This document shows positions 1 through 64,000 of a stretch of DNA of 64,000 nucleotides, one piece after another. This DNA comes from Xanthobacteraceae bacterium. GTDB taxonomy: Bacteria > Pseudomonadota > Alphaproteobacteria > Rhizobiales > Xanthobacteraceae. The stretch lies in contig JARBUD010000019.1 in the NCBI GenBank assembly GCA_029239875.1, positions 1 through 64,000 of the forward strand, given 5' to 3'. Below the pieces are notes generated by a model. It saw only the letters and a program-made list of their open reading frames with translations, searched no databases and had not been told where the DNA came from. Each line of letters begins with the position of its first letter. Positions within the stretch are counted from its first letter, which is position 1. A program made the position numbers and the translations under genes.

Positions 1-187
1 CGGCATAGGCCGGGTTCGGATCATCGAGATAGGTGACGGCCGCGAGCATGCCGTCATACTGGCGCTCCTGCGCCTTGGCATCGAGCATGCCCTGGATGGA
101 CGCGGAATAGGTTGCCAGCAGCAGTTGCTGCTGTTCGGCCGCCTTTTGGTCGGCGGTGATGTAGTCGGAAGGGGAAAGCGTGCGCAT
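1..187 (-). CDS. Small phage protein after tail fibre, 3' end outside window
   Basis: An open frame runs leftward from an ATG at 187 to the window edge and gives 62 codons without a stop. The protein starts MRTLSPSDYITADQK and is rich in Gln and Ala (a QQQLLL stretch near residue 20), which suggests a helical protein. Its ATG overlaps the stop of the preceding gene as ATGA, the same coupling seen between the other genes of the tail cluster, so it is likely co-translated with the tail fibre genes. I do not recognise the family. Genes at this place often encode tail-fibre accessory proteins, which is only positional inference. Confidence 0.6.
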   Translation of the reverse strand, partial: MRTLSPSDYITADQKAAEQQQLLLATYSASIQGMLDAKAQERQYDGMLAAVTYLDDPNPAYA

Positions 188-492
188 CAGAGGGTTTCCT
201 CGTCGGCCGGCAGCACGATCGCGCCATCGGCCGGATTGAGGATCGGCGCCGGAAAGGCGACCGCGTGCGACGGCGACGGCCCGTGTGGCAGGATCAGCGT
301 CAATTCGAGATCGCCGGCAACGCGGCTGACTTCGCCGACGATCCAGTCGGACAGAACCGCCCCGTTGGGAACGGTCGCGCCATCGGGTAGCCCGGAAAAG
401 TCAATCGCCTCGCCATTGATGGTGAGCACGTCGCCATTCTTGAAGGCAGTAAGAGTATCGTCGCGACGCTGAGGGGACAGATTGATTTTCAT
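187..492 (-). CDS. Hypothetical phage tail-cluster protein, 101 aa
   Basis: The reading frame begins MKINLSPQRRDD at an ATG overlapping the TGA of the tail fibre gene (ATGA at 489-494 on the minus strand). An in-frame Met three codons earlier is possible, but the ATGA coupling favours this start. The protein has no signal peptide or membrane segment. It contains NGDVLTINGEAIDFSGLPDGA, a short beta-strand-rich part, followed by a proline-rich C-terminus. Proteins like this commonly sit behind tail fibre genes in rhizobial prophages, but the function is unknown. It could be a fibre chaperone or a baseplate accessory. Confidence 0.65.
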   Translation of the reverse strand: MKINLSPQRRDDTLTAFKNGDVLTINGEAIDFSGLPDGATVPNGAVLSDWIVGEVSRVAGDLELTLILPHGPSPSHAVAFPAPILNPADGAIVLPADEETL

Positions 493-1826
493 CAGTACCA
501 CCGTCCAATTGCATGATAATGGAAAGTCGGGCTGCCGCCCGTCGTGTCTCGCGCAGAGTTACTTACGTTGGTGAAGTAAACGTTATTTATTCCAACAGCA
601 GTTACCCCGGTTACAGACGTATAAACAAAGGGTGACCACGCGCCGTCGTAACTATTAGTTACAACAGGCTGCGTTCCTCCAAGAAATGCGATTGGAAACG
701 TGTAAGCGCCTGCGTCGGCAAACGCGTAGGATGCTAGATTGCCCGGCGCACGAACATGACGACGCCAACATATCTGAGTGCCGTCGGCATAACGGACATA
801 ATCACCATTCGCATTAGTTCCCCGCTCGACGATCGCCCCGGTCGGCACTCCGCCCGCTTGCGATACGGCGCCGACGACACTGGCCGCGTGGTAGATCTTA
901 TAGGCAACGGCTCCGTGGGACCCGCCGCCGACCTTCCACTGGTTGTCGGTATCCAGCCCGAGATAGGCGGCGAACGCGCCCGGTCGGTGGAGCAGAATCG
1001 CGGCAGCGCCGGTGCCGTTGCCGCGTATCTCGACTTCGCCACCAGCGACGGAGGCATTGGCGATGCCGTTGTCGGCCTGCCCTCCGCCTGCCGCAATCAA
1101 GCGGCCGTCCATGGTGTCGCCGCCCTTGCCGAGTGCCCCCAGCGTCGCGCGGGCCGCCTCCTGGTCGACGTCATCCCGCATGCCCTGGATGAAGGGGGAG
1201 AAGCCCAAGGCCGTCAGGAGCGCGCCGACGCTGGTCGATGGCATCAAGCTGCCGAAGTACGTTGAGGGCGCCACATAGGGCGCCCAGCCCGTCCCGTTCC
1301 AGATCGAAATGATGCCCGTCGCGGCGCTCACCACCGTCGTGCCGCGCTCCGGCGCGGTGAAAAGCCAAGCGGCCCCGGTCCATTGCCCCAGGTTGTTCGC
1401 CCGCCCTGCCCAGGCGCCGGTCGGCACGGTGCCGACGACATAGAGGCCGCCGGCGACCGGAGCGCCCGGCGGGACATTGGCGCCGAGCGACTGCACCTCA
1501 TAGTTCGGCCGCGCGTTCTCGATCGCGCCGATGGCGCCGAGCACGCTGACGAGGCGGCTGTGCACGAAGGTCGCGTCGGCCGCCAGCGAGCTCTCAAGGG
1601 AGATCGCATAGGATGCGCCGGCGGCACTTGCGCCTGCCCAAGGCCGCGCCAGCGTCGCCGCTGTATCACTCTCGACCGACGCCAGAGGCATGCTGCTGTC
1701 ACCGACAAACAGGATGCCGCCGGCGACTCCGTTCACAACGAGGCCGGCGCCGGCGAAGGTCACGGCGGTCGACCCGTTAGTGACGGTAACCGTGCCGAGG
1801 GAAAAGACGGTGGGCGACGTCGGCAT
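492..1826 (-). CDS. Phage tail fibre / DUF2793-like protein, 444 aa
   Basis: The protein is rich in Gly, Ala, Ser and Thr, as fibres are. Around residues 115-190 it has the layout of DUF2793-type phage proteins (PGAPVAGGLYVVG, GAWAGRANNLGQWTGAAW, FTAPERGTTV), a module that precedes receptor-binding parts. Around residues 220-235 it carries the tail-fibre motif EAARATLGALGKGGDTMDG. The C-terminus (residues 330-444), with GTNANGDYVRYADGTQICWR and ending in FHYHAIGRWY, resembles the receptor-binding ends of many tail fibres. It probably recognises the host surface. It lies downstream of the tail-tip gene, which fits a distal fibre. Confidence 0.82.
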   Translation of the reverse strand: MPTSPTVFSLGTVTVTNGSTAVTFAGAGLVVNGVAGGILFVGDSSMPLASVESDTAATLARPWAGASAAGASYAISLESSLAADATFVHSRLVSVLGAIGAIENARPNYEVQSLGANVPPGAPVAGGLYVVGTVPTGAWAGRANNLGQWTGAAWLFTAPERGTTVVSAATGIISIWNGTGWAPYVAPSTYFGSLMPSTSVGALLTALGFSPFIQGMRDDVDQEAARATLGALGKGGDTMDGRLIAAGGGQADNGIANASVAGGEVEIRGNGTGAAAILLHRPGAFAAYLGLDTDNQWKVGGGSHGAVAYKIYHAASVVGAVSQAGGVPTGAIVERGTNANGDYVRYADGTQICWRRHVRAPGNLASYAFADAGAYTFPIAFLGGTQPVVTNSYDGAWSPFVYTSVTGVTAVGINNVYFTNVSNSARDTTGGSPTFHYHAIGRWY

Positions 1827-1835
1827 GGAATGTCC

Positions 1836-3167
1836 TCAGCTGAAATCGGAGATGTTCATGGTGGCCGTGAAGCCCGGCGCGCTGCCCCAGCTGCCCGGTC
1901 GGAACCAGCCGCATTGCGTGCGGTTCGCTACCCATCCGGCGGGCGCGTGGCCGGAATAGCCCCAGACGCCGACGGTCTGGTAGAATCCAAGCACGTCGAA
2001 ATAGGCGACGCTCCCGCAGCCGCACCACCACTCGCCGATCTGTGGATCCCAGAGGATGAATAAGTTGAACGGCGGCCCGGCGCCGGCGGGTGGCGGCGAC
2101 GGCAGGTTGAAGAACCCCGTGCCCTGCGAGGCGCCGACGGCGCTGAAGCCCTTGAGGCGTGGCGTCAGGCGATCGGAATCGAACACGAGGTCGGCGATGC
2201 CGGCGGCATCGATGCCGATGTTATGCTTGGAGACGCGGACATAATCCCCGGTGATGTCGAGCCGGACGATGCCCGCCGCACCGTCCACGCCGCCCTGGTA
2301 GGCCGGGTCGCTCGCCACAACCGCGAACCGCACCGGCGTCGAGAAGCTCGCCGTCCCGAGAATGAGCAGGCGGCTCGCATTGATCCAGAAGACGCTGCAG
2401 TTGATCTGTTCCGAATTCCCGACGGAGTAGGCGATCACTGGCGGATAGTGAGGATAGGAGCCCGCGAGATCGACGAACGCGGCCGGCATGGCAAAGGAGT
2501 TGACGTTCGGATCGGCGAGCGGGTCGGTCATGACCGTGCCGGTCAAGCTAACGGTCCCGGTCTCGAAGATCTGGAAGACGTTCTTGCGGGTCGAGACCGC
2601 CATCTCGGCGAGGGTCGCCGTGTCGACATCGAAGCCCGGGCGCGAGGCATGAAGGCCGACGCCATGCAAATCATGCTGCCCGATAATGATGCCGTTGCCG
2701 CCTGCGCTCTCCGCTGCCGTGCCATTGTTGCCGAACACGAAATACACGTAGTCGACGCCTGCGAGCTGCGGCGAAAGCAGGATGCTGTTGGTGCGCAGCG
2801 TGACGCCGCACTGGCGGTAGCCGCGCTGATAGCCCGTGGGCGTGTCGACTCCGCCAGAGGAATAGGTGACCGCCCCGGCGCCGCGGCGCGCCCATGCCAG
2901 TGTCGGCCGCGTCGCGTTCTCCCCGGCGCTCGGCAGCACCTTACACCGGCGGGTGATCGGCCCGTCGGCGCCGGCGGGATAGGTCACGGTCAGGTTCGCG
3001 AGGCTCGCCGCCGACACCACATTGTTGGCGAGAAGCCGCAGTGTCCCGCCCCAGAAGCTGTCGAAAGTCAGGTAGCGCTCGTCGGTATTCTCATCTTCCG
3101 GATCATGCCCCGGCAGCGCCGTGCGCAGCCGCATCGCTCCACCGGTTACGGTCAATGAGACAGGCAT
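1836..3167 (-). CDS. Phage virion-associated protein between tail tip and fibre, 443 aa
   Basis: The ATG at 3167 overlaps the stop of the tail-tip gene (ATGA), so the two are translationally coupled. The protein is rich in beta-prone and aromatic residues and has repeated Gly/Ser turns. It contains ITRRCKVLPSAGENA near residue 70 and GVDYVYFVFGNNG near residue 140. I recognise no enzyme motif. Position and composition suggest a structural protein of the tail tip or fibre. A host-binding or depolymerase role cannot be excluded, but no catalytic signature is visible. Confidence 0.68.
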   Translation of the reverse strand: MPVSLTVTGGAMRLRTALPGHDPEDENTDERYLTFDSFWGGTLRLLANNVVSAASLANLTVTYPAGADGPITRRCKVLPSAGENATRPTLAWARRGAGAVTYSSGGVDTPTGYQRGYRQCGVTLRTNSILLSPQLAGVDYVYFVFGNNGTAAESAGGNGIIIGQHDLHGVGLHASRPGFDVDTATLAEMAVSTRKNVFQIFETGTVSLTGTVMTDPLADPNVNSFAMPAAFVDLAGSYPHYPPVIAYSVGNSEQINCSVFWINASRLLILGTASFSTPVRFAVVASDPAYQGGVDGAAGIVRLDITGDYVRVSKHNIGIDAAGIADLVFDSDRLTPRLKGFSAVGASQGTGFFNLPSPPPAGAGPPFNLFILWDPQIGEWWCGCGSVAYFDVLGFYQTVGVWGYSGHAPAGWVANRTQCGWFRPGSWGSAPGFTATMNISDFS

Positions 3168-5770
3168 CAGCTCGTCGCCCTGATGCGAGCCGGATTGCTG
3201 GTGATCAGCAGCTTGCTGCCGGCCCCGGTGAGGGTGAAGTTGTTCACCGTCAGCCGCTTGATCAGGGCCTCGGTGATGATGACCTGGCCGAGCGTAGTAT
3301 CGACCACGAAGGGCGGCAGGCGGGCATCGTTGGTCGGGTTGATGATGACGTACTGGTCGGCATAGTTGGCGATGCGTGCGAACGGCAGCGCCGGGTTGCC
3401 GCCGGTGAAGCCGGTTTCCCAGATCGTGCCGACCTCGCGCCAGGCGCTGCCCACAGTCGCGCGCATGAGCACGACGAGGCGGGCGGAGACGTCGCCGCTG
3501 CCGGCACGGGCTTCGATCCGCAGGAGGCCGGAAGCGCCGAGGTTGCCGACCGTGGCGCTGACCGTGGTCAGCGACGACGAAACGGCCAGAAGCCCGCTCT
3601 CGGTCGTTTCCACCCGCGCGGTGAGCGCATTCATTGCCGATGCCTGCCCGGCGAGCGTCCCGTTGATGCTGTCGATCGACGCGCTCACGGCGTTGATGAT
3701 TTCGGCCATGGCGACGATCCGGTCGCCGAAATCCTGCACGGTGGCCTGCACGCTCTGGATTGCCGTCGCGTTCGCCTTGCCAAGCCGCGTCGCCACACTC
3801 GTGGCGGTAACCTGCCGACCGAGACCGACCGATGTGTCACGGACGATCATGTCCATCTGCTGCTTTGCCGCCGTCATGTCCTCGCGCATGCGTCGCAGCG
3901 CGTCGTAGGCGTCGCCCTTGATGTTGGCGAGGCGGACGTCGATGTCGGTATCGGGGATGGCGTCCGTGGTGATCGTTTCGCCGGCGCTCCACACGGTGAG
4001 GCGCGGCGGCTGCGTCACCAGCCGGGTCCTGACCTTGTATTCCGTGGCACGCACGACGCCCTCTGAGAGCGTCACCACCGTCTGATCGACCGAAACCCTC
4101 CTGGTGAACACCGACGCCGGCTGCGCCACCGGCCAGTACTGCACGTCGACATAGGCCACGGTGACGTCGGTGATGTTCGACCACGCCGCCCGGATAGCCG
4201 GCAGCAGGCGGCCGTCGTCCCCGACAACGGTCACCGGCGCGAGACTGAAATCCTGCACCTCGCTGAGCAGCACCGGCGCGCCGGGCGGCATCGGCGCCAC
4301 GATCGGCGGCGCCGTGATGCCGTCATAGATCGCGCCGTCGACTTCCTGCAGCGTGACCGAGACGTTGCGCGGCCCGTCGGCATCGTGCGAGGCGAGCGAC
4401 AGGCCGGTGATCTGATACACGCGGTCGCCATGCTTGCGGCCGACGCGGCGGATCCAGTCGCCGGGCTCCAGCACCTGAAACCGCGGGCGCCACACCTCGT
4501 CGCTGGTCGCCTCGTAGCGGTTCTCCTCGAGATAGATGCGAGCGAGCTGCGCCGCCTGATCCTTCGACCGCACCATAGGGAAGTCGACGGCGATATCGCG
4601 GTTGCGGCGGTCGAGCGTCACCAGCGCCGGGCTGGTCTGCGTCTCATAGCCGATCATCGACCAAAGCTGATCGGGATCGGGGAAGTTGCCGGCCACCGAG
4701 TTGACGAGGTCGCTCATCGAGCGGCGCGCCGTCCAGCGCGCAGGCGAACTGGAGATCAGGTCGTCGTCGGTGATGGTGGCGACCACCGCCTGATCATGGC
4801 CGACCAGCGGCCAGGACCCATCCACCGCATCGACCTTCTTGGCCCCGCACGACAGCTGCAGCGACGTGATGTTCTCGCCGTGCATGGCGGTGCAGTCGAG
4901 CATGATCGAGCAGCGGTAGCGCGTGCCGTAGTCCGTCGTCTCGTCGCAGATGTTCGCCGCCGCGGTCCATTTCGCCAGCGGCAAATCGCTGGCCGGCATG
5001 CCCATGCCGCAGAACATGTCGCCGTTCCATGCGATGCCGCGCCGGTAGTTGTATTCCATCACCACCGGGTTTTCGGTGTACTCATAGGTGGCGTAGTTCC
5101 CCCAGCGGTGGCCGCCGGAGCCGCCAACGGTGGAATCCTTGCGCCAGTCGTAGAGCCGCGCGCCATAGAACTCGAAGAAGAAGTCGGGGAAGCTGGTGAG
5201 CGGCTCGGTATAGGCTAGCGCGACGTAGACATAGGCGACGCCGGCGCCGATGTGATTGGCGGTCCACCGGTCGGCCGGGTTTGCCGCCGACACCAGCCCT
5301 GCCAGAGCGGCGGTTTGCGTGCCATCGACGAACTGGACGCGGATAAGGTCGGCGTACTCGCCACTGGTGACCTTCCGCATCCCGTCTTCGCCGACCGGGC
5401 CAAGTGTTACCCATTTGCCGTTGATGGCAACGCGCGACAGGCCGTGGCAGGGGAAGTCCGACAGCGTGTAGATCTGCTGGAATATCCCGTTCGCCGGCCC
5501 GAACGTGTTCGCGTAGGTATCGTGGCCCGCGATGCCGCAAAGGCCGAGGGCGACCTGCCGCGGGATATCGCCGCCATATTGCCGTTCGAACTGCACGCCG
5601 CCGGGCTGCTTCTCCGCTTTTCCGGCCGTCTCCTTCTGGATGACGCTGGAGAGCACGCTGGCGCCGATGCCGAGCAGCGCCTGGCCGACGATGCCGAGGC
5701 TGCCGACGAACGAGCCGACGGCGCCGATGGCGGCACCAACGGCTCCAACTATCGGGGCAATGAACGGCAT
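3167..5770 (-). CDS. Phage tail tip / host-specificity (J-like) protein, 867 aa
   Basis: The N-terminus has a Gly/Ala-rich hydrophobic stretch (MPFIAPIVGAVGAAIGAVGS) typical of tail-tip proteins of this class. It is followed by the conserved start of the family, with FERQYGGDIPRQVALGLCGIAG near residues 60-80. The middle contains the hub-like part with EPGDWIRRVGRKHG. The last 250 residues contain a heptad-rich helix (DAYDALRRMREDMTAAKQQMDMI) and a beta-rich tip. It probably forms the central fibre that contacts the host. The length and the order behind a DUF6950 gene fit lambda-like tail tips. Only four bases separate it from the upstream gene. Confidence 0.85.
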   Translation of the reverse strand: MPFIAPIVGAVGAAIGAVGSFVGSLGIVGQALLGIGASVLSSVIQKETAGKAEKQPGGVQFERQYGGDIPRQVALGLCGIAGHDTYANTFGPANGIFQQIYTLSDFPCHGLSRVAINGKWVTLGPVGEDGMRKVTSGEYADLIRVQFVDGTQTAALAGLVSAANPADRWTANHIGAGVAYVYVALAYTEPLTSFPDFFFEFYGARLYDWRKDSTVGGSGGHRWGNYATYEYTENPVVMEYNYRRGIAWNGDMFCGMGMPASDLPLAKWTAAANICDETTDYGTRYRCSIMLDCTAMHGENITSLQLSCGAKKVDAVDGSWPLVGHDQAVVATITDDDLISSSPARWTARRSMSDLVNSVAGNFPDPDQLWSMIGYETQTSPALVTLDRRNRDIAVDFPMVRSKDQAAQLARIYLEENRYEATSDEVWRPRFQVLEPGDWIRRVGRKHGDRVYQITGLSLASHDADGPRNVSVTLQEVDGAIYDGITAPPIVAPMPPGAPVLLSEVQDFSLAPVTVVGDDGRLLPAIRAAWSNITDVTVAYVDVQYWPVAQPASVFTRRVSVDQTVVTLSEGVVRATEYKVRTRLVTQPPRLTVWSAGETITTDAIPDTDIDVRLANIKGDAYDALRRMREDMTAAKQQMDMIVRDTSVGLGRQVTATSVATRLGKANATAIQSVQATVQDFGDRIVAMAEIINAVSASIDSINGTLAGQASAMNALTARVETTESGLLAVSSSLTTVSATVGNLGASGLLRIEARAGSGDVSARLVVLMRATVGSAWREVGTIWETGFTGGNPALPFARIANYADQYVIINPTNDARLPPFVVDTTLGQVIITEALIKRLTVNNFTLTGAGSKLLITSNPARIRATS

Positions 5771-5773
5771 CGG

Positions 5774-6178
5774 TCAGTCGACCCGGAAGGCGCGCGCGAC
5801 GTCGGTGCAGGGCAGGAACACGGCGCGATCACCGTCGCGGGTGAGGAAGCCGAGGCCGGTGAAGACCCCACCGGTGACGTCACCATTCGGCTGGTGGATG
5901 ACGCCGATATCCCCGCGCTGCGCCATCATCGCCGGGATCTCGGTGAAGCGGGCCGCGAAGGCATCCGCAACGGTCAGGAAGCCGCGCTTCCGCAGCTTCT
6001 TCGCGGCGCCGGCCGCCGTGCGATAGCCCCGCGCCCCCGTGAACATCCGCTTGCCGGTGACGGCTTCGACGGCGTCGTCGGCGATGATGTAGCAATCCGA
6101 GATGCCATAGGCCGACGGCAGGGCGATATGCTTCTCGACCACGAGCCGGAGCTCGCGTTCCCATCCCTTGATCCGCAT
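5774..6178 (-). CDS. DUF6950-like phage tail-assembly protein, 134 aa
   Basis: I place the start at MRIKGWERELRLVVEKH (ATG at 6178). The longer open frame upstream is read antisense through the end of the fused portal gene and is Arg-rich, so it is unlikely to be used. The protein has the pattern of small proteins encoded just before J-like tail proteins (DUF6950): YGISDCYIIADDAVEAVTG with Cys and Asp near residues 20-35, ARGYRTAAGAAKKLRKRG, and a C-terminal MAQRGDIGVIHQPNGD. The Cys/Asp arrangement recalls the NlpC/P60-like tail protein lambda K, but a clear catalytic His is not certain. Confidence 0.75.
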   Translation of the reverse strand: MRIKGWERELRLVVEKHIALPSAYGISDCYIIADDAVEAVTGKRMFTGARGYRTAAGAAKKLRKRGFLTVADAFAARFTEIPAMMAQRGDIGVIHQPNGDVTGGVFTGLGFLTRDGDRAVFLPCTDVARAFRVD

Positions 6179-6194
6179 GGTGAGTGGTCCGCTT

Positions 6195-7034
6195 TCAGCG
6201 CCGGCGAGGCGTCGTCGATCGGGGCACCTGGGGTCGCGGCGCCGCGGCCTTTTCCCGCCCCCAGAAGATGACTTCGCGACCGCGCATGGCGGCGTGCTCA
6301 AAGAACAGATCGCCCGGCGCGCGACGCGCCTGGTCGACAACGGTGCGCCGGCGCCCGTTGGTGCGGGTGTAGTCGAGCGCCCGGCTCTCGCACTTGGCCT
6401 CGAGCGTGTAGCCGTCCTCCGGATCGTCGATGTGGTCGATCGTGTCGATGTAGCCGCGCTTCAATGCCTGGACGTGGAGCAACGCGCCGGTGTCGGGATG
6501 GAAATAGACGTCATAGATGGTCACCGGCCGGTCCCGGTAATCCTCGGCTTCGATCGTCAGCAGCACCTCAGGCGTCAGACCACCCTCGCTCCACCGATAT
6601 TCGAGCTCACCATCGGCCCGGCGGCGAACGGTCACCAGATCCGGCCGAATGGGCTCCAGCGAGACGATCCGTTCGCCGCTCCGTTCGATCAGCGCATAGG
6701 CGTTACCCCAGAGCTCAAGGCTGATGCACATGAACTCCCAAAAGTCGATCGGCGTCTGATCGGCATTCGGGCTGTCGCGCAGCACGCGGGCAAGCGGATG
6801 ATCACCCGCATCCTCGGGCCGGCCGTCGCGGTTACGCTGCACGTCAATGGGAAGCGCAGCCATCGTGCCGGCCAGCAGATTGACACATGCCCAGGCGGTC
6901 GAGAGAGCGAGCACGCTGTCGACCGTGATGCGCTCGCCGGCGTGACTGTCGCCGCCGTCGTAGCCCGGCAAATGCCGGTCGCGCAGGCCGAACGGGCGCA
7001 CGATGTAGCCAAAGGCCTTGCGCAACAGCTTCAC
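6195..7034 (-). pseudogene. Portal protein N-terminal half fused in frame to the end of a tail-tip gene
   Basis: Residues 1 to about 148 match the start of HK97-type portal proteins: GERITVDSVLALSTAWACVN, LAGTMAALPIDVQR, DHPLARVLRDSPN, FWEFMCISLELWGNAY and IRPDLVTVRR. From about residue 153 the protein changes to another family: VLLTIEAEDYRDRPV, FHPDTGALLHV, RGYIDTIDHIDD, CESRALDYTRTNGRR, ending near FWGREKA. That pattern belongs to proteins encoded just before DUF6950 and tail-tip genes. HK97-type portals usually have around 400 residues, while this product has 279. The fusion point lies near 6565-6600. The frame is intact (GTG start overlapping the terminase stop), but neither half is complete, so I call it a deletion-fusion remnant. 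Confidence 0.75.
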
Positions 7035-8860
7035 GACGCGGTCGCCATGCTCTTGAGGTAGCCGTCCATACCGTCTGCCTCGTCGAATTCGTTGTCCGCC
7101 GCGCCGACGGCCATGGCGATCGTCACCATGCCGTCGATCCGGCCTCGCGAGCGCTTCTTATCGAAGGCACGGTTATCTTGGCCGTCGATGTCCATGTGCG
7201 CGTTGGCGGCACAGCTGTGCGTGACGGGCGACGCCTCAATCGTGATCGTGCGGGAGAGGATGCGATCCTCCAGCCGCTCCACAGATCGGGGCATCGTGAG
7301 CTGCTTGTCCTCGAAGCGCACCAGTTTGCCTTGGGCGTGGCTCACCAGCTTGAGGCCCGATCCCTCTGGCTCATCCGGCCCCGTCCAGCGCCAGACGTCG
7401 AACCCGATCTGTTCGCAAGCCGCTATGAAGTCGAGCATGCCGGCCGGGTCGAACGCCAGAAACTCAACCTCGTTAGCGGCGCATAGCTCTTTCACCTTCG
7501 CAGCCACGAAGGTCTTGTCGATCACAGCTCCCGGCACAGCCGCGAGCCGGGTAGTTGGATCAAGTGCCCACTGGTCGTATGGCGTGTTGTCCGCCTTGGA
7601 TCGATCGGCGATGCCGTCCGCGGTGGTCCAGTAGAATGTGCGCACCCAGAGGTGCCCGTCCTTGTCCTCCCAGCAGATACTGAGAGCCGTCAGGTCGTTC
7701 TTTTTCGAGAGGTCTAAGCTTAGCCAGCATCGGCGGCCCTTGACCTTGGCTTCATCGATCTGGCCCTGAACCGCAACCCAGGCCTCTTCGGCGATCCAGA
7801 ACTCGGTGGCGCCAATCGGAATGCCGAAATAGAGCCGTTTCACCGACTGGGCAGTCGATAGGAGCACCCGCGCGGTGTTCACCTCACCGATGATGTTCTC
7901 TTCGGGGAAGGTGATGCCCAGCGCCGGAAGCGCCTTGCGCCAGCAGGCCGGGTTGTCGAAAACGGCCTCGCGGTCCTTCGTGTCTACCCGGGCAATGAAG
8001 GCGAACGCCTCGTCGTCCCTGATCTCGCCGCGCGCGACCTTCTGGTAGAATTCGGAATAGTCGGTGCCGACGATCTGGTCCGATGCCGGCGTATTCGTGC
8101 CGAGCAGCATCAGCGCATCGCCCGGCATCTTCGCGATGGCGCGCTTCCATGTCTCGATCGAATGGTTCGACTTGAACTCGTGGATCTCGTCAGCCAGCAC
8201 TGCGACAGGCCGCGGCCCAGATATGGCCTCGCCGTTGGCGAGCGACTGGAACTTCGAGCCGGTGGCGGGGTGCTCGATCTTCCAGGCGTTGTCGCCCTCG
8301 CCACGGATCAGCACGTCGCCGGTGTTTTCCAGCGTCTCCCGAATCTCCTCCGGCTCGTCCTCCTGGCCCGGCGTCGCGGCCCGGCACATCGCGACAGCAT
8401 CCTTGAACAGGACGTTGGCGGTCGCGCGGTCCTGCCCAATGGAGAACACCTCGGCGCGGGGCACTCCGTACCAGCCCATCAGGTAGAGCCCGATCGCCGC
8501 CATGATCGGCGACTTCGCCTGCCCCTTCCCGGTCTCCAGCCACGCCGAGCGAAAGCGCATTCGCCCGCTCTCCTTGCGCCAGCCAAACAGGCTACCCGCA
8601 ACGAACACATGCCACGGGAGAGGATTGAAAGGCTGTCCAGCCGCCGAACCCGCAGTGATCGGCAGCATCGCGGGAAAGAACCGCAGTGCTCGGCCGGCCT
8701 TCTCCGGAACCCAGTGAAGGCCCCGTCCGCCGTCGACGATATCGCGTAGGTGGCGATCAGCCGCGGATGCTACGATTTCTCCTACGACGATCCGCCCGTC
8801 GACTGCGTCACGCGCCCAACGCGTCGTCGGATCATCCGGCAGCTTTGCCTTTGAACTCAT
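7031..8860 (-). CDS. terL: Phage terminase large subunit, 609 aa
   Basis: This is the DNA-packaging motor ATPase and nuclease. The N-terminal ATPase has a Walker-A-like FRSAWLETGKGQAKSP near residues 105-120 and a Walker B AVLADEIHEF near residue 225. The coupling motif GTNTP lies near residue 257. The nuclease part begins at WLSLDLSKKNDLTALS near residue 395, with further acidic residues in FLAFDPAGMLD and RIDGMVTIAMA at the C-terminus. Length and order match complete phage TerL proteins. I chose the ATG at 8860; a GTG three codons earlier is possible. It overlaps the small subunit by 29 bases. Confidence 0.93.
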   Translation of the reverse strand: MSSKAKLPDDPTTRWARDAVDGRIVVGEIVASAADRHLRDIVDGGRGLHWVPEKAGRALRFFPAMLPITAGSAAGQPFNPLPWHVFVAGSLFGWRKESGRMRFRSAWLETGKGQAKSPIMAAIGLYLMGWYGVPRAEVFSIGQDRATANVLFKDAVAMCRAATPGQEDEPEEIRETLENTGDVLIRGEGDNAWKIEHPATGSKFQSLANGEAISGPRPVAVLADEIHEFKSNHSIETWKRAIAKMPGDALMLLGTNTPASDQIVGTDYSEFYQKVARGEIRDDEAFAFIARVDTKDREAVFDNPACWRKALPALGITFPEENIIGEVNTARVLLSTAQSVKRLYFGIPIGATEFWIAEEAWVAVQGQIDEAKVKGRRCWLSLDLSKKNDLTALSICWEDKDGHLWVRTFYWTTADGIADRSKADNTPYDQWALDPTTRLAAVPGAVIDKTFVAAKVKELCAANEVEFLAFDPAGMLDFIAACEQIGFDVWRWTGPDEPEGSGLKLVSHAQGKLVRFEDKQLTMPRSVERLEDRILSRTITIEASPVTHSCAANAHMDIDGQDNRAFDKKRSRGRIDGMVTIAMAVGAADNEFDEADGMDGYLKSMATAS

Positions 8861-9266
8861 CCGACGCACGGGCGGCCCTCGACTTCCGCTCGACCTTGGT
8901 CACGGCACCACGACGGCGCGGCGAGAGCCCGAGCTCGGCTTCGAGTGTCGCCGCATCGTTGCCGGCCTCGCGCATGGCGGTGAAATGCGGGCTCAGCCGT
9001 GCGATGGCCTTGTTGTTTCCGCGCCGCGGCTTCGTCACTGCGCCGTGCTCGGCGACGTCGCGTGCCGAACGGTCAAAGATCACGTATGCCAGCACGAGCC
9101 GCTGGATGGCATGCCGATTGGCGGGCGCGAGCAGGTTGCGTTCGCGGAGCTCGGTGGTTACAGCCCGCCAGTATTCGGCCGCGGCCTCGATCTCCAGATC
9201 ATCGGTCAACAGCATGCGCCAATGCGGTTCCGGCACGATCTGCCCGGAGCCCTCGATCACGTTCAT
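8832..9266 (-). CDS. terS: Phage terminase small subunit, P27-like, 144 aa
   Basis: This is the DNA-recognition subunit of the packaging terminase. It has the layout of P27-family small subunits: a helical N-terminus with AAAEYWRAVTTELRERNLLAPANRHAIQRLVLAYVIFD spread over residues 28-68, then the conserved loop HGAVTKPRRGN, the helix PHFTAMREAGNDAATLEAELGLSPRRRGAVTK, and a basic tail. P27 proteins normally end near SPxxR, as here. It lies just before the large subunit and overlaps it by 29 bases, as is typical. Confidence 0.88.
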   Translation of the reverse strand: MNVIEGSGQIVPEPHWRMLLTDDLEIEAAAEYWRAVTTELRERNLLAPANRHAIQRLVLAYVIFDRSARDVAEHGAVTKPRRGNNKAIARLSPHFTAMREAGNDAATLEAELGLSPRRRGAVTKVERKSRAARASDEFKGKAAG

Positions 9267-9408
9267 ACGGCATCACCCCTCTGGGGTGCCCTCAACTTTT
9301 TGTTCTGAAACTGGTTGCAGTGCGAATGCCGGGACCCGGCCGGTCCGGCCCCCGTAAGCCCTCGACTTTCGATAGCCCCCCTGCCCCGGTCGGGCCGACG
9401 GCGTGGCC

Positions 9409-9762
9409 TCAGGCTCGGTTCCACGGGTGGTTCGGATCGAGAGGACGGCCATCCAGGTCGGAGCCGATCACGCCGCCTGTCCGCTCCTGCTTCTGCTTGG
9501 TGCTGTTGTGGTGGGTTTCGCAGAGCGGCTGCCAGTTGGAGCGAGACCAGAAGAGCTTGGCGTCCCCTCGGTGGGGGATGACGTGGTCGACGACGGAAGC
9601 CGGAACGACCTTGCCGTGCTGCTCGCACATGCGGCAGAGCGGGTGCTCGGCGAGGAAGTGGAGGCGGGCACGCTCCCACTTGCTGTCATAGCCGCGCTGT
9701 CGCGCTGAACCACGGCGGTCATCAGCCTGGTGCTTTGTCACTAGCCTGCTGCGTTGTCCCAT
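9409..9762 (-). CDS. HNH endonuclease, 117 aa
   Basis: This HNH nuclease sits directly before the terminase genes, as in many HK97-type phages, where it works with terminase in DNA packaging. The start is MGQRSRLVTKHQADDRRG (ATG at 9762). The core carries CRMCEQHGKVVPASVVDHVIPHRGD and NWQPLCETHHNSTKQ, giving two zinc CxxC-type pairs and the HNH triad (His in VVDHV, Asn in NWQPLC, His in THH). N-terminal extension beyond Met is possible but runs into an unrelated segment. A 142-base spacer separates it from the terminase small subunit. Confidence 0.92.
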   Translation of the reverse strand: MGQRSRLVTKHQADDRRGSARQRGYDSKWERARLHFLAEHPLCRMCEQHGKVVPASVVDHVIPHRGDAKLFWSRSNWQPLCETHHNSTKQKQERTGGVIGSDLDGRPLDPNHPWNRA

Positions 9763-9934
9763 CGGGCTGTGGACCAGTGACCTCGTCGGAATTGCTCTCG
9801 TCCTTGAGCTTGTTCGCGATGTGCCCGGCCGCTTATTTGGTTTGGGCAGCGACAGCCCTGACATCGCCGCACACGATGGCGCGGACATTGGTCTTGGCGG
9901 AGACGCGTGCCTCGATGCAAGATCGGCAGGTCAT
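9722..9934 (-). pseudogene. Possible small cysteine-containing phage gene interrupted by a stop
   Basis: Reading leftward from an ATG at 9934 gives a 33-codon frame (MTCRSCIEARVSAKTNVRAI through VRAVAAQTK) that ends in TAA at 9833. The same frame then stays open and continues with coding-looking composition (AAGHIANKLKDESNSDEV) to a TGA at 9722, inside the start of the HNH gene. A CxxC pair lies at the N-terminus. The two halves together look like one protein of about 70 residues with an internal stop. Alternatively only the 33-residue peptide is real, or neither is. Confidence 0.3.
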
Positions 9935-9949
9935 GCAACGGAGCCCGTC

Positions 9950-10150
9950 ATGCTGGCGAAAGCGAAGTCACCACGGGAACGAGCTGCTCGGGCGCTATGC
10001 CGCCTGTCCGGTAACCCTGAAGACACAATCTTCGAGGGCCAGCCGATGTGGATGAGTTTCCTGGACGAGGTCGATACCGTGCTCATCGCCGCCCTCACTA
10101 TGGAAGAGTGGCGGAGGATTCGCGCTCTCGATCCTCCGGATCCTGAGTAG
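9950..10150 (+). CDS. Small conserved-looking rhizobial protein, 66 aa
   Basis: I start the gene at the ATG at 9950, which has ACGGAG six bases upstream. The protein reads MLAKAKSPRERAARALCRLSG, then NPEDTIFEGQPMWMSFLDEVD, and ends VLIAALTMEEWRRIRALDPPDPE. Small proteins with an ARALCRL-GNPEDT-FEG-PMW pattern are, as I recall, frequent in rhizobial genomes and prophages, but have no known function. It is soluble and lacks Cys pairs or a signal peptide. It is transcribed opposite to the packaging genes, so it may be a moron-type cargo gene. Confidence 0.6.
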   Translation: MLAKAKSPRERAARALCRLSGNPEDTIFEGQPMWMSFLDEVDTVLIAALTMEEWRRIRALDPPDPE

Positions 10151-10606
10151 CTCTCCATCTGGAGGCAGATCACGCCTCTGCCGCCATTCCGGCTTGGGCG
10201 CAAATCACCACCGTTCCATTTCGTCCTTAAATTAACTCGAAATAGGTTAAAGTCAAGAACCGTCGTGCCCAGGCTGGGGACTGCCCAAATCTGGACAATC
10301 CACACACCTCAGGCGCCTAGGGCGGCTCTCCCCAGAATTGGGGAATCGAGCAATGGCAAGGACGGCTCATATCTGAGCAGTCGACTTGCTCTCGCGCCGC
10401 GCGCTGGATCAACACGCCGCCTCAATTCCCGACCGGATTAGAGCGGATGGACGAAGTAACTGCCCCAAGCCGTACAGGGGTTTATTTTCGGTGCGCAGTC
10501 TCGCTGTTTGGTTCATGCGCAACTTTGGTCTACCTTTCTGAAATCGTCGGACGTTGCGTAGTGATTCGGTGCCACCCGCACCGTTTAAATGGCACGGAGA
10601 TCCGTC
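10151..10606. other. Non-coding gap in prophage cargo zone
   Basis: No convincing gene is visible on either strand in these 456 bases. The base composition falls towards AT on both sides of 10225-10250 (TTAAATTAACTCGAAATAGG region). A short palindrome TCCCC-AGAATT-GGGGA lies at 10329-10344. The region probably holds the promoter of the following AT-rich gene, but no clear -35/-10 pair can be assigned. Confidence 0.5.
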
Positions 10607-11194
10607 ATGACAACGCCCGAGCAAATCGAGCAGCGCCGCGCCAAGCACCGGAAATATATGGCCGAATATAGGGCCCGCAATCCGGAGAAGCAAAAACAAT
10701 GGTTGAAAACCTATAGAACAAAAAATAGAAATACGATCAATGAGAAACATAGGGAATACATAATTTGCCACGCGGATGAAGTGAGGATAAGCAAGCGCAA
10801 CTATCGCAAGACTCATCGCGCGGAGATAAATAAATACAATTTAAGCTGGAAACTTACAACAAACGGCATCGCCTCCACCCGCCTCTCTCGGCTTCGCTAT
10901 CAATCTAAGAGGAAGATTAGGTCCCTATCAGGCCGTCAGCTTCACGCGATGATAGAGAAGTTTGTGCCACATAACCTCCCGCTGGACTTACGGCACGAAA
11001 TCGTTTCGGAGACGGCTATTTCGCTCCTGACCGGTGAATGCCTGATCAAGAATATCCAGGCAAAGACGAAGCAGGCGCTACAAGCCCATCACCGAATGTT
11101 CTCGAAGTTTGGCCCTGTCTCTCTCGACGCGGCCCGGTTCGATGATGGTGCAAGTACGCTGCATGACACGGTAAGCGTGGGCCTCTGGGACTGA
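10607..11194 (+). CDS. Lysine/arginine-rich orphan protein on an AT-rich stretch, 195 aa
   Basis: The start MTTPEQIEQRRAKHRKYMAEY (ATG at 10607) has CGGAGA upstream; a Met six codons earlier lacks this. The first 85 residues are highly basic with repeated RKYMAEYRARN, KQWLKTYRTKN, KHREYIICHAD and SKRNYRKTHRAE units spaced about 15-18 residues, a repeat pattern seen in DNA-binding phage proteins and next to some HNH nucleases. No HNH triad is present. The C-terminal half (residues 105-195) is a mixed helical part without known motif. AT-rich codons (AAA, AAT, ATA) contrast with all neighbours, so it was probably acquired separately. Confidence 0.72.
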   Translation: MTTPEQIEQRRAKHRKYMAEYRARNPEKQKQWLKTYRTKNRNTINEKHREYIICHADEVRISKRNYRKTHRAEINKYNLSWKLTTNGIASTRLSRLRYQSKRKIRSLSGRQLHAMIEKFVPHNLPLDLRHEIVSETAISLLTGECLIKNIQAKTKQALQAHHRMFSKFGPVSLDAARFDDGASTLHDTVSVGLWD

Positions 11195-11482
11195 TTATGC
11201 GCGGACGCCGCGCGCAGAGGGGCTCCGGCGCCAATCTAGCCGCGGCGGGGAAGGCCTTCAGGGCCGGCACACGACACCGCGCGGGACGGACCCTCTCTAC
11301 AAACCAGTGTGGTGGACGCTGACCTGCAAGCCAACGACGGCAAGACCGTCGAGATCATCGCGCTTGTTACGGACGTGTGGCGGCCGGTAAGATGGTGAAA
11401 GGCCGTGTCGTGCGGCGCTTCGGGGTGATTGGGTAGGCCTAATGCCTGCGATGTAGCACGCACAAATGGCCCTCCTGCGTGC
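11195..11482. other. Non-coding gap upstream of the P63C gene
   Basis: I see no supported gene here. One short frame (about 29 codons after a GTG near 11310, including DGKTVEIIALVTDVWRPV) has coding-like composition but no matching start signal, and could be a gene remnant. The right part contains TGCCTGC/GCAGGC words shared with the operator-like dyad that follows. Confidence 0.4.
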
Positions 11483-11517
11483 TTGACTAGCAGGCATGAT
11501 GCGTGCATATGCCTGCT
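11483..11517 (+). promoter_or_regulatory. Candidate promoter with operator dyad for the P63C gene
   Basis: TTGACT at 11483-11488 matches a -35 box at five of six positions. It is followed after 17 bases by CATATG (11506-11511), a weak -10. A perfect 9-bp inverted repeat, AGCAGGCAT (11489-11497) and ATGCCTGCT (11509-11517), fills the spacer and overlaps the -10. This placement would let a dimeric repressor block polymerase. The P63C start codon follows 22 bases later. The regulator is unknown; the dyad differs from the CI-type operators found at 17.6 and 18.3 kb. Confidence 0.5.
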
Positions 11518-11539
11518 ATATGAAATGCAGGAGGGCGCC

Positions 11540-12565
11540 ATGACTGATTCTGACGATCCGGGGAGCCGCCATGCCAAAGGCGGCATCGCGCGTGCCAAGG
11601 CACTTTCGCCCGAACAGCGCGCCGAAAGCGCTCGAAAGGCCGCCGCTGCACGCTGGGCTAAGCCTCCCGCACCGCCGCCAGCCTCCAGTGGTATCAAGGA
11701 CCTAACTCAAGAAGAGCTAGACGCGCTGCCGTTCGCCAAGTGGCGCGGCAAGATCGATCTGGGCGGCAACGAACTCGATTGCTATGTCCTCAACGACGAG
11801 ACGCGCGTCCTTTCGTCCGGCTCGACCACCAAGGCCATCGCGAATATCGAACGAGGAAGCCTGCAGGACTACATAGGCCAGAAATCTCTTAACCCATTCA
11901 TCGATAAGGACAAAATCCTGCAGGAAACTGTGCGATTTACGATTCCTGGAACGCAATGGGCCGCCATCGGTATCACCACCGAACACTTCGAACTTATTTG
12001 CCGCGGATATGTCCAGGCGTTGTATGAAGGGGCCAGCCTTACCGACCGCCAGCGCGAGATCGCCATCCGATGCGCTATGTTGACTGCGGGCCTCAGCCGC
12101 ATCGGTCTTGACGCCCTTGTCGATGAAGCGACCGGCTACCAATACGAGCGCGCCGAAGATGCTCTGCAGGTGAAGTTGCGCGCCTTCATTTCGGAAGAGC
12201 TACGAGCGTGGGAAAAAACGTTCCCTGATCAGCTTTGGGAGGAGTTCGGACGGCTTACGGGGTGGAAGACCCCGCTGCAGAGCCGTCCGAAGTGGTGGGG
12301 AAAGCTTGTTACAGAACTGATCTACGACACGTTGGACGACGATGTTGCCAAATATCTGAAGGAGAATAAGCCCCCGGCCGGCGCGCGCTGGCATCAACAG
12401 CTGACCGACAACTATGGGGTTCGGCAGTTGGTGTCTCGCTGCTACGAGGTCATTGGCATGGCTAAAACATGCGATGACATGCACGAGTTGCGCAGTCGAG
12501 TTGGGCGGCACTACGGCAAGAAGCCGGTGCAATTCACGATGTTCTTGAAGCCACCAAACGATTGA
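11540..12565 (+). CDS. P63C-domain phage protein, 341 aa
   Basis: The start MTDSDDPGSRHAKGG follows AGGAGG by six bases, so the longer upstream frame is not used. Residues 10-45 are the common basic helix KGGIARAKALSPEQRAESARKAAAARWA. The middle contains LGGNELDCYVLNDETRVLS and a helical part. Residues about 215-340 are the P63C domain: FISEELRAWEKTFPDQLWEEFGRLTGW, RPKWWGKLVTELIYD, VAKYLKENKPP, RWHQQLTDNYG and a helical end before FTMFLKP. P63C proteins occur in phages and islands and have no established biochemical role; a silencing or DNA-related role is only speculation. It stands alone, with its own promoter-like region and terminator. Confidence 0.88.
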   Translation: MTDSDDPGSRHAKGGIARAKALSPEQRAESARKAAAARWAKPPAPPPASSGIKDLTQEELDALPFAKWRGKIDLGGNELDCYVLNDETRVLSSGSTTKAIANIERGSLQDYIGQKSLNPFIDKDKILQETVRFTIPGTQWAAIGITTEHFELICRGYVQALYEGASLTDRQREIAIRCAMLTAGLSRIGLDALVDEATGYQYERAEDALQVKLRAFISEELRAWEKTFPDQLWEEFGRLTGWKTPLQSRPKWWGKLVTELIYDTLDDDVAKYLKENKPPAGARWHQQLTDNYGVRQLVSRCYEVIGMAKTCDDMHELRSRVGRHYGKKPVQFTMFLKPPND

Positions 12566-12586
12566 TTCAACCCCTGGCCGGCCGAC

Positions 12587-12619
12587 AGCCCGCCCTCCCC
12601 GTGAGCGGCGGGCTTTTTC
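12587..12619 (+). terminator. Rho-independent terminator of the P63C gene
   Basis: AGCCCGCC (12587-12594) pairs perfectly with GGCGGGCT (12607-12614) across a 12-base loop and is followed by a T run. It lies 22 bases past the P63C stop codon. Confidence 0.85.
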
Positions 12620-12901
12620 GTGCGCTCTCGACTCTCAGAACGTACCGGGCCACCATGTTAGCGCGCGGCCTTTGCGGGGACACGCCCATGACCAGGCGGC
12701 GGCTCCCACTGGACACCCGCGTACCTGTGCCTCGGCACCCGATGGATGTCGTAATCCGAGGGGTCACACAGGATTCGCCAACACCTGTGCGCACAGGCAG
12801 AGGCGGCCCGGTACATCTACGAACGGCGGGTCATCCGTAGCGTAGAGGCCACCACCGCAACCTTTTGGGAAGCGGCGCGCCGCGGCCCGGAGGTATGGCC
12901 C

Positions 12902-12994
12902 ATGAAGCCATCGATCCGCGTCGCGGTCACTGTGAAGGTCGACTTAGCAGCTTGCATCCGTGCTTGCGCGCTAATGATCTACCTCATCTCGTGA
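12902..12994 (+). CDS. Possible small hydrophobic peptide, 30 aa
   Basis: An ATG at 12902 preceded by GGAGG about 10 bases upstream opens a 30-codon frame (MKPSIRVAVTVKVDLAACIR, then a hydrophobic end). The same frame is open back to about 12745 with coding-like composition (AEAARYIYERRVIRSVEATT), but without an ATG or GTG. Either this is a tiny membrane-active peptide, or it is the end of a decayed gene. It converges with the gene on the other strand and overlaps it by 11 bases. No family is recognised. Confidence 0.25.
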   Translation: MKPSIRVAVTVKVDLAACIRACALMIYLIS

Positions 12995-13385
12995 CCGGCA
13001 GGGGCTGGAGCAATCCGGCCCTTGTTTGTCGTTCAGCGAACCTCCCGACATCGCCACCCTGCCCAACTCGCGACGCCGCGCCCATTATCAGCTCGCATTC
13101 GAGCCGCGCCGACCGCTTCTTCCCGCGGACCTTGTGCACGCGACGGCCCGATAGCCGGTGCTGCTGGCATCGACGGTTCGGCTTGAACTCGGCTCCAGGC
13201 GTCCACGCTATGGTGAAGCCCTCGCCGCATGTGGCGCACTCGGCTTCAAGCACGTGGTAGCTGCACGGCTCGCCATGCCGGTTCGTCGTCTTCACGACGT
13301 CGACGAACCGATAGAGTTGGCCGTCGTACTTCACGCTGTAGCCGAGGCTCGTCGCGTCGGCCGGCAAATCAACGCGGATGCTCAT
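12984..13385 (-). CDS. Phage protein with cysteine pairs, zinc-ribbon-like, 133 aa
   Basis: The protein starts MSIRVDLPADATSLGYSVKYDGQLYRFVDV, a beta-rich N-terminal part. Four Cys positions follow: PCSYHVLEAECATCGEGF near residues 41-60 and RRCQQH near residue 73, so CATC and RRCQQH may bind zinc. The C-terminus is basic (RRVHKVRGKKRSARLE). It ends the leftward replication transcription unit, downstream of the winged-helix gene. Nucleic-acid binding is plausible, but I recognise no named family. Confidence 0.6.
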   Translation of the reverse strand: MSIRVDLPADATSLGYSVKYDGQLYRFVDVVKTTNRHGEPCSYHVLEAECATCGEGFTIAWTPGAEFKPNRRCQQHRLSGRRVHKVRGKKRSARLECELIMGAASRVGQGGDVGRFAERQTRAGLLQPLPVTR

Positions 13386-13454
13386 TCGCTGCCCTTTCCT
13401 TCTGGAGCGACGCGCGGCACGGCGCTAAGCCGGGGCCGCGTCGCGTCTCTTCAG

Positions 13455-13475
13455 GAGATTTCTTGAGGAAATCTC
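13455..13475. repeat. Perfect 8-bp inverted repeat beside the iterons
   Basis: GAGATTTC (13455-13462) and GAAATCTC (13468-13475) are exact inverse complements around a 5-base loop. Each arm is also flanked by TCTTCAG-type words, giving a local direct repeat. No T run follows, so a terminator is less likely than a protein-binding site. Confidence 0.6.
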
Positions 13476-13492
13476 TTCAGAGGTTTCTTCGT

Positions 13493-13582
13493 GGAACCTG
13501 TAGAGGTTGCGGGTGGTGTAACTTCTAAGGTTGCGACTGATGTAACCTCTAAGGTTCCACCGCCCGTAACTTCTGGAGTTGC
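13493..13582. repeat. Four iteron-like direct repeats, 24-bp period
   Basis: Three copies of a 17-base unit start at 13518, 13542 and 13566, exactly 24 bases apart: GTAACTTCTAAGGTTGC, GTAACCTCTAAGGTTCC and GTAACTTCTGGAGTTGC. A fourth, weaker copy (GGAACCTGTAGAGGTTGC) starts at 13493. Each unit has a small internal dyad (AACCT...AGGTT). They span the last codons of the winged-helix gene and the sequence after it, next to an AT-richer stretch. Arrays like this near an initiator gene and a DnaB gene are typical of replication origins, so I propose a phage origin. Confidence 0.6.
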
Positions 13583-14154
13583 AACATTCTGTAGTATTCC
13601 AACCCGTCTCTGCCTGCCCCGACGTGTTCGTAGACGATGCCAAGCGATGCCTCGTGAGCCTTCATCGCGGCAAGCGCCTGCTGTTTCTTGTGCTGCGGCA
13701 CGATCCGGATCTCGTTTTCGAACTTCGCGTACTCGGGAAAGCCCTCACGCTCACGGAACCGGCAGAGCGGGACGCCTTGCCGCCGGAGCTTTTCCACGCG
13801 GTTCCCTTCACGGCGCCCGTAAACCGCCTCCTCATTGAAGCGGCCTTCGATATCCATCATGCCGATCTGGAACTTATGCGTGCTGCCCGCGCGTGCCTTG
13901 AACGTCAGCAGGTCGCGCTCCGCGAGCAACTTGACGTGCTTCGCCACCGCTTGCCGGGAAATCCCCAGCCGGGCGCCGATGGTGTCGAGCCCAACGTGGC
14001 ACTTGCCATCTTTGTCGCTGTACTCGGCGATGATGCAGAGCACGCGGAGCGCGGCCGGATATCGCCCCAGGCAACAGGCGCCGGCCGCGAGCACGCGGAG
14101 CACCAGCACGTAGCCGTAGACCTGCCCCGGCTCGCGATCATGCTTCTTCGGCAT
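13549..14154 (-). CDS. Winged-helix phage protein, possible replication initiator, 201 aa
   Basis: The start MPKKHDREPGQVYGYVLVLR is an ATG at 14154; longer frames are Arg-rich read-through in front of it. Residues about 30-95 form a helix-turn-helix of the winged type: YPAALRVLCIIAEYSDKDGKCHVGLDTIGARLGISRQAVAKHVKLLAERDLLTFK, as found in replication-initiator N-termini and GntR-like proteins. The rest is helical and charged, with REREGFPEYAKFENEIRI. It overlaps the preceding gene by 17 bases. Its own 3' end carries the iteron repeats, so it is a candidate iteron-binding protein. A regulator function is the main alternative. Confidence 0.75.
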   Translation of the reverse strand: MPKKHDREPGQVYGYVLVLRVLAAGACCLGRYPAALRVLCIIAEYSDKDGKCHVGLDTIGARLGISRQAVAKHVKLLAERDLLTFKARAGSTHKFQIGMMDIEGRFNEEAVYGRREGNRVEKLRRQGVPLCRFREREGFPEYAKFENEIRIVPQHKKQQALAAMKAHEASLGIVYEHVGAGRDGLEYYRMLQLQKLRAVEP

Positions 14155-14737
14155 GCCACACCCGGATTTTCTCGCGCCGACCGCGCGGCGCGTTCTGGCG
14201 GTCCATGCGCCAAAGTCCGGCAAGCTCCCGAAGCCCGGCCCGGAGAAGCCCCAGAGCGCCCGCTGGCATCGAATCCTGCATGACGACGCGATTGACGACC
14301 GCGGCCACCTCGACGCCGTCCTGGAGGCTGTACAGGGCCGCAAGAGCCTCTTCGTAGCGCGCCGTTGCCCAGCTCTTGCGGTCCTCCGGCGTGCTGGTCG
14401 GCACCTCGCAATTGGCGAAGGCATCTCCGATCATCCGCCCGGCTGCCGAGCCCGCATCACGCGGCGCGGCGATCACGCTGCGCCACTGGTTGACGGTGCG
14501 CTGCCACGCCTGCCCGGCCCAAAGCTCCGGCTCTGTGATCGCCTGAGCGAGGTAGAGCCGGCCGAGTTCGCTCTCGGCAAGCTGATCGAGGCGGGCGGTC
14601 TTCGGCAGCCACGCCCGATGAGGCTGGGCGAGCGCCACCGCCATGTTCTGCTGCGCTTCGGTGCGCTTGGCGGCCTTCGACCGCGACAACCGTCCGGACG
14701 GCGTGCGCAGACGGTTCTTGTGCTTGCGGCGTGCCAT
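14138..14737 (-). CDS. Hypothetical phage replication-module protein, 199 aa
   Basis: The protein begins with a very basic segment MARRKHKNRLRTPSGRLSRSK, followed by a helical body with AWLPKTARLDQLAESELGRLYL, AWQRTVNQWRSVIAAP and ATARYEEALAALYSLQDGVE. A conserved-looking end, LRAGLRELAGLWRMD, follows. It overlaps the winged-helix gene and lies two bases after the DUF1376 gene stop, so it belongs to the replication operon. The family looks familiar from rhizobial prophages (basic N-terminus plus helical domain), but no function is known to me. Single-strand DNA or protein loading roles are guesses from position. Confidence 0.68.
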   Translation of the reverse strand: MARRKHKNRLRTPSGRLSRSKAAKRTEAQQNMAVALAQPHRAWLPKTARLDQLAESELGRLYLAQAITEPELWAGQAWQRTVNQWRSVIAAPRDAGSAAGRMIGDAFANCEVPTSTPEDRKSWATARYEEALAALYSLQDGVEVAAVVNRVVMQDSMPAGALGLLRAGLRELAGLWRMDRQNAPRGRREKIRVWHAEEA

Positions 14738-14739
14738 GG

Positions 14740-15693
14740 TCAGCCCTCCAGCCGGGTTTCGAGGTCAAGGGATGCCGCGAGCCCGAACTTCTCCAGGACG
14801 GCAGGCGAGAGGCGGCAACCGGGCTGCCCAGGCGGGGCACCCCAGGTGCCGGGCCACAAGCGGCGAGACATGGCGTCCCGAACGCGATCGGGATGCGGGA
14901 GGTTGTGAGGCCAGTCAGGAGGGAGCGCTGGCGCCGACGCCGGCGAGGCGGCGATAGCATTTGGAGCCTCGCCATACTCCTCCCAAGCCCCGCTCAGGAA
15001 CGTGGCGGCCTGTTTGACGTAGCTGGTCCCGAGGTTGCCCTTGCGCTCGACTTCGCGCCGGTATGCCGTCGCCGATGCGACCAGGCGCCCGGGATCGGTG
15101 CCCTTGCCGACGAGAGACCCGAACCGGGTGCGCGCCTTCGTCCAATCCTGCGAGCCGTCTCGCTTCGGATAGGCCGCTTTGAAGTCCAGAAACGCGGCTT
15201 CAATGTCCGATTTTGAATTAGGGACTATAGGGTTATTTCTAGTCTCTGGATTTAGAACGCGCGCGCGATGCTTGGAACCCGCTTCAAGCCCGGCTTCAGC
15301 CAAGCCACTGATATTGCTTTCCTCGGCGTTCTTTTCAGCCTTAAGTTTGCGAGTTTCAGCCGATTTATTTCCGCCTTTCGCGCCGTTTTCGGCGAGCTTT
15401 CGGGCAGTTTCCGCGGAGATATCGACCTCGCGCATCGCGCGCGGATTGATGATGAAACCGCCCTCGGCGACAATCTTGCCCTCGTCGATCAGCGTGGCCC
15501 GGATCGTGTTCCATTTGCGGACGGAGCATCCGCAGTGACCAGCGATCCAATGCGCATTATCCGGGATAGGTCCGCGGCGGTCATAGATCAGATCGAGCAC
15601 CACCGAATAGGCACCCTTGACCTCCAGAGGGAGCCCCGCTGTGCCGTGGAGAAAGTCTGACGGGTAGCGCCGATACCAGGGCTTTTCGCTCAT
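14740..15693 (-). CDS. DUF1376-domain phage replication protein, 317 aa
   Basis: Residues 1-90 match DUF1376: WYRRYPSDFLHGTAGLPLEVKGAYSVVLDLIYDRRGPIPDN, a gap, then CSVRKWNTIRATLIDEGKI and GGFIINPRAMRE. This fold resembles the winged-helix N-terminus of lambda O-type initiators. A charged linker with ETRKLKAEKNAEE follows, then a C-terminal domain from about residue 165 with FLDFKAAYPKRDGSQDWTKARTRF and TSYVKQAATFLSGAWEEY, as found in helicase-loader-type proteins. The stop of the gene and the start of DnaB are coupled (overlap at 15693). The likely role is origin recognition or helicase loading. Confidence 0.85.
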   Translation of the reverse strand: MSEKPWYRRYPSDFLHGTAGLPLEVKGAYSVVLDLIYDRRGPIPDNAHWIAGHCGCSVRKWNTIRATLIDEGKIVAEGGFIINPRAMREVDISAETARKLAENGAKGGNKSAETRKLKAEKNAEESNISGLAEAGLEAGSKHRARVLNPETRNNPIVPNSKSDIEAAFLDFKAAYPKRDGSQDWTKARTRFGSLVGKGTDPGRLVASATAYRREVERKGNLGTSYVKQAATFLSGAWEEYGEAPNAIAASPASAPALPPDWPHNLPHPDRVRDAMSRRLWPGTWGAPPGQPGCRLSPAVLEKFGLAASLDLETRLEG

Positions 15694-17126
15694 CAGCCCT
15701 CCCCGTTCGGATCGCGCACCGCCGAGGCGGCGATGTCGACGAACAAGTCGACGCCGACGGTCGGCCCGTTGCGGTTCTTGGCGGCGATGATTTCGAGGCG
15801 GTCGCGCACGAGGTCGTAGCGCGCCAAGGCGCTCGGATCGCCTTCCTTGTATTCGCTCGTGGTCGCGACGTAGTACGCCTCGCGATAGACGAAGAGCACG
15901 GCGTCGGCGTCCGCTTCGATGTCTCCGCTCTCTCGCAGATCCGCAAGTTGCGGGCGCTTGTCTTCCCGGCTCTCAACGCCGCGATTGAGCTGAGCAAGGA
16001 GCACGATGCAGACACCCTGCTCCTTCGCCACCGCGCGAAGGCCCGCGGTGATCTCGCCGACCTCATAGACCCGATTGCCCTTGTACCGATCAGCAGCGCG
16101 CAGGAGCTTCAGATAGTCGATGAAGACCACGCGCAGATCGACGCCGCGCGCGGCGAGGTTCCTCTTGGCCGCCAAGACCCGCGCCGACACCTCGGCAACG
16201 GACAAACGTGCCGAGTAGTCCAACTCCAGCGGCAGCGTCTTCAGCATGGCGTCGGCGCGCAGCAGGCTTTCCATCTGCGCGTCGGACACACGGCCGCGCT
16301 TCACGGCCGAATAGGCGATGGCGTTTCCGCGGTGAAAAGCGACATCGGTAACGAGCCGCGCGGCCAGATCGTCCCGCCCCATTTCCAGGCTGAAGTAAAG
16401 CGTGCCGTTGCCGGCCGAGGCGCACTGCCAAGCCGAACTCGTGCCGCAAGTGGTCTTGCCCATGCCGGGGCGTCCGGCGAGCACCACGAGCTGGCCAGGG
16501 ATATATCCGCCCATGACGTCGTCGAGCGAGCGCCAGCCGGTCGTTGCACCCAGCAACATCGGCTCGCCCATGCGGTGCGCATTCACCTTTGTCAGCAGCG
16601 CCTCAGAGCTGGCGCCGGCCGGCTGGCGGGTGCCTTCTTTCTCCGCGATGCCAGCGCGCACCTCGTCGACAGACGTCAGGATCGCGGCGAGGCGCTCGGA
16701 TGCCATGCCGGGCGACGCTTCCACCTCCCGAACCGCGGCAAAGACGGCACGCAGCGCACCAGCGTCGCGGATGTCGCGGGCATAGGACTTGACCATGGAC
16801 GGCGGCGCTGCAGCGGAGCCGAGACGCGCCACGTAGGCGCCGAACGTCAGATCACCGAGGATCGGCTGATTCCATCCCGCCCCGAGGTCGTGCGCGAGAG
16901 ACCGGGCATCAGAAAGGGAACCCCGTGCCGCACGCTCTGCCATAGCCGCATAGAGCCTGCCGTGCAGGGGCTCGGCGAAGCTCTCCGGCGATAGGAGTGC
17001 CGACGCCGCTGGGAAGGCGTCAGGCATCACCAGAAGCGCGCCGAGCAACGATTGCTCAATCTCGACGATCGCGTGGTTGGCATCTGCGGGCCGAACCGCG
17101 ATAGCCATAGAAGACATGTCCATCAT
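15693..17126 (-). CDS. dnaB: Replicative DNA helicase, DnaB type, 477 aa
   Basis: The N-terminal DnaB domain starts near EIEQSLLGALLVMPDAFP (residue 23). The RecA-like motor begins near residue 200 with TGWRSLDDVMGGYIPGQLVVLAGRPGMGKTT, including the Walker A GRPGMGKTT. Walker B is VVFIDYLKLL near residue 340, and the later motif CIVLLAQLNRGVESREDKRPQLADLRESGDIEADAD is the DnaB-specific sensor region. Length agrees with phage and plasmid DnaB. It overlaps the small gene before it by four bases and the DUF1376 gene after it by one, so replication proteins are co-translated. It probably replaces the host DnaB at the phage origin. Confidence 0.95.
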   Translation of the reverse strand: MMDMSSMAIAVRPADANHAIVEIEQSLLGALLVMPDAFPAASALLSPESFAEPLHGRLYAAMAERAARGSLSDARSLAHDLGAGWNQPILGDLTFGAYVARLGSAAAPPSMVKSYARDIRDAGALRAVFAAVREVEASPGMASERLAAILTSVDEVRAGIAEKEGTRQPAGASSEALLTKVNAHRMGEPMLLGATTGWRSLDDVMGGYIPGQLVVLAGRPGMGKTTCGTSSAWQCASAGNGTLYFSLEMGRDDLAARLVTDVAFHRGNAIAYSAVKRGRVSDAQMESLLRADAMLKTLPLELDYSARLSVAEVSARVLAAKRNLAARGVDLRVVFIDYLKLLRAADRYKGNRVYEVGEITAGLRAVAKEQGVCIVLLAQLNRGVESREDKRPQLADLRESGDIEADADAVLFVYREAYYVATTSEYKEGDPSALARYDLVRDRLEIIAAKNRNGPTVGVDLFVDIAASAVRDPNGEG

Positions 17127-17314
17127 TCGGGGCGGGCCGATCCGAGCGCGCCGCGCTGAGCAGGCGTGATGAAGAGGTCAAGGAACCGGCGCCACGCCGC
17201 TCCGGCGGCCATTGCGTCATGCAACCGGCGCGAACGGTGGGCTGCGTCGAGAGCGGCGACGTATTCCTGCCACGCCTTTTCTGCAGCGGCAGGGCTCGCA
17301 AGGCTATCAGTCAT
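17123..17314 (-). CDS. Small helical phage protein, 63 aa
   Basis: An ATG at 17314 overlaps the end of the Cro-like gene (8 bases) and its stop overlaps the DnaB start, so the gene sits inside a coupled cluster. The sequence starts MTDSLASPAAAEKAWQEYV and is mostly alpha helix with repeated Ala and Arg (AALDAAHRSRRLHDAMAAGAAW). There are no Cys pairs, signal peptide or membrane segments. I recognise no family. The tight coupling is the main support that it is real. Confidence 0.65.
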   Translation of the reverse strand: MTDSLASPAAAEKAWQEYVAALDAAHRSRRLHDAMAAGAAWRRFLDLFITPAQRGALGSARPE

Positions 17315-17639
17315 GATGGGCTACCTTGTTCGAAGCAACCTCGTCCTCGCACGCGTGCTCGTGCACGCGTGGCGCGATGCGCGGGAGGGGAGCCGGAAGC
17401 TTGGTGCTGTCGACGCCGGGCCGGTCGTCATGCGCCGCCAGCAACATCTCCACCGTGATATCGAGGTCACTCGCGTCCGCTGCGTTCTCGATGATCAAGG
17501 GCCAATATCGGCTCGGGATGCGGCCTCGCCGGCGCATGTCATAAGCGCGCTGACTCGGATGCCGCGTGAAGCCGCATGCACGGCCGAACGTGCTCAGGCG
17601 GGTGAAGCTGTCGATGATTTCCGGAACAGACGTGCTCAT
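17307..17639 (-). CDS. Cro-like DNA-binding protein, 110 aa
   Basis: The start MSTSVPEIIDSFTRLSTFGR is the ATG at 17639; the frame stays open beyond that only by chance, across the repressor gene. Residues about 12-60 contain a helix-turn-helix in the form common for rhizobial Cro proteins: FGRACGFTRHPSQRAYDMRRRGRIPSRYWPLIIENA. The C-terminus is extended and polar. It is divergent from the CI-like gene and shares with it an intergenic region holding two 17-bp operators. It is the first gene of the leftward replication operon and probably represses CI or its own promoter. Confidence 0.85.
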   Translation of the reverse strand: MSTSVPEIIDSFTRLSTFGRACGFTRHPSQRAYDMRRRGRIPSRYWPLIIENAADASDLDITVEMLLAAHDDRPGVDSTKLPAPLPRIAPRVHEHACEDEVASNKVAHHD

Positions 17640-17648
17640 AACGATCTG

Positions 17649-17698
17649 TTTACGCTCATCGCGTAAAAGGCGCAACGCAATTCTACGCGACATGCGTA
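17649..17698. promoter_or_regulatory. Operators O1 and O2 in the Cro/CI divergent region
   Basis: Two dyads match TTACGC-N5-GCGTAA. O1 reads TTTACGC-TCATC-GCGTAAA at 17649-17667 with 7-bp perfect arms. O2 reads TACGC-GACAT-GCGTA at 17684-17698. They lie between the divergent cro-like start at 17639 and the cI-like start at 17721. The same motif occurs twice more after the repressor gene. The likely ligands are the CI-like and Cro-like proteins. Confidence 0.85.
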
Positions 17699-17720
17699 AC
17701 GCATTGTGGGAAAAATGGGA

Positions 17721-18335
17721 ATGATGAGCGAACCAGGCGAACGTTTGGCTGAGGCGCGCAAGCGTGCCGGCTACAAGACAGGCTCCGACGCGGCGCGCGC
17801 GTTCGGCTGGCCCGTCTCTACCTATCTCGGGCACGAGAACGGGGACCGCATCCCCAGGATCGACGCAGCCAAGCGATACAGCCGCGCCTTCCGCGTACCG
17901 TGGACTTGGATCCTCGACGGCGGCGAACTGCCGGAGGATTACAGGCCAACGCTCCCGCTCGTCGGCTATGTCGGGGCCGGCGCAGAAGTGATCCCGTTTG
18001 ATGACCACGCAATGGGTGCGGGCCTCGATGAGATAGAGGCTCCGCCAGGAGCTCCGGCCGATGCAGTTGCGGTGAAGGTCCGCGGCGAAAGCATGTGGCC
18101 GGTCTTTCACGATGGCGACACCATCGTCTTCGACGAGCGGCGATCCGGCCCGGATTTGGTGACCTATGTCGGGCGCGAGTGCATCATCCGTCTGGAGGAC
18201 GGGCGCACCTTCATCAAGATGCTGACAAAGGGATCGGCTGAAGGCTTCTGGACGCTGATCAGCTATAATGCGCCCCCTGTCACGGACGTCGCCGTGGAAT
18301 GGGCCGCGAAAGTGCACTGGATAGAACGAGCCTGA
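17721..18335 (+). CDS. CI-like phage repressor with S24 peptidase domain, 204 aa
   Basis: The start could be any of several Met codons; I choose MMSEPGERLAEARKRAG at 17721. Residues 5-65 are an XRE-type helix-turn-helix (ARKRAGYKTGSDAARAFGWPVSTYLGHENG). Residues about 95-200 are the S24/LexA-like domain: LVGYVGAGAEVIPFDD with the Ala-Gly-type cleavage region, RGESMWPVFHDGDTIVFD carrying the Ser of the Ser-Lys dyad, and FIKMLTKGS carrying the Lys. It keeps the prophage silent and may cleave itself after DNA damage through RecA. It is flanked on both sides by copies of its presumed operator. Confidence 0.92.
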   Translation: MMSEPGERLAEARKRAGYKTGSDAARAFGWPVSTYLGHENGDRIPRIDAAKRYSRAFRVPWTWILDGGELPEDYRPTLPLVGYVGAGAEVIPFDDHAMGAGLDEIEAPPGAPADAVAVKVRGESMWPVFHDGDTIVFDERRSGPDLVTYVGRECIIRLEDGRTFIKMLTKGSAEGFWTLISYNAPPVTDVAVEWAAKVHWIERA

Positions 18336-18339
18336 CAAA

Positions 18340-18394
18340 TTACGCGCATCGCGTAAAAACTCTATTGACCATAATTACGCGATGAGCGTAAATC
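18340..18394 (+). promoter_or_regulatory. Early rightward promoter with operators O3 and O4
   Basis: O3 is TTACGC-GCATC-GCGTAA at 18340-18356 and O4 is TTACGC-GATGA-GCGTAA at 18375-18391. A -35-like TTGACC lies between them at 18365-18370, and a weak -10 (TAAATC, 18389-18394) overlaps O4. The spacer of O4 is the inverse complement of the O1 spacer. This layout, -35 between two operators and -10 under one of them, fits repressor control of the operon that starts at 18423. Confidence 0.8.
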
Positions 18395-18422
18395 CCTCGT
18401 GTCAGAACTCGAGGGGAACGCG

Positions 18423-19172
18423 ATGTATCACTCTCCGCACATCACCGAAGCCGCCTCTGCCGCCGATCCCATGATTGCTTTCGCGGCGGCGTGGCGGGAA
18501 GAGGAGGCCAGCGTCCCTGTTGAGGACGGCAACGTCCCCGACAATTGGCCGCGTCCGCTGGACGAGCTGCTGCGTGCCGGGAGTCTTCCCGTCCCAACCA
18601 CCATCGCGGGGGCCGCCGAGGCTATCCGGATGGCTGCTCAGGAAGCACGCGAGGGGATGGCAGATCCCGTCATCACCACCTTGCTTGAAGTCGCGCTGAT
18701 GTTCTTTGACGACAGCCCTAGCGCAGCGCCACCGCTGTGCCCGGCTGCCGTGATCGCTGACGTGATCGCGGCGCATATCGACGACCGCGAGGCGACCGAA
18801 GCGGCAGGCATGGACACGAGCCAAGGCAGCTGGCAGCGCGACTATTACGATCGCGTCGATACCGAGCTGGACAATGGCATATCCGCGCTCCGCGATGCAC
18901 TCGCCTATGTGCAGGCCATCAGCCCCAAGGGCGCACTCGCCCAGGTGTCGGTGATTTCCGCCCTGGTTTCCTGGATGAGCGGAATGGAAGACGTCGAGAC
19001 CCGCAAGTCGCTGGCTCTCAGCGTCGACAATCTCGCGCACTCGGTGGCGAACTTCCTCGACGGCCAAGCGGACGCGAGCCGCGATCACGCGGCCCCGACG
19101 TACTTTTTCCCCAGGACCGCCAGCCGCGTCCACGGACGGCAAGCACCGGAAGAACTCGCCTCCGCGAGCTGA
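18423..19172 (+). CDS. Early prophage protein of unknown function, 249 aa
   Basis: I choose the ATG at 18423, with GAGGGG seven bases upstream. The GTG at 18399 is less likely. The protein is acidic and mostly helical, with Ala-rich parts (ITEAASAADPMIAFAAAWREE) and a YVQAISPKGALAQVSVISALVSWM stretch near residue 170. It has no Cys pairs and no convincing membrane span. It is the first gene under the CI-controlled early promoter. No family is recognised. Early position suggests takeover, anti-defence or regulatory roles, but that is only inference. Confidence 0.75.
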   Translation: MYHSPHITEAASAADPMIAFAAAWREEEASVPVEDGNVPDNWPRPLDELLRAGSLPVPTTIAGAAEAIRMAAQEAREGMADPVITTLLEVALMFFDDSPSAAPPLCPAAVIADVIAAHIDDREATEAAGMDTSQGSWQRDYYDRVDTELDNGISALRDALAYVQAISPKGALAQVSVISALVSWMSGMEDVETRKSLALSVDNLAHSVANFLDGQADASRDHAAPTYFFPRTASRVHGRQAPEELASAS

Positions 19173-19241
19173 GGCGCGCCGTCACCATCTGATCAGCCAG
19201 CTCTCACAGCCCGCTGCGTTGCCGTGGCGGAAGGAGAAGTC

Positions 19242-19688
19242 ATGCCCAACCATACTGCTGACAGCTTCGCGCCCGAGCTGATCCGCCTTTGGCGCGATCA
19301 CAACGAGCTTTCAAGACGGGCAGGCCTGCAAAGCGGGACGCCAGAGTGGATCCGGAGAGAGAACCGGCAGAACGCCGTCTACGGCCAGATCAAGGCCGTA
19401 GAGGCGGCTGCCTCCTACGCACCCGTTGAAGGACCATACGGGATTGTCCTTCTGCTCGGCCTGATCGCCGACGCAGCTTCGGCGCTCGAAAGCCTCGTGC
19501 CTGCCGGTGTCGCCGACGAGAAAGCGGAGGAAATCAGCAATGCCATATCCCGGATGTCCTACGCGCTCGTTCGGTGGATCGAAGCCGTGCACCGCATCGA
19601 TCGTGCCGACGCTGCCGGCGACATTTACTTGGCCGCCCGGTGCGATCCCTTCGATCCGCGCTCCACTGAGCCGGCGGAGGCTGCGTGA
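19242..19688 (+). CDS. Early prophage protein of unknown function, 148 aa
   Basis: An ATG at 19242 is preceded by GGAAGGAG, a strong ribosome site. The protein starts MPNHTADSFAPELIRLWRDHN and contains a helical part (WIRRENRQNAVYGQIKAVEAAASYAPVEGPYG) and GIVLLLGLIADAASALESL, an amphipathic or partly hydrophobic helix near residue 80. The C-terminus is acidic. Its stop overlaps the next start as TGATG. It resembles the neighbouring early protein in size and composition, so an ancient duplication is possible but not shown. Function unknown. Confidence 0.75.
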   Translation: MPNHTADSFAPELIRLWRDHNELSRRAGLQSGTPEWIRRENRQNAVYGQIKAVEAAASYAPVEGPYGIVLLLGLIADAASALESLVPAGVADEKAEEISNAISRMSYALVRWIEAVHRIDRADAAGDIYLAARCDPFDPRSTEPAEAA

Positions 19689-20035
19689 TGGCACAGAGGT
19701 TCGCTGAAACCGGTTGCGCCATCGAGACGCCGGAACTTTCCGGGATGTCGATAGACGCTCTCAGAATGCTGCATCGAGCGGCGATAAGCGCCGGTGACCT
19801 TGTCGAGGGTCTCGGCTGGTCGACCCAGGACAAAAAGGCCAAGGACGCTCTTCTCGGCCTGTCGGACTGCTTCGCCAACCTCCAGAACGACATCGTCGAT
19901 GAAATGGTCGGCCGGACGCCTTCGGATGACAGGGAGCGTCGACAGCGCGCTTTCGTGCTGCTGGACGATGCCGGACGCTGCCTCGATCCCGACGAGTACC
20001 CGACCGAACTCGCTGAACTCGTAGGGAGGCTATGA
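19688..20035 (+). CDS. Early prophage protein of unknown function, 115 aa
   Basis: The ATG overlaps the stop of the previous gene (TGATG), so translation is probably coupled. The sequence begins MAQRFAETGCAIETPELSG, is acidic, and has a helical core: MLHRAAISAGDLVEGLGW, LLGLSDCFANLQNDIVDEMVG, with a final LDPDEYPTELAELVGRL. There is no zinc motif or signal peptide. Genes of this type appear in the early regions of rhizobial prophages, but I cannot name a family. It is cotranscribed with the other early genes. Confidence 0.72.
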   Translation: MAQRFAETGCAIETPELSGMSIDALRMLHRAAISAGDLVEGLGWSTQDKKAKDALLGLSDCFANLQNDIVDEMVGRTPSDDRERRQRAFVLLDDAGRCLDPDEYPTELAELVGRL

Positions 20036-20304
20036 TGTCGAAAGAACGCCCGGTCCACTTCCCTGTCGGGAACGACGGCATAGACGACCTGAGGCAAGGC
20101 TTTGCCCTGCTGCGCATTGCCGAGGCCGCTATAGCTGCAATGGAAGCAAACCTTGTGGCCACCGACATCATAGCGCTTCGGGCTGTCATCGGCGACGCCG
20201 TGCAGTACCTGGAAGGCGCAGACGCGCGGGCGATCGAAGCGCATAACAAACAGGCCGAGATCGACTATGCGACGCTAATCTCGCGAGCAGGCAATGGCTC
20301 GTGA
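20035..20304 (+). CDS. Early prophage protein of unknown function, 89 aa
   Basis: The start is one of two adjacent Met codons at 20032/20035. I prefer 20035, which has GGGAGG six bases upstream. The protein is MSKERPVHFPVGNDGIDDLRQG followed by helices (ALLRIAEAAIAAMEANLVAT, IIALRAVIGDAVQYLEGADA). It is acidic, with no Cys. It overlaps the excisionase-like gene by 11 bases, linking the early genes with the recombination module. Function unknown. Confidence 0.7.
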   Translation: MSKERPVHFPVGNDGIDDLRQGFALLRIAEAAIAAMEANLVATDIIALRAVIGDAVQYLEGADARAIEAHNKQAEIDYATLISRAGNGS

Positions 20305-20728
20305 TCCTCTCGCGCGAATTCGGCTCCGCCCGAGCATCGACCAGTGGCGCGACGATGAATCTATGACACTCGCGGAAGCCGCAGCCCTATTCTTCCCTGA
20401 AGGTCCGCTAACCACCGCGTCATTCCGCAAGGCTGCGAAGCGCGGCGACCTTGCGGTACGGCGCCTGCTGGGCAAGGATTTCACCACTCCCATGTCCGTC
20501 CGCGAGATGTTGAAGCCATGCCGGGCCGAAAGCCAAAGCCTCCCCGCCTCTATCTCCGAGAGCGCGACGGCCGCGAAAGGCTCTGGGTTATCATCGACCG
20601 GGGACGGGAAATCAGCACAGGCTGCGGCGAAAAAGAGGTTCGCGGAGCTGAAGAACGCTTCCAGGAATATCTCGCCGGCAAACACGTCTCGACCGTCGGC
20701 ACCCGTGATTTCACTCGGCTCAAAGTAG
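20294..20728 (+). CDS. Excisionase-like helix-turn-helix protein, 144 aa
   Basis: Residues 20-75 fit a MerR/AlpA-like excisionase fold: MTLAEAAALFFPEGPLTTASFRKAAKRGDLAVRRLLGKDFTTPMSVREML. The position directly before the integrase supports a directionality factor. The last 70 residues (AESQSLPASISESATAAKG and on) are Ser/Ala-rich and are encoded in a different frame over the first 211 bases of the integrase gene. Similar excisionase/integrase overlaps are, as I recall, common in rhizobial elements. The tail could be partly neutral, since it is set by the integrase frame. Confidence 0.75.
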   Translation: MARDPLARIRLRPSIDQWRDDESMTLAEAAALFFPEGPLTTASFRKAAKRGDLAVRRLLGKDFTTPMSVREMLKPCRAESQSLPASISESATAAKGSGLSSTGDGKSAQAAAKKRFAELKNASRNISPANTSRPSAPVISLGSK

Positions 20729-21750
20729 CCGATGTCCTGACCTTTTACGCCGAGGCAAAGGCCCGTCCGGCCACCGCGACGGTGAAAGCCGCGGCGCGCT
20801 ACCGAGAGATGCTCGCGTTCTGCGAAACGCTGTCGGAATGGTGGGGTGGGAAGAACGTCAGTGATATCCGCGGTGAGACATGCCGCCAGTACGTCGAGTG
20901 GCGGACCGCCCAGCCGCTGCGCCGCGCCAAGACCGAAGCGGCGCTCAAGAAGCGCGTCAGCCCCGCCACCGCGCGCCGTGAACTCGAGGTGCTTCGTGCG
21001 GCCGTGAACCTGTATCACGCCGAGTACACCCTTCCCTCAGTTCCCAAAATTACACTGCCGGAGAAGTCGGTGCCGCGCGATCGGTGGCTCACCCGTGCGG
21101 AGGTTGCCGCGCTGCTGTGGGCATGCCTGGGTTGGCGGCGCGAGGTCGACACAGGCCGCTGGGCTAAGATCCAGCCGGAAGGCATCCGCAAGCAGACGCG
21201 TACCCGACGCGCGCACATTGCTCGATTCATCCTCATCGGCCTCTACACCGGCACGCGCCACGAGGCGATCGAGCGGCTGCAGTGGCACGCGAATGTCGAT
21301 GGTGGCTGGGTCGACCTCGGCCGCGGCTTGCTCTATCGGCGCGGCTCAGGAGAGCGGGAAACGAAAAAGCGTAGACCGCCGGCGCGCATTCCTCACCGTC
21401 TCATGCCTCATCTTCTCCGCTGGCAGCAGTTGGACCGGACGCACCCGACCTCGAACGAGCACCCGATCAGGCATGTCATTCACACCAGCACCGGCGAGGG
21501 CTTGTCTACGCCGATCCGAACAGGCTGGGAGGGCATCCGGAACGACGCCGCCCTCGGCGCTGACGTCGTCCCCCATGTGCTGCGACACACCTGCGTCACC
21601 TGGCAGCTTCAGGCCGGCGTGCTTCCGTGGGAGGTTGCCGGCGCCGTCGGCATGACCGTCGAGCAGATCGAGAACGGGTATGGTCATCACTCGCCGGACT
21701 ATCAAAAAGCGAGCGCAGAGGCGTTTGGGAAGAGAACAACGCCGCCATGA
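20518..21750 (+). CDS. int: Tyrosine-type site-specific integrase, 410 aa
   Basis: The protein has a short N-terminal beta part (arm-binding), a SAM-like core-binding region around residues 65-150 (LKVADVLTFYAEAKARPATATVKAAARYREML) and a catalytic domain from about residue 185. Catalytic residues are visible: Arg in YTGTRHEAIERL, Lys in the RETKKRRP loop, HxLR in VPHVLRHTCVTW, His in GYGHHS and Tyr in SPDYQKA. It ends 320 bases before the tRNA-Pro fragment and recombines the phage into that tRNA. Its first 211 bases overlap the excisionase-like gene in another frame. Confidence 0.95.
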   Translation: MPGRKPKPPRLYLRERDGRERLWVIIDRGREISTGCGEKEVRGAEERFQEYLAGKHVSTVGTRDFTRLKVADVLTFYAEAKARPATATVKAAARYREMLAFCETLSEWWGGKNVSDIRGETCRQYVEWRTAQPLRRAKTEAALKKRVSPATARRELEVLRAAVNLYHAEYTLPSVPKITLPEKSVPRDRWLTRAEVAALLWACLGWRREVDTGRWAKIQPEGIRKQTRTRRAHIARFILIGLYTGTRHEAIERLQWHANVDGGWVDLGRGLLYRRGSGERETKKRRPPARIPHRLMPHLLRWQQLDRTHPTSNEHPIRHVIHTSTGEGLSTPIRTGWEGIRNDAALGADVVPHVLRHTCVTWQLQAGVLPWEVAGAVGMTVEQIENGYGHHSPDYQKASAEAFGKRTTPP

Positions 21751-21956
21751 CCGCTGAGGATGAAGTGGCCGCGTTCATCCGCTCCAAGTCGCCCCGCGCG
21801 GTATGCGACGACTGCATAACGGCAGGGCTGACACTGAGCGTTCGCCAGCATGCCAATCATAAGACCAGAGCACTCGGGATGCGCCCGAGATACACCCGGC
21901 GGCTCGGAACATGCTCGATCTGTAGTTCCACGAAGCTGGTGATTTCATACAAGTGA
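21747..21956 (+). CDS. Small zinc-ribbon-like protein after integrase, 69 aa
   Basis: The ATG overlaps the integrase stop (ATGA). The sequence has two Cys pairs, CDDC near residue 20 and CSIC near residue 56, spaced to bind one zinc. It also has RQHANHKTRALGM, a possible helix-turn-helix recognition part, and ends STKLVISYK. Small proteins with this CxxC-RQxANxxTRAL-CxxC pattern appear next to integrases and in restriction-like contexts in rhizobia. Nucleic-acid binding is likely; the role is unknown. It is the last prophage gene before the attachment site. Confidence 0.75.
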   Translation: MTAEDEVAAFIRSKSPRAVCDDCITAGLTLSVRQHANHKTRALGMRPRYTRRLGTCSICSSTKLVISYK

Positions 21957-21971
21957 GACGTACGCAGAACG

Positions 21972-21993
21972 GCCCATGAAATGCCCATGAAAT
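21972..21993. repeat. Tandem 11-bp repeat, candidate integrase arm sites
   Basis: GCCCATGAAAT occurs twice without spacer (21972-21982 and 21983-21993), one helical turn apart. It lies between the integrase gene and the attachment core, where tyrosine integrases have arm-type sites. Confidence 0.65.
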
Positions 21994-22045
21994 AGGGTCA
22001 AAAGGCGTGAACAAACGTAGACCGCTGGAAATCTCCTTCCTTAAA

Positions 22046-22058
22046 TATCAATGATTTA
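22046..22058 (+). promoter_or_regulatory. Candidate IHF binding site near att core
   Basis: TATCAA-TGAT-TTA fits the IHF consensus WATCAANNNNTTR at every position, and lies in an AT-rich stretch just 13 bases before the tRNA-Pro core. IHF bends DNA in lambda-type recombination complexes. Confidence 0.65.
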
Positions 22059-22071
22059 ACCTAAGCCGCGT

Positions 22072-22119
22072 TCGTTCGGGACGAGGGGGTCGCAGGTTCA
22101 AATCCTGCCACTCCGACCA
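22072..22119 (+). other. Attachment site: 3' fragment of tRNA-Pro(CGG)
   Basis: The 48 bases run from the anticodon arm (TCG-TTCGGGA-CGA, anticodon CGG) through the variable loop and the T arm (GGTTCAAATCC) to the acceptor strand and encoded CCA. The 5' half (acceptor, D arm, first anticodon-stem bases) is absent, so it is not a functional tRNA. It is what integration into a tRNA-Pro gene leaves at the integrase-side junction. Confidence 0.92.
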
Positions 22120-22304
22120 AGCGGACCAAGGGTTTCCCGAGCCCTCAAGAATCTACCCCGACGGATATCCTGACAGAGATGCCGGGAATGCGGCCCTCCG
22201 GACAGGAGAGTGGCTCCTGTGAGCTATTGCCCCCAAAATGGCCCCTCGCGGTCGCGAGCCGGAAATCGCCAGCCCTGCGGCGGCTGGACGAAGAATCCTG
22301 AACA

Positions 22305-22324
22305 CGGTAGCCATTTAGCTACCG
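22305..22324 (+). other. Hairpin in the gap after the att site
   Basis: CGGTAGC (22305-22311) and GCTACCG (22318-22324) pair perfectly over a 6-base loop, 24 bases before the next start codon. No T run follows. It may be a remnant of a terminator or a leader structure. Otherwise 22120-22348 shows no gene. Confidence 0.4.
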
Positions 22325-22348
22325 TCAAACACGATCACGGATGTTCGA

Positions 22349-24457
22349 ATGCGGTCGCAGGAAGCGATCCCCAGCATCAACTCAGCCGCCCTGTCACGCC
22401 TTCTTGCCGTCTTCGCAGCCCTGCTGTTCTCGGTGGCGTACTTCGCTATCTCGCTGAGGTTCAAAGGCCCAGGCTATCTGGCCGATGAAGTCGGATATCT
22501 GCTGAACGCCGCAGCGCTCACGGGCGACCGGATCGACGGGGCCAGCTCCTATCATTTCGGCTATTCGCTCCTGATCGCCCCCGCCTTCCTCGTCTCGGAC
22601 AATCCCAAGATCATCTGGCCGGTCGTGCAGGCCCTCAATGCGGCGATGTTTGGGGCAAGCCTTGTCGCTCTTTATGCGGTCGGCGAGCGACTGGCCCCCG
22701 AAGCCTCGACGATCCGGCGGCTGGGCGCCCTGATCGTGTGCGCCCTCTCTCCCATCCCGCTCGTGATGGCCGGATATGCCTTCGCAACGCCGGCGTTCGT
22801 GCTGGTCTATATCCTCTCCGTGCTGGCGCTTCTTGAGGCCGCCGAAAACAAGGGCGCATTGCTGGCTCACGGCGTGCTGGTCGGCTTTCTGTTCTGGGTC
22901 CACCCTGTCGGTGCCGGCGTGATCGTTGCCTCGCTGGCCGCTATCGTACTGGTGGCGATCCGCAGCCGGACATGGGTTGTTCCGTTCTGCGCCGCAGCGA
23001 TCGAAATCACCGCCGTTGCGCTCTACCGTCTCGTTCTGTCCCCGGCTCTCGTGCAATGGATGACGCCGGCCGGATTCCAGCCTCAGCTCCACTATGAGAG
23101 CTTCGACCTCGCGAACGTCACCCCCTATGTAGTTTGGGAGGCGGTTATCCGAGGCATTGGCCAGTTGAGCTACGTCGCTATCGGAACGCTCGGCTTCGCC
23201 GTGTTGGGCTTCGCCGCCTCGCTCTATGCCGTCTTCAAAGCTCCTCGCCCCGCCAATCGGGCGGCGTGCGCCTACATGACCCTGTCACTCCTAGGTGTGG
23301 TAGGCATCGGCGCCCTGATGTTTGCGGCCACCCCCGCGACGACGCGACCTGATCATTGGATGTACGGGCGCTATGCCGACGGCGCGGTGCTGCCGCTGCT
23401 CATGCTTGGCCTCCTGACGACCGGCTATCGGAGGTGGGCGCCTCTCTGCATCCTGATCCCGGCAGCGTTCGTTGCTCTGGTTTACATCACTCCCGGCACG
23501 TCCGACCTTGCCCTCAGCCGCAGCGGCCTCTGGCCGGGCCTGAACCTCGTCAATCTCGTGTCGTTCTGGCCCGCGACCCTACCGGACGGGACGACATTGG
23601 CCGCCGCGATCCTGTTGGGCGGCGTCATTGCGGCACTCGCCGTCATGCTTCCCCGATGGGCAGCCACAGCCGTCATTCTCAGCGCCTTTGGCCTCTGTGC
23701 TTACACCCAGTTAGCGTGGCACCACCGTGTGCTGACCATCGTCAGCAAACCGTCTGACCTGCCAGAGGTCGTTCGCCGGTCATGGCCGAGCGGTTCGTGC
23801 ATCGGCCTGGACCCGGATCTGCCGGAGAACGAAGCGTGGAGGGTGAACCTCTACAAGTTCCACCTGCACGACTATGACATCCGGCGCATGACGCTCGACG
23901 ATTGGCAAGCCCGCTGCAATGGGCCGTTCATCTCGTCCGACTTCACCGATGTCAGGGCAGGAACAAAGGTAGCAACCAGAGAGACGAACAGCGGACTACT
24001 TCTCTTGTCGGTGTTCGACCGCCCCATCACAGCGCCCGCCGACATCGAGGGACTCTACCCGCCCGGCAGCGCCTGCCTGACTTCTGCCAAGTGCTTCGTC
24101 CGCGACGTCGACGAGATAGTCCGGCGGCAGCACACACAGGTCGGACGCTTTGATGGAGGCGTAATTCGGACCACCGGAACGCCCGGCTATCTCGTCTTCG
24201 GCCCCGGCCTACCATTCGAGGCCGGCCGCTACACGATTTCGCTGGACGCCGACATAGCGGCGGCCGGCAAGAGCTACATCGACGTGATCGACGGAACGAC
24301 CGAGATCAAGACGATTGCACATTTTGATCTGGACGGCAGCGCGACGACCTTCGAGTTCGATCTATCGGAGCCGGTGAAGTCGTTGCAGGTACGGATTTTC
24401 GTCGATGGCGGGGCGACCATGGGCGTCCGCGGGTACACCTTGTCGTCGAACGATTAG
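22349..24457 (+). CDS. Multi-spanning GT-C type glycosyltransferase candidate, 702 aa
   Basis: The first 480 residues contain about ten to twelve hydrophobic segments (for example AVFAALLFSVAYFAISL, LGALIVCALSPIPLVMAGYAF, GVIAALAVMLPRWAAT). Between the first two lies the acidic loop GPGYLADEVGYLLNAAAL, like the Asp-Glu motif of polyprenol-dependent GT-C transferases. The last 220 residues are extracytoplasmic and beta-rich, with ITSDAD-type strands near EAGRYTISLDADIAAAGKS and CxxAKC in ACLTSAKCFV. It probably adds sugars from lipid carriers to surface material. It stands alone next to the att site with weak translation signals, so it may be horizontally acquired. Confidence 0.7.
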   Translation: MRSQEAIPSINSAALSRLLAVFAALLFSVAYFAISLRFKGPGYLADEVGYLLNAAALTGDRIDGASSYHFGYSLLIAPAFLVSDNPKIIWPVVQALNAAMFGASLVALYAVGERLAPEASTIRRLGALIVCALSPIPLVMAGYAFATPAFVLVYILSVLALLEAAENKGALLAHGVLVGFLFWVHPVGAGVIVASLAAIVLVAIRSRTWVVPFCAAAIEITAVALYRLVLSPALVQWMTPAGFQPQLHYESFDLANVTPYVVWEAVIRGIGQLSYVAIGTLGFAVLGFAASLYAVFKAPRPANRAACAYMTLSLLGVVGIGALMFAATPATTRPDHWMYGRYADGAVLPLLMLGLLTTGYRRWAPLCILIPAAFVALVYITPGTSDLALSRSGLWPGLNLVNLVSFWPATLPDGTTLAAAILLGGVIAALAVMLPRWAATAVILSAFGLCAYTQLAWHHRVLTIVSKPSDLPEVVRRSWPSGSCIGLDPDLPENEAWRVNLYKFHLHDYDIRRMTLDDWQARCNGPFISSDFTDVRAGTKVATRETNSGLLLLSVFDRPITAPADIEGLYPPGSACLTSAKCFVRDVDEIVRRQHTQVGRFDGGVIRTTGTPGYLVFGPGLPFEAGRYTISLDADIAAAGKSYIDVIDGTTEIKTIAHFDLDGSATTFEFDLSEPVKSLQVRIFVDGGATMGVRGYTLSSND

Positions 24458-24579
24458 CGTCATCTGCCCCGACGCGGCCGGCCCCGGAGACGGGGGCCGC
24501 CGGCGCGACTCCTGCACAACGTGACGCAGCGTCTGGACGTGCGCACGCGCCGGCCCCACATAGGGTCGATGATGCGATC

Positions 24580-25497
24580 ATGGCCGCGCGCGTGAGTACC
24601 CTGCCGGCAACCGCCTTCCTTCCGCTGCCCGTTCCGCTCACCCTTGGCGGACAGCCGCGCCGCGTCGGCGTCGAGGTCGAGTTCACCCGGCTGTCCGAAC
24701 GGCGGGCGGCGGAGATCCTCATGCGCGAGGCCGGCGGCACGCTGCGCGAGGAGGACCCGCACGCCTTCCACGTCGTCGGCTCGCGGCTCGGCGATCTGTG
24801 CGTGGAGCTCGACATGCGCCACGCCCACCCTCATCGCGACGGCCATCCCATGCCGCGGCTGCGCCCGCATGCCCGCCTCATCGGCGCGGCTCTGCGCCCC
24901 TTCGTGCCGCGCGAAATGGTGACCGGGCCGATCCTGCCGGCCGATCTCCGGCAAATCGACGCTCTCGTCCATGCCCTGCGCGAGGAAGGCGCCGGCGGCG
25001 ACGGCGCCACCGTCCTCGGCTCGCTGGGACTGCATTTCAACATCGTCCCGGCCTCGCTGGAGCCGGCGGCGCTGCTCGCGGTGCTGCGGGCCTTCCTGGT
25101 GTCGGAGCCGCGCCTGAGGGCGCAGGGCCAGGCCGGCCTCTCGCGGCTGCACGCGCCGCCGCCCTATCCGCAGGACTATGTGGATAAGGTGCTCGGTCCC
25201 GGCTATCGGCCGGATCTGGAGGCGCTGTGCGACGATTATGTCGGCGCCAACCCGACGCGCCAGCGTTCGCTGGACCTGCTGCCGCTGTTCCTTGAGCTGT
25301 TTCCCGAGCGCGTCGCGCCGCGCATCAGCGGCAAGGTGAAGCCGCGCGCGGTCCTGCACTACCGGCTGCCGGTGGCACGCGTCGGCCGGCCCGGCTGGAG
25401 CCTCGCGGAAGACTGGAATCGCTGGGTCGAGGTGGAAAGGCTCGCGGCCGATCCTTCACGGCTGACGGCGGCGGTCGCCCGCCGCGCTCCTGTCTAG
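24580..25497 (+). CDS. Amidoligase family protein (COOH-NH2 ligase), 305 aa
   Basis: The fold marker RVGVEVEF near residue 30 and the later GDLCVELDMRHAH, GSLGLHFNIVP and PRAVLHYRLPV strands match the amidoligase branch of the glutamine-synthetase/GCS superfamily. Such enzymes join carboxyl groups to amines with ATP, often on peptides or cell-wall material. Family relatives are commonly paired with a glutaminase-like amidotransferase or a gamma-glutamyl cyclotransferase, which is not seen here. It converges with the ferritin-like gene and overlaps it by four bases. Substrate unknown. Confidence 0.8.
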   Translation: MAARVSTLPATAFLPLPVPLTLGGQPRRVGVEVEFTRLSERRAAEILMREAGGTLREEDPHAFHVVGSRLGDLCVELDMRHAHPHRDGHPMPRLRPHARLIGAALRPFVPREMVTGPILPADLRQIDALVHALREEGAGGDGATVLGSLGLHFNIVPASLEPAALLAVLRAFLVSEPRLRAQGQAGLSRLHAPPPYPQDYVDKVLGPGYRPDLEALCDDYVGANPTRQRSLDLLPLFLELFPERVAPRISGKVKPRAVLHYRLPVARVGRPGWSLAEDWNRWVEVERLAADPSRLTAAVARRAPV

Positions 25498-26039
25498 CCG
25501 GCCAGCGCGACGCCGGACGGCCGGTCGTCGGTGCGTCCGCGGGCACGGGCGTTCAGCCGCTGCTCGGCGAGCGCGCAGAGCGCATCCGCCGCGCGCTGGC
25601 GCGCCACCAGACTGGCGTGCAGCAGCCGGGCGCATTCCGGCCGGCCGAGCTGGCGCAGCCAGGCGGTCGTCGTCATGTAGCGGGCGGCGCTGTAGGTCGC
25701 GACCGCCTGCATCGCGGCGGCGATGGCGGCGTCGAGCACGTGGGACCCGTCGATCTCGTCGTTCAGTTCCTCGGCGCTGATGAAAATGCCGTCGATCGCC
25801 GGGCACTCGATGGAGCGCGGCGCCGCGTCATGGAGGTGGAACACCTCCTCGAGCCGCGCCAGGTGATCCTCGCTCGCCATTTTCGCCCGTTCGAGCTCCC
25901 GGCGCAGCAGCGGATCGGAGACCTTGGCGGCCAGCAACGGCAGGGCCTTGGCGATGCGCCGCTCGGTGTAGAGCAGCTCGCCGAGGCTCTGTCGGAGGAG
26001 GTCGTCGAGCGACTTGATGTCCTTTGAGAACAGTCCCAC
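25494..26039 (-). CDS. DUF892 ferritin-like protein, YciF family, 181 aa
   Basis: The start is a GTG at 26039 with GGGAGG about nine bases upstream. The protein opens MGLFSKDIKSLDDLLRQSLGELLYTERRIAKALPLL, the characteristic DUF892 start with the Glu ligand region YTE. Further helices contain ASEDHLARLEEVF and EIDGSHVLDAAIAAAMQAVATYSAARY, giving Glu/Asp and His candidates for a di-iron centre. Family members are linked with stress. A more upstream start is possible, but the signals favour this one. It converges with the amidoligase. Confidence 0.82.
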   Translation of the reverse strand: MGLFSKDIKSLDDLLRQSLGELLYTERRIAKALPLLAAKVSDPLLRRELERAKMASEDHLARLEEVFHLHDAAPRSIECPAIDGIFISAEELNDEIDGSHVLDAAIAAAMQAVATYSAARYMTTTAWLRQLGRPECARLLHASLVARQRAADALCALAEQRLNARARGRTDDRPSGVALAG

Positions 26040-26244
26040 CGCGTTTTCCTCCCACGTTCCGCCGAATTTTGCTGATGGACCGGCACTGCCAGTCAGCGCA
26101 CCAACGCCCGCCGGGAACGGCGGTTCCAGAGAATCAGCAAGATTTGGGCCGCGAATGGCACGCGCCGGTAACAGGCCCCGGAACCACGCTCCCGATGCGG
26201 GCATTCAACGCGGAAACAAGGCGACGCGATATCGGGATCAACCC

Positions 26245-26877
26245 TCACACGGGGCCGAAGGTGCCGTCCTCACGCAGCCGCTCCAGCACCCCCGTCGCCA
26301 CCGCGAAATAGGCGCCGTGCAGCACCAGACGGCCATTCTCGACCCGCTCCCGGATCCAGGGGAAGGTTTCGAGATTGCGCAGGGAGAGCTTGACGCACTG
26401 GTGCTCAAGAATGGTGCGCTGTTCGGCCGGATCGCTGCTCAGATTGAGGGCGATGTCGCGCGCAGGCCGGGCGATGCGGATCCAGTCGGGCAGGAAGTCC
26501 TGCGCCTGCGCCGGGGCGCCGTCGATCAGCGCGCCGGCGCCGCCGCACAGCGCGTGGCCGAGCACCATGATCTCCCGCACCTCCAGAACCTTCACGGCGA
26601 ACTCGATCGCCGCGCTGGTGCCGTGGTGGTCGTGCTCCGGCTCGCCATCGGCAGCGGGAGGCGTGTAGGGCGGCACGAGGTTGGCGACGTTGCGCACCAC
26701 GAACAATTCGCCGGGGCCGGCGTCGAAGATCATGGTCGGGTCGACGCGGCTGTCCGAGCAGGCGATCACCAGCGTCTGCGGCTTCTGCCCGCGGGCGGCG
26801 AGCCGCTCGAACAGCGCCTTGCGCTCGGGCCAAGAGGTGGCACGAAACCGGCGATAGCCGTCGAGCAATTTGTCCAT
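26245..26877 (-). CDS. can: Beta-type carbonic anhydrase, 210 aa
   Basis: The enzyme interconverts CO2 and bicarbonate in the cytoplasm. The zinc-binding motifs are present: CSDSRVDP near residues 40-47 (Cys, Asp-Arg pair) and HALCGGAGAL near residues 107-116 (His, Cys). The segment FVVRNVANLVPPY is also typical. The length of 210 residues is normal. It is divergent from the MBL hydrolase gene, with 119 bases between the starts. Confidence 0.92.
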   Translation of the reverse strand: MDKLLDGYRRFRATSWPERKALFERLAARGQKPQTLVIACSDSRVDPTMIFDAGPGELFVVRNVANLVPPYTPPAADGEPEHDHHGTSAAIEFAVKVLEVREIMVLGHALCGGAGALIDGAPAQAQDFLPDWIRIARPARDIALNLSSDPAEQRTILEHQCVKLSLRNLETFPWIRERVENGRLVLHGAYFAVATGVLERLREDGTFGPV

Positions 26878-26996
26878 TGATCACCCTTGCGATAGGCAGG
26901 CCGCGCAGTAGCTGAATAGCGATGCCGCGCGCGGTGCGCAATTCGGTCGTGCCCGACCGGGACGCACGCGACGGCATGCCCAAAGGGAAGGCAGGC

Positions 26997-27908
26997 ATGG
27001 CAGAGGACATCCCCTTCGACCGGCGCTTCGACGCCGTGCCCGGCGTTGTCGAGGAAGTGGCGCCCGGCGTGCGCCGCGTGCTGGCGCCCAATCCCGGCCC
27101 GTTCACCTTCACCGGCACCTGCAGCTACATCGTCGGCCGCGGCGAGGTGGCGATCATCGATCCCGGCCCGGACGATGCGTCCCACGTCTCCGCCCTGCTC
27201 GCCGCCGTCCACGGCGAGAAGGTGACGCACATCTTCCTCACCCACACCCATCGCGACCACAGCGGCGCACTCGACGCGCTGAAGCAGGCTACCGGCGCCC
27301 CGGCCTATGCCGAGGGCCCGCACCGGCCGGCGCGCGAGCTGCATGCCGGCGAGGTCAACACGCTGGACGCCGCCGGCGACCGCTCCTTCCTGCCGGACGT
27401 CGCCCTGGCCGACGGCGCGCGGGTGGAGGGCGCGGGCTGGACCATCGACGCCCTCGCCACCCCCGGCCACGCCGCCAACCACATGGCCTACATCCTCGAA
27501 GGCCAGGGCCTCATCTTCGTCGGCGACCATGTGATGGGATGGTCGACCACCATCGTGGCGCCGCCGGACGGCTCGATGAGCGACTACATGGATTCGCTGC
27601 GCCGGCTGGGCGAGCGGCCGGAGCAGCTCTACCTGCCCGGCCATGGGGGCGCGATCCGGCAGGGGCCGGCCTTCGTCGAGCGCTATGTGCGCCACCGGCT
27701 GGCACGCGAGACCGCCATAATGCGGGCGCTGGAGCGCGGGCCGCTGGCGATCCCTGAGATCGTGCGGGCGATCTATATCGGCCTCGACCCGCGCCTCGCC
27801 GATGCGGCGGGCCTGTCGACCCTGGCGCATCTGGAGGACCTTGTCGGGCGCGGCGACGTGCTCACCGAAGGGCCGGCGGCGATCGAGGGCGTCTATCGCC
27901 TCCCCTGA
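26997..27908 (+). CDS. MBL-fold metallohydrolase, LACTB2-like, 303 aa
   Basis: The start MAEDIPFDRRFDAVPG has GGAAGG upstream; the longer frame begins with a GC-rich leader. The metallo-beta-lactamase signature THTHRDHSGAL lies near residue 80, with further ligands in ATPGHAANH (His) and VGDHVMGW (Asp). The last 75 residues form a winged-helix-like end: RHRLARETAIMRALERGPLAIPEIVRAIY, as in LACTB2-type proteins. Relatives cut RNA or hydrolyse thioesters and glutathione adducts. The exact substrate is not given by the sequence. Confidence 0.88.
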   Translation: MAEDIPFDRRFDAVPGVVEEVAPGVRRVLAPNPGPFTFTGTCSYIVGRGEVAIIDPGPDDASHVSALLAAVHGEKVTHIFLTHTHRDHSGALDALKQATGAPAYAEGPHRPARELHAGEVNTLDAAGDRSFLPDVALADGARVEGAGWTIDALATPGHAANHMAYILEGQGLIFVGDHVMGWSTTIVAPPDGSMSDYMDSLRRLGERPEQLYLPGHGGAIRQGPAFVERYVRHRLARETAIMRALERGPLAIPEIVRAIYIGLDPRLADAAGLSTLAHLEDLVGRGDVLTEGPAAIEGVYRLP

Positions 27909-27912
27909 ACGC

Positions 27913-28698
27913 CTACTGCCGGCGCGGGCGGCCCTGCTGGTCGGCGAGCTCGTCGAAGAGCTGGTCGATGCGGCGGGCGTTCGAGCCGAAGTCGCGGTTG
28001 CCGCTGCGTGCAACCGAGCGCATGTCGACGGTGGAGCCGGTCGGCGTGCGCCGCACCCGGATCACCACGTCGTCGCGCAGGCCGAAGGGCAGGCTGCGCG
28101 CCACCGCCTCGATCCGCCCGTCGCGATTACCGCGCGGCGGCACGGAATCGACGACGAGCCATTTGTGGCGCGTCACCATGTTCGTCAGCACGCGGAAGAT
28201 CTCGTCCGGCGGCGCGTCGAAGCTGATCGGCTTGATGCCGGGATAGATGTCGAGCTGGTCGTCGGCGAGCTTGCCGCCGGGATAGGCGAGGCCGGTGGAG
28301 GCCCGCGAGCGCACCGTGCCCAGCGTGACGAATTCCGGCGGGTCCTCTGTGTCGGTGGTCACGTCCGGCAGGCTCTTGAGGCCGACGGCGAGCGCGGCCA
28401 GCGTCGCGGTCGGGGTGATCAGCAGCAGCGCCAGCGCGGCGGCGCCGATCACCCGGCCGAGCCCCTTCAGCCCCTCGTTCCAGATGACGACGAAGCCGGC
28501 GAAGGCGAGCAACAGCGCCAGCACCGCCACCCCGACGCCGGCCAGCACGGTGTAGGCGGCGCTGCGGAAATCCAGCGTCTCCGTGGCGTAGAGCATCGCG
28601 CCGATCAAGGTCACGGGAAAGGCGAAGATCGCCGTGCGCAGGCTCCAGACCGCGAGCCGCGACATGCGCTCCTCGATGTAGAGGCGGCGGCGGATCAT
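27913..28698 (-). CDS. DUF1499 membrane protein, 261 aa
   Basis: Three hydrophobic segments lie in the first 110 residues (TAIFAFPVTLIGAMLYA, VGVAVLALLLAFAGFVVIW, VIGAAALALLLITPTATLAAL). The DUF1499 domain follows from about residue 150 with PISFDAPPDEIFRVLTNMVTRHKWLVVDS and DVVIRVRRTPTGSTVDMRSVARSG. The C-terminus carries the DFGSNARRIDQLFDEL end typical of the family. Function is unknown in the family. It overlaps the HAD gene by four bases, so the two are probably cotranscribed. Confidence 0.86.
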   Translation of the reverse strand: MIRRRLYIEERMSRLAVWSLRTAIFAFPVTLIGAMLYATETLDFRSAAYTVLAGVGVAVLALLLAFAGFVVIWNEGLKGLGRVIGAAALALLLITPTATLAALAVGLKSLPDVTTDTEDPPEFVTLGTVRSRASTGLAYPGGKLADDQLDIYPGIKPISFDAPPDEIFRVLTNMVTRHKWLVVDSVPPRGNRDGRIEAVARSLPFGLRDDVVIRVRRTPTGSTVDMRSVARSGNRDFGSNARRIDQLFDELADQQGRPRRQ

Positions 28699-29423
28699 CG
28701 GGCGGCCTCCGCCGGCGCGGCCGCGCCGAGGATGATCTCGGCGAGGTCCTCCACCGTATCGACCACGAGGTCGGCCTCATGGGCGAAGTCGTCCACCGGG
28801 CCGGGGCCGCAGCGCACCAGCACCGCGATGGCGCCGGCATTGCGGGCGGTGTGCAGATCGTGGCGGGTGTCGCCCACGAGGGCGATCTCGCCCGCCGGCA
28901 ACCCGGTGAGGCGGCTGAACGCCTCGATCATGCCGGGGGCCGGCTTGGAGCCGTAACCGGAATCATAGCCGTAGATGGCGCTGAGCAGACCGTCGAGGCC
29001 GAGCTGCGTCGCCTGCAGCCGCGCATTGGGCTCGGCGTCGTTGGTGGCGATGCCGAGCGGCAGGCCGAGCGCGTGCAGCCGGCCGAGCGTCTGCGCGGGA
29101 CTGCCGATGGGCGTGAGGAAACGCCCGCCCTCCTCGCGGAACAGCCGGTCGATGTCGTGGAAGAAGTCCATCGTCGCCGGCACGTCGAGGATCTGCGCCC
29201 AGAGCGGCCCATATTGTCGCGAGGAACCGGCGATCAGCGGCGAGCTCTGCAGGAAGCGATCTTCCGCCGGCAGAAAGTGGCTCGCTTCGTAAAGCTGGGT
29301 CAGCGCGGCTTCGTCGGCACCGGCCAGACGCCGCATCACGGCACCTGCGGCGGGTCCCCAGGTACGGTCGAAATCGACCAGAGTACCGTCCTTATCGAAC
29401 AGAATGGCGCGTGGCGCGTTCAC
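28695..29423 (-). CDS. HAD hydrolase, phosphoglycolate phosphatase-like, 242 aa
   Basis: I start at the GTG at 29423 (VNAPRAILFDKDGTLVDF). This places the catalytic FDKDGTL at residues 8-14; the longer frame overlaps the divergent gene's start region. Motif II is near GIATNDAEPNAR (the Thr in ATN), and motifs III and IV are in GSKPAPGMIEAF and ALVGDTRHDLHTAR. The cap lies between residues 15 and 90, as in Gph-like enzymes. It removes phosphate from a small metabolite, possibly 2-phosphoglycolate. Confidence 0.85.
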   Translation of the reverse strand: MNAPRAILFDKDGTLVDFDRTWGPAAGAVMRRLAGADEAALTQLYEASHFLPAEDRFLQSSPLIAGSSRQYGPLWAQILDVPATMDFFHDIDRLFREEGGRFLTPIGSPAQTLGRLHALGLPLGIATNDAEPNARLQATQLGLDGLLSAIYGYDSGYGSKPAPGMIEAFSRLTGLPAGEIALVGDTRHDLHTARNAGAIAVLVRCGPGPVDDFAHEADLVVDTVEDLAEIILGAAAPAEAAR

Positions 29424-29482
29424 TATCGGTCCAAACCCGCGATCCAAAGCCCGGTCACGCCGGCATGAGGAGGCCTGATAGC

Positions 29483-30928
29483 ATGGATTTCCGAAGCCTC
29501 CCATTCCCCCGCTTCCCATTCCCCCGCCGCGTCGCGCCGGTCCTGGCGGTCGGGCTGCTGCTCGCCGGCACGTCCTCGCTCGCCGCCGACGATCTCACCC
29601 GTTCGATCGACCGCGCCGGCACCGCCATCAACCGTCAGCTCGGCGACTTTTTCGGCGTCACGCCGGAGCGGCCGGCCAAGCGCCGCCCGGCTACGAAGAG
29701 CACCGCGACGGCGAAGCCGGTCGACGGCAAGGTGCCGCTGCCGCCCTCGCGCCCCGGCGACGCCGACCAGCAGGCGGCGCTGGCGCCGGCACCCGAAGGA
29801 ACGAAGGCTCCTATTCCCGAGGCGAAGCCCGACGTCGTCAAATCCGACCTCGGCGCGCCGGACGTCGTGAAACCGGACGTCACCAAACCGGACATGAAAG
29901 CCGCCTCCGATCCCGGCGAGGCGAAGCCGGACAAGCCCGCCCCCTCGGGCGAGCCCGCGAAGGCCTCTGTGGACCCCGGTGAGGCCAAGCCGGACGCGCC
30001 CGCTCCCGCTCCCGAACGTGCGGCCGCCTCCGACCCCGGCCAGGCCAAGCCCGATGCGCCCGCTCCCTCCGGTGAGCGCGTGGCGGCCGCGCCTCCGCCA
30101 GCAGCCCCCGAGCCGCCGGCCGCAGCGAGTGCTCCCCTGCCCCCGCCCGCGCCGGAACGGCTCGCCGCCCTGCCTCCGCCCGCCGCCGGGCCGGCGGCCG
30201 AGCCGGCCCAGACCGCCCGGGCGACCCCCGTCCCCACGATCTGCCCGGAACTGTCCAACGAGGATATCGGCGTGTTCACGCCCACGGAGGTGAAGACCAC
30301 CGAACCCGCCTGCACGCTCGATCGCGGCGTCGTGCTCTCGGCGGTGCGGATGAAGGACGGCCGCCTGGTGCAATTGCAGCCCGCCGCCGAGCTGCGCTGC
30401 GCGATGGCGGCCTCGGTCGCCCGCTGGCTGCGCGAGAAGGTCGAGCCGGCGGTCGCCACGCTCGGCTCGCCGCTGGACAAGGTGCTGGTCGCCGGCTCGC
30501 TGCAATGCCGGTCGCGCAACCATGTCGCCGGCGCCAAGATCAGCGAGCACGGGCGCGGCAATGCGCTGGACACCCGCGGCTACGAGCTGAAGGACGGGCG
30601 CCGCTTCGTCATCGGCCCGCCCACCAAGGGCGCGAACGAACACGCCATGCCGGTCGCCTTCCAGGACCAGCTCAAGGCGAGCGCCTGCGCCGACTTCACC
30701 ACCATCCTCGGTCCCGGCTCGGACGGCTATCACGAGCAGCACCTGCATGTTGACCGGGCCGAGCGCCGCTCGGGCGCGGTGCTCTGCCAGTGGGCCACCG
30801 CCCGCGCCGAGGCCGTGCCGCCCAGGCCGCCGGTGAAGCCCGCCGAGGCGAAAGCGGGTGAGCCCGCCGTCTCCGACGAGCCGCCGGAGGAGGGTGCGAC
30901 ATCGGATTCCGCGGGAAAGAGTCAATAG
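29483..30928 (+). CDS. Extensin-like family protein with Pro-rich repeats, 481 aa
   Basis: A signal peptide is visible (PRRVAPVLAVGLLLAGTSSLA). It is followed by a long Pro/Ala linker with three copies of a DPGEAKPD unit (first near residue 135, then SVDPGEAKPD and SDPGQAKPD). The C-terminal domain from about residue 255 is the extensin-like domain: LSNEDIGVFTPTEV, CTLDRGVVLSAV, GSLQCRSRNHVAGAKISEHGRGNALD, and YHEQHLHVD near the end. The SEHGRGNALD and HEQHLHVD motifs resemble zinc peptidases of the D-Ala-D-Ala carboxypeptidase fold. It is probably a periplasmic cell-wall enzyme. The divergent HAD gene starts 59 bases away. Confidence 0.85.
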   Translation: MDFRSLPFPRFPFPRRVAPVLAVGLLLAGTSSLAADDLTRSIDRAGTAINRQLGDFFGVTPERPAKRRPATKSTATAKPVDGKVPLPPSRPGDADQQAALAPAPEGTKAPIPEAKPDVVKSDLGAPDVVKPDVTKPDMKAASDPGEAKPDKPAPSGEPAKASVDPGEAKPDAPAPAPERAAASDPGQAKPDAPAPSGERVAAAPPPAAPEPPAAASAPLPPPAPERLAALPPPAAGPAAEPAQTARATPVPTICPELSNEDIGVFTPTEVKTTEPACTLDRGVVLSAVRMKDGRLVQLQPAAELRCAMAASVARWLREKVEPAVATLGSPLDKVLVAGSLQCRSRNHVAGAKISEHGRGNALDTRGYELKDGRRFVIGPPTKGANEHAMPVAFQDQLKASACADFTTILGPGSDGYHEQHLHVDRAERRSGAVLCQWATARAEAVPPRPPVKPAEAKAGEPAVSDEPPEEGATSDSAGKSQ

Positions 30929-30940
30929 AGTCCCGTTCAG

Positions 30941-30971
30941 ACCAACGGCGCGCTTCCGGCGCGCCGTTGGT
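30941..30971. terminator. Perfect 13-bp hairpin after the extensin-like gene
   Basis: ACCAACGGCGCGC (30941-30953) and GCGCGCCGTTGGT (30959-30971) pair fully over a 5-base loop, just after the stop at 30928. No T run follows, so it is an atypical terminator or a mRNA-stabilising structure between the two genes. Confidence 0.55.
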
Positions 30972-31016
30972 GGCTCTAGGCTGGCGGCCGGTTTTTCTCA
31001 CCGGCGGAGTTCGGCC

Positions 31017-32399
31017 ATGCTCACCAACCTTCAGGCTCGCGATGTCGAGACCCTGGTCCACCCCTACACCAACCTCGTGGCGGTCCGCGAAACCGGGCCG
31101 CTCATCCTCGAGCGCGGCAAGGGCGTGTGGGTGCATGACGTCGACGGCAAGCCCTATCTCGAAGGCATGGCGGGCCTGTGGTGCACCGCTCTCGGCTACG
31201 GCAACGAGGAGCTGGTCGAGACGGCGGCGGCGCAGATGCGCAAGCTGCCCTTCACCCACATCTTCGGCGGCAAGAGCCACGACCCGGCGATCGAGCTCGC
31301 CGAGAAGCTGAAGGAGATGGCCCCCGTGCCGATCTCGAAGGTGTTCTTCACCTGCTCGGGCTCGGAAGCCAACGACACCCAGATGAAGCTCGTCTGGTAC
31401 ATGAACAACGCGCTCGGCCGGCCGAAGAAGAAGAAGATCATCTCGCGCATGCGCGCCTATCACGGCGTCACCATCGCGGCGGCTTCGCTCACCGGCCTCG
31501 CCGGCAACCACAACGATTTCGACCTGCCGATATCCGGCGTGCGGCACACCACCTGCCCGCATTACTACCGCCTCGCCGAAGCCGGCGAGAGCGAGGAGGA
31601 TTTCGCCACCCGCCTCGCCGCCGAGCTCGAAGCTCTGATCATCGCCGAGGGGCCGGACACGGTCGCCGCCTTCATCGCCGAGCCGGTGATGGGCGCCGGC
31701 GGCGTCATCGTGCCGCCGAAGACCTACTACCCGAAGATCCAGGCGGTGCTGGAGAAGTACGACGTCTTCTTCATCGCCGACGAGGTCATCACCGGCTTCG
31801 GCCGTCTCGGCACCGCCTTCGGCTCTGAGGCCATGGAGATGAAGCCGCACTCCATCTCCGTCGCCAAGGCGCTGTCCTCAGCCTACCAGCCGATCGGCGG
31901 CGTGATGATCCCCGAGGATATGTACCAGGCCATGCTGGAGGAGAGCCGCAAGCTCGGCAGCTTCGGCCACGGCTACACCTACTCGGCCCATCCGGTCGCC
32001 GCCGCCGTGGCGGTGAAGACGCTGGAGATTTACGAGCGCGAGAGCATCTTCGAGCGGGTGCGGGCGAAGATCCCGCACTTCAGCGCCCGCCGCGCCGCGC
32101 TGGAGGACCACCCGCTGGTCGGCGAGGCCCGCGGCGCCGGGCTGGTGGCCGGCATCGAGCTGGTGGCCGACAAGAAGACCAAGCACCAGTTCGACCCGAA
32201 GCTCGGCATGGCCGCCAAGTGCGTGGCCTTCGCCCAGGAGGAAGGGCTGATCGTGCGCAACGTCTTCGGCGACGCCGTCACCATCTGCCCGCCTCTGGTC
32301 ATCTCCCCGGCCGAGATCGACGAACTGTTCGACCGCCTCACCCGCGCGCTCGACAAGACGCTCGACTGGGCAGTGCGCGAGAACCTGCTGGCGGCGTGA
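31017..32399 (+). CDS. Class III omega-aminotransferase, 460 aa
   Basis: The start MLTNLQARDVETLVHPYTN lies at 31017; the upstream frame is read-through. The protein has the fold-type I layout: CSGSEANDTQMK near residue 115 for cofactor phosphate binding, FIADEVITGFGRLG near residue 250 (Asp contacting the PLP nitrogen) and SVAKALSSAYQPIGG near residue 285, with the Schiff-base Lys. It moves amino groups from omega-amines or beta-alanine-like donors to a keto acid. Relatives act on taurine, putrescine or beta-alanine with pyruvate. The exact substrate cannot be read from the sequence. Confidence 0.9.
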   Translation: MLTNLQARDVETLVHPYTNLVAVRETGPLILERGKGVWVHDVDGKPYLEGMAGLWCTALGYGNEELVETAAAQMRKLPFTHIFGGKSHDPAIELAEKLKEMAPVPISKVFFTCSGSEANDTQMKLVWYMNNALGRPKKKKIISRMRAYHGVTIAAASLTGLAGNHNDFDLPISGVRHTTCPHYYRLAEAGESEEDFATRLAAELEALIIAEGPDTVAAFIAEPVMGAGGVIVPPKTYYPKIQAVLEKYDVFFIADEVITGFGRLGTAFGSEAMEMKPHSISVAKALSSAYQPIGGVMIPEDMYQAMLEESRKLGSFGHGYTYSAHPVAAAVAVKTLEIYERESIFERVRAKIPHFSARRAALEDHPLVGEARGAGLVAGIELVADKKTKHQFDPKLGMAAKCVAFAQEEGLIVRNVFGDAVTICPPLVISPAEIDELFDRLTRALDKTLDWAVRENLLAA

Positions 32400-32424
32400 G
32401 GCCGGAAGGCAGCCACCCGAACGA

Positions 32425-32517
32425 CGTCATCCCCGGGCTTGGCCCGGGGATCCACGACTGCTCCCGAGCACCGCGTGATCAAAGGCGTGGATGGCCGGGC
32501 CAAGCCCGGCCATGACG
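32425..32517. repeat. REP-like palindrome, family A (copy 1)
   Basis: The outer arms CGTCAT and ATGACG enclose two inverted blocks, CCCCGGGCTTGGCCCGGGG with ATCCACGA, and its reverse GTGGATGGCCGGGCCAAGCCC. It lies after the aminotransferase and before the terminator of the L,D-transpeptidase (convergent genes). Two further copies sit at 34948 and 54792. Confidence 0.85.
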
Positions 32518-32550
32518 ACCCTCCCAAAGGGACCGCCTATCATCCAGACA

Positions 32551-32580
32551 AACAAAAAGGGCGCTGCCGATGCAGCGCCC
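32551..32580 (-). terminator. Rho-independent terminator of the L,D-transpeptidase gene
   Basis: On the minus strand GGGCGCTGC, a 4-base loop and GCAGCGCCC form a 9-bp perfect stem (32559-32580) followed by a T run (A run at 32551-32558 on the plus strand). It ends 26 bases past the stop codon. Confidence 0.9.
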
Positions 32581-32605
32581 TTCATTCCGGAAACGTCGGG
32601 TCGCG

Positions 32606-33208
32606 TCAGAGCACGACGACGTTGGCGCCCTGCGGCACGCGGGTATAGAGGTCGATCACGTCCTCGTTGAGCATGCGGATGCAGCCCGAGGAGATGGCCT
32701 GGCCGATATATTCCGGCTGGTTGGTGCCGTGGATGCGGAACAGCGTGTCCTTGTTGCCCTGGAACAGGTACAGCGCGCGCGCCCCCATCGGGTTGTGCGG
32801 GCCGGGGCCGACGAAGTCCGGCACGCCGGCGATGCGCTGCTTGATCTCGGGGGTCGGCGTCCAGGTCGGCCATTCGGTCTTGCGGCCGACCTTGGCGTTG
32901 CCCTTGAAGGCGAGGCCTTCCTCGCCGACCGTCACGCCGTAGCGGATGGCCTTGCCGTTGTCCTGGACGAAGTAGAGCCACTTCTTGTCCGTGTCGACGA
33001 TGATGGTGCCCGGCTTCTCCTTGGTGGAGTAGTCGACGATGGCCCGCTGGTACATGTCCGGCGGCAGCACCTTCTGGTACGGCGCATTGGCCAGAAGCTG
33101 CTTGTCGCGCGGCGTCAGCGACGCCGTCGGCGCAGGCTGCCGCTGCGCATTGCTGCACGCGCCCAAAAGAACGGCCAACAGGACAACGCTCGCCCCGCGC
33201 AAAATCAT
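32606..33208 (-). CDS. L,D-transpeptidase lipoprotein, YkuD type, 200 aa
   Basis: The N-terminus MILRGASVVLLAVLLGACSN is a lipoprotein signal with a lipobox LGAC. The YkuD domain spans about residues 60-200. The catalytic signature is HGTNQPEYIGQAISSGCIRM near residues 165-185, with the Cys and His. The enzyme makes 3-3 cross-links in peptidoglycan or anchors proteins to it. Relatives occur in several copies in Hyphomicrobiales. It is a single-gene unit with its own terminator. Confidence 0.92.
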   Translation of the reverse strand: MILRGASVVLLAVLLGACSNAQRQPAPTASLTPRDKQLLANAPYQKVLPPDMYQRAIVDYSTKEKPGTIIVDTDKKWLYFVQDNGKAIRYGVTVGEEGLAFKGNAKVGRKTEWPTWTPTPEIKQRIAGVPDFVGPGPHNPMGARALYLFQGNKDTLFRIHGTNQPEYIGQAISSGCIRMLNEDVIDLYTRVPQGANVVVL

Positions 33209-33498
33209 TTCTCGATGCTCCGAATCGCCGGCACGCGGACGCGTGTCGATCAGCCCTACACGTCGATTAACCGAACTGGGTCCTGCCTTGAAGAGGCCAC
33301 ATCATCGCCACGCGTCGGTGGCCGCGAAATGTTGCAAAAAGAGCTCAGTTCCGTTGGAAGAGGTCGAAAAAGCCGGCTAATGGCACCGCTGACGCAAAGA
33401 GACCTTATCCGAGACCGCGATTCTGCATATTTTTGACGCACTCGATGATCATTTCGAGGGCAGTCGCCCAATGATGGCGACGAGTATCGGAGGAAGTC

Positions 33499-33723
33499 AT
33501 GTCCAGTGAAGACCAACCGGCGCCCGAGGCGCAGCCTAGCCAGCGCTGGGAAGCGTCCCAGCAGAACGCGCATTGGCGCGAGATCGGCCTCCCGGCGCTT
33601 GCCGCCGCGGCGCCCTACAATCCAGCCAAGCAGACGGTATCCGATGCCCCCGGTACGGGCGCGGCGCGGACCGACGAGGCAAAGATCGTCACGATCCGAG
33701 ACGTGGAATATTTCGCGGCCTGA
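33499..33723 (+). CDS. Small hypothetical protein, 74 aa
   Basis: The ATG at 33499 follows GGAGGAAG, a good ribosome site. The protein is MSSEDQPAPEAQPSQRWEAS, then HWREIGLPALAAAAPYNPAK and ends IVTIRDVEYFAA. It is short, acidic and rich in Ala and Pro, and probably disordered in the first half. I recognise no family. The region upstream (33209-33498) holds no other gene. It lies 191 bases before corA. Confidence 0.5.
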   Translation: MSSEDQPAPEAQPSQRWEASQQNAHWREIGLPALAAAAPYNPAKQTVSDAPGTGAARTDEAKIVTIRDVEYFAA

Positions 33724-33914
33724 CGCCGCCGGCCTGATGGCCGCGCCGCGATAGCCGCCTCATCTCCCAGAGCAGTGGAAGAAGAGAGCGCCCAAGGGCG
33801 GGCGCGGCCGCAGCTTGCGCGCGGACGGGCGATCGGCCCGGCCGCCACGCGGACCGGCTGGAACTCCGCACGGTTCCGGCGCATCTTCCTGCGCGAAGCA
33901 GCGTCGGAGAAGCC

Positions 33915-34892
33915 ATGATCACCGCTCATTGCGTGCGCGGGGGCACGCTTGTGTCCGTTCCCGTCGGCGCGGGCGAGCCCCTGCCCGGCGACGCGGTGTG
34001 GATCGACCTCAACCAGCCCGCCGACGGCGAGGACCGCCTGGTCGAGGCGGCGCTGGGCATCTCGGTGCCGACGCGGGCGGAGATGCTGGAGATCGAGCCG
34101 TCGAGCCGCCTGAGGGTGGAGAACGGCGCCCGCTACATGACCGGCTCCATCGTCTGCAACAGCGAGGGCGAGCGCCCGACGCTGGCCCAGGTGTCGTTCA
34201 TCCTCGCCAAGGGCAAGCTCACCACGGTGCGCTACGAGGAGCCGAAGCCCTTCCGCCTCGTCCTCGCCAAGCTCGACCGCGACTGCCCGCAGACGATGAA
34301 GGGCGACCGGCTGCTGCTGGAGCTGCTCGACACCATCGTCGACCGCGCCGCCGACATCATCGAGACGCTGTCGGAGGACATAGACGGCCTGTCCCGGCGC
34401 ATCTTCGAGCGGGAATCCGCGTCCAGCGGCGGCAGCCAGCGCTTTCGCGTGATCCTGAAGCTGCTCGGCCGCCGCGCCGACCTCGCCTCCAAGGTGCGCG
34501 AGAGCCTGGTCTCGATGGGCCGCCTCGTCACTTTCCTGTCCACCGAGGGCGAGGCCGAGCGCTTCGACAAGGACCAGCGCGCCTGGCTGAAGAGCATGCA
34601 GCGCGACGCGACCTCGCTGAACGACCATGTCAGCTATCTCGGCAACAAAATCATCTTCCTGCTCGACGCCACGCTCGGCATGGTCAGCATCGAGCAGAAC
34701 AACATCATCAAGATCTTCGCCGTGCTGTCAGTGGTGCTGATGCCGCCGACCCTGATCGCCTCGATCTACGGCATGAACTTCCAGCACATGCCCGAGCTCG
34801 GCGAGCGCTTCGGCTATCCCGTAGCCCTCGTCGCCATGCTGGCGGCGGCGGTCGTGCCCTACTGGTTCTTCAAATGGAAGAAGTGGCTCTGA
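33915..34892 (+). CDS. corA: CorA-family magnesium/cobalt transporter, 325 aa
   Basis: A large cytoplasmic N-terminal part with an alpha/beta domain and long stalk helix (SMQRDATSLNDHVSYLGNKIIFLLDATLG near residue 225) is followed by two membrane helices at the end: IIKIFAVLSVVLMPPTLIASI and YPVALVAMLAAAVVPYWFF. Between them is the hallmark YGMNFQHMPEL, i.e. the GMN selectivity motif. It forms a pentameric channel for Mg2+ or Co2+ import. The 190-base leader before it is GC-rich and structured, but no known magnesium riboswitch pattern is visible. Confidence 0.93.
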   Translation: MITAHCVRGGTLVSVPVGAGEPLPGDAVWIDLNQPADGEDRLVEAALGISVPTRAEMLEIEPSSRLRVENGARYMTGSIVCNSEGERPTLAQVSFILAKGKLTTVRYEEPKPFRLVLAKLDRDCPQTMKGDRLLLELLDTIVDRAADIIETLSEDIDGLSRRIFERESASSGGSQRFRVILKLLGRRADLASKVRESLVSMGRLVTFLSTEGEAERFDKDQRAWLKSMQRDATSLNDHVSYLGNKIIFLLDATLGMVSIEQNNIIKIFAVLSVVLMPPTLIASIYGMNFQHMPELGERFGYPVALVAMLAAAVVPYWFFKWKKWL

Positions 34893-34947
34893 GGATAGGA
34901 GCCGTTATCCACTCAGCCGTCATCCCGGACGGCTGCAACTCAAGCCA

Positions 34948-35026
34948 CGTCATGCCCGGCCTTGGGCCGGGCATCCACGACCGGTTGATGAAGGCGTGGA
35001 TGGCCGGGCCAAGCCCGGCCATGACG
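34948..35026. repeat. REP-like palindrome, family A (copy 2)
   Basis: The same architecture as the copy at 32425: CGTCATGCCCGGCCTTGGGC, ATCCACGA, then GTGGATGGCCGGGCCAAGCC and ATGACG. A half-copy of the B family (GCCGTCATCCCGGACGGC) lies just before it at 34917-34934. It sits between convergent corA and the SDR gene. Confidence 0.85.
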
Positions 35027-35043
35027 TTCATCTGCCTGACGGC

Positions 35044-35793
35044 TCAGACGTGCTGGCCGCCATTGATGTGGATCTCCGCCCCGTTCAGATAGGACGAGGT
35101 GTCCGTGCACAGCACGTAGATGATCTTCGCCACCTCGTCGGGCGTGCCGAGGCGCTGCATCGGGATCTGCTCGACGATCTTCTCGGTGCCCGGGGAGAGG
35201 ATCGAGGTGTCGATCTCGCCCGGCGCGATGGCGTTCACCCGCACGCCGAGCGGGCCGAAATCGGCCGCCATCTCGCGGGTCAGCCCGGCCAGCGCCGCCT
35301 TCGAGGTGGCATAGGCCGCCCCGGCGAAGGGATGCACCCGCGAGCCGGCGATGGAAGTGACGTTCACCACCGCGCCATGGGTGCGCTTGAGCTCTTCCAG
35401 CAGGCCGCGCGCCAGCAGGATCGGGGCGAAGAAGTTCACCTGGAACACCCGCCGCCAGTCCTCTTCCGGCGTGTTGAGCGTGCCGAGGCGTGCCCCACCC
35501 GGCCCCTTGGGCGAGATACCGGCATTGTTGACGAGCGCGTGCAGCTCGCCGTCCGACAGGCGGTTCTTGATCTCGTCCACCGCCCGCAGCGTGTCGGCCG
35601 GGTCGGAGAGGTCGACCTGGATGTGGTCCTCCGGCCCCATCTCCCACGGACAGTTCTCCGGGAAGGCATGGCGCGAGCAGGTGATCACCCGCCATCCCGC
35701 GGCCGAGAAGCGCTTGACGGTGGCGTGCCCGATCCCGCGCGAGGCGCCGGTGAGCAGCATGGTGCGGCGAGGCTGGTTGGAACCCTTGGTCAT
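35044..35793 (-). CDS. Short-chain dehydrogenase/reductase, 249 aa
   Basis: The cofactor motif TGASRGIG lies near residues 15-22, NNAG near residue 88, catalytic Ser in NVTSIAGS near residue 147 and YATSK (Tyr and Lys) near residue 160. The family end FLNGAEIHINGGQHV-like is present as SSYLNGAEIHINGGQ. It is a classical SDR using NAD(P). Substrate is not recognisable. A one-gene unit next to pdxH with 49 bases between. Confidence 0.9.
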   Translation of the reverse strand: MTKGSNQPRRTMLLTGASRGIGHATVKRFSAAGWRVITCSRHAFPENCPWEMGPEDHIQVDLSDPADTLRAVDEIKNRLSDGELHALVNNAGISPKGPGGARLGTLNTPEEDWRRVFQVNFFAPILLARGLLEELKRTHGAVVNVTSIAGSRVHPFAGAAYATSKAALAGLTREMAADFGPLGVRVNAIAPGEIDTSILSPGTEKIVEQIPMQRLGTPDEVAKIIYVLCTDTSSYLNGAEIHINGGQHV

Positions 35794-35842
35794 GGGGGCT
35801 GTCTTAGCTCAGGGGTGAGGCCGTGTCAGGGACAAAGCGGGG

Positions 35843-36469
35843 TCAGGGGTAAAGTCTTGTCTTGTTCCAGACAGTCGCCTCGGCGCTGTCCCTGCGGAAG
35901 ACGATGCGGTCGTGCAGGCGGAACGGACGGTCGTGCCAGAACTCGATCTGCACCGGGCGGATGCGGTAGCCGGTCCAGTGCGGCGGGCGCGGCACGCTGC
36001 CCAGCGCATATTGCGCGGTGACTTTCGCCACCGCCGCCTCCAGCGCGAAGCGCCCCTCCAGCGGGCGCGACTGCACGCTCGCCCAGGCGCCGATCTGCGA
36101 CAGGCGCGGGCGGGTGACGAAATAAGCGTCGGCCTCCTCGTCGCTCACCATCTCCACCGGGCCGCGCACGCGTATCTGCCGGTTCATCGACTTCCAGTGA
36201 AACACCACCGCCGCCTTCGGCACGGCGGCGAGCTCGCGCCCCTTGGCGCTGCCGGTGTTGGTGAAGAACACGAAGCCGCGCTCGTCGCGCTGGTTCAGCA
36301 GCACCATGCGCACGTCCGGCAGCCCGTCGGCGTCGACGGTCGCCAGCGCCATGGCGTTGGGATCCCGCGGCTCCTTCTCCTTCGCCTCGGCGAACCACTC
36401 CTCGAACAGCCGGAAAGGCTCCGTGGCGGCGGTGAAATCACCGGATGTTAACTCTTGGGACGCTTCCAT
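35843..36469 (-). CDS. pdxH: Pyridoxamine 5'-phosphate oxidase, 208 aa
   Basis: The start [19 protein letters not shown] is chosen because the family begins like this; the longer frame is read-through of the divergent gene's leader. Family motifs are [42 protein letters not shown] (FMN-binding barrel), [14 protein letters not shown], and the C-terminal [27 protein letters not shown]. The enzyme makes pyridoxal phosphate from pyridoxamine or pyridoxine phosphate with FMN and O2. Length is normal. Confidence 0.95.
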
Positions 36470-36504
36470 AAGGTCATCTTCGGGCGGACGGACGACAGGG
36501 ACCC

Positions 36505-37008
36505 ATGGACACGTTCCACAGGCGGCGGGCGACGGCGGCGCAGGTCGCGTCGCGCGGCGGCTCCTCATATAAGCGCGACAGGTTCTTCCGCACAGCTGCC
36601 GCATGGACGACTTTGGTCGGCGCGCTGGCAGTGGCCGGCTGTTCGAGCGCGCCGCCGCTCGACACGCTCGCCACCGGCTCGATCTCGCCCCGCCGGGCCG
36701 CCGCCTATCAGCGCGAGCCGGTGCCGCAGGGCGTCGCCCCGGAAGACTGGGCCGCCGCGCGGCTGGCGCTCGCCGAGGCGCTGCGCGAGGATTCCAAGGC
36801 GCCGAGCGTGCCGTGGGAGAACTATGCCAGCGCCACGCGCGGCACGGTCACCCCGCTCGCCTCCTCCGGCTCGGGCCGCGGCGCCTGCCGCGATTTCCTG
36901 ATGAGCTTCGTGCGCACGAACGGCGAGGAATGGCTGCAGGGCGAGGCCTGCCGCAACGAGCGCGGCTGGTGGAAGGTCGACGAGGCGCGGCTGCTGGCCA
37001 GAAGCTGA
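36505..37008 (+). CDS. RT0821/Lpp0805-like surface protein, 167 aa
   Basis: An N-terminal signal of lipoprotein type is visible ([16 protein letters not shown], lipobox near residue 46). The conserved end includes [58 protein letters not shown], as in the 16-17 kDa surface antigen family of alphaproteobacteria. It probably lies in the outer membrane. It is divergent from pdxH with 35 bases between starts, and about 100 bases before the DnaJ gene on the same strand. Confidence 0.85.
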
Positions 37009-37107
37009 CAGCTCCGTGCGGATCGCGCTGCCGGCGACCGTTGCACCGCGGCAACACCATGCCTACATGCACCGTTGAGCCGGAACCGCCGGACGAGATC
37101 AGCATCC

Positions 37108-38070
37108 ATGCGCGATCCCTATGACATCCTCGGCGTCGCCCGCAACGCCGACCAGAACGAGATAAAGCGCGCTTTCCGCAAGCACGCCAAGAAGCTGCAC
37201 CCGGACGCCAACAAGGACGATCCGAAGGCGCAGGAGCGTTTTGCCGAGCTGAACAGCGCGCACGAGATTCTTTCCGACCCCGAGAAGCGCGGCCAGTACG
37301 ACCGCGGCGAGATCGACGCCGAGGGCAAGCCGCGCGGCTTCGAAGGATTCCCCGGCGGCGGGTTCAACCGCGGCGGCTTCCAGCGTGGACCGCAGGGCGA
37401 GACCATCTTCGAGAGCTTCTCCTTCGGCCCGGAGGGCGCACGCCGCTCCGGCCACGGGCCGCACGACGCCGGCGGCTTCGACGACGTGATCGCCGACATC
37501 CTTGGCGGGCTCGGCGGCGGGGGCCGCGGCCGAGCCCGTGCCGGCGGCCGCCAGGAGATGCCGCGCGGCGGCGATGTCGACGTCCGGGTGCCGGTGCCGC
37601 TGGAGCGCGTGGTCGAGGGCGGCCCGGTCAAGGTGCATCTGCCGAACGGGCGCACGGTCGAGGTGAAGATCCCGCCCAAGGTCGCGGAAGGTCACCGCAT
37701 GCGGCTGAAGGGCCAGGGCGAGCCCAGCCCCTTCGGCGGCGCGCCGGGCGACGCCTATGTTGTCGTCGCCTATGCGCCGCACCGCCACTTCAAGGTCGAG
37801 GGCGCGGATTTGCGCACCGACGTGTCGCTGCCGCTGGCCGACGCCGTGCTCGGCGGCAAGCTGCGCGTGCCGACGCTCTCCGGCGAGGTCGAGCTCTCCG
37901 TGCCGGCCTGGACCCAGTCCGGCCGCACCTTCCGCCTGCGCGGCAAGGGACTGCCCAAGACCGACGACACGTCGGGCGACCTCTTCGCCACGGTGCGAAT
38001 CACGCTGCCCGAGACGCCCGATGCGGAACTGGAAGAGCTGATGCGCCGCCGGCGCGACGGCGCGGCCTGA
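37108..38070 (+). CDS. DnaJ-type co-chaperone without zinc domain (CbpA-like), 320 aa
   Basis: The J domain starts with [25 protein letters not shown] and has the HPD motif in [12 protein letters not shown] Gly/Phe-rich part follows ([16 protein letters not shown]). The CxxCxGxG zinc repeats of true DnaJ are absent. The C-terminal substrate domains start near residue 150: [40 protein letters not shown]. This pattern is that of CbpA/DjlA-type co-chaperones which stimulate DnaK. I place the start at the DPYDILGV Met, as the longer frame is leader. Confidence 0.92.
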
Positions 38071-38081
38071 GCCGCGCCTTT
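38059..38081 (+). terminator. Terminator overlapping the DnaJ-like stop codon
   Basis: GGCGCGGC, loop CTGA (containing the stop TGA) and GCCGCGCC form an 8-bp stem, followed by TTT. It probably ends transcription before fabI, though the T run is short. Confidence 0.6.
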
Positions 38082-38193
38082 CCGGCACGCCCTGCGCCGC
38101 CTCCACCGCTCGCTTGAGCGGGTCCTGCCGCTGTGCGATAGGAACGCTCGCCATCGCGAGATGGCCAGCGATACGGAGCAGGACGTGACCAGC

Positions 38194-39009
38194 ATGGCAT
38201 CGGGCGGATTGATGAGCGGAAAGCGCGGCCTGGTGATGGGAGTGGCGAACAACCGCTCCATCGCCTGGGGCATCGCCAAGGCTGCCCATGCGCAAGGCGC
38301 GAAGCTCGCCTTCACCTATCAGGGCGAGCCGCTGAAGAAGCGGGTGGAGCCGCTGGCCGCCGAGCTCGACGCCACCCTCGTGGGCCATTGCGACGTCACC
38401 GACCCCGCCACCATCGACGCCGTCTTCGCCGAGACCGAGCGCCAGTTCGGCGGGCTCGACTTCCTCGTCCACGCCATCGCCTTCTCCGACAAGAACGAGC
38501 TCGACGGGCGCTATGTCGACACCACGGCGGAGAACTTCAGCAAGACCATGCTGATCTCCTGCTACAGCTTCACCGCGGTCGCCCAGCGCGCCGAGAAGCT
38601 GATGACGGATGGCGGGTCGATGCTGACCCTGACCTATTACGGCGCCGAGAAGTGGATGCCGCACTACAACGTCATGGGCGTCGCCAAGGCAGCGCTGGAG
38701 GCGAGCGTGCGCTACCTCGCGGCCGATCTCGGCCCGAAGAACATCCGCGTCAACGCCATCTCCGCCGGCCCGATCAAGACGCTGGCCGCCTCGGGCATCG
38801 GCGATTTCCGTTACATCCTCAAGTGGAACGAGCTGAACGCGCCGCTGCGCCGCACCGTCACGGTGGAGGAAGTGGGCGACACCGGCATGTACCTGCTCTC
38901 CGATCTCGGACGCGCCGTCACCGGCGAGATCCACCATGTCGATGCCGGCTACCACATCGTCGGCATGAAGAACCCCGAAGCGCCCGACCTCACCCTCGAG
39001 CGCGACTGA
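38194..39009 (+). CDS. fabI: Enoyl-[ACP] reductase (NADH), first FabI copy, 271 aa
   Basis: The N-terminal cofactor motif is GKRGLVMGVANNRSIAWGIAK, typical for FabI. The catalytic Tyr-x6-Lys is YNVMGVAKAALEASVRYLAADLG near residues 155-165, and the substrate region SAGPIKTLAASGI follows. It reduces enoyl-ACP in fatty acid elongation. I choose the Met at 38194 (MASGGLMSGKRG); an earlier one at 38161 is possible. A second, separate FabI lies at 54913. The two copies share the active-site region but differ at many positions, so they may have different chain preference. Confidence 0.92.
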   Translation: MASGGLMSGKRGLVMGVANNRSIAWGIAKAAHAQGAKLAFTYQGEPLKKRVEPLAAELDATLVGHCDVTDPATIDAVFAETERQFGGLDFLVHAIAFSDKNELDGRYVDTTAENFSKTMLISCYSFTAVAQRAEKLMTDGGSMLTLTYYGAEKWMPHYNVMGVAKAALEASVRYLAADLGPKNIRVNAISAGPIKTLAASGIGDFRYILKWNELNAPLRRTVTVEEVGDTGMYLLSDLGRAVTGEIHHVDAGYHIVGMKNPEAPDLTLERD

Positions 39010-39038
39010 CGTCATCCGCGGAGCAGGAGCATCGCCGC

Positions 39039-39656
39039 ATGAGCAAGGCCCGCCTTCCCCAGCTCTTCCGTACCCTCCTGCCCGCCGCGCTGGTTGCCGC
39101 CGGCCTGGCCGCCGCCGCGCCCGCGAGCGCGCAGAACGGCCCGATCATCGTCGGCCCGCCGCCGGGCTCGGGCCTCGGCGGCTCCGGCCTGCCCTATATC
39201 CCGCCGCCGGGCGCGCAGGACCGCGGTGTGCCGCCGGACTTCCAGACCTACCCGCTGCTCAACCGCATCTTCGGCACCGGCGGCGCCATCTTCCCCGGCT
39301 ATGTGAGCCCCAGCGACGGGCGCAACGACGATGACCGGCTCGCCTATCTCACCGGTGGCGGCGCCGGGCGCCTGATCTTCGCCGCCGGCACGGCGGACAG
39401 TCTGTGCCAGATGACGCAGGCGCCGCAGATCCAGGTGCTCAGCGCTCCGCCCGGCGTGAAGATCAAGCTCGACGTCGGCTCCTTCACCGCCACCGGCACC
39501 GACGCCGGCTCGAAGCGCTGCGTCGGCGGCTTGGCCGGCGGCATGCGCGTCTTCGCCTCCGGGCGGGCGCCGGCGGGATCGACGGTGACGCTACGCGTCA
39601 ACTATCCCCTGAACGGCCCCAGCTACACGCACGTCGTGGCCCTTCCGTCGAAATGA
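39039..39656 (+). CDS. Hypothetical exported protein, 205 aa
   Basis: A Sec signal peptide is evident ([24 protein letters not shown]). The mature part has a Gly/Pro-rich start (PPPGSGLGGSGLPYIPPPGA) and a beta-rich domain with a Cys pair (SLCQMTQAPQIQVLSAPPGVKIKLDVGSFTATGTDAGSKRCVGG). The last part ends RVNYPLNGPSYTHVVALPSK. It resembles small periplasmic alphaproteobacterial proteins, and I cannot name a family. It is coupled to the phosphatase gene by an ATGA-type overlap. Confidence 0.75.
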   Translation: MSKARLPQLFRTLLPAALVAAGLAAAAPASAQNGPIIVGPPPGSGLGGSGLPYIPPPGAQDRGVPPDFQTYPLLNRIFGTGGAIFPGYVSPSDGRNDDDRLAYLTGGGAGRLIFAAGTADSLCQMTQAPQIQVLSAPPGVKIKLDVGSFTATGTDAGSKRCVGGLAGGMRVFASGRAPAGSTVTLRVNYPLNGPSYTHVVALPSK

Positions 39657-40243
39657 TGAAGCGACGCATCTTCCTCGTCCGCCACGGCGAGACCGACTGG
39701 AACCTCGCCGGCCGCCTCCAGGGCTATCACGACATCCCGCTCAACGATCTCGGCCGCGAGCAGGCGGCCGAGACCGCGCGGGTGGTCGAGCGCTTGAGCG
39801 GCGGCACCAACGGCCTCGACTATGTGGCGAGCCCGCTCAGCCGGGCGTCGCAGACCATGGCGATCCTGCGCGCCGAGCTCGGCCTGCCGCCGGACGGCTT
39901 CCGCCGCGACCCGCGCCTGCGCGAGATCGGCTTCGGCCGCTGGGAGGGCGCGACCTGGCCGGAGCTGCGCCGGCGCGATCCGGTCAGCCTCGCCGCACGC
40001 GACGCAGACCCGTGGAACTTCACGCCGCCGGGCGGGGAGAGCTATGCCGAGCTTTCCGCCCGCGTGCTCGCCGCCATCGGCGAACTGGCCGGCGACGCCG
40101 TGGTGGTCACGCATGGTGGGGTGGTGCGGGCCATACTGCACGCACTCACCGGCATGCCGGCGACCCAGGCGGTCGAGCTGCCGGTGCGCCAGGGCGCGGT
40201 CTACCTGATCGAGGACGGCGCGTTCGAGCTGGCCGTAGCCTGA
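39653..40243 (+). CDS. Histidine phosphatase superfamily protein, 196 aa
   Basis: The RHG motif LVRHGETDWNLAGRLQG lies at residues 8-24 with the catalytic His. Other motifs are SPLSRASQTM near residue 61, a Glu in EIGFGRWEGATWPEL and the second His in VVVTHGGVVRAIL near residue 150. The domain order and length fit phosphoglycerate-mutase-like phosphatases (GpmB/CobC type). The substrate is unknown. Confidence 0.9.
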   Translation: MMKRRIFLVRHGETDWNLAGRLQGYHDIPLNDLGREQAAETARVVERLSGGTNGLDYVASPLSRASQTMAILRAELGLPPDGFRRDPRLREIGFGRWEGATWPELRRRDPVSLAARDADPWNFTPPGGESYAELSARVLAAIGELAGDAVVVTHGGVVRAILHALTGMPATQAVELPVRQGAVYLIEDGAFELAVA

Positions 40244-40265
40244 GAAATCGAAGGAGAGCGAGGCG

Positions 40266-41645
40266 ATGGGGGCGCAACTGATCCGGGCCGAGGAGGCCTC
40301 CCATCCGCGCCCGATCTGGTGCGTCACCCCGCAGAACTGGCGCGAGGTGGCCGGCGGCCTGCCCGACCCCGCCCTCTCCTTCGCCGAGGCGAGCGGCTTC
40401 AAGGCCGAGCCCGGCGCGCTGCTCGTCCTGCCCGCCGCGGACGGCTCCATCGCCGGCGTGATCTTCGGCTGCGAGGAAGCCCCGCGCGACCCGCTCTCCT
40501 TCGGCAAGCTCGCCACCGCGCTGCCCGCCGGCGACTACCGCATCGCCCATCCCCCGGCCGACCCGCGCCTCGCCGCGCTGGGCTTCCTGTTAGGGGGCTA
40601 CCGCTTCACCCGCTACGGCAAGCGCAACGGCGCGGATATCCGCCTGGTCGTGCCGGAGGGCGTCGACGCCGCCTATGTGCTGCGCACCGCCGAAGCGGTG
40701 GCGCTGACCCGCGACCTCGTCAACACGCCGGCCAACGACCTCGGCCCGGCCGAGATCGAGGCGGCGGTGCGCGCCCTCGCTTCCCGCTTCGGCGCCGAGG
40801 TGCGCGTCACCACCGGCGAGGACCTGCTGGCGGACAACTTCCCGCTGATCCACGCGGTCGGCCGCGCCTCGCCGCGCGCGCCGCGCCTCATCGACCTCTC
40901 CTGGGGCGATCCGAACGCGCGCAAGGTGACGCTGGTCGGCAAGGGCGTCGCCTTCGACACCGGCGGGCTCGACATCAAGCCGTCGAGCGGCATGCTCTTG
41001 ATGAAGAAGGACATGGGCGGGGCGGCCAACGCCATCGGCCTCGCGCAGATGATCATGGGCCGCGACCTGAACGTGCGGCTGCGCCTCATCATCCCCGCGG
41101 TCGAGAACGCCATCGACGGCTCGGCCTTCCGCCCCGGCGACGTCTTCCCTTCGCGCAAGGGGCTCACCGTCGAGATCGGCAACACCGATGCCGAGGGCCG
41201 GCTGATCCTCGCCGACGCGCTCAGCCTCGCCGACGAGGAGGCGCCGGAGCTGCTGATCGACTTCGCCACGCTCACCGGCGCCGCCCGCGTCGCGCTCGGC
41301 CCGCAGCTGCCGCCCGCCTACACGGACGACGAGGCGCTCGCTGCCGACCTCGCCCGCTTCGGGGCCGCCGAGGCAGACCCGTCCTGGCGGCTGCCCCTAT
41401 GGCAGCCCTACGCCTCGATGCTCGACAGCAAGATCGCCGACCTCAACAACGCGCCGGGCAGCGGCTTCGCCGGCTCCATCACCGCGGCGCTGTTCCTGCA
41501 GCGCTTCGTCGAGCGCGCCGGCGCCTGGCTGCATCTCGACATCTTCGCCTGGAACCCCTCCCCCCGCCCCGGCCGGCCGGAGGGCGGCGAAGCCCAGACC
41601 ATCCGCGCCCTCGATGCCCTCATCGCCGAGCGGTTCGGCGTCTGA
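40266..41645 (+). CDS. Leucyl aminopeptidase family (M17), 459 aa
   Basis: The M17 domain is present: LVNTPANDLGPAEIEAAV near residue 157, VTLVGKGVAFDTGGLDIKPSSGMLLMKKDMGGAAN (the Lys and Asp metal ligands) near residues 223-255, and EIGNTDAEGRLILADALSLA (NTDAEGRL signature) near residue 305. Two divalent metals are expected. It removes N-terminal residues, as in peptide turnover. Length is slightly below the classical PepA (about 480-500), with a variable N-terminal domain. Confidence 0.93.
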   Translation: MGAQLIRAEEASHPRPIWCVTPQNWREVAGGLPDPALSFAEASGFKAEPGALLVLPAADGSIAGVIFGCEEAPRDPLSFGKLATALPAGDYRIAHPPADPRLAALGFLLGGYRFTRYGKRNGADIRLVVPEGVDAAYVLRTAEAVALTRDLVNTPANDLGPAEIEAAVRALASRFGAEVRVTTGEDLLADNFPLIHAVGRASPRAPRLIDLSWGDPNARKVTLVGKGVAFDTGGLDIKPSSGMLLMKKDMGGAANAIGLAQMIMGRDLNVRLRLIIPAVENAIDGSAFRPGDVFPSRKGLTVEIGNTDAEGRLILADALSLADEEAPELLIDFATLTGAARVALGPQLPPAYTDDEALAADLARFGAAEADPSWRLPLWQPYASMLDSKIADLNNAPGSGFAGSITAALFLQRFVERAGAWLHLDIFAWNPSPRPGRPEGGEAQTIRALDALIAERFGV

Positions 41646-41670
41646 GGCAGGACGCCTCCTTGCCGCACCA

Positions 41671-41778
41671 CCTCATCCTGAGGTGCGGGCGCAGCGAGCC
41701 TCGAAGGATGGTCGCTGAAGCGCACCCGGATGGGCATCCTTCGAGGCCCGGCCCATGGCCGGGCACCTCAGGATGAGG
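41671..41778. repeat. REP-like palindrome, family C (copy 1)
   Basis: CCTCATCCTGAGGTGC at the left and GGCACCTCAGGATGAGG at the right are mutual inverse complements. In between, CCTCGAAGGATGG and CATCCTTCGAGG form an inner palindrome. Related copies lie at 58669, 58915 and, degenerate, at 49871-49990. The gap 41646-41911 holds nothing else that I can identify. Confidence 0.88.
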
Positions 41779-41911
41779 GTCATCAGGCGAGAACGGGACG
41801 CGGCAGCAGCCTTTCCCCGTTAAGCATTTCTTGTCGCCGACGCCGCCATGATCCGATAAACAATCCGCAGCCGTAACGATTACGGCAGACGCTGAGCGTC
41901 GGAGACGGGCA

Positions 41912-42262
41912 ATGGCGGTCGAGTTGCGGCCCTCGCAGGCCTTGCGCCTCCTGCACGAGCTCTCGCTCGCGCAGGTCCGCGACGACGCGCCGGACCTCAG
42001 CCCGCGCCAGCTCGCCATCCTGCTCGGGGTCTATCTGGAGGCGCCGCCGCACACGGTGCGCGGCCTCGCCGCGCGGCTCGGCGTCACCAAGCCGGTCATC
42101 ACCCGCGCGCTCGACACGATGGGCGAGCTCGGGCTGGTCTCGCGCCGGCGCGACGACGCGGATCGACGCAACGTGATCATCCAGCGTACGGTGGAAGGCG
42201 CGCTCTATGTGGAGCGGCTCGGCGACCTCGTGGTAACCGTCGCCCGCTCCCTGCCGAGATAG
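41912..42262 (+). CDS. MarR-family transcriptional regulator, 116 aa
   Basis: The winged helix-turn-helix is clear: LSPRQLAILLGVYLEAPPHTVRGLAARLGVTKPVITRALDTMGELGLVSRRRDDADRRN, with the recognition helix and the DxRxxxI wing. The N-terminus is short (about 20 residues before the domain), so it is smaller than usual MarR proteins (about 140-150). It lies a few bases before the NlpC/P60 gene and may regulate or simply be cotranscribed with it. Confidence 0.88.
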   Translation: MAVELRPSQALRLLHELSLAQVRDDAPDLSPRQLAILLGVYLEAPPHTVRGLAARLGVTKPVITRALDTMGELGLVSRRRDDADRRNVIIQRTVEGALYVERLGDLVVTVARSLPR

Positions 42263-42267
42263 TGTCC

Positions 42268-43134
42268 ATGAACGCCCACTCGCCCGCCAGCCTCGATCCC
42301 CGCCTCACCCCGGCCCGGCCGGACCTCGCCGCCGCACATCTGCAGGGCATCGTCGCGGCCGACCGCTATGTCGAGGGCACGACCTACGCCGTCGTCCGCC
42401 CGGCGGTGCCGGTGCGCAAGGAGCCCGACCCGACCTCACCGCTGACGACGGAAGCCCTCTTCGGCGAGACCGTCACCGTCTACGAGATCGACATAGAGGG
42501 CTGGGCCTGGGGCCAGCTCGACGCCGACGGCTATGTCGGCTGGCTGCCCGCCGAGGCGATTGACCTGCCGGGCGCAGCGGCGACGCACAAGGTGCGGGCG
42601 CTGCGCACGCCGGTCTTCCCCGGCCCGTCCATCAAGCTGCCGCCGATGGAGCTGCTCTCCTGCGGCAGCCGGATGGCAATCGCCGGCACGCGCGAGCGTT
42701 TCGCCATCACCGAGGCCGGCGGCTTCGTCTTCGCCGATCACCTCGCGCCGCTCGATTCCAACGAGGATGATTTCGTGGCCGTGGCCGCGCGCTTCCTCGG
42801 CGCCGCCTATCTCTGGGGCGGGCGCTCCAGCCTCGGGCTGGACTGCTCCGGCCTCGTTCAGGTGTCCCTCGCCGCCTGCGGCATCGCCTCGCCACGCGAC
42901 ACCGACATGCAGGAAGCCGCGCTGGGCAACCCGGTCGCCTTCTCCGGCGACATCGCCGAACTCCAGCGCGGCGATCTCGTCTACTGGCCCGGCCATGTCG
43001 GCATAGTCGAAAACGCCGACACGCTGCTGCACGCCACCGCTCACTTCATGTCGGTGGTGCGCGAGCCGCTCAAGGATGCGCTGGCCCGCATCGAGGCGCT
43101 CGGCACGCCGGTGCGCAGCGTCAAAAGGCTTTGA
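42268..43134 (+). CDS. NlpC/P60 peptidoglycan endopeptidase with SH3 domains, 288 aa
   Basis: Residues about 35-90 and 105-160 have bacterial SH3-like segments (PVRKEPDPTSPLTTEALFGETVTVYEI, GWAWGQLDADGYVGWLPAEAI). The NlpC/P60 domain begins near residue 165. The catalytic Cys is in AAYLWGGRSSLGLDCSGLV, His in WPGHVGIVENADTLLHATAHF. It cuts the gamma-D-Glu-diaminopimelate bond of peptidoglycan peptides. No clear signal peptide is visible, so export or location is uncertain. Confidence 0.92.
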   Translation: MNAHSPASLDPRLTPARPDLAAAHLQGIVAADRYVEGTTYAVVRPAVPVRKEPDPTSPLTTEALFGETVTVYEIDIEGWAWGQLDADGYVGWLPAEAIDLPGAAATHKVRALRTPVFPGPSIKLPPMELLSCGSRMAIAGTRERFAITEAGGFVFADHLAPLDSNEDDFVAVAARFLGAAYLWGGRSSLGLDCSGLVQVSLAACGIASPRDTDMQEAALGNPVAFSGDIAELQRGDLVYWPGHVGIVENADTLLHATAHFMSVVREPLKDALARIEALGTPVRSVKRL

Positions 43135-43152
43135 GGCATCGCATTTTCTGAT

Positions 43153-43176
43153 CGCTCGGATGAAAGCATCCGAGCG
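43153..43176. terminator. Bidirectional terminator hairpin between convergent genes
   Basis: CGCTCGGATG, loop AAAG and CATCCGAGCG form a perfect 10-bp stem in the 51-base gap between NlpC/P60 (plus) and Nudix (minus). T runs are short on both sides. Confidence 0.65.
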
Positions 43177-43185
43177 GAAAAGGCT

Positions 43186-43833
43186 CTAGCCGTTCGGCCA
43201 GGCGAAGGCGTCGACCCGGCCGCGGTTCAGCGCGAACCATTGCAGCGCGAGCATCACGAAGCCATTGGCGAAGGCGCCGGGGAACGGCGCGTGCAGGCTC
43301 GCCATGGCCTCGTCCACCGGCACCAGGAAGGGCCGCGTGTGCTCGGTCTCGCCCGGCTCGCCGGCCTCGGCCGGCACCTCGCGCGAATCCACCAGCCCGA
43401 TATAGAGCGTGGCGAACTCGTCGGTGACGCCCGGCGTAGGCAGGAACTGCGTCGCCGGTAGCAGCGCGCGGGGGATGACGCCGATCTCTTCCCTGCATTC
43501 GCGCCGGGCGGCATCCTCCGGCTTCTCGCCGGGATCGATGAGGCCGGCGGCGATCTCGACCAGCTCGCCCACCCCGGTGGCGAGCTGCGCGCCCAAGCGG
43601 AACTGGCGGATCATCACGAAGCAGGCGGCTGCCGGGTCATAGGCCAGCACCGCCACCACCGGCCCGACGCGCAGGATGTCGCGCTGCTGGCGCAGCGGCG
43701 CGCCGCCGGCGCCGTCCAGCGTCGCGATCACCCGGTGATAGGCGCGGAAGCCGCTGCCGACCGAGACCGGCTCGGTCAGGGCGACGTCGATGGGGCGGTC
43801 GGCGAGCTCACCGATGCCGGCGCGTTCGGTCAT
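43186..43833 (-). CDS. Nudix hydrolase, ADP-ribose pyrophosphatase-like, 215 aa
   Basis: The Nudix box is seen near residues 95-117: GLIDPGEKPEDAARRECREEIGV, with Gly, Glu and REUxEExGU. The flanking parts EIAAGLI and the long N-terminal domain fit ADP-sugar pyrophosphatases (NudF/TrgB type). It splits ADP-ribose or sugar nucleotides. It begins 10 bases after the stop of yejF, so it may be part of that operon. Confidence 0.9.
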   Translation of the reverse strand: MTERAGIGELADRPIDVALTEPVSVGSGFRAYHRVIATLDGAGGAPLRQQRDILRVGPVVAVLAYDPAAACFVMIRQFRLGAQLATGVGELVEIAAGLIDPGEKPEDAARRECREEIGVIPRALLPATQFLPTPGVTDEFATLYIGLVDSREVPAEAGEPGETEHTRPFLVPVDEAMASLHAPFPGAFANGFVMLALQWFALNRGRVDAFAWPNG

Positions 43834-43843
43834 GCGGGAAATC

Positions 43844-45475
43844 CTAGGCGTCCGCCACGGTGCCGGCGGTCTCGATGTTGAAGGCGGCGGCGAACAAGGC
43901 GCGCGTATAGTCGGTCTTCGGGTTGGCGAAGAGGTCGGCGGCGGGGCCTTCCTCCACCACCACGCCGCCCTTCATCACCATCACCCGCGAGGCGAGCGCG
44001 GCGACGACGCGCAAATCGTGGCTGATGAAGAGATAGGTCAGCCCGTGCTTGTGCTGCAGGGCGCGCAGCAGGTCGACGATCTGCGCCTGCACGATCATGT
44101 CCAGCGCGCTGGTCGGTTCGTCCAGCACCACGAAGGAGGGTTCCAGCACGATGGCGCGGGCGATGGCGACGCGCTGGCGCTGGCCGCCGGAGAATTCGTG
44201 CGGGTAGCGGTGCCGGCTCTCCGGCTCCAGCCCGACATCCCTCAAGGCATCGATCACCCGCTGCTCGCGCTCGTCCGCGGTCAATTTGGGCTGATGCACC
44301 CTCAGCCCCTCGCCGACGATGTCGGCGATCGACATGCGTGGGCTAAGCGAGCCGAACGGGTCCTGGAACACCACCTGCATCGCATGCCGGTGGGAGCGCA
44401 TCTGCTTGAAGCCGAGCGTGTCGATGCTCTCGCCCATGAAGACGATCGGGCCGTCGCTGGAGATGAGCCGCAGCAGCGCGAGGCCGAGCGTGGTCTTGCC
44501 CGAGCCGGATTCCCCGACGACGCCCAGCGTCTCGCCGCGCCGGATCTCCACCGAGATGCCGTCCACCGCCTTGATGTGGCCGACGGTCTTGCGCATCAGG
44601 CCGGCCTTGATCGGGAACCAGACCTTCAGGTCCTTCGCTTCCAGCACGACGGGCGCTTCCGGATGCGGGGGCGAGGGATTGCCGCGCGGCTGGGCGGCGA
44701 TGAGGGCGCGCGTATAGGGATGCTGCGGGTCGGCGAAGATGTCCGCCACCGGCCCCTCCTCGACGATCCGGCCCTTGTTCATCACGCAGACATGGTCGGC
44801 GATCTTGCGCACGATGCCGAGGTCATGGGTGATGAACAGCATCGCCATGCCGAGCCGGCGCTGCAGTTCCTTGAGCAGGGTGAGGATCTGCGCCTGCACG
44901 GTGACGTCGAGCGCGGTGGTCGGCTCGTCGGCGATGAGGAGCTGCGGCTCGTTGGCGAGCGCCATGGCGATCATCACGCGCTGGCGCTGGCCGCCGGAGA
45001 GCTGGTGCGGGTAGGAGCCGAGCCGCGTCTCCGGCTCGGGGATGCCGACCTCGGTGAGCAGCTCGATCACCCGCGCCCGCGCCGCCGCTCCCCGCATGCC
45101 CCGGTGCAGGAACAGGATCTCGGCGATCTGCTGCTCCACCGTGTGCAGCGGGTTGAGCGAGGTCATCGGCTCCTGGAACACCATGGTGATGTCGTTGCCG
45201 CGCACGCCGCGTATCTCGCGCTCGGACATGGCGAGCAGGTCCGCGCCCTTGAACAGCACCCGGCCGGAAGGATGGCTGGCGGCGGGATATTGCAGCAGCT
45301 TGAGGATGGAGAGCGCGGTGACCGACTTGCCCGAGCCGGACTCGCCCACCAGCGCCACCGTCTCCCCGCGCTTCAGGTCGAAGGAGACATGGTCCACCGC
45401 GAGCGTCGTCCGCGCTCCCTGCGTGAAGGCGACCGACAGGTCGTGGACGGAGAGAAGGGGCTGCGTCTCGCTCAT
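43844..45475 (-). CDS. yejF: Peptide ABC transporter, dual ATP-binding protein (YejF-like), 543 aa
   Basis: Two nucleotide-binding cassettes lie in one chain. The first has Walker [14 protein letters not shown] near residue 40 and signature [15 protein letters not shown]; the second has [16 protein letters not shown] near residue 325 and [15 protein letters not shown]. Each is followed by an oligopeptide/dipeptide C-terminal extension ([23 protein letters not shown]). The start [13 protein letters not shown] overlaps the YejE stop as ATGA. It energises uptake by YejB/YejE, as in microcin C or oligopeptide import. Confidence 0.93.
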
Positions 45476-46650
45476 TGGAAGGTCTTCCTCGGGTCGAAGG
45501 CGTCGCGCACGGCTTCGCCGATGAAGATGAGCAGGCTCAGCATGATCGCCACGGTGAAGAAGCCGGTCAGGCCGAGCCAGGGTGCCTGGACGTTGGACTT
45601 GCCCTGCGCCAGCAATTCGCCGAGCGAGGGCGAGCCGGGCGGCAGGCCGAAGCCGAGGAAGTCCAGTGCGGTGAGCGTCATCACCGAGGAGGAGACGATG
45701 AAGGGCAGCATGGTCAATGTGGCCACCATCGCGTTGGGCAGCATGTGCCGCCACATGATGGTGAGGTTGGATACGCCCAGCGCCCGCGCGGCTTGCACAT
45801 ATTCGAAGTTGCGGGCGCGCAGGAACTCGGCGCGCACCAGCCCGACCAGCGACACCCAGGAGAATAGCAGGAGGATGCCGAGCAGCACCCAGAAGCCCGG
45901 CGCCAGGATCGAGGAGATGATCAGGAGCAGGTACAGCGCGGGGATCGAGGTCCAGATCTCGATGAAGCGCTGGAAGATCAGGTCGGTCCAGCCGCCGAAA
46001 TAGCCCTGCACGGCGCCGGCCGCCACGCCGATGATCGAGGAGATGATGGTGAGGATCAGGCCGAACAGCACCGACAGGCGGAAGCCGTAGATCAGCCGCG
46101 CCAGCACGTCGCGGCCCTGGTCGTCGGTGCCGAGCCAGTTCCATTCCAGCGCGTCGCAGCCGCCGGTGCGGCCGAGCTTCGCGACCACCGGCGCGCACTG
46201 CGCCTCGGTCAGCATCCAGGTCGGCGGCGAGGGCGCGGGCGTTGGCAGGTCGAGATTGTGCGTCGCATAGGAATAGCGGATCGGCGGCCAGACCATCCAG
46301 CCGCCCTTCTCGGCGATCAGCTTCTGGAGATACGGATCGCGATAGTCGGCCTCGGTCTCGAAGTCGCCGCCGAAGGTGGTCTCGGGGTAGGCGACGAGGC
46401 CGGGGAAGTAATAGGCGTTGTCGTATTCGACCAAGAACGGCTTGTCGTTGGCGATGAACTCGGCCCCCAAGCTCAGCACGAACAGGATCGAGAAGATCCA
46501 GAAGCTCCACCAGCCGCGGCGGTTGCGGCGGAAATTGGCGAGGCGGCGCTGGTTCAGCGGCGAGAAGCGCGAGCGGCGCGGCGTCTCCGCCGGGATGTCG
46601 GCGGCGCCCGTCGGCGCAGTCGGCGGCAGCGTGGTGTTCGCGGCGTCCAT
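45472..46650 (-). CDS. yejE: Peptide ABC transporter permease (YejE-like), 392 aa
   Basis: The N-terminal LSPLNQRRLANFRRNRRGWWSFWIFSILFVLSLGAEFIAND is the family start with a first membrane helix. About five further helices follow from residue 185. The permease loop (EAA motif) is EYVQAARALGVSNLTIMWRHMLPN near residue 290. A large periplasmic stretch lies between residues 60 and 175, as is usual for YejE. It pairs with YejB; the gap to YejB is one base. Confidence 0.93.
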   Translation of the reverse strand: MDAANTTLPPTAPTGAADIPAETPRRSRFSPLNQRRLANFRRNRRGWWSFWIFSILFVLSLGAEFIANDKPFLVEYDNAYYFPGLVAYPETTFGGDFETEADYRDPYLQKLIAEKGGWMVWPPIRYSYATHNLDLPTPAPSPPTWMLTEAQCAPVVAKLGRTGGCDALEWNWLGTDDQGRDVLARLIYGFRLSVLFGLILTIISSIIGVAAGAVQGYFGGWTDLIFQRFIEIWTSIPALYLLLIISSILAPGFWVLLGILLLFSWVSLVGLVRAEFLRARNFEYVQAARALGVSNLTIMWRHMLPNAMVATLTMLPFIVSSSVMTLTALDFLGFGLPPGSPSLGELLAQGKSNVQAPWLGLTGFFTVAIMLSLLIFIGEAVRDAFDPRKTFQ

Positions 46651-46651
46651 C

Positions 46652-47758
46652 TCAGACGTCCCGCGTCTCGAAGTCGATGCGCGGATCGACCCAGGTATAG
46701 GTGAGGTCGGAGAGCAGGTTTATGAGCAGCCCGACCAGCGAGAAGATGTAGAGATTGGCGAACACGACGGGATAGTCGCGGTTCAGCACGCTCTCGAAGC
46801 CGAGCAGGCCGAGCCCGTCGAGCGAGAAGATGGTCTCGATCAGCAGCGAGCCGGAGAAGAAGGCGGCGACGAAGGCGCCGGGGAAGCCGGCGATGATGAT
46901 CAGCATGGCGTTGCGGAAGACGTGGCGGTAGAGCACCGCCCGCTCCGACAGCCCCTTCATCCGCGCGGTGATGACGTATTGCTTGCGGATCTCGTCGAGG
47001 AACGAGTTCTTGGTCAGCAGCGCCATGGTGGCGAAGGCGCCCAGCACCATGGAGATGATGGGCAGCGCGAGGTGCCAGAAATAGTCGAGGATCTTCGCCC
47101 CCAGCGAGAGCTGGTCCCAATTGTCCGAGGTGAGCCCGCGCAAGGGGAACCAGGAGAAGAAGGAGCCGCCGGCGAACAGGATGATCAAGAGGATGGCGAA
47201 GAGGAAGCTCGGTATGGCGTAGCCGACGATGATCACCGCCGAGGTCCACACGTCGAAGCGCGAACCGTCGCGCACGGCCTTGGCGATGCCGAGCGGGATC
47301 GAGATCGCGTAGGTGATCAGCGTCATCCACAGGCCGAGCGAGATCGACACCGGCATCTTCTCGGCGATGAGGTCGATGACCGAGATGTCGCGGAAATAGG
47401 AGCGCCCGAAGTCGAAGCGGGCATAGTCCCACAGCATCTTGCCGAAGCGCTCATAGGCCGGCCGGTCGAAGCCGAACTGCTTCTCCAGCTGCTTGATGAA
47501 GGCCGGGTCGAGCCCCTGCGCGCCGCGATATTTCGAGGAGACCGGATCGCCCGCCGGGGCGTTCTGCTGCATGCCGCCGAAATCGCCGCCGCCGCCGGTG
47601 ATGCGCGAGGTGGCGGAGGCCCCCTGCCCGGTCAGTTCGGCGATCACCTTCTCCACCGGCCCGCCGGGGGCGAACTGCACCACGGCGAAGGAGATCAGCA
47701 TGATGCCGATGACGGTCGGCACCATCAGCGCGAGGCGTCGGACGATATAGGCGAGCAT
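46652..47758 (-). CDS. yejB: Peptide ABC transporter permease (YejB-like), 368 aa
   Basis: The start MLAYIVRRLALMVPTVIGIMLISFAVVQFAPGGPVEKVI is the classical DppB/YejB start with helix one and the periplasmic loop. The six-helix permease core follows, with EEA-type loop ITARMKGLSERAVLYRHVFRNAML near residue 265. The family-specific insert SRITGGGGDFGGMQQNAPAG near residue 50-70 is present as in YejB. It forms the channel with YejE. Confidence 0.93.
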   Translation of the reverse strand: MLAYIVRRLALMVPTVIGIMLISFAVVQFAPGGPVEKVIAELTGQGASATSRITGGGGDFGGMQQNAPAGDPVSSKYRGAQGLDPAFIKQLEKQFGFDRPAYERFGKMLWDYARFDFGRSYFRDISVIDLIAEKMPVSISLGLWMTLITYAISIPLGIAKAVRDGSRFDVWTSAVIIVGYAIPSFLFAILLIILFAGGSFFSWFPLRGLTSDNWDQLSLGAKILDYFWHLALPIISMVLGAFATMALLTKNSFLDEIRKQYVITARMKGLSERAVLYRHVFRNAMLIIIAGFPGAFVAAFFSGSLLIETIFSLDGLGLLGFESVLNRDYPVVFANLYIFSLVGLLINLLSDLTYTWVDPRIDFETRDV

Positions 47759-47866
47759 GCGTTTCGGGCTTCCTTCGCCGGTTCTCGGCAACCGGCGTTC
47801 AAGGTGGAGGGCGGGCGGAGCCGCGTCAACTTAACGTCCGTTCATGCGAGGTTGTTCGCACTGAGT

Positions 47867-47956
47867 CGTCATCCCGGCCGAAGCGTAGCGGAGAGCCGGG
47901 ATCGCTCTCCATTCTGGGCGCGATCCCGGATCGGCCTGCGGCCGTCCGGGATGACG
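47867..47956. repeat. REP-like palindrome, family B (copy 1)
   Basis: CGTCATCCCGGCCGAAGCG, AGCCGGGATCG, then CGATCCCGGATCGGCC and GTCCGGGATGACG. The element lies between yejB and the yejA copy upstream, inside the operon, so it is transcribed. Related copies are at 54689 and 60938. Confidence 0.85.
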
Positions 47957-47967
47957 ACATTTACGGT

Positions 47968-49857
47968 TCACCCCGCCGACCGCCCCCGCGCCGACCAGAT
48001 CGTCGGAATGGCGCGGTCATAGTCCGGGCGCGGCACGCTCGGCCAGGCGAACTCGTCCCAATAGGCGATGCGGTATTCGCCGGAATACCATTGCGGCACC
48101 CAGTAGCGCCCCGCCCGCAGCCGGCGGTCCAGCACCCGGCAGGCGGTGCGCAGTTCGTCGCGTGTCGGCGCGGCGATCACCTTCTCGATCAGCAGGTCGA
48201 CCAGCGGGTCGGCGATGCCGGAGAGGTTGTTCGAGCCCGCGATCTTCGCCGCCCGCGAGCCGAAATAGGTACGCAGCGAGTCCCCCGGCACGGTGGACAT
48301 CGAATAGCGCCGCACCGTGGCGTCGAAATCGAAGTCGTTCAGCCGGCGCTGGTATTGCGGCGGATCGACGAGGCGGAAATTGGCCTCGATGCCCAAAAGC
48401 TTGAGGTTCTTGATGAAGGGCGCGGTATGGCGCTCCAGCCCGTTCTCGTCGTCGAGGAACTCGATGGTGAAGGCCTTGCCCTCGGCATTGGTCAGCCGGC
48501 CGTCCTTGATCACCCAGCCGGCCTCGTGCAGCAGCTGCGTGCCCTTGCGCAGCAGCGCCCGGTCCTGCCCGGAGCCGTCGGAGACCGGCGGCGTCCAGGG
48601 CGGCGCCTTCAGCACCGCGACCTCCTCCGGCGTGATCCTGTCGCCCAGCGACGCGATCAGCGCCAGCTCGTCGGGGCCGGCCGGCCCTTCCGCCTTCAGG
48701 TCCGAGTTCTCGAAGAACGAGGTCGTACGCTTATAGGCGTCGAACATCAGGTTCTTGTTGGTCCACTCGAAATCGAAGGCATAGGACAGCGCCTCGCGCA
48801 CCCGCGGATCGGAGAATTGCGCCCGGCGCAGGTTGAGGAACCAGCCCTGCGCGCCCGAGGGCGTGTGGTCGGGCAGGATCTCCTGCTTCACCCGCCCGTC
48901 CTTCAGCGCCGGGAAATTGTAGCCGGTGGCCCAGGTGCGGGCGGTGAACTCCTGCCGGAACAGATAGGCGCGCGCCTTGAACGCCTCGAAGCCGACCTCG
49001 CGGTCGCGGAAATATTCGTAGCGCTGCACGTCGAAATTCGCCGTGCCGACATTCACCGGCAAATCCTTGCCCCAGTAGTCGGCGACGCGCTCATATTCGA
49101 TGAAGCGGCCGGGCTCGAAGCGCCCGACCTTGTAGGGGCCGGAGCCGAGCGGCGGCTCCAGCGTGCTCTCGTCGAAGGGCTTCTTGCTGTAATAGGCGCG
49201 CGAGAAGATCGGCAGCGAGGCGGCGACGAGCGGCACGTCGCGCGCCCGCTCCGGCTTGAAGCGCACCACGGCGAACGCGTCGCCATCGGCCTCGGCCGCC
49301 TCCATGTCGCGCAGGCTCTGGCCGATGATCGGGTGGCCCTTCTCCTTCAATATGTTGAGCGAGAAGGCGACGTCCTCGGCGGTGAGCTTGGAGCCGTCAT
49401 GGAAGCGCGCCTCCGGGCGCAGGCGGAAGCGGTAGACCGTGCCGTCCGGCGAGACGGTGACGCTCTTGGCCACGAGGCCGTAGACCGCGTCCGGCTCGTC
49501 CAGCGCGCGCACCATCAGCGTGTCGAAGATCAGGTTGATGCCCTGCGCGCCGTCGCCCTTGAGGATGTAGCCGTTGAGCGAGTTGAAGGTCTGGAAGGAC
49601 TGGTTGAAGGCGGCGGTCGGCCCGACCTGCGAGAAGGTGCCGCCCTTGGCGGCATTGGGGTCGACATAGGCGAAGTGCGTGAAGTCGGCCGGGTATTTGA
49701 GGTCGCCGAAGGCCGAGAGCCCGTGCCGCTCGCCATTGGCGCCGGCGGCAGGAGGTGTGGGGGCCTCCTGCGCAAAGGCGCCGCGCGGCAGGATGAGCGC
49801 CGCGCCGGCGGCAGTGGTGAGGGTGAGCAGCGCGCGGCGGGAGACGCCGCCCCGCAT
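47968..49857 (-). CDS. yejA: Peptide ABC transporter substrate-binding protein (YejA-like), copy nearer yejB, 629 aa
   Basis: The start MRGGVSRRALLTLTTAAGAALILPRGAFAQ gives a Tat-like signal (SRRALLTL). The 27 residues that precede it in the longer frame are a translation of REP sequence. The solute-binding fold (SBP family 5) has HGLSAFGDLKYPADFTHFAYVDP, KSVTVSPDGTVYRFRLRPEARFHDGSKLTAEDVAFSL and GTANFDVQRYEYFRDREVGFEAFKARA. YejA proteins bind oligopeptides or microcin-like compounds. A second YejA-like gene lies directly upstream on the same strand. Confidence 0.9.
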   Translation of the reverse strand: MRGGVSRRALLTLTTAAGAALILPRGAFAQEAPTPPAAGANGERHGLSAFGDLKYPADFTHFAYVDPNAAKGGTFSQVGPTAAFNQSFQTFNSLNGYILKGDGAQGINLIFDTLMVRALDEPDAVYGLVAKSVTVSPDGTVYRFRLRPEARFHDGSKLTAEDVAFSLNILKEKGHPIIGQSLRDMEAAEADGDAFAVVRFKPERARDVPLVAASLPIFSRAYYSKKPFDESTLEPPLGSGPYKVGRFEPGRFIEYERVADYWGKDLPVNVGTANFDVQRYEYFRDREVGFEAFKARAYLFRQEFTARTWATGYNFPALKDGRVKQEILPDHTPSGAQGWFLNLRRAQFSDPRVREALSYAFDFEWTNKNLMFDAYKRTTSFFENSDLKAEGPAGPDELALIASLGDRITPEEVAVLKAPPWTPPVSDGSGQDRALLRKGTQLLHEAGWVIKDGRLTNAEGKAFTIEFLDDENGLERHTAPFIKNLKLLGIEANFRLVDPPQYQRRLNDFDFDATVRRYSMSTVPGDSLRTYFGSRAAKIAGSNNLSGIADPLVDLLIEKVIAAPTRDELRTACRVLDRRLRAGRYWVPQWYSGEYRIAYWDEFAWPSVPRPDYDRAIPTIWSARGRSAG

Positions 49858-49870
49858 CGACCGGCTGCGT

Positions 49871-49990
49871 CCTTCGAGACGGCCGCCTTCGGCGACCTCC
49901 TCAGGATGAGGAAGGATCCCCGGCGGCAGTCGGGTCATATCCGACCTCCCTCATGCTGAGGTGCCCGGGCAAAGCCCGGGCCTCGAAGCA
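49871..49990. repeat. Degenerate REP-like sequences, family C
   Basis: Two half-copies are seen: CCTTCGAGACGGCCGCCTTC to CTCAGGATGAGG (49871-49911), and CCTCATGCTGAGGTGCCCGG with GGCCTCGAAGCAC (49948-49990). They lie between the two yejA genes, over the possible upstream start of the second. Confidence 0.7.
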
Positions 49991-50017
49991 CGCAGGCGAT
50001 CATCCCCATCGGCTGCC

Positions 50018-51946
50018 TCACTGCGTGCCCCCGGTCTGCGCGGCCTTCTGGGCATCCCACCACCAGATGTCGGGGAAGCCGAAGGAATATTCCGGCAGCT
50101 TTTCCGGGCGGCCGAAGCGGTTCCAGCGCGCGGTGCGGGTGAAGCCGTAGTTCCAGGTCGGCACGACATAGTCGTGTGCCAGCAGCACGCGGTCGAGCGC
50201 GTGGGTGGCGGCGACCAGCTCGGGCCGGTCCTTGGCGTAGATCACCTTCTCGATCAGCGCGTCGATGCCCGGGTCCTTGATGCCGGCATAATTGCCCGAG
50301 CCCTCGCGGTCGGCGGCGGCCGAGCCCCAGAAGTCGCGCTGCTCGTTGCCCGGCGAGAGCGACTGGCCCCAGCCGGTGACGATCATGTCGAAGTCGCGGG
50401 CGCGGATGCGGTTGATGTATTGCGAGACGTCGACCTGCCGGATGTTCACGGTGATGCCGAGTCGCTCCAGTGTCGGCTTGTAGAACAGCGCGACGCGCTC
50501 GAAGGCCGGGCTCGCCAGCAGGATCTCGATGGTGAAGGGCTGGCCCTGCGGGTCCACCAGCTTGCCGCCCTTGATCTCGTAGCCGGCCTCGCGCAGCAGC
50601 TTGGCCGCCTCGCGCAGATTGGCGCGGCGCACGTCCTCGCCGCCTTCCGGCGGGTTGGCGTAGGGCGTGGTGAACACGCTCGCCGGCACCTTGTCCTTGA
50701 CGCTGTCGAGGATTTCCAACTCCAGCCCGGTCGGCAGGCCGGAGGAGGCGAGCTCGGTGTTCTGGAAATAGCTCGACGTGCGCTTGTACTGGCCGAAGAA
50801 CAGCGTGCGGTTCATGCCGTCGAAGTCGAGCGCGTAGTTCAGCGCCCGGCGCACCCGCTGGTCCTGGAACTTCGTGCGGCGCAGGTTCGGGATGAAGGCC
50901 TGCATGGAGCCGGAGGCGCGGTCGGGGAACTCCTCGAGGATCACCTTACCCTGCTTCACCGCCGGGAAGTCGTAGGCGGTGGCCCAGTCCTTGGCCGAGG
51001 TCTCGACGCGGAAATCGTACTGGTCGCCCTTGAAGGCCTCCAGCTCGACGACGTTGTCGCGGAAATATTCGTAGCGCTGCTCGGCGAAATTATTGGTGCC
51101 GATGTTCACCGGCAGGTCCTTGCCCCAATAGTCCGGCACGCGCTCGAACGAGATGGAGCGGCCGGGCGTGACCTGCTTGACCTTGTAGGGGCCGGAGCCG
51201 AGCGGCACTTCCAGCGTGCCCTGGCTGATGTCGCGCGGGCGGCCGGAGGCGTCCTTACCGGTCCACCAGTGCTTGGGCATGACGCGGATCTGGCCGACGA
51301 TCTGCGGCAGCTCGCGATTGCCCGCCTGGTCGAAGGTGAAGGTCACCTCGCGCTCGCCGGTCACCTCGGCCTTCTTCACATGGCTGTAGTAGTAGGCCTG
51401 GCGCGGATTGTTCTTGGTGAGCTGCTCGAAGGACCACACCACGTCCTCGGCCGTCACCGGCTGGCCGTCGTGCCACTTGGCCTCCGGGCGCAGACGATAG
51501 GTGACGGTGGAGAAATCAGCCGGGTAGCGCACCGCCTCGGCCAGCAGGCCGTACTCGGTCGCCACCTCGTCGGAGGCGGGGCTCATCAGCGTGTCGTAGA
51601 TCAGCTGCAGCCCGCCCGCCGGCGTGCCGCGCGCGATGATGTCGTTGAGCGAATCGAAGGTGCCGTCGACCGAGAGCCGCAGCAGGCCGGCCTTGGGCGC
51701 GTCCGGGTTCACATAGTCGAAATGCTTGAAGTCGGCCGGGTATTTCGGCTGGCCGAGCAGGGACAGGCCGTGCCGCCATTCGCCCGGCGCGCTCTGCGCT
51801 CCGGCGGGCGCCGGCTGCTGCGCCTGCTGGCCCGCCTCCTGCGCCATTGCCGGCCCGGCGAGCACGCCGAGGGCGATGAGCGCGGCGCCGAAGGCGCGAA
51901 AGCGGCCGCGGGCGGCAGGATCGGGGCGGCGAGGCGAGGTCTGCAT
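50018..51946 (-). CDS. yejA: Peptide ABC transporter substrate-binding protein (YejA-like), first copy, 642 aa
   Basis: The Sec signal peptide is MQTSPRRPDPAARGRFRAFG plus a hydrophobic part ending AMAQ. The start has AAGGGA nine bases upstream. The mature part matches YejA: HGLSLLGQPKYPADFKHFDYVNPDAPKAG, VTYRLRPEAKWHDGQPVTAEDVVWSFEQL and GTNNFAEQRYEYFRDNVVELEAFKGDQ. It is clearly homologous to the second YejA over most of its length, so the pair arose by tandem duplication or joint acquisition. It is the first gene of the yej operon. Confidence 0.92.
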   Translation of the reverse strand: MQTSPRRPDPAARGRFRAFGAALIALGVLAGPAMAQEAGQQAQQPAPAGAQSAPGEWRHGLSLLGQPKYPADFKHFDYVNPDAPKAGLLRLSVDGTFDSLNDIIARGTPAGGLQLIYDTLMSPASDEVATEYGLLAEAVRYPADFSTVTYRLRPEAKWHDGQPVTAEDVVWSFEQLTKNNPRQAYYYSHVKKAEVTGEREVTFTFDQAGNRELPQIVGQIRVMPKHWWTGKDASGRPRDISQGTLEVPLGSGPYKVKQVTPGRSISFERVPDYWGKDLPVNIGTNNFAEQRYEYFRDNVVELEAFKGDQYDFRVETSAKDWATAYDFPAVKQGKVILEEFPDRASGSMQAFIPNLRRTKFQDQRVRRALNYALDFDGMNRTLFFGQYKRTSSYFQNTELASSGLPTGLELEILDSVKDKVPASVFTTPYANPPEGGEDVRRANLREAAKLLREAGYEIKGGKLVDPQGQPFTIEILLASPAFERVALFYKPTLERLGITVNIRQVDVSQYINRIRARDFDMIVTGWGQSLSPGNEQRDFWGSAAADREGSGNYAGIKDPGIDALIEKVIYAKDRPELVAATHALDRVLLAHDYVVPTWNYGFTRTARWNRFGRPEKLPEYSFGFPDIWWWDAQKAAQTGGTQ

Positions 51947-52035
51947 GCGAATCCCTTTCACGCGTCGAGACGCCGCGTCCGTGCCAGATTACCGGACGCG
52001 CCGTCCTTCGCGGCGATTATGAACAGTTACGTTCC

Positions 52036-52073
52036 GAAAAGAATAAGGCCGGGGCGCGAAGCGCCACCGGCCT
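52036..52073 (-). terminator. Rho-independent terminator of the cytochrome c gene
   Basis: On the minus strand AGGCCGG-T-GGCGC, loop TTC, GCGCC-CCGGCCT forms a 12-bp stem with one bulge (52046-52073) followed by TTATTCTTTTC. Confidence 0.8.
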
Positions 52074-52088
52074 GACGGAAACGTGAAA

Positions 52089-52110
52089 GAAGCGCGCTTT
52101 CGCGCGCTTC
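52089..52110 (-). terminator. First hairpin after the cytochrome c gene
   Basis: GAAGCGCGC and GCGCGCTTC form a perfect 9-bp stem with a 4-base loop. On the minus strand it lies immediately past the stop codon and is followed by TTTC only, so it may pair with the stronger terminator downstream. Confidence 0.6.
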
Positions 52111-52113
52111 TCA

Positions 52114-52839
52114 TCAAGGATTGGCAGGAGCTGCGGGAGCCGGTGCCGCGGGGGCCGGCGCGGCCGGTTCGGCGGGCTTCTCCGGCGCGGCGGAACCGGC
52201 CGGCGGCGGCACGTTGCCGCCGGGCTCGCCGGAAGCCGGCGCCGGCTGGGCCGGGGCCTTCTCGCCCGCGGGGGCGGCGGCCGGAGCGGGCGCAGCCTCT
52301 TCGGGCTTGGGCAGCGGCAGCGGGTTGTGCGAGAGGCTGTTGAGGTAGACCAGCAGGTCGGCGCGATCGGTTTCCTTGGCGATGCCGGCGAAGCCCATGG
52401 CCGTGCCGGGGATATCGGCCTTCGGGTTCTTGATGAAGTCCGACAGGTTCTGGAAGGTCCACTCGCCGCCATGCGCCTTCATCGCAGCGGAATAGGCGAA
52501 GCCCGGGGCGCTGGCCACCGGACGGCCGACGACACCATAGAGGTCCGGGCCGACCTTGGCGCCGGCGCCCTCCTGGAAATTGTGGCAGGCGGCGCACTTC
52601 TTGGCCTGGGCGGCGCCCTTCTCGATGCTGGCGGCGGCGAGCAGCTGGGCGATCGGCACGTCGGCAGGAGCGGCGGCCTGGGCCTCGCCGGAGGACCCTT
52701 CCTGCACCGCGATCTCGAAGCCGGGCTTCTCCGGGGCATGGCGGGTGAACAGGATGTCGGAGAACACGTTCAGGCCGACCGTAAAGGTCAGCACGCCGAG
52801 CACCGCGCCGGCAATCTTGTTCAGCTCGAAGCCGTCCAT
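52114..52839 (-). CDS. cycM: Membrane-anchored cytochrome c (CycM-like), 241 aa
   Basis: The start MDGFELNKIAGAVLGVLTFTVGLNVFSDILF carries an uncleaved membrane anchor of about 20 residues. The heme site CAACH lies near residue 83 (KKCAACHNFQEG), with PDLYGVVGRPVASAPGFAYSAAM and the axial Met region GTAMGFAGI near residue 147. The last 60 residues are a Pro/Ala-rich tail. Such anchored c-type cytochromes carry electrons between the bc1 complex and oxidases. It is divergent from kdsB. Confidence 0.9.
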   Translation of the reverse strand: MDGFELNKIAGAVLGVLTFTVGLNVFSDILFTRHAPEKPGFEIAVQEGSSGEAQAAAPADVPIAQLLAAASIEKGAAQAKKCAACHNFQEGAGAKVGPDLYGVVGRPVASAPGFAYSAAMKAHGGEWTFQNLSDFIKNPKADIPGTAMGFAGIAKETDRADLLVYLNSLSHNPLPLPKPEEAAPAPAAAPAGEKAPAQPAPASGEPGGNVPPPAGSAAPEKPAEPAAPAPAAPAPAAPANP

Positions 52840-53056
52840 CGAAATATTCGCTCCCTCACCCGGCACGGCGGCCATCCGGCTGGCCCACCAACGCCCCGCG
52901 CGCAATGTATCAGCCGCCCATATGGGCCGCCAATGGCGGGCGGAACTAATCATTTTGACGGTTGGCGTGCAACCCGTATAAGCGCGCCGCGGTGCTACGT
53001 TTCGCCACTCTGCGGAGCCGTCTTCGAGCACCCGAGAGCATTGGTAAGGCCGGGAA

Positions 53057-53812
53057 ATGTCCTCCCAGGACACACTTATTCTTATTCCAGCCCGCATGGC
53101 TTCCACGCGGCTGCCGGGAAAGCCGCTCGCCGATCTCGGCGGCCGGCCGATGATCGTCGAGGTGGCGCGGCGTTCCGCCGCGGCCAACATAGGCCGCGTT
53201 GTCGTCGCCACCGACGATGAAGGCGTGCGCGAGGCGGTGGAAAACGCCGGATTCGCGGTGGTCATGACCCGCGCCGACCATACCACCGGCTCCGACCGAA
53301 TCTTCGAGGCGCTCGGCCATGTCGACCCGGACCGCCGGGCGACCCGCATCGTCAACGTGCAGGGCGACCTGCCGACCATCGACCCGGCGCTGATCCGCTC
53401 CGCCGTCGACCTGCTCGACGACGAGGCCGTCGACATCGGCACGCTGGCCGCCGAGATCGCGGTCGAGGCCGAGCGCACCAGCCCGAACGTGGTGAAGGCG
53501 GTCGGCAGCCCGCTCTCGCCCGCGCGCCTGCGCGCGCTCTATTTCACCCGCGCCACCGCGCCTTACGGCGAGGGCCCGCTGTTCCACCATATCGGCCTCT
53601 ACGCCTATCGCCGCGCCGCGCTGGAGCGCTTCGTCGCCCTGCCGCCCTCGCCGCTGGAGAGCCGCGAGAAGCTGGAGCAGCTGCGCGCGCTGGAAGCCGG
53701 TATGCGCATCGACGTCGCCATCGTCGACACCGTACCGCTCGGCGTCGACACGCCGGAAGACCTTGAACGCGCCCGCGAGCTGCTGGCGCGCGAAGCCGCG
53801 ACCGCCAAATGA
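53057..53812 (+). CDS. kdsB: 3-deoxy-manno-octulosonate cytidylyltransferase, 251 aa
   Basis: Motifs of KdsB are present: [27 protein letters not shown] (nucleotide-binding start), [14 protein letters not shown] near residue 75, [11 protein letters not shown] near residue 95, and the C-terminal [18 protein letters not shown]. It activates Kdo with CTP for lipid A-core assembly. The next gene, prephenate dehydratase, follows after 10 bases. Confidence 0.95.
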
Positions 53813-53822
53813 GGAAGCCGTC

Positions 53823-54671
53823 ATGACCACCCGCCGCATCGTTTTCCAGGGCGAGCCGGGGGCGAACTCGCACATCGCCTGCCGCGAGGTCTATCCCGAT
53901 CACGAGGCGGTGCCCTGCCCGACCTTCGAGGACGCCTTCGCGGCGCTGCAGAACGGCGAGGCCGATCTCGGCATGATCCCGATCGAGAACTCGGTCGCCG
54001 GTCGCGTGGCGGACATCCACCATCTGATGCCGACCTCCGGGCTCACCATCGTCGGCGAGTTCTTCCTGCCGCTGTCGCACCAGCTCATGGCGGTGAAGGG
54101 CGCGACGCTGGCCACGGTGAAGACGGTGGAAAGCCATGTGATGGCGCTCGGCCAGTGCCGCAACATCATCCGCAAGCTGGGCCTGAAGCCCATCGTCGAC
54201 GCCGACACCGCCGGCGCCGCCCGCCTCGTCGCCGAGGCCGGCGATCCGAGCCGCGCTGCGGTGGCCTCGCGCCTCGCGGCGGAGATCTACGGGCTCGACA
54301 TCATCGCCGAGAACATCGAGGACGAGGCGCACAACACCACCCGCTTCATCGTCCTGGCGAAGGAAGGCGAATGGGCGCCGGCCAACAATGGCCCGACCGT
54401 GACCACCTTCGTGTTCCGCGTGCGCAACGTGCCGGCGGCGCTCTACAAGGCGCTGGGCGGCTTCGCCACCAACGGCGTGAACATGACGAAGCTGGAATCC
54501 TACCAGCTCGACGGCGAGTTCTTCGCAACCCAGTTCTACGCCGATGTCGACGGCCACCCCGACGACCATGCGCTCAAGCTCGCTCTGGAAGAGCTGTCCT
54601 TCTTCTCCAAGGAAGTGCGCATCCTCGGCGTCTACCCGGCGCACCCGTATCGGATCGCCTTACGGGCGTGA
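53823..54671 (+). CDS. pheA: Prephenate dehydratase, 282 aa
   Basis: The prephenate dehydratase domain spans residues 1-180: FQGEPGANSHIACREVYP, CPTFEDAFAALQNGEADLGMIPIENSVAGRV and the catalytic NTTRFIVLAKEG. An ACT domain follows (TFVFRVRNVPAALYKALGGFATNGVNMTKLESYQL), where phenylalanine binds for feedback control. It makes phenylpyruvate in Phe biosynthesis. The kdsB-pheA arrangement is common in alphaproteobacteria. There is no chorismate mutase domain, so this is the monofunctional form. Confidence 0.95.
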   Translation: MTTRRIVFQGEPGANSHIACREVYPDHEAVPCPTFEDAFAALQNGEADLGMIPIENSVAGRVADIHHLMPTSGLTIVGEFFLPLSHQLMAVKGATLATVKTVESHVMALGQCRNIIRKLGLKPIVDADTAGAARLVAEAGDPSRAAVASRLAAEIYGLDIIAENIEDEAHNTTRFIVLAKEGEWAPANNGPTVTTFVFRVRNVPAALYKALGGFATNGVNMTKLESYQLDGEFFATQFYADVDGHPDDHALKLALEELSFFSKEVRILGVYPAHPYRIALRA

Positions 54672-54688
54672 GCGTCTGATGCTCCCGT

Positions 54689-54776
54689 CGTCATCCCGGC
54701 CGAGCGCAGCGAGAGCCGGGATCGCTCTCCAATCTGCACGCGATCCCGGATCGGCCTTTGGCCGTCCGGGATGACG
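54689..54776. repeat. REP-like palindrome, family B (copy 2)
   Basis: The element is nearly the same as that at 47867: CGTCATCCCGGCCGAGCGC, AGCCGGGATCGCTCTCC, CGATCCCGGATCGGCCT and GTCCGGGATGACG. It follows pheA and stands beside a family A element. Confidence 0.87.
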
Positions 54777-54791
54777 GAATAGGGGGAGCGC

Positions 54792-54875
54792 CGTCATGGC
54801 CGGGCTTGGCCCGGCCATCCACGACTTCCTCGGAGGCCAAAGACGTGAATGCCCGGCACGAGGCCGGGCATGACG
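54792..54875. repeat. REP-like palindrome, family A (copy 3)
   Basis: CGTCATGGCCGGGCTTGGCC, ATCCACGA, and the right block AATGCCCGGC...GCCGGGCATGACG. It follows the B element with 15 bases between, in the gap of convergent pheA and fabI, and may end transcription from both sides. Confidence 0.83.
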
Positions 54876-54912
54876 TTCATCCAAGGCTGAATGGTGCCGG
54901 GCCGTAGAGGTC

Positions 54913-55749
54913 CTACTCCGCCGCGACTTCGCCCGCGGCGCGCTCCTCGGCATCCTCGATCGTCTTCAGCGCGTCGGGATGCGGCATGGAGATGATGTTG
55001 TAGCCGGAATCGACGAAATGCACCTCGCCGGTCACGCCGGAGGAGAGGTCCGAGAGCAGGTACAGCGCCGAGCCGCCCACCTCGTCGATGGTCACGGTGC
55101 GGCGCAGCGGGGCGTTGCGCTTCTGGTAGTTGAACATCAGCCGCGCATCGGCGATGCCGGCGCCCGCCAGCGTGCGGATCGGGCCGGCGGAGATGGCGTT
55201 CACGCGGATGCCCTGCGGGCCGTAATCGGCGGCGAGGTAACGCACGCTCGCCTCCAGCGCCGCCTTGGCGACGCCCATCACGTTGTAGTTGGGCATCACG
55301 CGGGTCGAGCCGCCATAGGTCAGGGTGATGATCGAGCCGCCCTCGCTCATCAGCGGCGCCGCGCGCTTGGCGAGCTCGGTGAAGGAGAAGCAGGAGATCA
55401 CCATGGTGCGGGTGAAGTTCGCCCGCGTGGTGTCGGCGTAGCGGCCCTTCAATTCGTTCTTGTCGGAGAAGCCGATGGCGTGGACGAGGAAGTCGAGGCG
55501 GCCCCACTTCTCCTTCAGCGCCGCGAACACCGCGTCGACCGAATCGAGGTCCTCGACGTCGCAGGAGATCAGCGTGTCGCTGCCGAGGCTCTCCGCGAGC
55601 GGTCGCACGCGGCGCCCGAGCGCCTCGCCCTGATAGGTGAAGGCGAGTTCCGCGCCCTGCGCCGCCAGCGTCTTGGCGATGCCCCAGGCGATGGAGTGAT
55701 CGTTCGCGACCCCCATGATCAGGCCGCGCTTGCCCTGCATCAGGCTCAT
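54913..55749 (-). CDS. fabI: Enoyl-[ACP] reductase (NADH), second FabI copy, 278 aa
   Basis: The start MSLMQGKRGLIMGVANDHSIAWG lies at 55749 after GGAACAAT. The catalytic Tyr-x6-Lys is in YNVMGVAKAALEASVRYLAADYG near residue 155, SAGPIRTLAGAGIAD follows, and the end IEDAEERAAGEVAAE is a variable charged tail. It is the third gene of fabA-fabB-fabI (minus strand), where elongation and unsaturated fatty acid synthesis meet. The other FabI at 38194 stands alone. Confidence 0.93.
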   Translation of the reverse strand: MSLMQGKRGLIMGVANDHSIAWGIAKTLAAQGAELAFTYQGEALGRRVRPLAESLGSDTLISCDVEDLDSVDAVFAALKEKWGRLDFLVHAIGFSDKNELKGRYADTTRANFTRTMVISCFSFTELAKRAAPLMSEGGSIITLTYGGSTRVMPNYNVMGVAKAALEASVRYLAADYGPQGIRVNAISAGPIRTLAGAGIADARLMFNYQKRNAPLRRTVTIDEVGGSALYLLSDLSSGVTGEVHFVDSGYNIISMPHPDALKTIEDAEERAAGEVAAE

Positions 55750-55780
55750 GCCGATTGTTCCTTCCGCGCCGCCGCCCGGG

Positions 55781-57001
55781 TCATGCATCGGGATGCTGGA
55801 ACACCAGCACCGCATTGGCCCCGCCGAAGCCGAAGCCGTTGGAGAGCACGCGCTCGAGCCGGGCGTTGTCCACCCGCTCGCGCACGATCGGCATGTCGGC
55901 GAACGCCGGGTCGAGCTCGTCGATATGCGCGCTCGCGGCGATGAAGCCGTTCTGCATCATCAGGATCGAGTAGATCGCCTCGTGCACGCCGGTGGCGCCC
56001 TGCGAGTGGCCGGTCAGCGACTTGGTGGCCGAGATCGGCGGCGCCTTGTCGCCGAACACGGCGCGGATCGCCTCGATCTCCTTGAGGTCGCCGATCGGCG
56101 TCGAGGTGGCGTGCGGGTTGATGTAGTCGATGCCGCCCTTCACGTCCCTCATGGCGAGCTGCATGGCCCGCGCCGCGCCCTCGCCGGAGGGGGCGACCAT
56201 GTCGGCGCCGTCCGAGGTCGAGCCGTAGCCGACGATCTCGGCATAGATGCGGGCGCCGCGCGCCTTGGCGTGCTCCAGCTCTTCGAGGACCAGCACGCCG
56301 GCGCCGCCGGAGATGACGAAGCCGTCGCGGTTCTTGTCATAGGGCCGCGAGGCCACCGCCGGGGTGTCGTTATAGTCGGAGGACATCGCCCCCATGGCGT
56401 CGAACAGGCAGGAGAGCGTCCAGTCGAGATCCTCGCAGCCGCCGGCGAAGACGATGTCCTGCTTGCCCCACTGGATCTGCTCGGCGGCGCTGCCGATGCA
56501 GATGTTGGTGGTGGCGCAGGCGGCCGAGATCGAGTGGTTGATTCCCTTGATCTTGAACCAGGTCGACAGCGTCGCCGAGGCGGTCGAGCCCATCGCCTTC
56601 GGCACCGCGAAGGGGCCGACGCGCTTGGGGCTGTTGTTCTTGCGGGTGATGTCGGCGGCCTCGACGATGGTGCGGGTCGAGGTGCCGCCCGAGCCCATGA
56701 CGATGCCGGTGCGCTCGTTGGAGATCTCGTTCTCTTCCAGCCCGGCGTCGCGGATCGCCTGATCCATGGCGACATGGTTCCAGGCGGTGCCGCCGCCGTG
56801 GAAGCGCATGGCGCGGCGGTCGACGATGGCGCTGGCGTCGAGCTGCGGCGCGCCGTGCACCTGGCTGCGGAATCCGAGCTCGGCATAGCTGTCGGCGCGG
56901 ACGATCCCGCTCTTGCCCTCGCGCAGCGAGGCCAGGACTTCCTGGGTGGAATTGCCGATCGACGAGACGATGCCCATTCCGGTTACGACAACGCGGCGCA
57001 T
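55781..57001 (-). CDS. fabB: 3-oxoacyl-[ACP] synthase I, 406 aa
   Basis: The FabB/F fold has [16 protein letters not shown] at the N-terminus, the catalytic Cys in [24 protein letters not shown] near residue 163, His in [18 protein letters not shown] near residue 300 and His in [15 protein letters not shown] near residue 335. The order fabA-fabB supports FabB for unsaturated fatty acids. It lies 60 bases after fabA and 31 before fabI. Confidence 0.95.
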
Positions 57002-57061
57002 AGGCTTCCTTTCCTTCTAAGCACGCGAGAGGGCGCCGTGGACGCCCCGCGGGAGCCGGCG

Positions 57062-57586
57062 TCAGGTCTGGAACAGACCGACCTTGAGGTCGCTCGCGCG
57101 GTAGATCACTTCGCCGTCGGCCTCCAGCCAGCCGTCGGCGATGCCGAGCACCAGCTTGGAACGCATCACACGCTTGAAGTCGATACCGTAGACCACCTTC
57201 CTGACGCTCGGCAGGACCTGGCCGGAGAACTTGATCTCGCCGGCGCCGAGCGCGCGGCCGCGGCCCGGCGCGCCGAGCCAGCCGAGATGGAAGCCCACCA
57301 GCTGCCACAGGGCGTCGAGGCCGAGGCAGCCCGGCATCACCGGGTCGCCGAGGAAGTGGCAGGCGAAGAACCAGAGGTCGGGCTTGACGTCGAGCTCGGC
57401 GCGCACATGGCCCTTGCCGTTCGGCCCGCCATCGTCCGAGATCTCGGTGATGCGGTCGAACATCAGCATCGGCGGCGCGGGAAGCTGCGCATTGCCCGGT
57501 CCGAAAAGCTCGCCGCGCCCGCAGGCGAGCAGTTCCTCGTAGTTGAAGCTCGTCTGGCGCTCGACCATCGTGCCGGTGTCACTCAC
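57062..57586 (-). CDS. fabA: 3-hydroxydecanoyl-[ACP] dehydratase/isomerase, 174 aa
   Basis: FabA motifs are clear: [19 protein letters not shown] near residue 38, the active-site segment [27 protein letters not shown] near residues 73-100 with His and Asp, and [26 protein letters not shown]. The enzyme makes the cis-3 double bond for unsaturated fatty acids. It is the first gene of the operon and divergent from irr; the 427-base space between holds the promoters. Confidence 0.95.
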
Positions 57587-58013
57587 GCTCGTAACTTTCT
57601 TTCCTTTGAGCGGCCCCCGCCGCAGGATGCGCGACGCAAGTCGCCGGCCCGTTCCCCCGACGGGCCTCGATCGTAGGGCTTCCTATCACAGCGCCCTGCG
57701 CACTCAAAGCCACCGGCCATGCCCCTGCGACACTGCGGATGTCAACACCGTGACACCCGCCGCGCCGCTGCCGCCGCGGCCCCCTTTCGGCGCGGCGAAC
57801 CGTGCCCTACATTGGAACCGTTACGATTATCGGCGCCGATATTGCCCCGGCGTTCGGCGTGCAGATATAATGCCAGATGAAAAACGCAACGTCCGGAAGA
57901 TGCTTGGGGTGTGAAACCTCGGTGCCGGCACGGTGCACCACTTATTGCAGACCGGTTGCGCCGAAGCCGCAAGGCCCATGGTTTGGCCGGTCTACGATGG
58001 CCCGGAATACGAG
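57587..58013. other. Divergent promoter region of fabA and irr
   Basis: I see no gene in these 427 bases. AT-richer words stand out around 57820-57900 (CCGTTACGATTATCGG, GCAGATATAATGCCAG), the second containing TATAAT, which is a likely -10 on the plus strand for irr. No clear iron-control element of the usual Irr type could be assigned by eye. Confidence 0.5.
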
Positions 58014-58538
58014 ATGAACGAAGGCTTCCGCCCCCATAACGTCGCGATTTCCCGCGTGGTCGTCGAGGAGGAACCTGTGCTGCCGGTCGCCCGGCTGCGC
58101 GACAGTTCCGCCGCCCGTACCGGCTGCCCGTTCCACGACGTGCGGCACATGCTGCGCGACGTCGGCCTGCGCCCCACCCGCCAGCGCCTCGCGCTCGGCT
58201 GGCTGCTCTTCGCCAAGGGCGACCGTCACGTCTCGGCGGAAATCCTGCACGAGGAGGCGATCAAGGCGCGCTTCCCGGTCTCGCTCGCCACCGTCTACAA
58301 CACGCTGCACCAGTTCACCGAGGTGGGCCTGCTGCGCGAGCTCGCGGTGGACGGCTCGAAGACCTATTTCGACACCAACCCCTCGGACCACCACCACTTC
58401 TTCCTCGAGGGCGAGAACAACCTCGTGGACATCCCGAGCACGGCGGTCGAGGTCGAGCGCATTCCCGAGCCGCCGGAAGGCTTCGAGGTCGCCCGCATCG
58501 ACGTCGTGGTCCGCCTGCGCCCCAAGCGCCGCAGCTGA
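58014..58538 (+). CDS. irr: Iron response regulator Irr, Fur family, 174 aa
   Basis: The Fur-family fold has the winged helix RHMLRDVGLRPTRQRLALGWLLFAKGDRHVSAEILHEEA, VSLATVYNTLHQFTEVGLLREL, and the His-rich centre YFDTNPSDHHHFFLEGENN typical for Irr. A heme regulatory Cys-Pro motif occurs near residue 38 (TGCPFHD). Irr represses iron-using genes when heme is short and is degraded or inactivated on heme binding. I choose the Met at 58014; a longer N-terminus from 57933 is possible. Divergent location from fabA is common in Hyphomicrobiales. Confidence 0.93.
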   Translation: MNEGFRPHNVAISRVVVEEEPVLPVARLRDSSAARTGCPFHDVRHMLRDVGLRPTRQRLALGWLLFAKGDRHVSAEILHEEAIKARFPVSLATVYNTLHQFTEVGLLRELAVDGSKTYFDTNPSDHHHFFLEGENNLVDIPSTAVEVERIPEPPEGFEVARIDVVVRLRPKRRS

Positions 58539-58581
58539 GTCTTCGCCGCAGCTGAGCTTCGGCACATCACAGGAATTCGAA

Positions 58582-58608
58582 AGGCCGGTCCTGCGACCGG
58601 CCTTTTTC
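58582..58608 (+). terminator. Rho-independent terminator of irr
   Basis: AGGCCGGTC, loop CTGC and GACCGGCCT form a perfect 9-bp stem followed by TTTTTC. It lies 43 bases past the stop. Confidence 0.92.
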
Positions 58609-58668
58609 GTTTCCGCGTGCCGGACAGGATGGGGCACCTTGATCCTGACAACCTGCCCCAGAACACAC

Positions 58669-58774
58669 CGTCATCCTGAGGTGCGAGCGAAGCGAGCCTC
58701 GAAGGATGGTCGCTCAAGCGCACCCGGACGAGCATCCTTCGAGGCTGGCCTCTGGCCAGCACCTCAGGATGACG
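58669..58774. repeat. REP-like palindrome, family C (copy 2)
   Basis: CGTCATCCTGAGGTGC with CCTCGAAGGATGGTCG, the inverse CATCCTTCGAGG and the right end GCACCTCAGGATGACG. Flanking bases (CCGGACAGGATGGG before, CACTGTG after) recur with the copy at 58915, so a larger unit was duplicated. Confidence 0.88.
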
Positions 58775-58914
58775 GTGCACTGTGGAGTCAGGCGCCGGCA
58801 TCAGGCCGGGTGCCGCCTGCCATCCCGTCGTCCCGGACGGCCGCAAGGCCGATCCGGAATCGTGTGCCGGACAGGATGGGCACCCTCATTCTGAGAGCCT
58901 GCCCCACAACACAC

Positions 58915-59020
58915 CCTCATCCTGAGGTGCGAGCGGAGCGAGCCTCGAAGGATGGTCGCTCAAGCGCACCCGGACGGGCATCCTTCGAGGCTGGCCTTTG
59001 GCCAGCACCTCAGGATGACG
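58915..59020. repeat. REP-like palindrome, family C (copy 3)
   Basis: The same as the copy at 58669 with few changes. A family B half-copy (CCCGTCGTCCCGGACGGCC, CCGATCCGG) lies between them at 58825-58860. The gap 58539-59086 between irr and the SH3 gene thus holds terminator and repeats but no gene. Confidence 0.88.
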
Positions 59021-59086
59021 GCGCACTGTGCAGTCAGACGCCGTCATCCAGGCTGGACGCCGCCCGTCCCCCAGCGTGACGTCGCT

Positions 59087-59695
59087 CTACTCGATCTTCT
59101 CGCCGGGATAGACGCCCCACAGGCGCTCCTGGGCGACGAAGCCGTCGAAGCCGCTGTCGAAGAAGCGGCACCATTTGCCGTCGCAATGCTCGACCTTGCC
59201 GAGCACGCCCGGCTCCAGCCGCGCCTTCACCGCGGCTGACGTCTCCGGCTCGGCATAGAGCGGGGTCGCCTCGCCGGCCTTCCACGGGCTCACCAGCGCG
59301 GTGCGGCGGCCCGACAGCATGGAATGGTAGACCCAGCCCTCGGCGCCGTCCGAATCGCGGATGCGCCGCCAGGTCTCGAACTCGGCGGTGATCTCCACCG
59401 GCAGGCCGGCGCGGGTGAACACCCACGCGACCCCATGGTCGCGGGTCGGACCCGAGCGCACATTCACCTTGTCGGCCTTGAGGCTGACGAATCGCGGCAC
59501 CGGCAGGCCGCTGGCGCGCCCGGTCGGCCCCGAGGCGGCGCCCGGCGCCTCGCCCGACGCGCCTCCCTCTTGCGCATGGCTCAGCGAGCCCGCCGCCGCG
59601 CCCACCACGAGGAGAGCCGCCGCCAGTCCAAAAGCCGAATTCCGCAGCTTCGCCCTGCCTCGAAGCCAGTTCATGCCCATCGTCCAATCACCCAT
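59087..59695 (-). CDS. Exported SH3-domain protein, 202 aa
   Basis: A signal peptide is visible (LRNSAFGLAAALLVVGAAAGSLSHAQ). The mature part has a first bacterial SH3 domain: RFVSLKADKVNVRSGPTRDHGVAWVFTRAGLPVEITAEFETWRRIRDSDGAEGWVYHSML, and a second SH3-like stretch (EATPLYAEPETSAAVKARLEPGVLGKVEHCDGKWCRF). Alphaproteobacterial proteins of this type bind the cell wall or act as regulators. It is divergent from the dehydrogenase gene. Confidence 0.88.
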   Translation of the reverse strand: MGDWTMGMNWLRGRAKLRNSAFGLAAALLVVGAAAGSLSHAQEGGASGEAPGAASGPTGRASGLPVPRFVSLKADKVNVRSGPTRDHGVAWVFTRAGLPVEITAEFETWRRIRDSDGAEGWVYHSMLSGRRTALVSPWKAGEATPLYAEPETSAAVKARLEPGVLGKVEHCDGKWCRFFDSGFDGFVAQERLWGVYPGEKIE

Positions 59696-59881
59696 TCGTC
59701 CACCGGGAGCGGCGCCGATTCCCCGGCACGATCCTTGAGGCACGCCCTGCACCGCGAACCGGTGCATTTTTGTGTTTCGCGGACCCGTCTGCTAATGAAC
59801 GCGTCGCCCGGATGGCGCGAGTGTGTGGCCTCAGCGTTAACGAGAGCTTGACTGTCGACGGGGTTTTGCACGGGGAGCAAC

Positions 59882-60883
59882 ATGGCTCGCAAGAAGCCGC
59901 TGGTGGTCGTGACGCGCAGGCTGCCCGACAAGATCGAAACCCGCATGCGCGAGCTGTTCGACGCGCGCCTGAACGTCGAGGACGCCCCGATGTCGCAGGC
60001 GGAGCTCGCCGAGGCGGCGGCCACCGCCGACGTGCTCGTCCCCGCCATCTGCGACCGCATCGACGCGAAAGTGATCGAGGCCGCCGGGCCGAATCTCAAG
60101 CTGATCGCGAATTTCGGCAACGGCGTCGACCATATCGACGTCACCGCCGCCAATGCCCGTGGCATCACCGTCACCAACACGCCCGGCGTCCTCACCGAGG
60201 ACACCGCCGACATGACCATGGCGCTGATCCTCGCCGTGCCGCGCCGCCTGACCGAGGGCGCGGCGCTGATCACCAGCGACGACGGCACCTGGCCGGGCTG
60301 GTCGCCCATGTGGATGCTCGGCCACCGAATCTGGGGCAAGCGCCTCGGCATCATCGGCATGGGCCGCATCGGCCAGGCGGTCGCCCGCCGCGCCAAGGCC
60401 TTCGGCCTGCAGATCCACTACCACAACCGCCGCCCCCTCCCCGCCCATATCGAGGAGGAGCTGGAGGCGACCTACTGGGACAGCCTCGACCAGATGCTGG
60501 CGCGCATGGACATATTGTCCGTCAACTGCCCGCACACGCCGGCGACGTTCCATCTGCTCTCGGCCCGCCGGCTGAAGCTGATCCGCCCCGACGCCTATAT
60601 CGTCAACACCGCCCGCGGCGAGGTGATCGACGAGCACGCGCTGATCCGCATGATCGAGAACGGCGAGATCGCCGGCGCCGGGCTCGACGTGTTCGAGCGC
60701 GAGCCGGCGGTGAGCCCGAAGCTGCTGAAGCTCGCCCGAGCCGGCAAGGTGGTGCTGCTGCCGCATATGGGCTCGGCGACGGTCGAGGCGCGCGTCGACA
60801 CCGGCGAGAAGGTGATCGTCAACATCAAGGCGTTCATGGACGGCCACCGCCCGCCCGACCGCGTGCTGCCCGCGATGCTGTGA
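59882..60883 (+). CDS. D-isomer specific 2-hydroxyacid dehydrogenase, 333 aa
   Basis: The NAD-binding motif IIGMGRIGQAVARRAKAFG lies near residues 157-175. Catalytic residues are Arg in VNTARGEVIDEHALI, Glu in FEREPAVSP and His in VVLLPHMGSATVEAR. Front and back catalytic parts fit glyoxylate/hydroxypyruvate reductase-type enzymes (GyaR-like). Start ATG at 59882 has GGGGAGCAAC upstream. Likely role is reduction of glyoxylate or hydroxypyruvate. Confidence 0.9.
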   Translation: MARKKPLVVVTRRLPDKIETRMRELFDARLNVEDAPMSQAELAEAAATADVLVPAICDRIDAKVIEAAGPNLKLIANFGNGVDHIDVTAANARGITVTNTPGVLTEDTADMTMALILAVPRRLTEGAALITSDDGTWPGWSPMWMLGHRIWGKRLGIIGMGRIGQAVARRAKAFGLQIHYHNRRPLPAHIEEELEATYWDSLDQMLARMDILSVNCPHTPATFHLLSARRLKLIRPDAYIVNTARGEVIDEHALIRMIENGEIAGAGLDVFEREPAVSPKLLKLARAGKVVLLPHMGSATVEARVDTGEKVIVNIKAFMDGHRPPDRVLPAML

Positions 60884-60937
60884 GGCCCTTGGCGGGAAGC
60901 CCGAGGTTTCTCTCATCCACGGACTTGATCCTCCTGT

Positions 60938-61029
60938 CGTCATCCCGGACGGCCGAAGGCCGATCCGGGATCGTAACTAGGACGGGGAGCGATCCCGGCT
61001 CTGCGGCTTCGCCTCCGGCCGGGATGACG
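60938..61029. repeat. REP-like palindrome, family B (copy 3)
   Basis: CGTCATCCCGGACGGCCGAAGGCC, GATCCGGGATCG and then GCGATCCCGGCTC...GGCCGGGATGACG. It lies in the gap between convergent dehydrogenase and moeB (60884-61135), which contains no gene. Confidence 0.85.
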
Positions 61030-61135
61030 TATGCCGAGGGATGCCGCCGCGCACCCCGATGCCACCGGTGACGCGCCGGAACGTCACCACGCACCCCTGT
61101 TGCCACCGGTGGCGGACGAAATGTCACCTTTTTGG

Positions 61136-61972
61136 TCACTGCCCGTGGGCGGACAAATCGGTGATGGTGGGGCTCTCGCCGGTCAGCGGATTTTCGGGAT
61201 CCCAGCCATAGCTCAACGTCTCGAAACGCATCGACATGGTGTCGATCATCAAGAGGCGACCGACCAGCCCCTCGCCGAAGCCGACCACGGCACGGACCGC
61301 CTCCAGCGCCACGAGCGAGCCGGCGACGCCGGCCAGCGCACCGAGGATTCCCGCCTCGGCGCAGGTCGGCACGGTGCCGGCGGGCGGCGGCTCGGGGAAG
61401 AGGCAGCGATAGGTCGGGTTGGGCGCGCCGTCCGCATTCTTCTCGTGCGGGCGCAGCGTCGTCACCGTCGCGTCGAAGCGCCCGAGCGCCGCCGTCACCA
61501 GCGGCCTACCCGCCAGCGCGCAGGCGTCGGAGACGAGGTAACGCGTTGAAAAATTGTCGGAACCGTCGATCACCACGTCGACGGAGGAGACCAGCTCCAT
61601 CGCGTTTTCGGCGGTGATGCGGGCGTCGATACCCTCGAAGGCGACATGCGGATTGAGCGCGGCGACGAGCGCCCCGGCGCTCTCGGTCTTCGGCTTGCCG
61701 ATCCTCTCGGTGGTGTGGATCACCTGCCGCTGGAGGTTCGACAGCGAGACGATGTCGTCGTCGACGACGACCAGCCGGCCGACGCCGGCGGCGGCGAGAT
61801 AGAGCAGCGCCGGCGCCCCGAGCCCGCCCGCGCCGACCACCAGCATCGAGGCCTTCTTCAGCTTCTGCTGCCCCGGCCCGCCGATCTCGGCGAGTACGAG
61901 ATGGCGCGCATAGCGCTCCACCTCGTCGGCGGAAAACACGGAAGTGCGGACAGGTGCGGGGGCGTCGGTCAT
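61136..61972 (-). CDS. moeB: HesA/MoeB/ThiF-family adenylyltransferase, 278 aa
   Basis: The ATP site is VVGAGGLGAPALLYLAAAGVGRLVVVDDDIVSLSNLQRQVIHTTERIGKPK. Adenylation of the C-terminal glycine of a small sulfur carrier is expected, and IDGSDNFSTRYLVSDAC, TYRCLFPEPPPAGTVPTCAEAGILG follow, with Cys near 190 and 205 as in the MoeB family. No rhodanese domain is attached. MoeB and ThiF cannot be separated from the sequence alone. The start has RBS-poor context. Confidence 0.88.
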   Translation of the reverse strand: MTDAPAPVRTSVFSADEVERYARHLVLAEIGGPGQQKLKKASMLVVGAGGLGAPALLYLAAAGVGRLVVVDDDIVSLSNLQRQVIHTTERIGKPKTESAGALVAALNPHVAFEGIDARITAENAMELVSSVDVVIDGSDNFSTRYLVSDACALAGRPLVTAALGRFDATVTTLRPHEKNADGAPNPTYRCLFPEPPPAGTVPTCAEAGILGALAGVAGSLVALEAVRAVVGFGEGLVGRLLMIDTMSMRFETLSYGWDPENPLTGESPTITDLSAHGQ

Positions 61973-62185
61973 GACAGGCTATATAGCCACAATCGGCCCA
62001 CCTGCCAGCATCTCCGCGACGGCGCCCCACGGGCCCCGGAGGCCGCCGCTTCCCCGCGACGTGCCACCACTCCGCCGCGACAGTTTCCTGTCGCGATCCC
62101 CGGGGGGACATCGCACGCTCCCGGTTGCCGGCGGGCAGCCGTTCGACTATGAAGACGCAGCACCGGCGCATCCTCCGCGCCGCGG

Positions 62186-62262
62186 GCACCCGTAGCTCAG
62201 CTGGATAGAGCGTTGCCCTCCGAAGGCAAAGGTCGCACGTTCGAATCGTGCCGGGTGCGCCA
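62186..62262 (+). tRNA. tRNA-Arg (anticodon CCG)
   Basis: The acceptor strands GCACCCG and CGGGTGC pair, followed by G and encoded CCA. The D arm (AGCTCAGCTGGATAGAGC), the anticodon arm TTGCC-CTCCGAA-GGCAA with anticodon CCG, and the T arm with GTTCGAATC are complete. The gene is the target of the element to its right, which probably supplied the 3' part. Confidence 0.95.
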
Positions 62263-63921
62263 CTTCGGTACAAAACTGCGAACGCCGTTCGCCGCCGCTC
62301 CTACGCTTGATGCGGCAGCCAGCGTGCGCAGCAGGTCTGATTTGTTCCCCATTAGACGAATCTCCGACTTGCTCACTACCTCGACGCGTTGGGCCAGCGC
62401 GCGCAGATGGTCTCGGTGATACTCCCCGGCTTCCGTCCGCAGCTTGGCGCGGGCGACCTCGGAGAATCGCTCCAGGCTCTCGACGGTGACTTTCGGGCCA
62501 ATCCTCTCTACAGCCGCTTGCGCGCGCTCGGCGTCTGCCTGGGCCTGGTCGCGAATCGCGGTCAGTTCGGCAATGCGATCCTTCAATGAGAGATCCGCCA
62601 TGTTGATCAGGCCGTTCTCGATCGCCTCATAGAGGCGCTTCAGCTTGGCCTCGGCCTCCGTCGCACGCTTGTTGAGTTCGGTGATGTGGCTGCGCCGCCG
62701 CTCGACCCATTCTTCGCGCCGATCGAGAAGCTGTTCCAGCAGGACGGACAGGCGCTCGGGATCGAGGATGCGCCATTCCAGATGATCGATGACGGCCCGA
62801 TCGAGCCGGTCCATGCGGACCGCAAGGCCCTTACAGCCGGTCTTACCCATGCGTGCTGTCGTCGAACAGGCGTAATAGCGATACATGCCGCCGGAGCCGC
62901 CCTTGCCGGTCCGGAGCGTCATGGCGCCACCGCAGCTGGCGCAGAAGCAGATGCCGGTCAGGAGCGTCGGGCCACTCACCTCTCGCGGTGGTGTCCATTG
63001 CGGACTTCGCGCCTTGAGGTTCGCCTGCACGGCGCGGAACTCAGCTTCGGTGATGATCGAAGGGACCTGGGCGATCGCGTGCTCGGCTTCCGGTTTGGGA
63101 GCTCGAGTTCTGTGATCCCGCGTGTTGAACCGGTGCTCACCGATATAGGTGGTTCGAGTCAGGATCTGGTGGACAGAAGCGATCCCCCAGCGCCCACCAC
63201 CACGGGTGCGGATGTTGCGCTCATTAAGATAGGCGGTGATGGACTTGATGCCCATCGGGCCGCCGTTGCGCTGCGGATCACCCGTCAGGGCCAGCCGGTA
63301 GATCAGCCGGACCGTGTCGGCATGGATTGGATCGATCTCCAGCTTCTTCTTGACCTTGGAGCCGCGCTGACCGGCGATCACGATGCGATAGCCGATCGGT
63401 GGGCGTGAGCCGTTCCAATAGCCCTGGCGGGCATTCTCCTTCATCGCCCGCAGGGTATGCTTCGCATTTTCCTTCGACTGGTACTCGTCAAACAGCGTCA
63501 TGATCTGGCGCATCATGACGCTCATGGGATCGTCGCCGAGGTCCTGGGTGATGGAGATGAGCCGCACGCCGTTCTTCGCGAGCTTGCGGACATAGAACTC
63601 GAACTGGAACTGATCGCGGAAGAAGCGCGAGAAGCTGTGAACGATGATGACGCCGAAGGGTGCGGGCCTCGTCAGGGCGGCATCGATCATCGCCTGAAAG
63701 GCAGGGCGCCGGTCATCGGTGGCGGTATTGCCCGGCTCGACGAACTCCGCGACGCGCTCCCACCCCTTCGCCTGGCAATAATTCTCGATCTGCCGGCGCT
63801 GGTCGGGGATGGACAGATCGCTATCAGCCTGTCGCCCGGTCGAGACGCGGAGATAGAGCGCGGCTCGCTCCGCCACGCCGGTCACACATCCTACATTCCG
63901 CTCTGCTGCATGTCTGACCAC
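62197..63921 (-). CDS. Large serine recombinase, 574 aa
   Basis: The resolvase domain has the catalytic Ser in ALYLRVSTGRQADSD near residue 27, then the helix VIIVHSFSRFFRDQFQFEFY. The recombinase domain lies near residues 175-280 (GYRIVIAGQR, RTTYIGEHRFNTRDH), and the zinc-ribbon part carries CFCASCGG and YYACSTTARMGKTGC near residues 315-370. A coiled-coil helix follows (RIAELTAIRDQAQADAERAQAAVER). The last 21 residues are encoded antisense to tRNA-Arg (62197-62262). The GTG start at 63921 has GAGGAGA upstream. It integrates or excises the element that runs past the right edge. Confidence 0.93.
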   Translation of the reverse strand: MVRHAAERNVGCVTGVAERAALYLRVSTGRQADSDLSIPDQRRQIENYCQAKGWERVAEFVEPGNTATDDRRPAFQAMIDAALTRPAPFGVIIVHSFSRFFRDQFQFEFYVRKLAKNGVRLISITQDLGDDPMSVMMRQIMTLFDEYQSKENAKHTLRAMKENARQGYWNGSRPPIGYRIVIAGQRGSKVKKKLEIDPIHADTVRLIYRLALTGDPQRNGGPMGIKSITAYLNERNIRTRGGGRWGIASVHQILTRTTYIGEHRFNTRDHRTRAPKPEAEHAIAQVPSIITEAEFRAVQANLKARSPQWTPPREVSGPTLLTGICFCASCGGAMTLRTGKGGSGGMYRYYACSTTARMGKTGCKGLAVRMDRLDRAVIDHLEWRILDPERLSVLLEQLLDRREEWVERRRSHITELNKRATEAEAKLKRLYEAIENGLINMADLSLKDRIAELTAIRDQAQADAERAQAAVERIGPKVTVESLERFSEVARAKLRTEAGEYHRDHLRALAQRVEVVSKSEIRLMGNKSDLLRTLAAASSVGAAANGVRSFVPKWRTRHDSNVRPLPSEGNALSS

Positions 63922-63936
63922 GTCCGGCGTCTCCTC

Positions 63937-64000
63937 TCACGGAAGAGGGCCGAACAGCTCGTCGAGCGCCTCTGCGAAGTGGGCTTCGATGACCCGCAGC
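63937..64000 (-). CDS. Fragment of a gene upstream of the recombinase (C-terminal end)
   Basis: The visible frame gives LRVIEAHFAEALDELFGPLP and stops at TGA (63937-63939), 15 bases before the recombinase GTG. The end is acidic and helical. It precedes the recombinase closely, so both are probably cotranscribed. Only 20 residues are visible, too few for a family call. Confidence 0.55.
   Translation of the reverse strand, partial: LRVIEAHFAEALDELFGPLP

Follow-up and report, generated by a model that had tools for sequence, protein, structure and literature searches.

An in-frame fusion of portal and tail genes points to a large internal deletion in a prophage of a Xanthobacteraceae bacterium

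The stretch of DNA analysed here (the window, 64,000 nucleotides) starts at base 1 of contig C46 of a draft genome, and it opens with part of an integrated phage genome whose far end lies just beyond an integrase gene. The features of this element within the window, including the open reading frame (ORF) that concerns us here and its two parts, are as follows.

1-68, no strand: contig-end overlap, 68 bp identical to C50:1-68 on the opposite strand
492-1826, minus strand: tail fibre protein (DUF2793), 444 aa
1836-3167, minus strand: tail-region protein, 443 aa, 95% identical to its L007 counterpart
3167-5770, minus strand: tail-tip protein, 867 aa, full length, 87% identical to L007
5774-6178, minus strand: DUF6950 protein, full length, 98.5% identical to L007
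6195-7034, minus strand: chimeric ORF, 279 aa, an N-terminal portal part and the C-terminal part of a tail (hub-like) protein in one frame
6195-6581, minus strand: tail protein remnant, residues 152-279, sharing 95-98% identity with the C-terminal part of the intact tail genes of L006 and L007
6582-6588, minus strand: putative deletion joint, codons 150-151, with portal-like letters upstream and tail-gene-like letters downstream
6588-7034, minus strand: portal remnant, residues 1-149, with about 72% identity to the N-terminus of the 418-aa L009/L050 portal
7031-8869, minus strand: terminase large subunit (TerL), 612 aa, apparently full length by Pfam and PHROGs
8832-9266, minus strand: terminase small subunit (TerS; Terminase_4; Pfam, PHROGs)
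9409-9888, minus strand: HNH endonuclease (Pfam, PHROGs)
14740-17126, minus strand: replication genes, a primosomal/DUF1376 protein (14740-15693) and a DnaB helicase (15693-17126)
17706-18335, plus strand: CI-like repressor with HTH and Peptidase_S24 family matches
20518-21750, plus strand: integrase, 410 aa
22072-22119, plus strand: att core, 48 bp, the end of the element in the window

The att core is identical to the 3' end of a tRNA-Pro gene on contig C50 (C50:11936-11983, within the gene at 11936-12012), so that the integrated element is bounded by a 48-bp repeat, one copy at the tRNA gene and the other beyond the integrase. Because the two contigs that carry these ends share the 68-bp overlap, we infer that the element continues from C46 into C50, as far as an endolysin gene and the other att site. 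C50 onward indeed carries the endolysin, cargo genes and an antirepressor before the tRNA-Pro gene is reached, and a metagenome contig from a public viral collection extends 29 bases past the end of C46, and these extra bases agree with C50:69-97. If C46 and C50 are treated as adjoining contigs, the element measures about 34.0 kb (22,119 bases on C46 and about 11,915 on C50). The cargo on C50 (L061, 5602-8676) comprises an AI-2E family transporter, a cyclopropane-fatty-acid synthase-like methyltransferase and a shortened SRAP protein that covers model positions 2-89 of 214.

Judged by their family matches and by alignment, the integrase, repressor, replication, terminase, tail-tip and endolysin genes are present and look whole. 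Residues 2-612 of TerL align with a 73% identical relative (L069, among the best 80 of 181 matching stretches), and the DUF6950, tail-tip and 443-aa proteins align over their full lengths with those of L007 (87-98.5% identity), the last of them giving no Pfam or PHROGs family match at E 0.1. The first-pass annotation had described the terminase, replication, switch and integration genes as intact in appearance, and all of them match the expected families, with the one qualification that the integrase is a strong match in PHROGs (phrog_1, 1e-30) and falls below the cut-off in Pfam.

The ORF at 6195-7034 begins with GTG, is open throughout and shares its first 4 bases with the end of the TerL ORF. 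PHROGs divides its 279 residues between two families with neither a gap nor an overlap: residues 26-151 belong to portal family phrog_12 (profile positions 74-195 of 646, E 2.7e-30) and residues 152-275 to tail protein family phrog_2048 (positions 251-376 of 390, E 1.5e-24). Pfam finds Phage_portal (PF04860) on residues 45-158; this match covers model positions 1-108 of 321, far from the full domain that would mark a functional portal. The earlier reading of this ORF, an HK97-type portal over residues 1 to about 148 followed from about residue 153 by the end of a gene that normally precedes DUF6950 and the tail tip, is thus borne out by both family assignments. The intact form of the tail gene, as seen in L007, encodes 208 residues, of which 1-195 match phrog_2048; the complete L007 gene gives a further match, at 1.5e-06 and barely above the cut-off, to PF09931, whose description is that of a baseplate hub attachment domain. 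We read the 279-residue product as a scar: about one third of the portal remains in it, together with about 60% of the tail protein, and it very likely does neither job. Pfam would nevertheless label it 'portal protein', a label to be read with caution, as a working portal is unlikely to remain.

The arrangement of intact relatives gives this fusion its meaning. In 391 genomes of the family, with at most six candidate places scored per genome, 61 places match the 279-residue protein at E <= 1e-10, our own included. Both halves are covered only at the window's own place; the other 60 match either the portal half (51) or the tail half (9). The nine tail-half matches come from eight genomes, and in five of these (G219, G227, G060, G045 and G145) a portal-half match lies on the same contig, 9.8-15.3 kb away. 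Local comparison of four related prophages placed the separate portal and tail matches 9,851 bases apart in G227, 9,811 in G219, 9,119 in G268 and 11,026 in G045, and in all four DUF6950 and the tail tip come next after the tail gene, the order that the first-pass annotation had taken to be normal. The interval is most fully annotated in G227, where it encodes a protease, capsid, head closure, tail terminator, major tail/tail tube, tape measure and distal tail proteins; in L007 a portal, a ClpP-like protease, capsid, tail tube and tape measure are recognisable there. The genes said earlier to be missing (capsid, protease, connectors, tail tube and tape measure) are among those found between the two halves in G227.

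Each relative resembles the window in some respects and departs from it in others. Two intact-looking prophages of the same genus, G219 (L047) and G227 (L045), have the gene order of the window, with a portal 60% identical to the remnant and, about 9.8 kb further on, a tail gene (75-76%), DUF6950 (71%) and tail tip (54-55%); unlike the window, they carry the portal and tail genes whole and separate, as open frames of 463 and 212 aa on either side of the head and tail module, and their TerL is only about 21-23% identical to that of the window over the matched parts. L007 and G268 (L049) are much closer on the tail side (tail gene 95%, DUF6950 98.5%, tip 87%, 443-aa protein 95%) but have another type of portal (28%) and again retain the head/tail module. 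The closest intact portal is that of L009 and G151 (L050), 72-73% identical to the remnant over residues 1-154; there, in contrast to the window, a full 418-aa portal precedes two ORFs whose lengths, 239 and 431 aa, are those of protease and capsid genes, and no related TerL was detected at E 1e-4. No exact parent phage turned up; the best portal match (73%) and the best tail-gene matches (95-98%) belong to different prophages. Comparison of window 3167-8869 with L007, L009 and L045 indicates a mosaic ancestry: the portal remnant has its nearest relative in one prophage (72-73%) and the tail end in others (95-98%), and TerL is close to none of the three.

The joint itself can be placed within a few bases. 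At the DNA level, homology to the intact tail genes of L006, L007 and L008 runs out at window 6578-6581, and that to L009, the closest intact portal, at 6586; comparison at the codon level places the joint within 6582-6588. There are no obvious inserted letters. Portal and tail relatives differ around codons 149-152 in a way that is compatible with a few shared bases at most (GG or GGT), as judged from these relatives. A search for repeats around the joint found nothing at the joint; this is weak evidence, since a deletion between repeats leaves one copy, and a repeat-mediated route stays compatible with it. The lack of obvious insertions and the few shared bases at most suggest that illegitimate recombination is the likely route. 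The same joint is present in the metagenome contig mentioned above, which is identical to the window over 17,034 bases. That contig may come from the same strain or even from the same data, and it supports the joint rather than proving it independently.

We conclude, with a probability of about 0.93, that this prophage, integrated at a tRNA-Pro gene, has undergone one internal deletion of about 9-11 kb that fused its portal and tail genes in frame. That one deletion joined the two genes was also the explanation put forward in the first-pass annotation, and it gains from finding the genes separate and 9.1-11.0 kb apart in relatives. A single event, probably by illegitimate recombination, would have joined portal codon ~149 to tail-gene codon ~80 in the same frame. 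Joining in frame happens by chance in one case in three, so selection for the fusion need not be invoked.

Could the 279-residue protein instead be a normal gene, typical of a family of phages that combine a short portal-like protein with a tail domain? Nothing speaks for such an architecture except that the ORF is open throughout, and the searches speak against it. None of the 60 other places in the 391 family genomes has both halves, and none of 534 matching records in a phage collection covers 80% of the protein. EBPR siphovirus 3, among the 30 matches listed of those 534, aligned over residues 36-250 and was considered as a similar fusion, but was rejected: its match is a whole ORF (record 1715-3124) that matches through the portal half, the tail half alone gives no match to it (best E 1.3), and the tail part of the alignment is an over-extension of the portal alignment. 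As a control we took the relatives of TerL, keeping the best 80 of 181 matching stretches, and looked at the gene downstream. A recognisable portal ORF ends inside the locus in 58 of the 80, and 57 of these 58 are at least 370 aa long; the lone short one is the metagenome copy of the window sequence. These figures leave out 22 relatives, six with a portal ORF cut by the end of the locus and 16 with no downstream portal match; among the 16, three have fewer than 250 bases left, nine carry another ORF of at least 400 aa there and four do neither. In these four metagenome loci (L090, L110, L128 and L129), 1.4-2.0 kb of downstream DNA holds no portal match and no ORF above 207 aa at the portal's place; they are perhaps other portal arrangements, frameshifts or decayed elements. 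The fusion occurs in one of 30 genomes of the genus, our own, and in the viral contig collection on the one contig identical to the window. The 391 family and 30 genus genomes were searched for the fusion itself, not for every kind of headless relative, and it was found in our own genome only. A whole-protein pattern scan of genome contigs gave 100 pattern matches and no relative, a weak result, because such a scan reaches close relatives only and perhaps left out our own genome. Among the papers listed by literature searches none was specific to this fusion, which is not to claim that such fusions are absent from print. The first-pass annotation had named one observation that would count against it, the same 279-residue protein as a normal full-length gene; it was sought, in several collections and with differing sensitivity, and did not appear. 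With about two thirds of the portal family also missing from the protein, the phage records, the family genomes and the portals beside TerL relatives together lead us to reject a natural two-domain protein, whose chance we put at next to nil.

An artefact of assembly is somewhat easier to imagine, and still very improbable. Here the assembler would have joined two prophages or skipped the interval, and the genome offers some opportunity: it is a draft in 71 contigs with a contamination estimate of 2.35, and C17/C42 and C65 carry further prophage-like regions that include portal and capsid genes. But a chimera of this kind requires that the joint lie in shared sequence or that one half be present twice, and no close second copy of either half exists in the genome to mislead the assembler: the L007 tail gene matches the genome at the window only, and the L009 portal reaches 28-31% identity on other contigs. 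On C17, C42 and C65:20001-51608 the missing genes have distant relatives (at most 47.4% identity), and TMP_3 has no match in the genome, a weak negative since tape measure proteins are diverse. The second assembly with the same joint, perhaps not from independent data, adds to this, and on these two grounds, the absence of a second close copy and the recurrence of the joint, we reject the artefact in favour of the deletion.

Do the lost genes occur elsewhere in the element? We compared the ORFs in the interval of four reference prophages, picked mechanically (ATG or GTG start, at least 90 aa, longest first, so that short genes are missed), with the window and C50:1-40000, and there was no match except those to the portal and tail parents. 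Genome-wide, capsid-family genes are on C65 and C42 only, and portal-family genes on C65, C17 and C42 only, apart from the remnant in the window. Essential virion genes of the element are thus lost or broken: the portal is truncated, the capsid family is on other contigs only and, the two parents apart, none of the interval ORFs of the four references matches the window or C50:1-40000. From the known roles of the missing families we expect the prophage to make neither heads nor tail tubes, and hence to form no infectious particles alone. It is very probably a defective prophage, one that is predicted still to be able to excise and replicate. We judge the deletion to be probably recent, because the integration, repressor, replication, packaging-motor, tail-tip and lysis genes look whole; this is no more than a judgement, since the shortened SRAP protein on C50 suggests that other decay may exist. 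That gene may be a second, perhaps older, decay scar.

The kind of event is ordinary prophage decay, already known, and this is a well-resolved fresh example of it. Defective prophages in general, as described in a review (PMC11389934), are integrated phages that have lost structural genes, as here; this one differs from the general case in that the deletion ends inside two genes, in frame. The same review treats defective prophages as possible precursors of helper-dependent elements, which makes mobilisation by another phage a plausible idea, known in kind, and helper mobilisation of the present prophage may be possible. A stronger version adds to the deletion that it has just created a proto-satellite, which keeps its own integration, replication, terminase and lysis functions and borrows heads and tails from the prophage on C17/C42; such an element is predicted to excise, replicate and be packaged in particles of another phage, for instance that one. 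The integrase, replication genes, TerS, TerL and att sites of the window prophage look whole, over residues 3-601 the TerL of C17 is 68% identical, and C17/C42 also has portal and capsid genes. Set against this, the small terminase of C17 is only 41% identical, and no relative with the same fusion was found in the 391 family genomes, the 30 genus genomes or the viral contigs, hence no sign of spread. We regard this extension as unlikely, while holding to the deletion itself.

The deletion prophage is a tidy, well-bounded and probably recent case, and the strain could serve to test what becomes of a prophage just after it loses its head genes, as well as whether a co-resident prophage can carry a headless one. 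The second prophage, at C17 (L040) 1064-3263, has its related terminase genes (TerL 68%, TerS 41%) next to a quite different portal (33.6%), which suggests that packaging and head genes have been shuffled. C17 and C42 overlap by 33 bp at their ends, and there each contig has part of a portal gene. It thus seems that two prophages in this genome are each divided between a pair of contigs whose ends overlap slightly, by 68 bp in the first case (window 1-68 and L061 1-68) and by 33 bp, inside the portal gene, in the second (L040 1-33 and L044 18284-18316). Finally, short repeats, mostly of about 80-130 bp and in both orientations, occur in the chromosomal part of the window (32420-61030) and on C50 and C65, and they look like dispersed intergenic repeat families.
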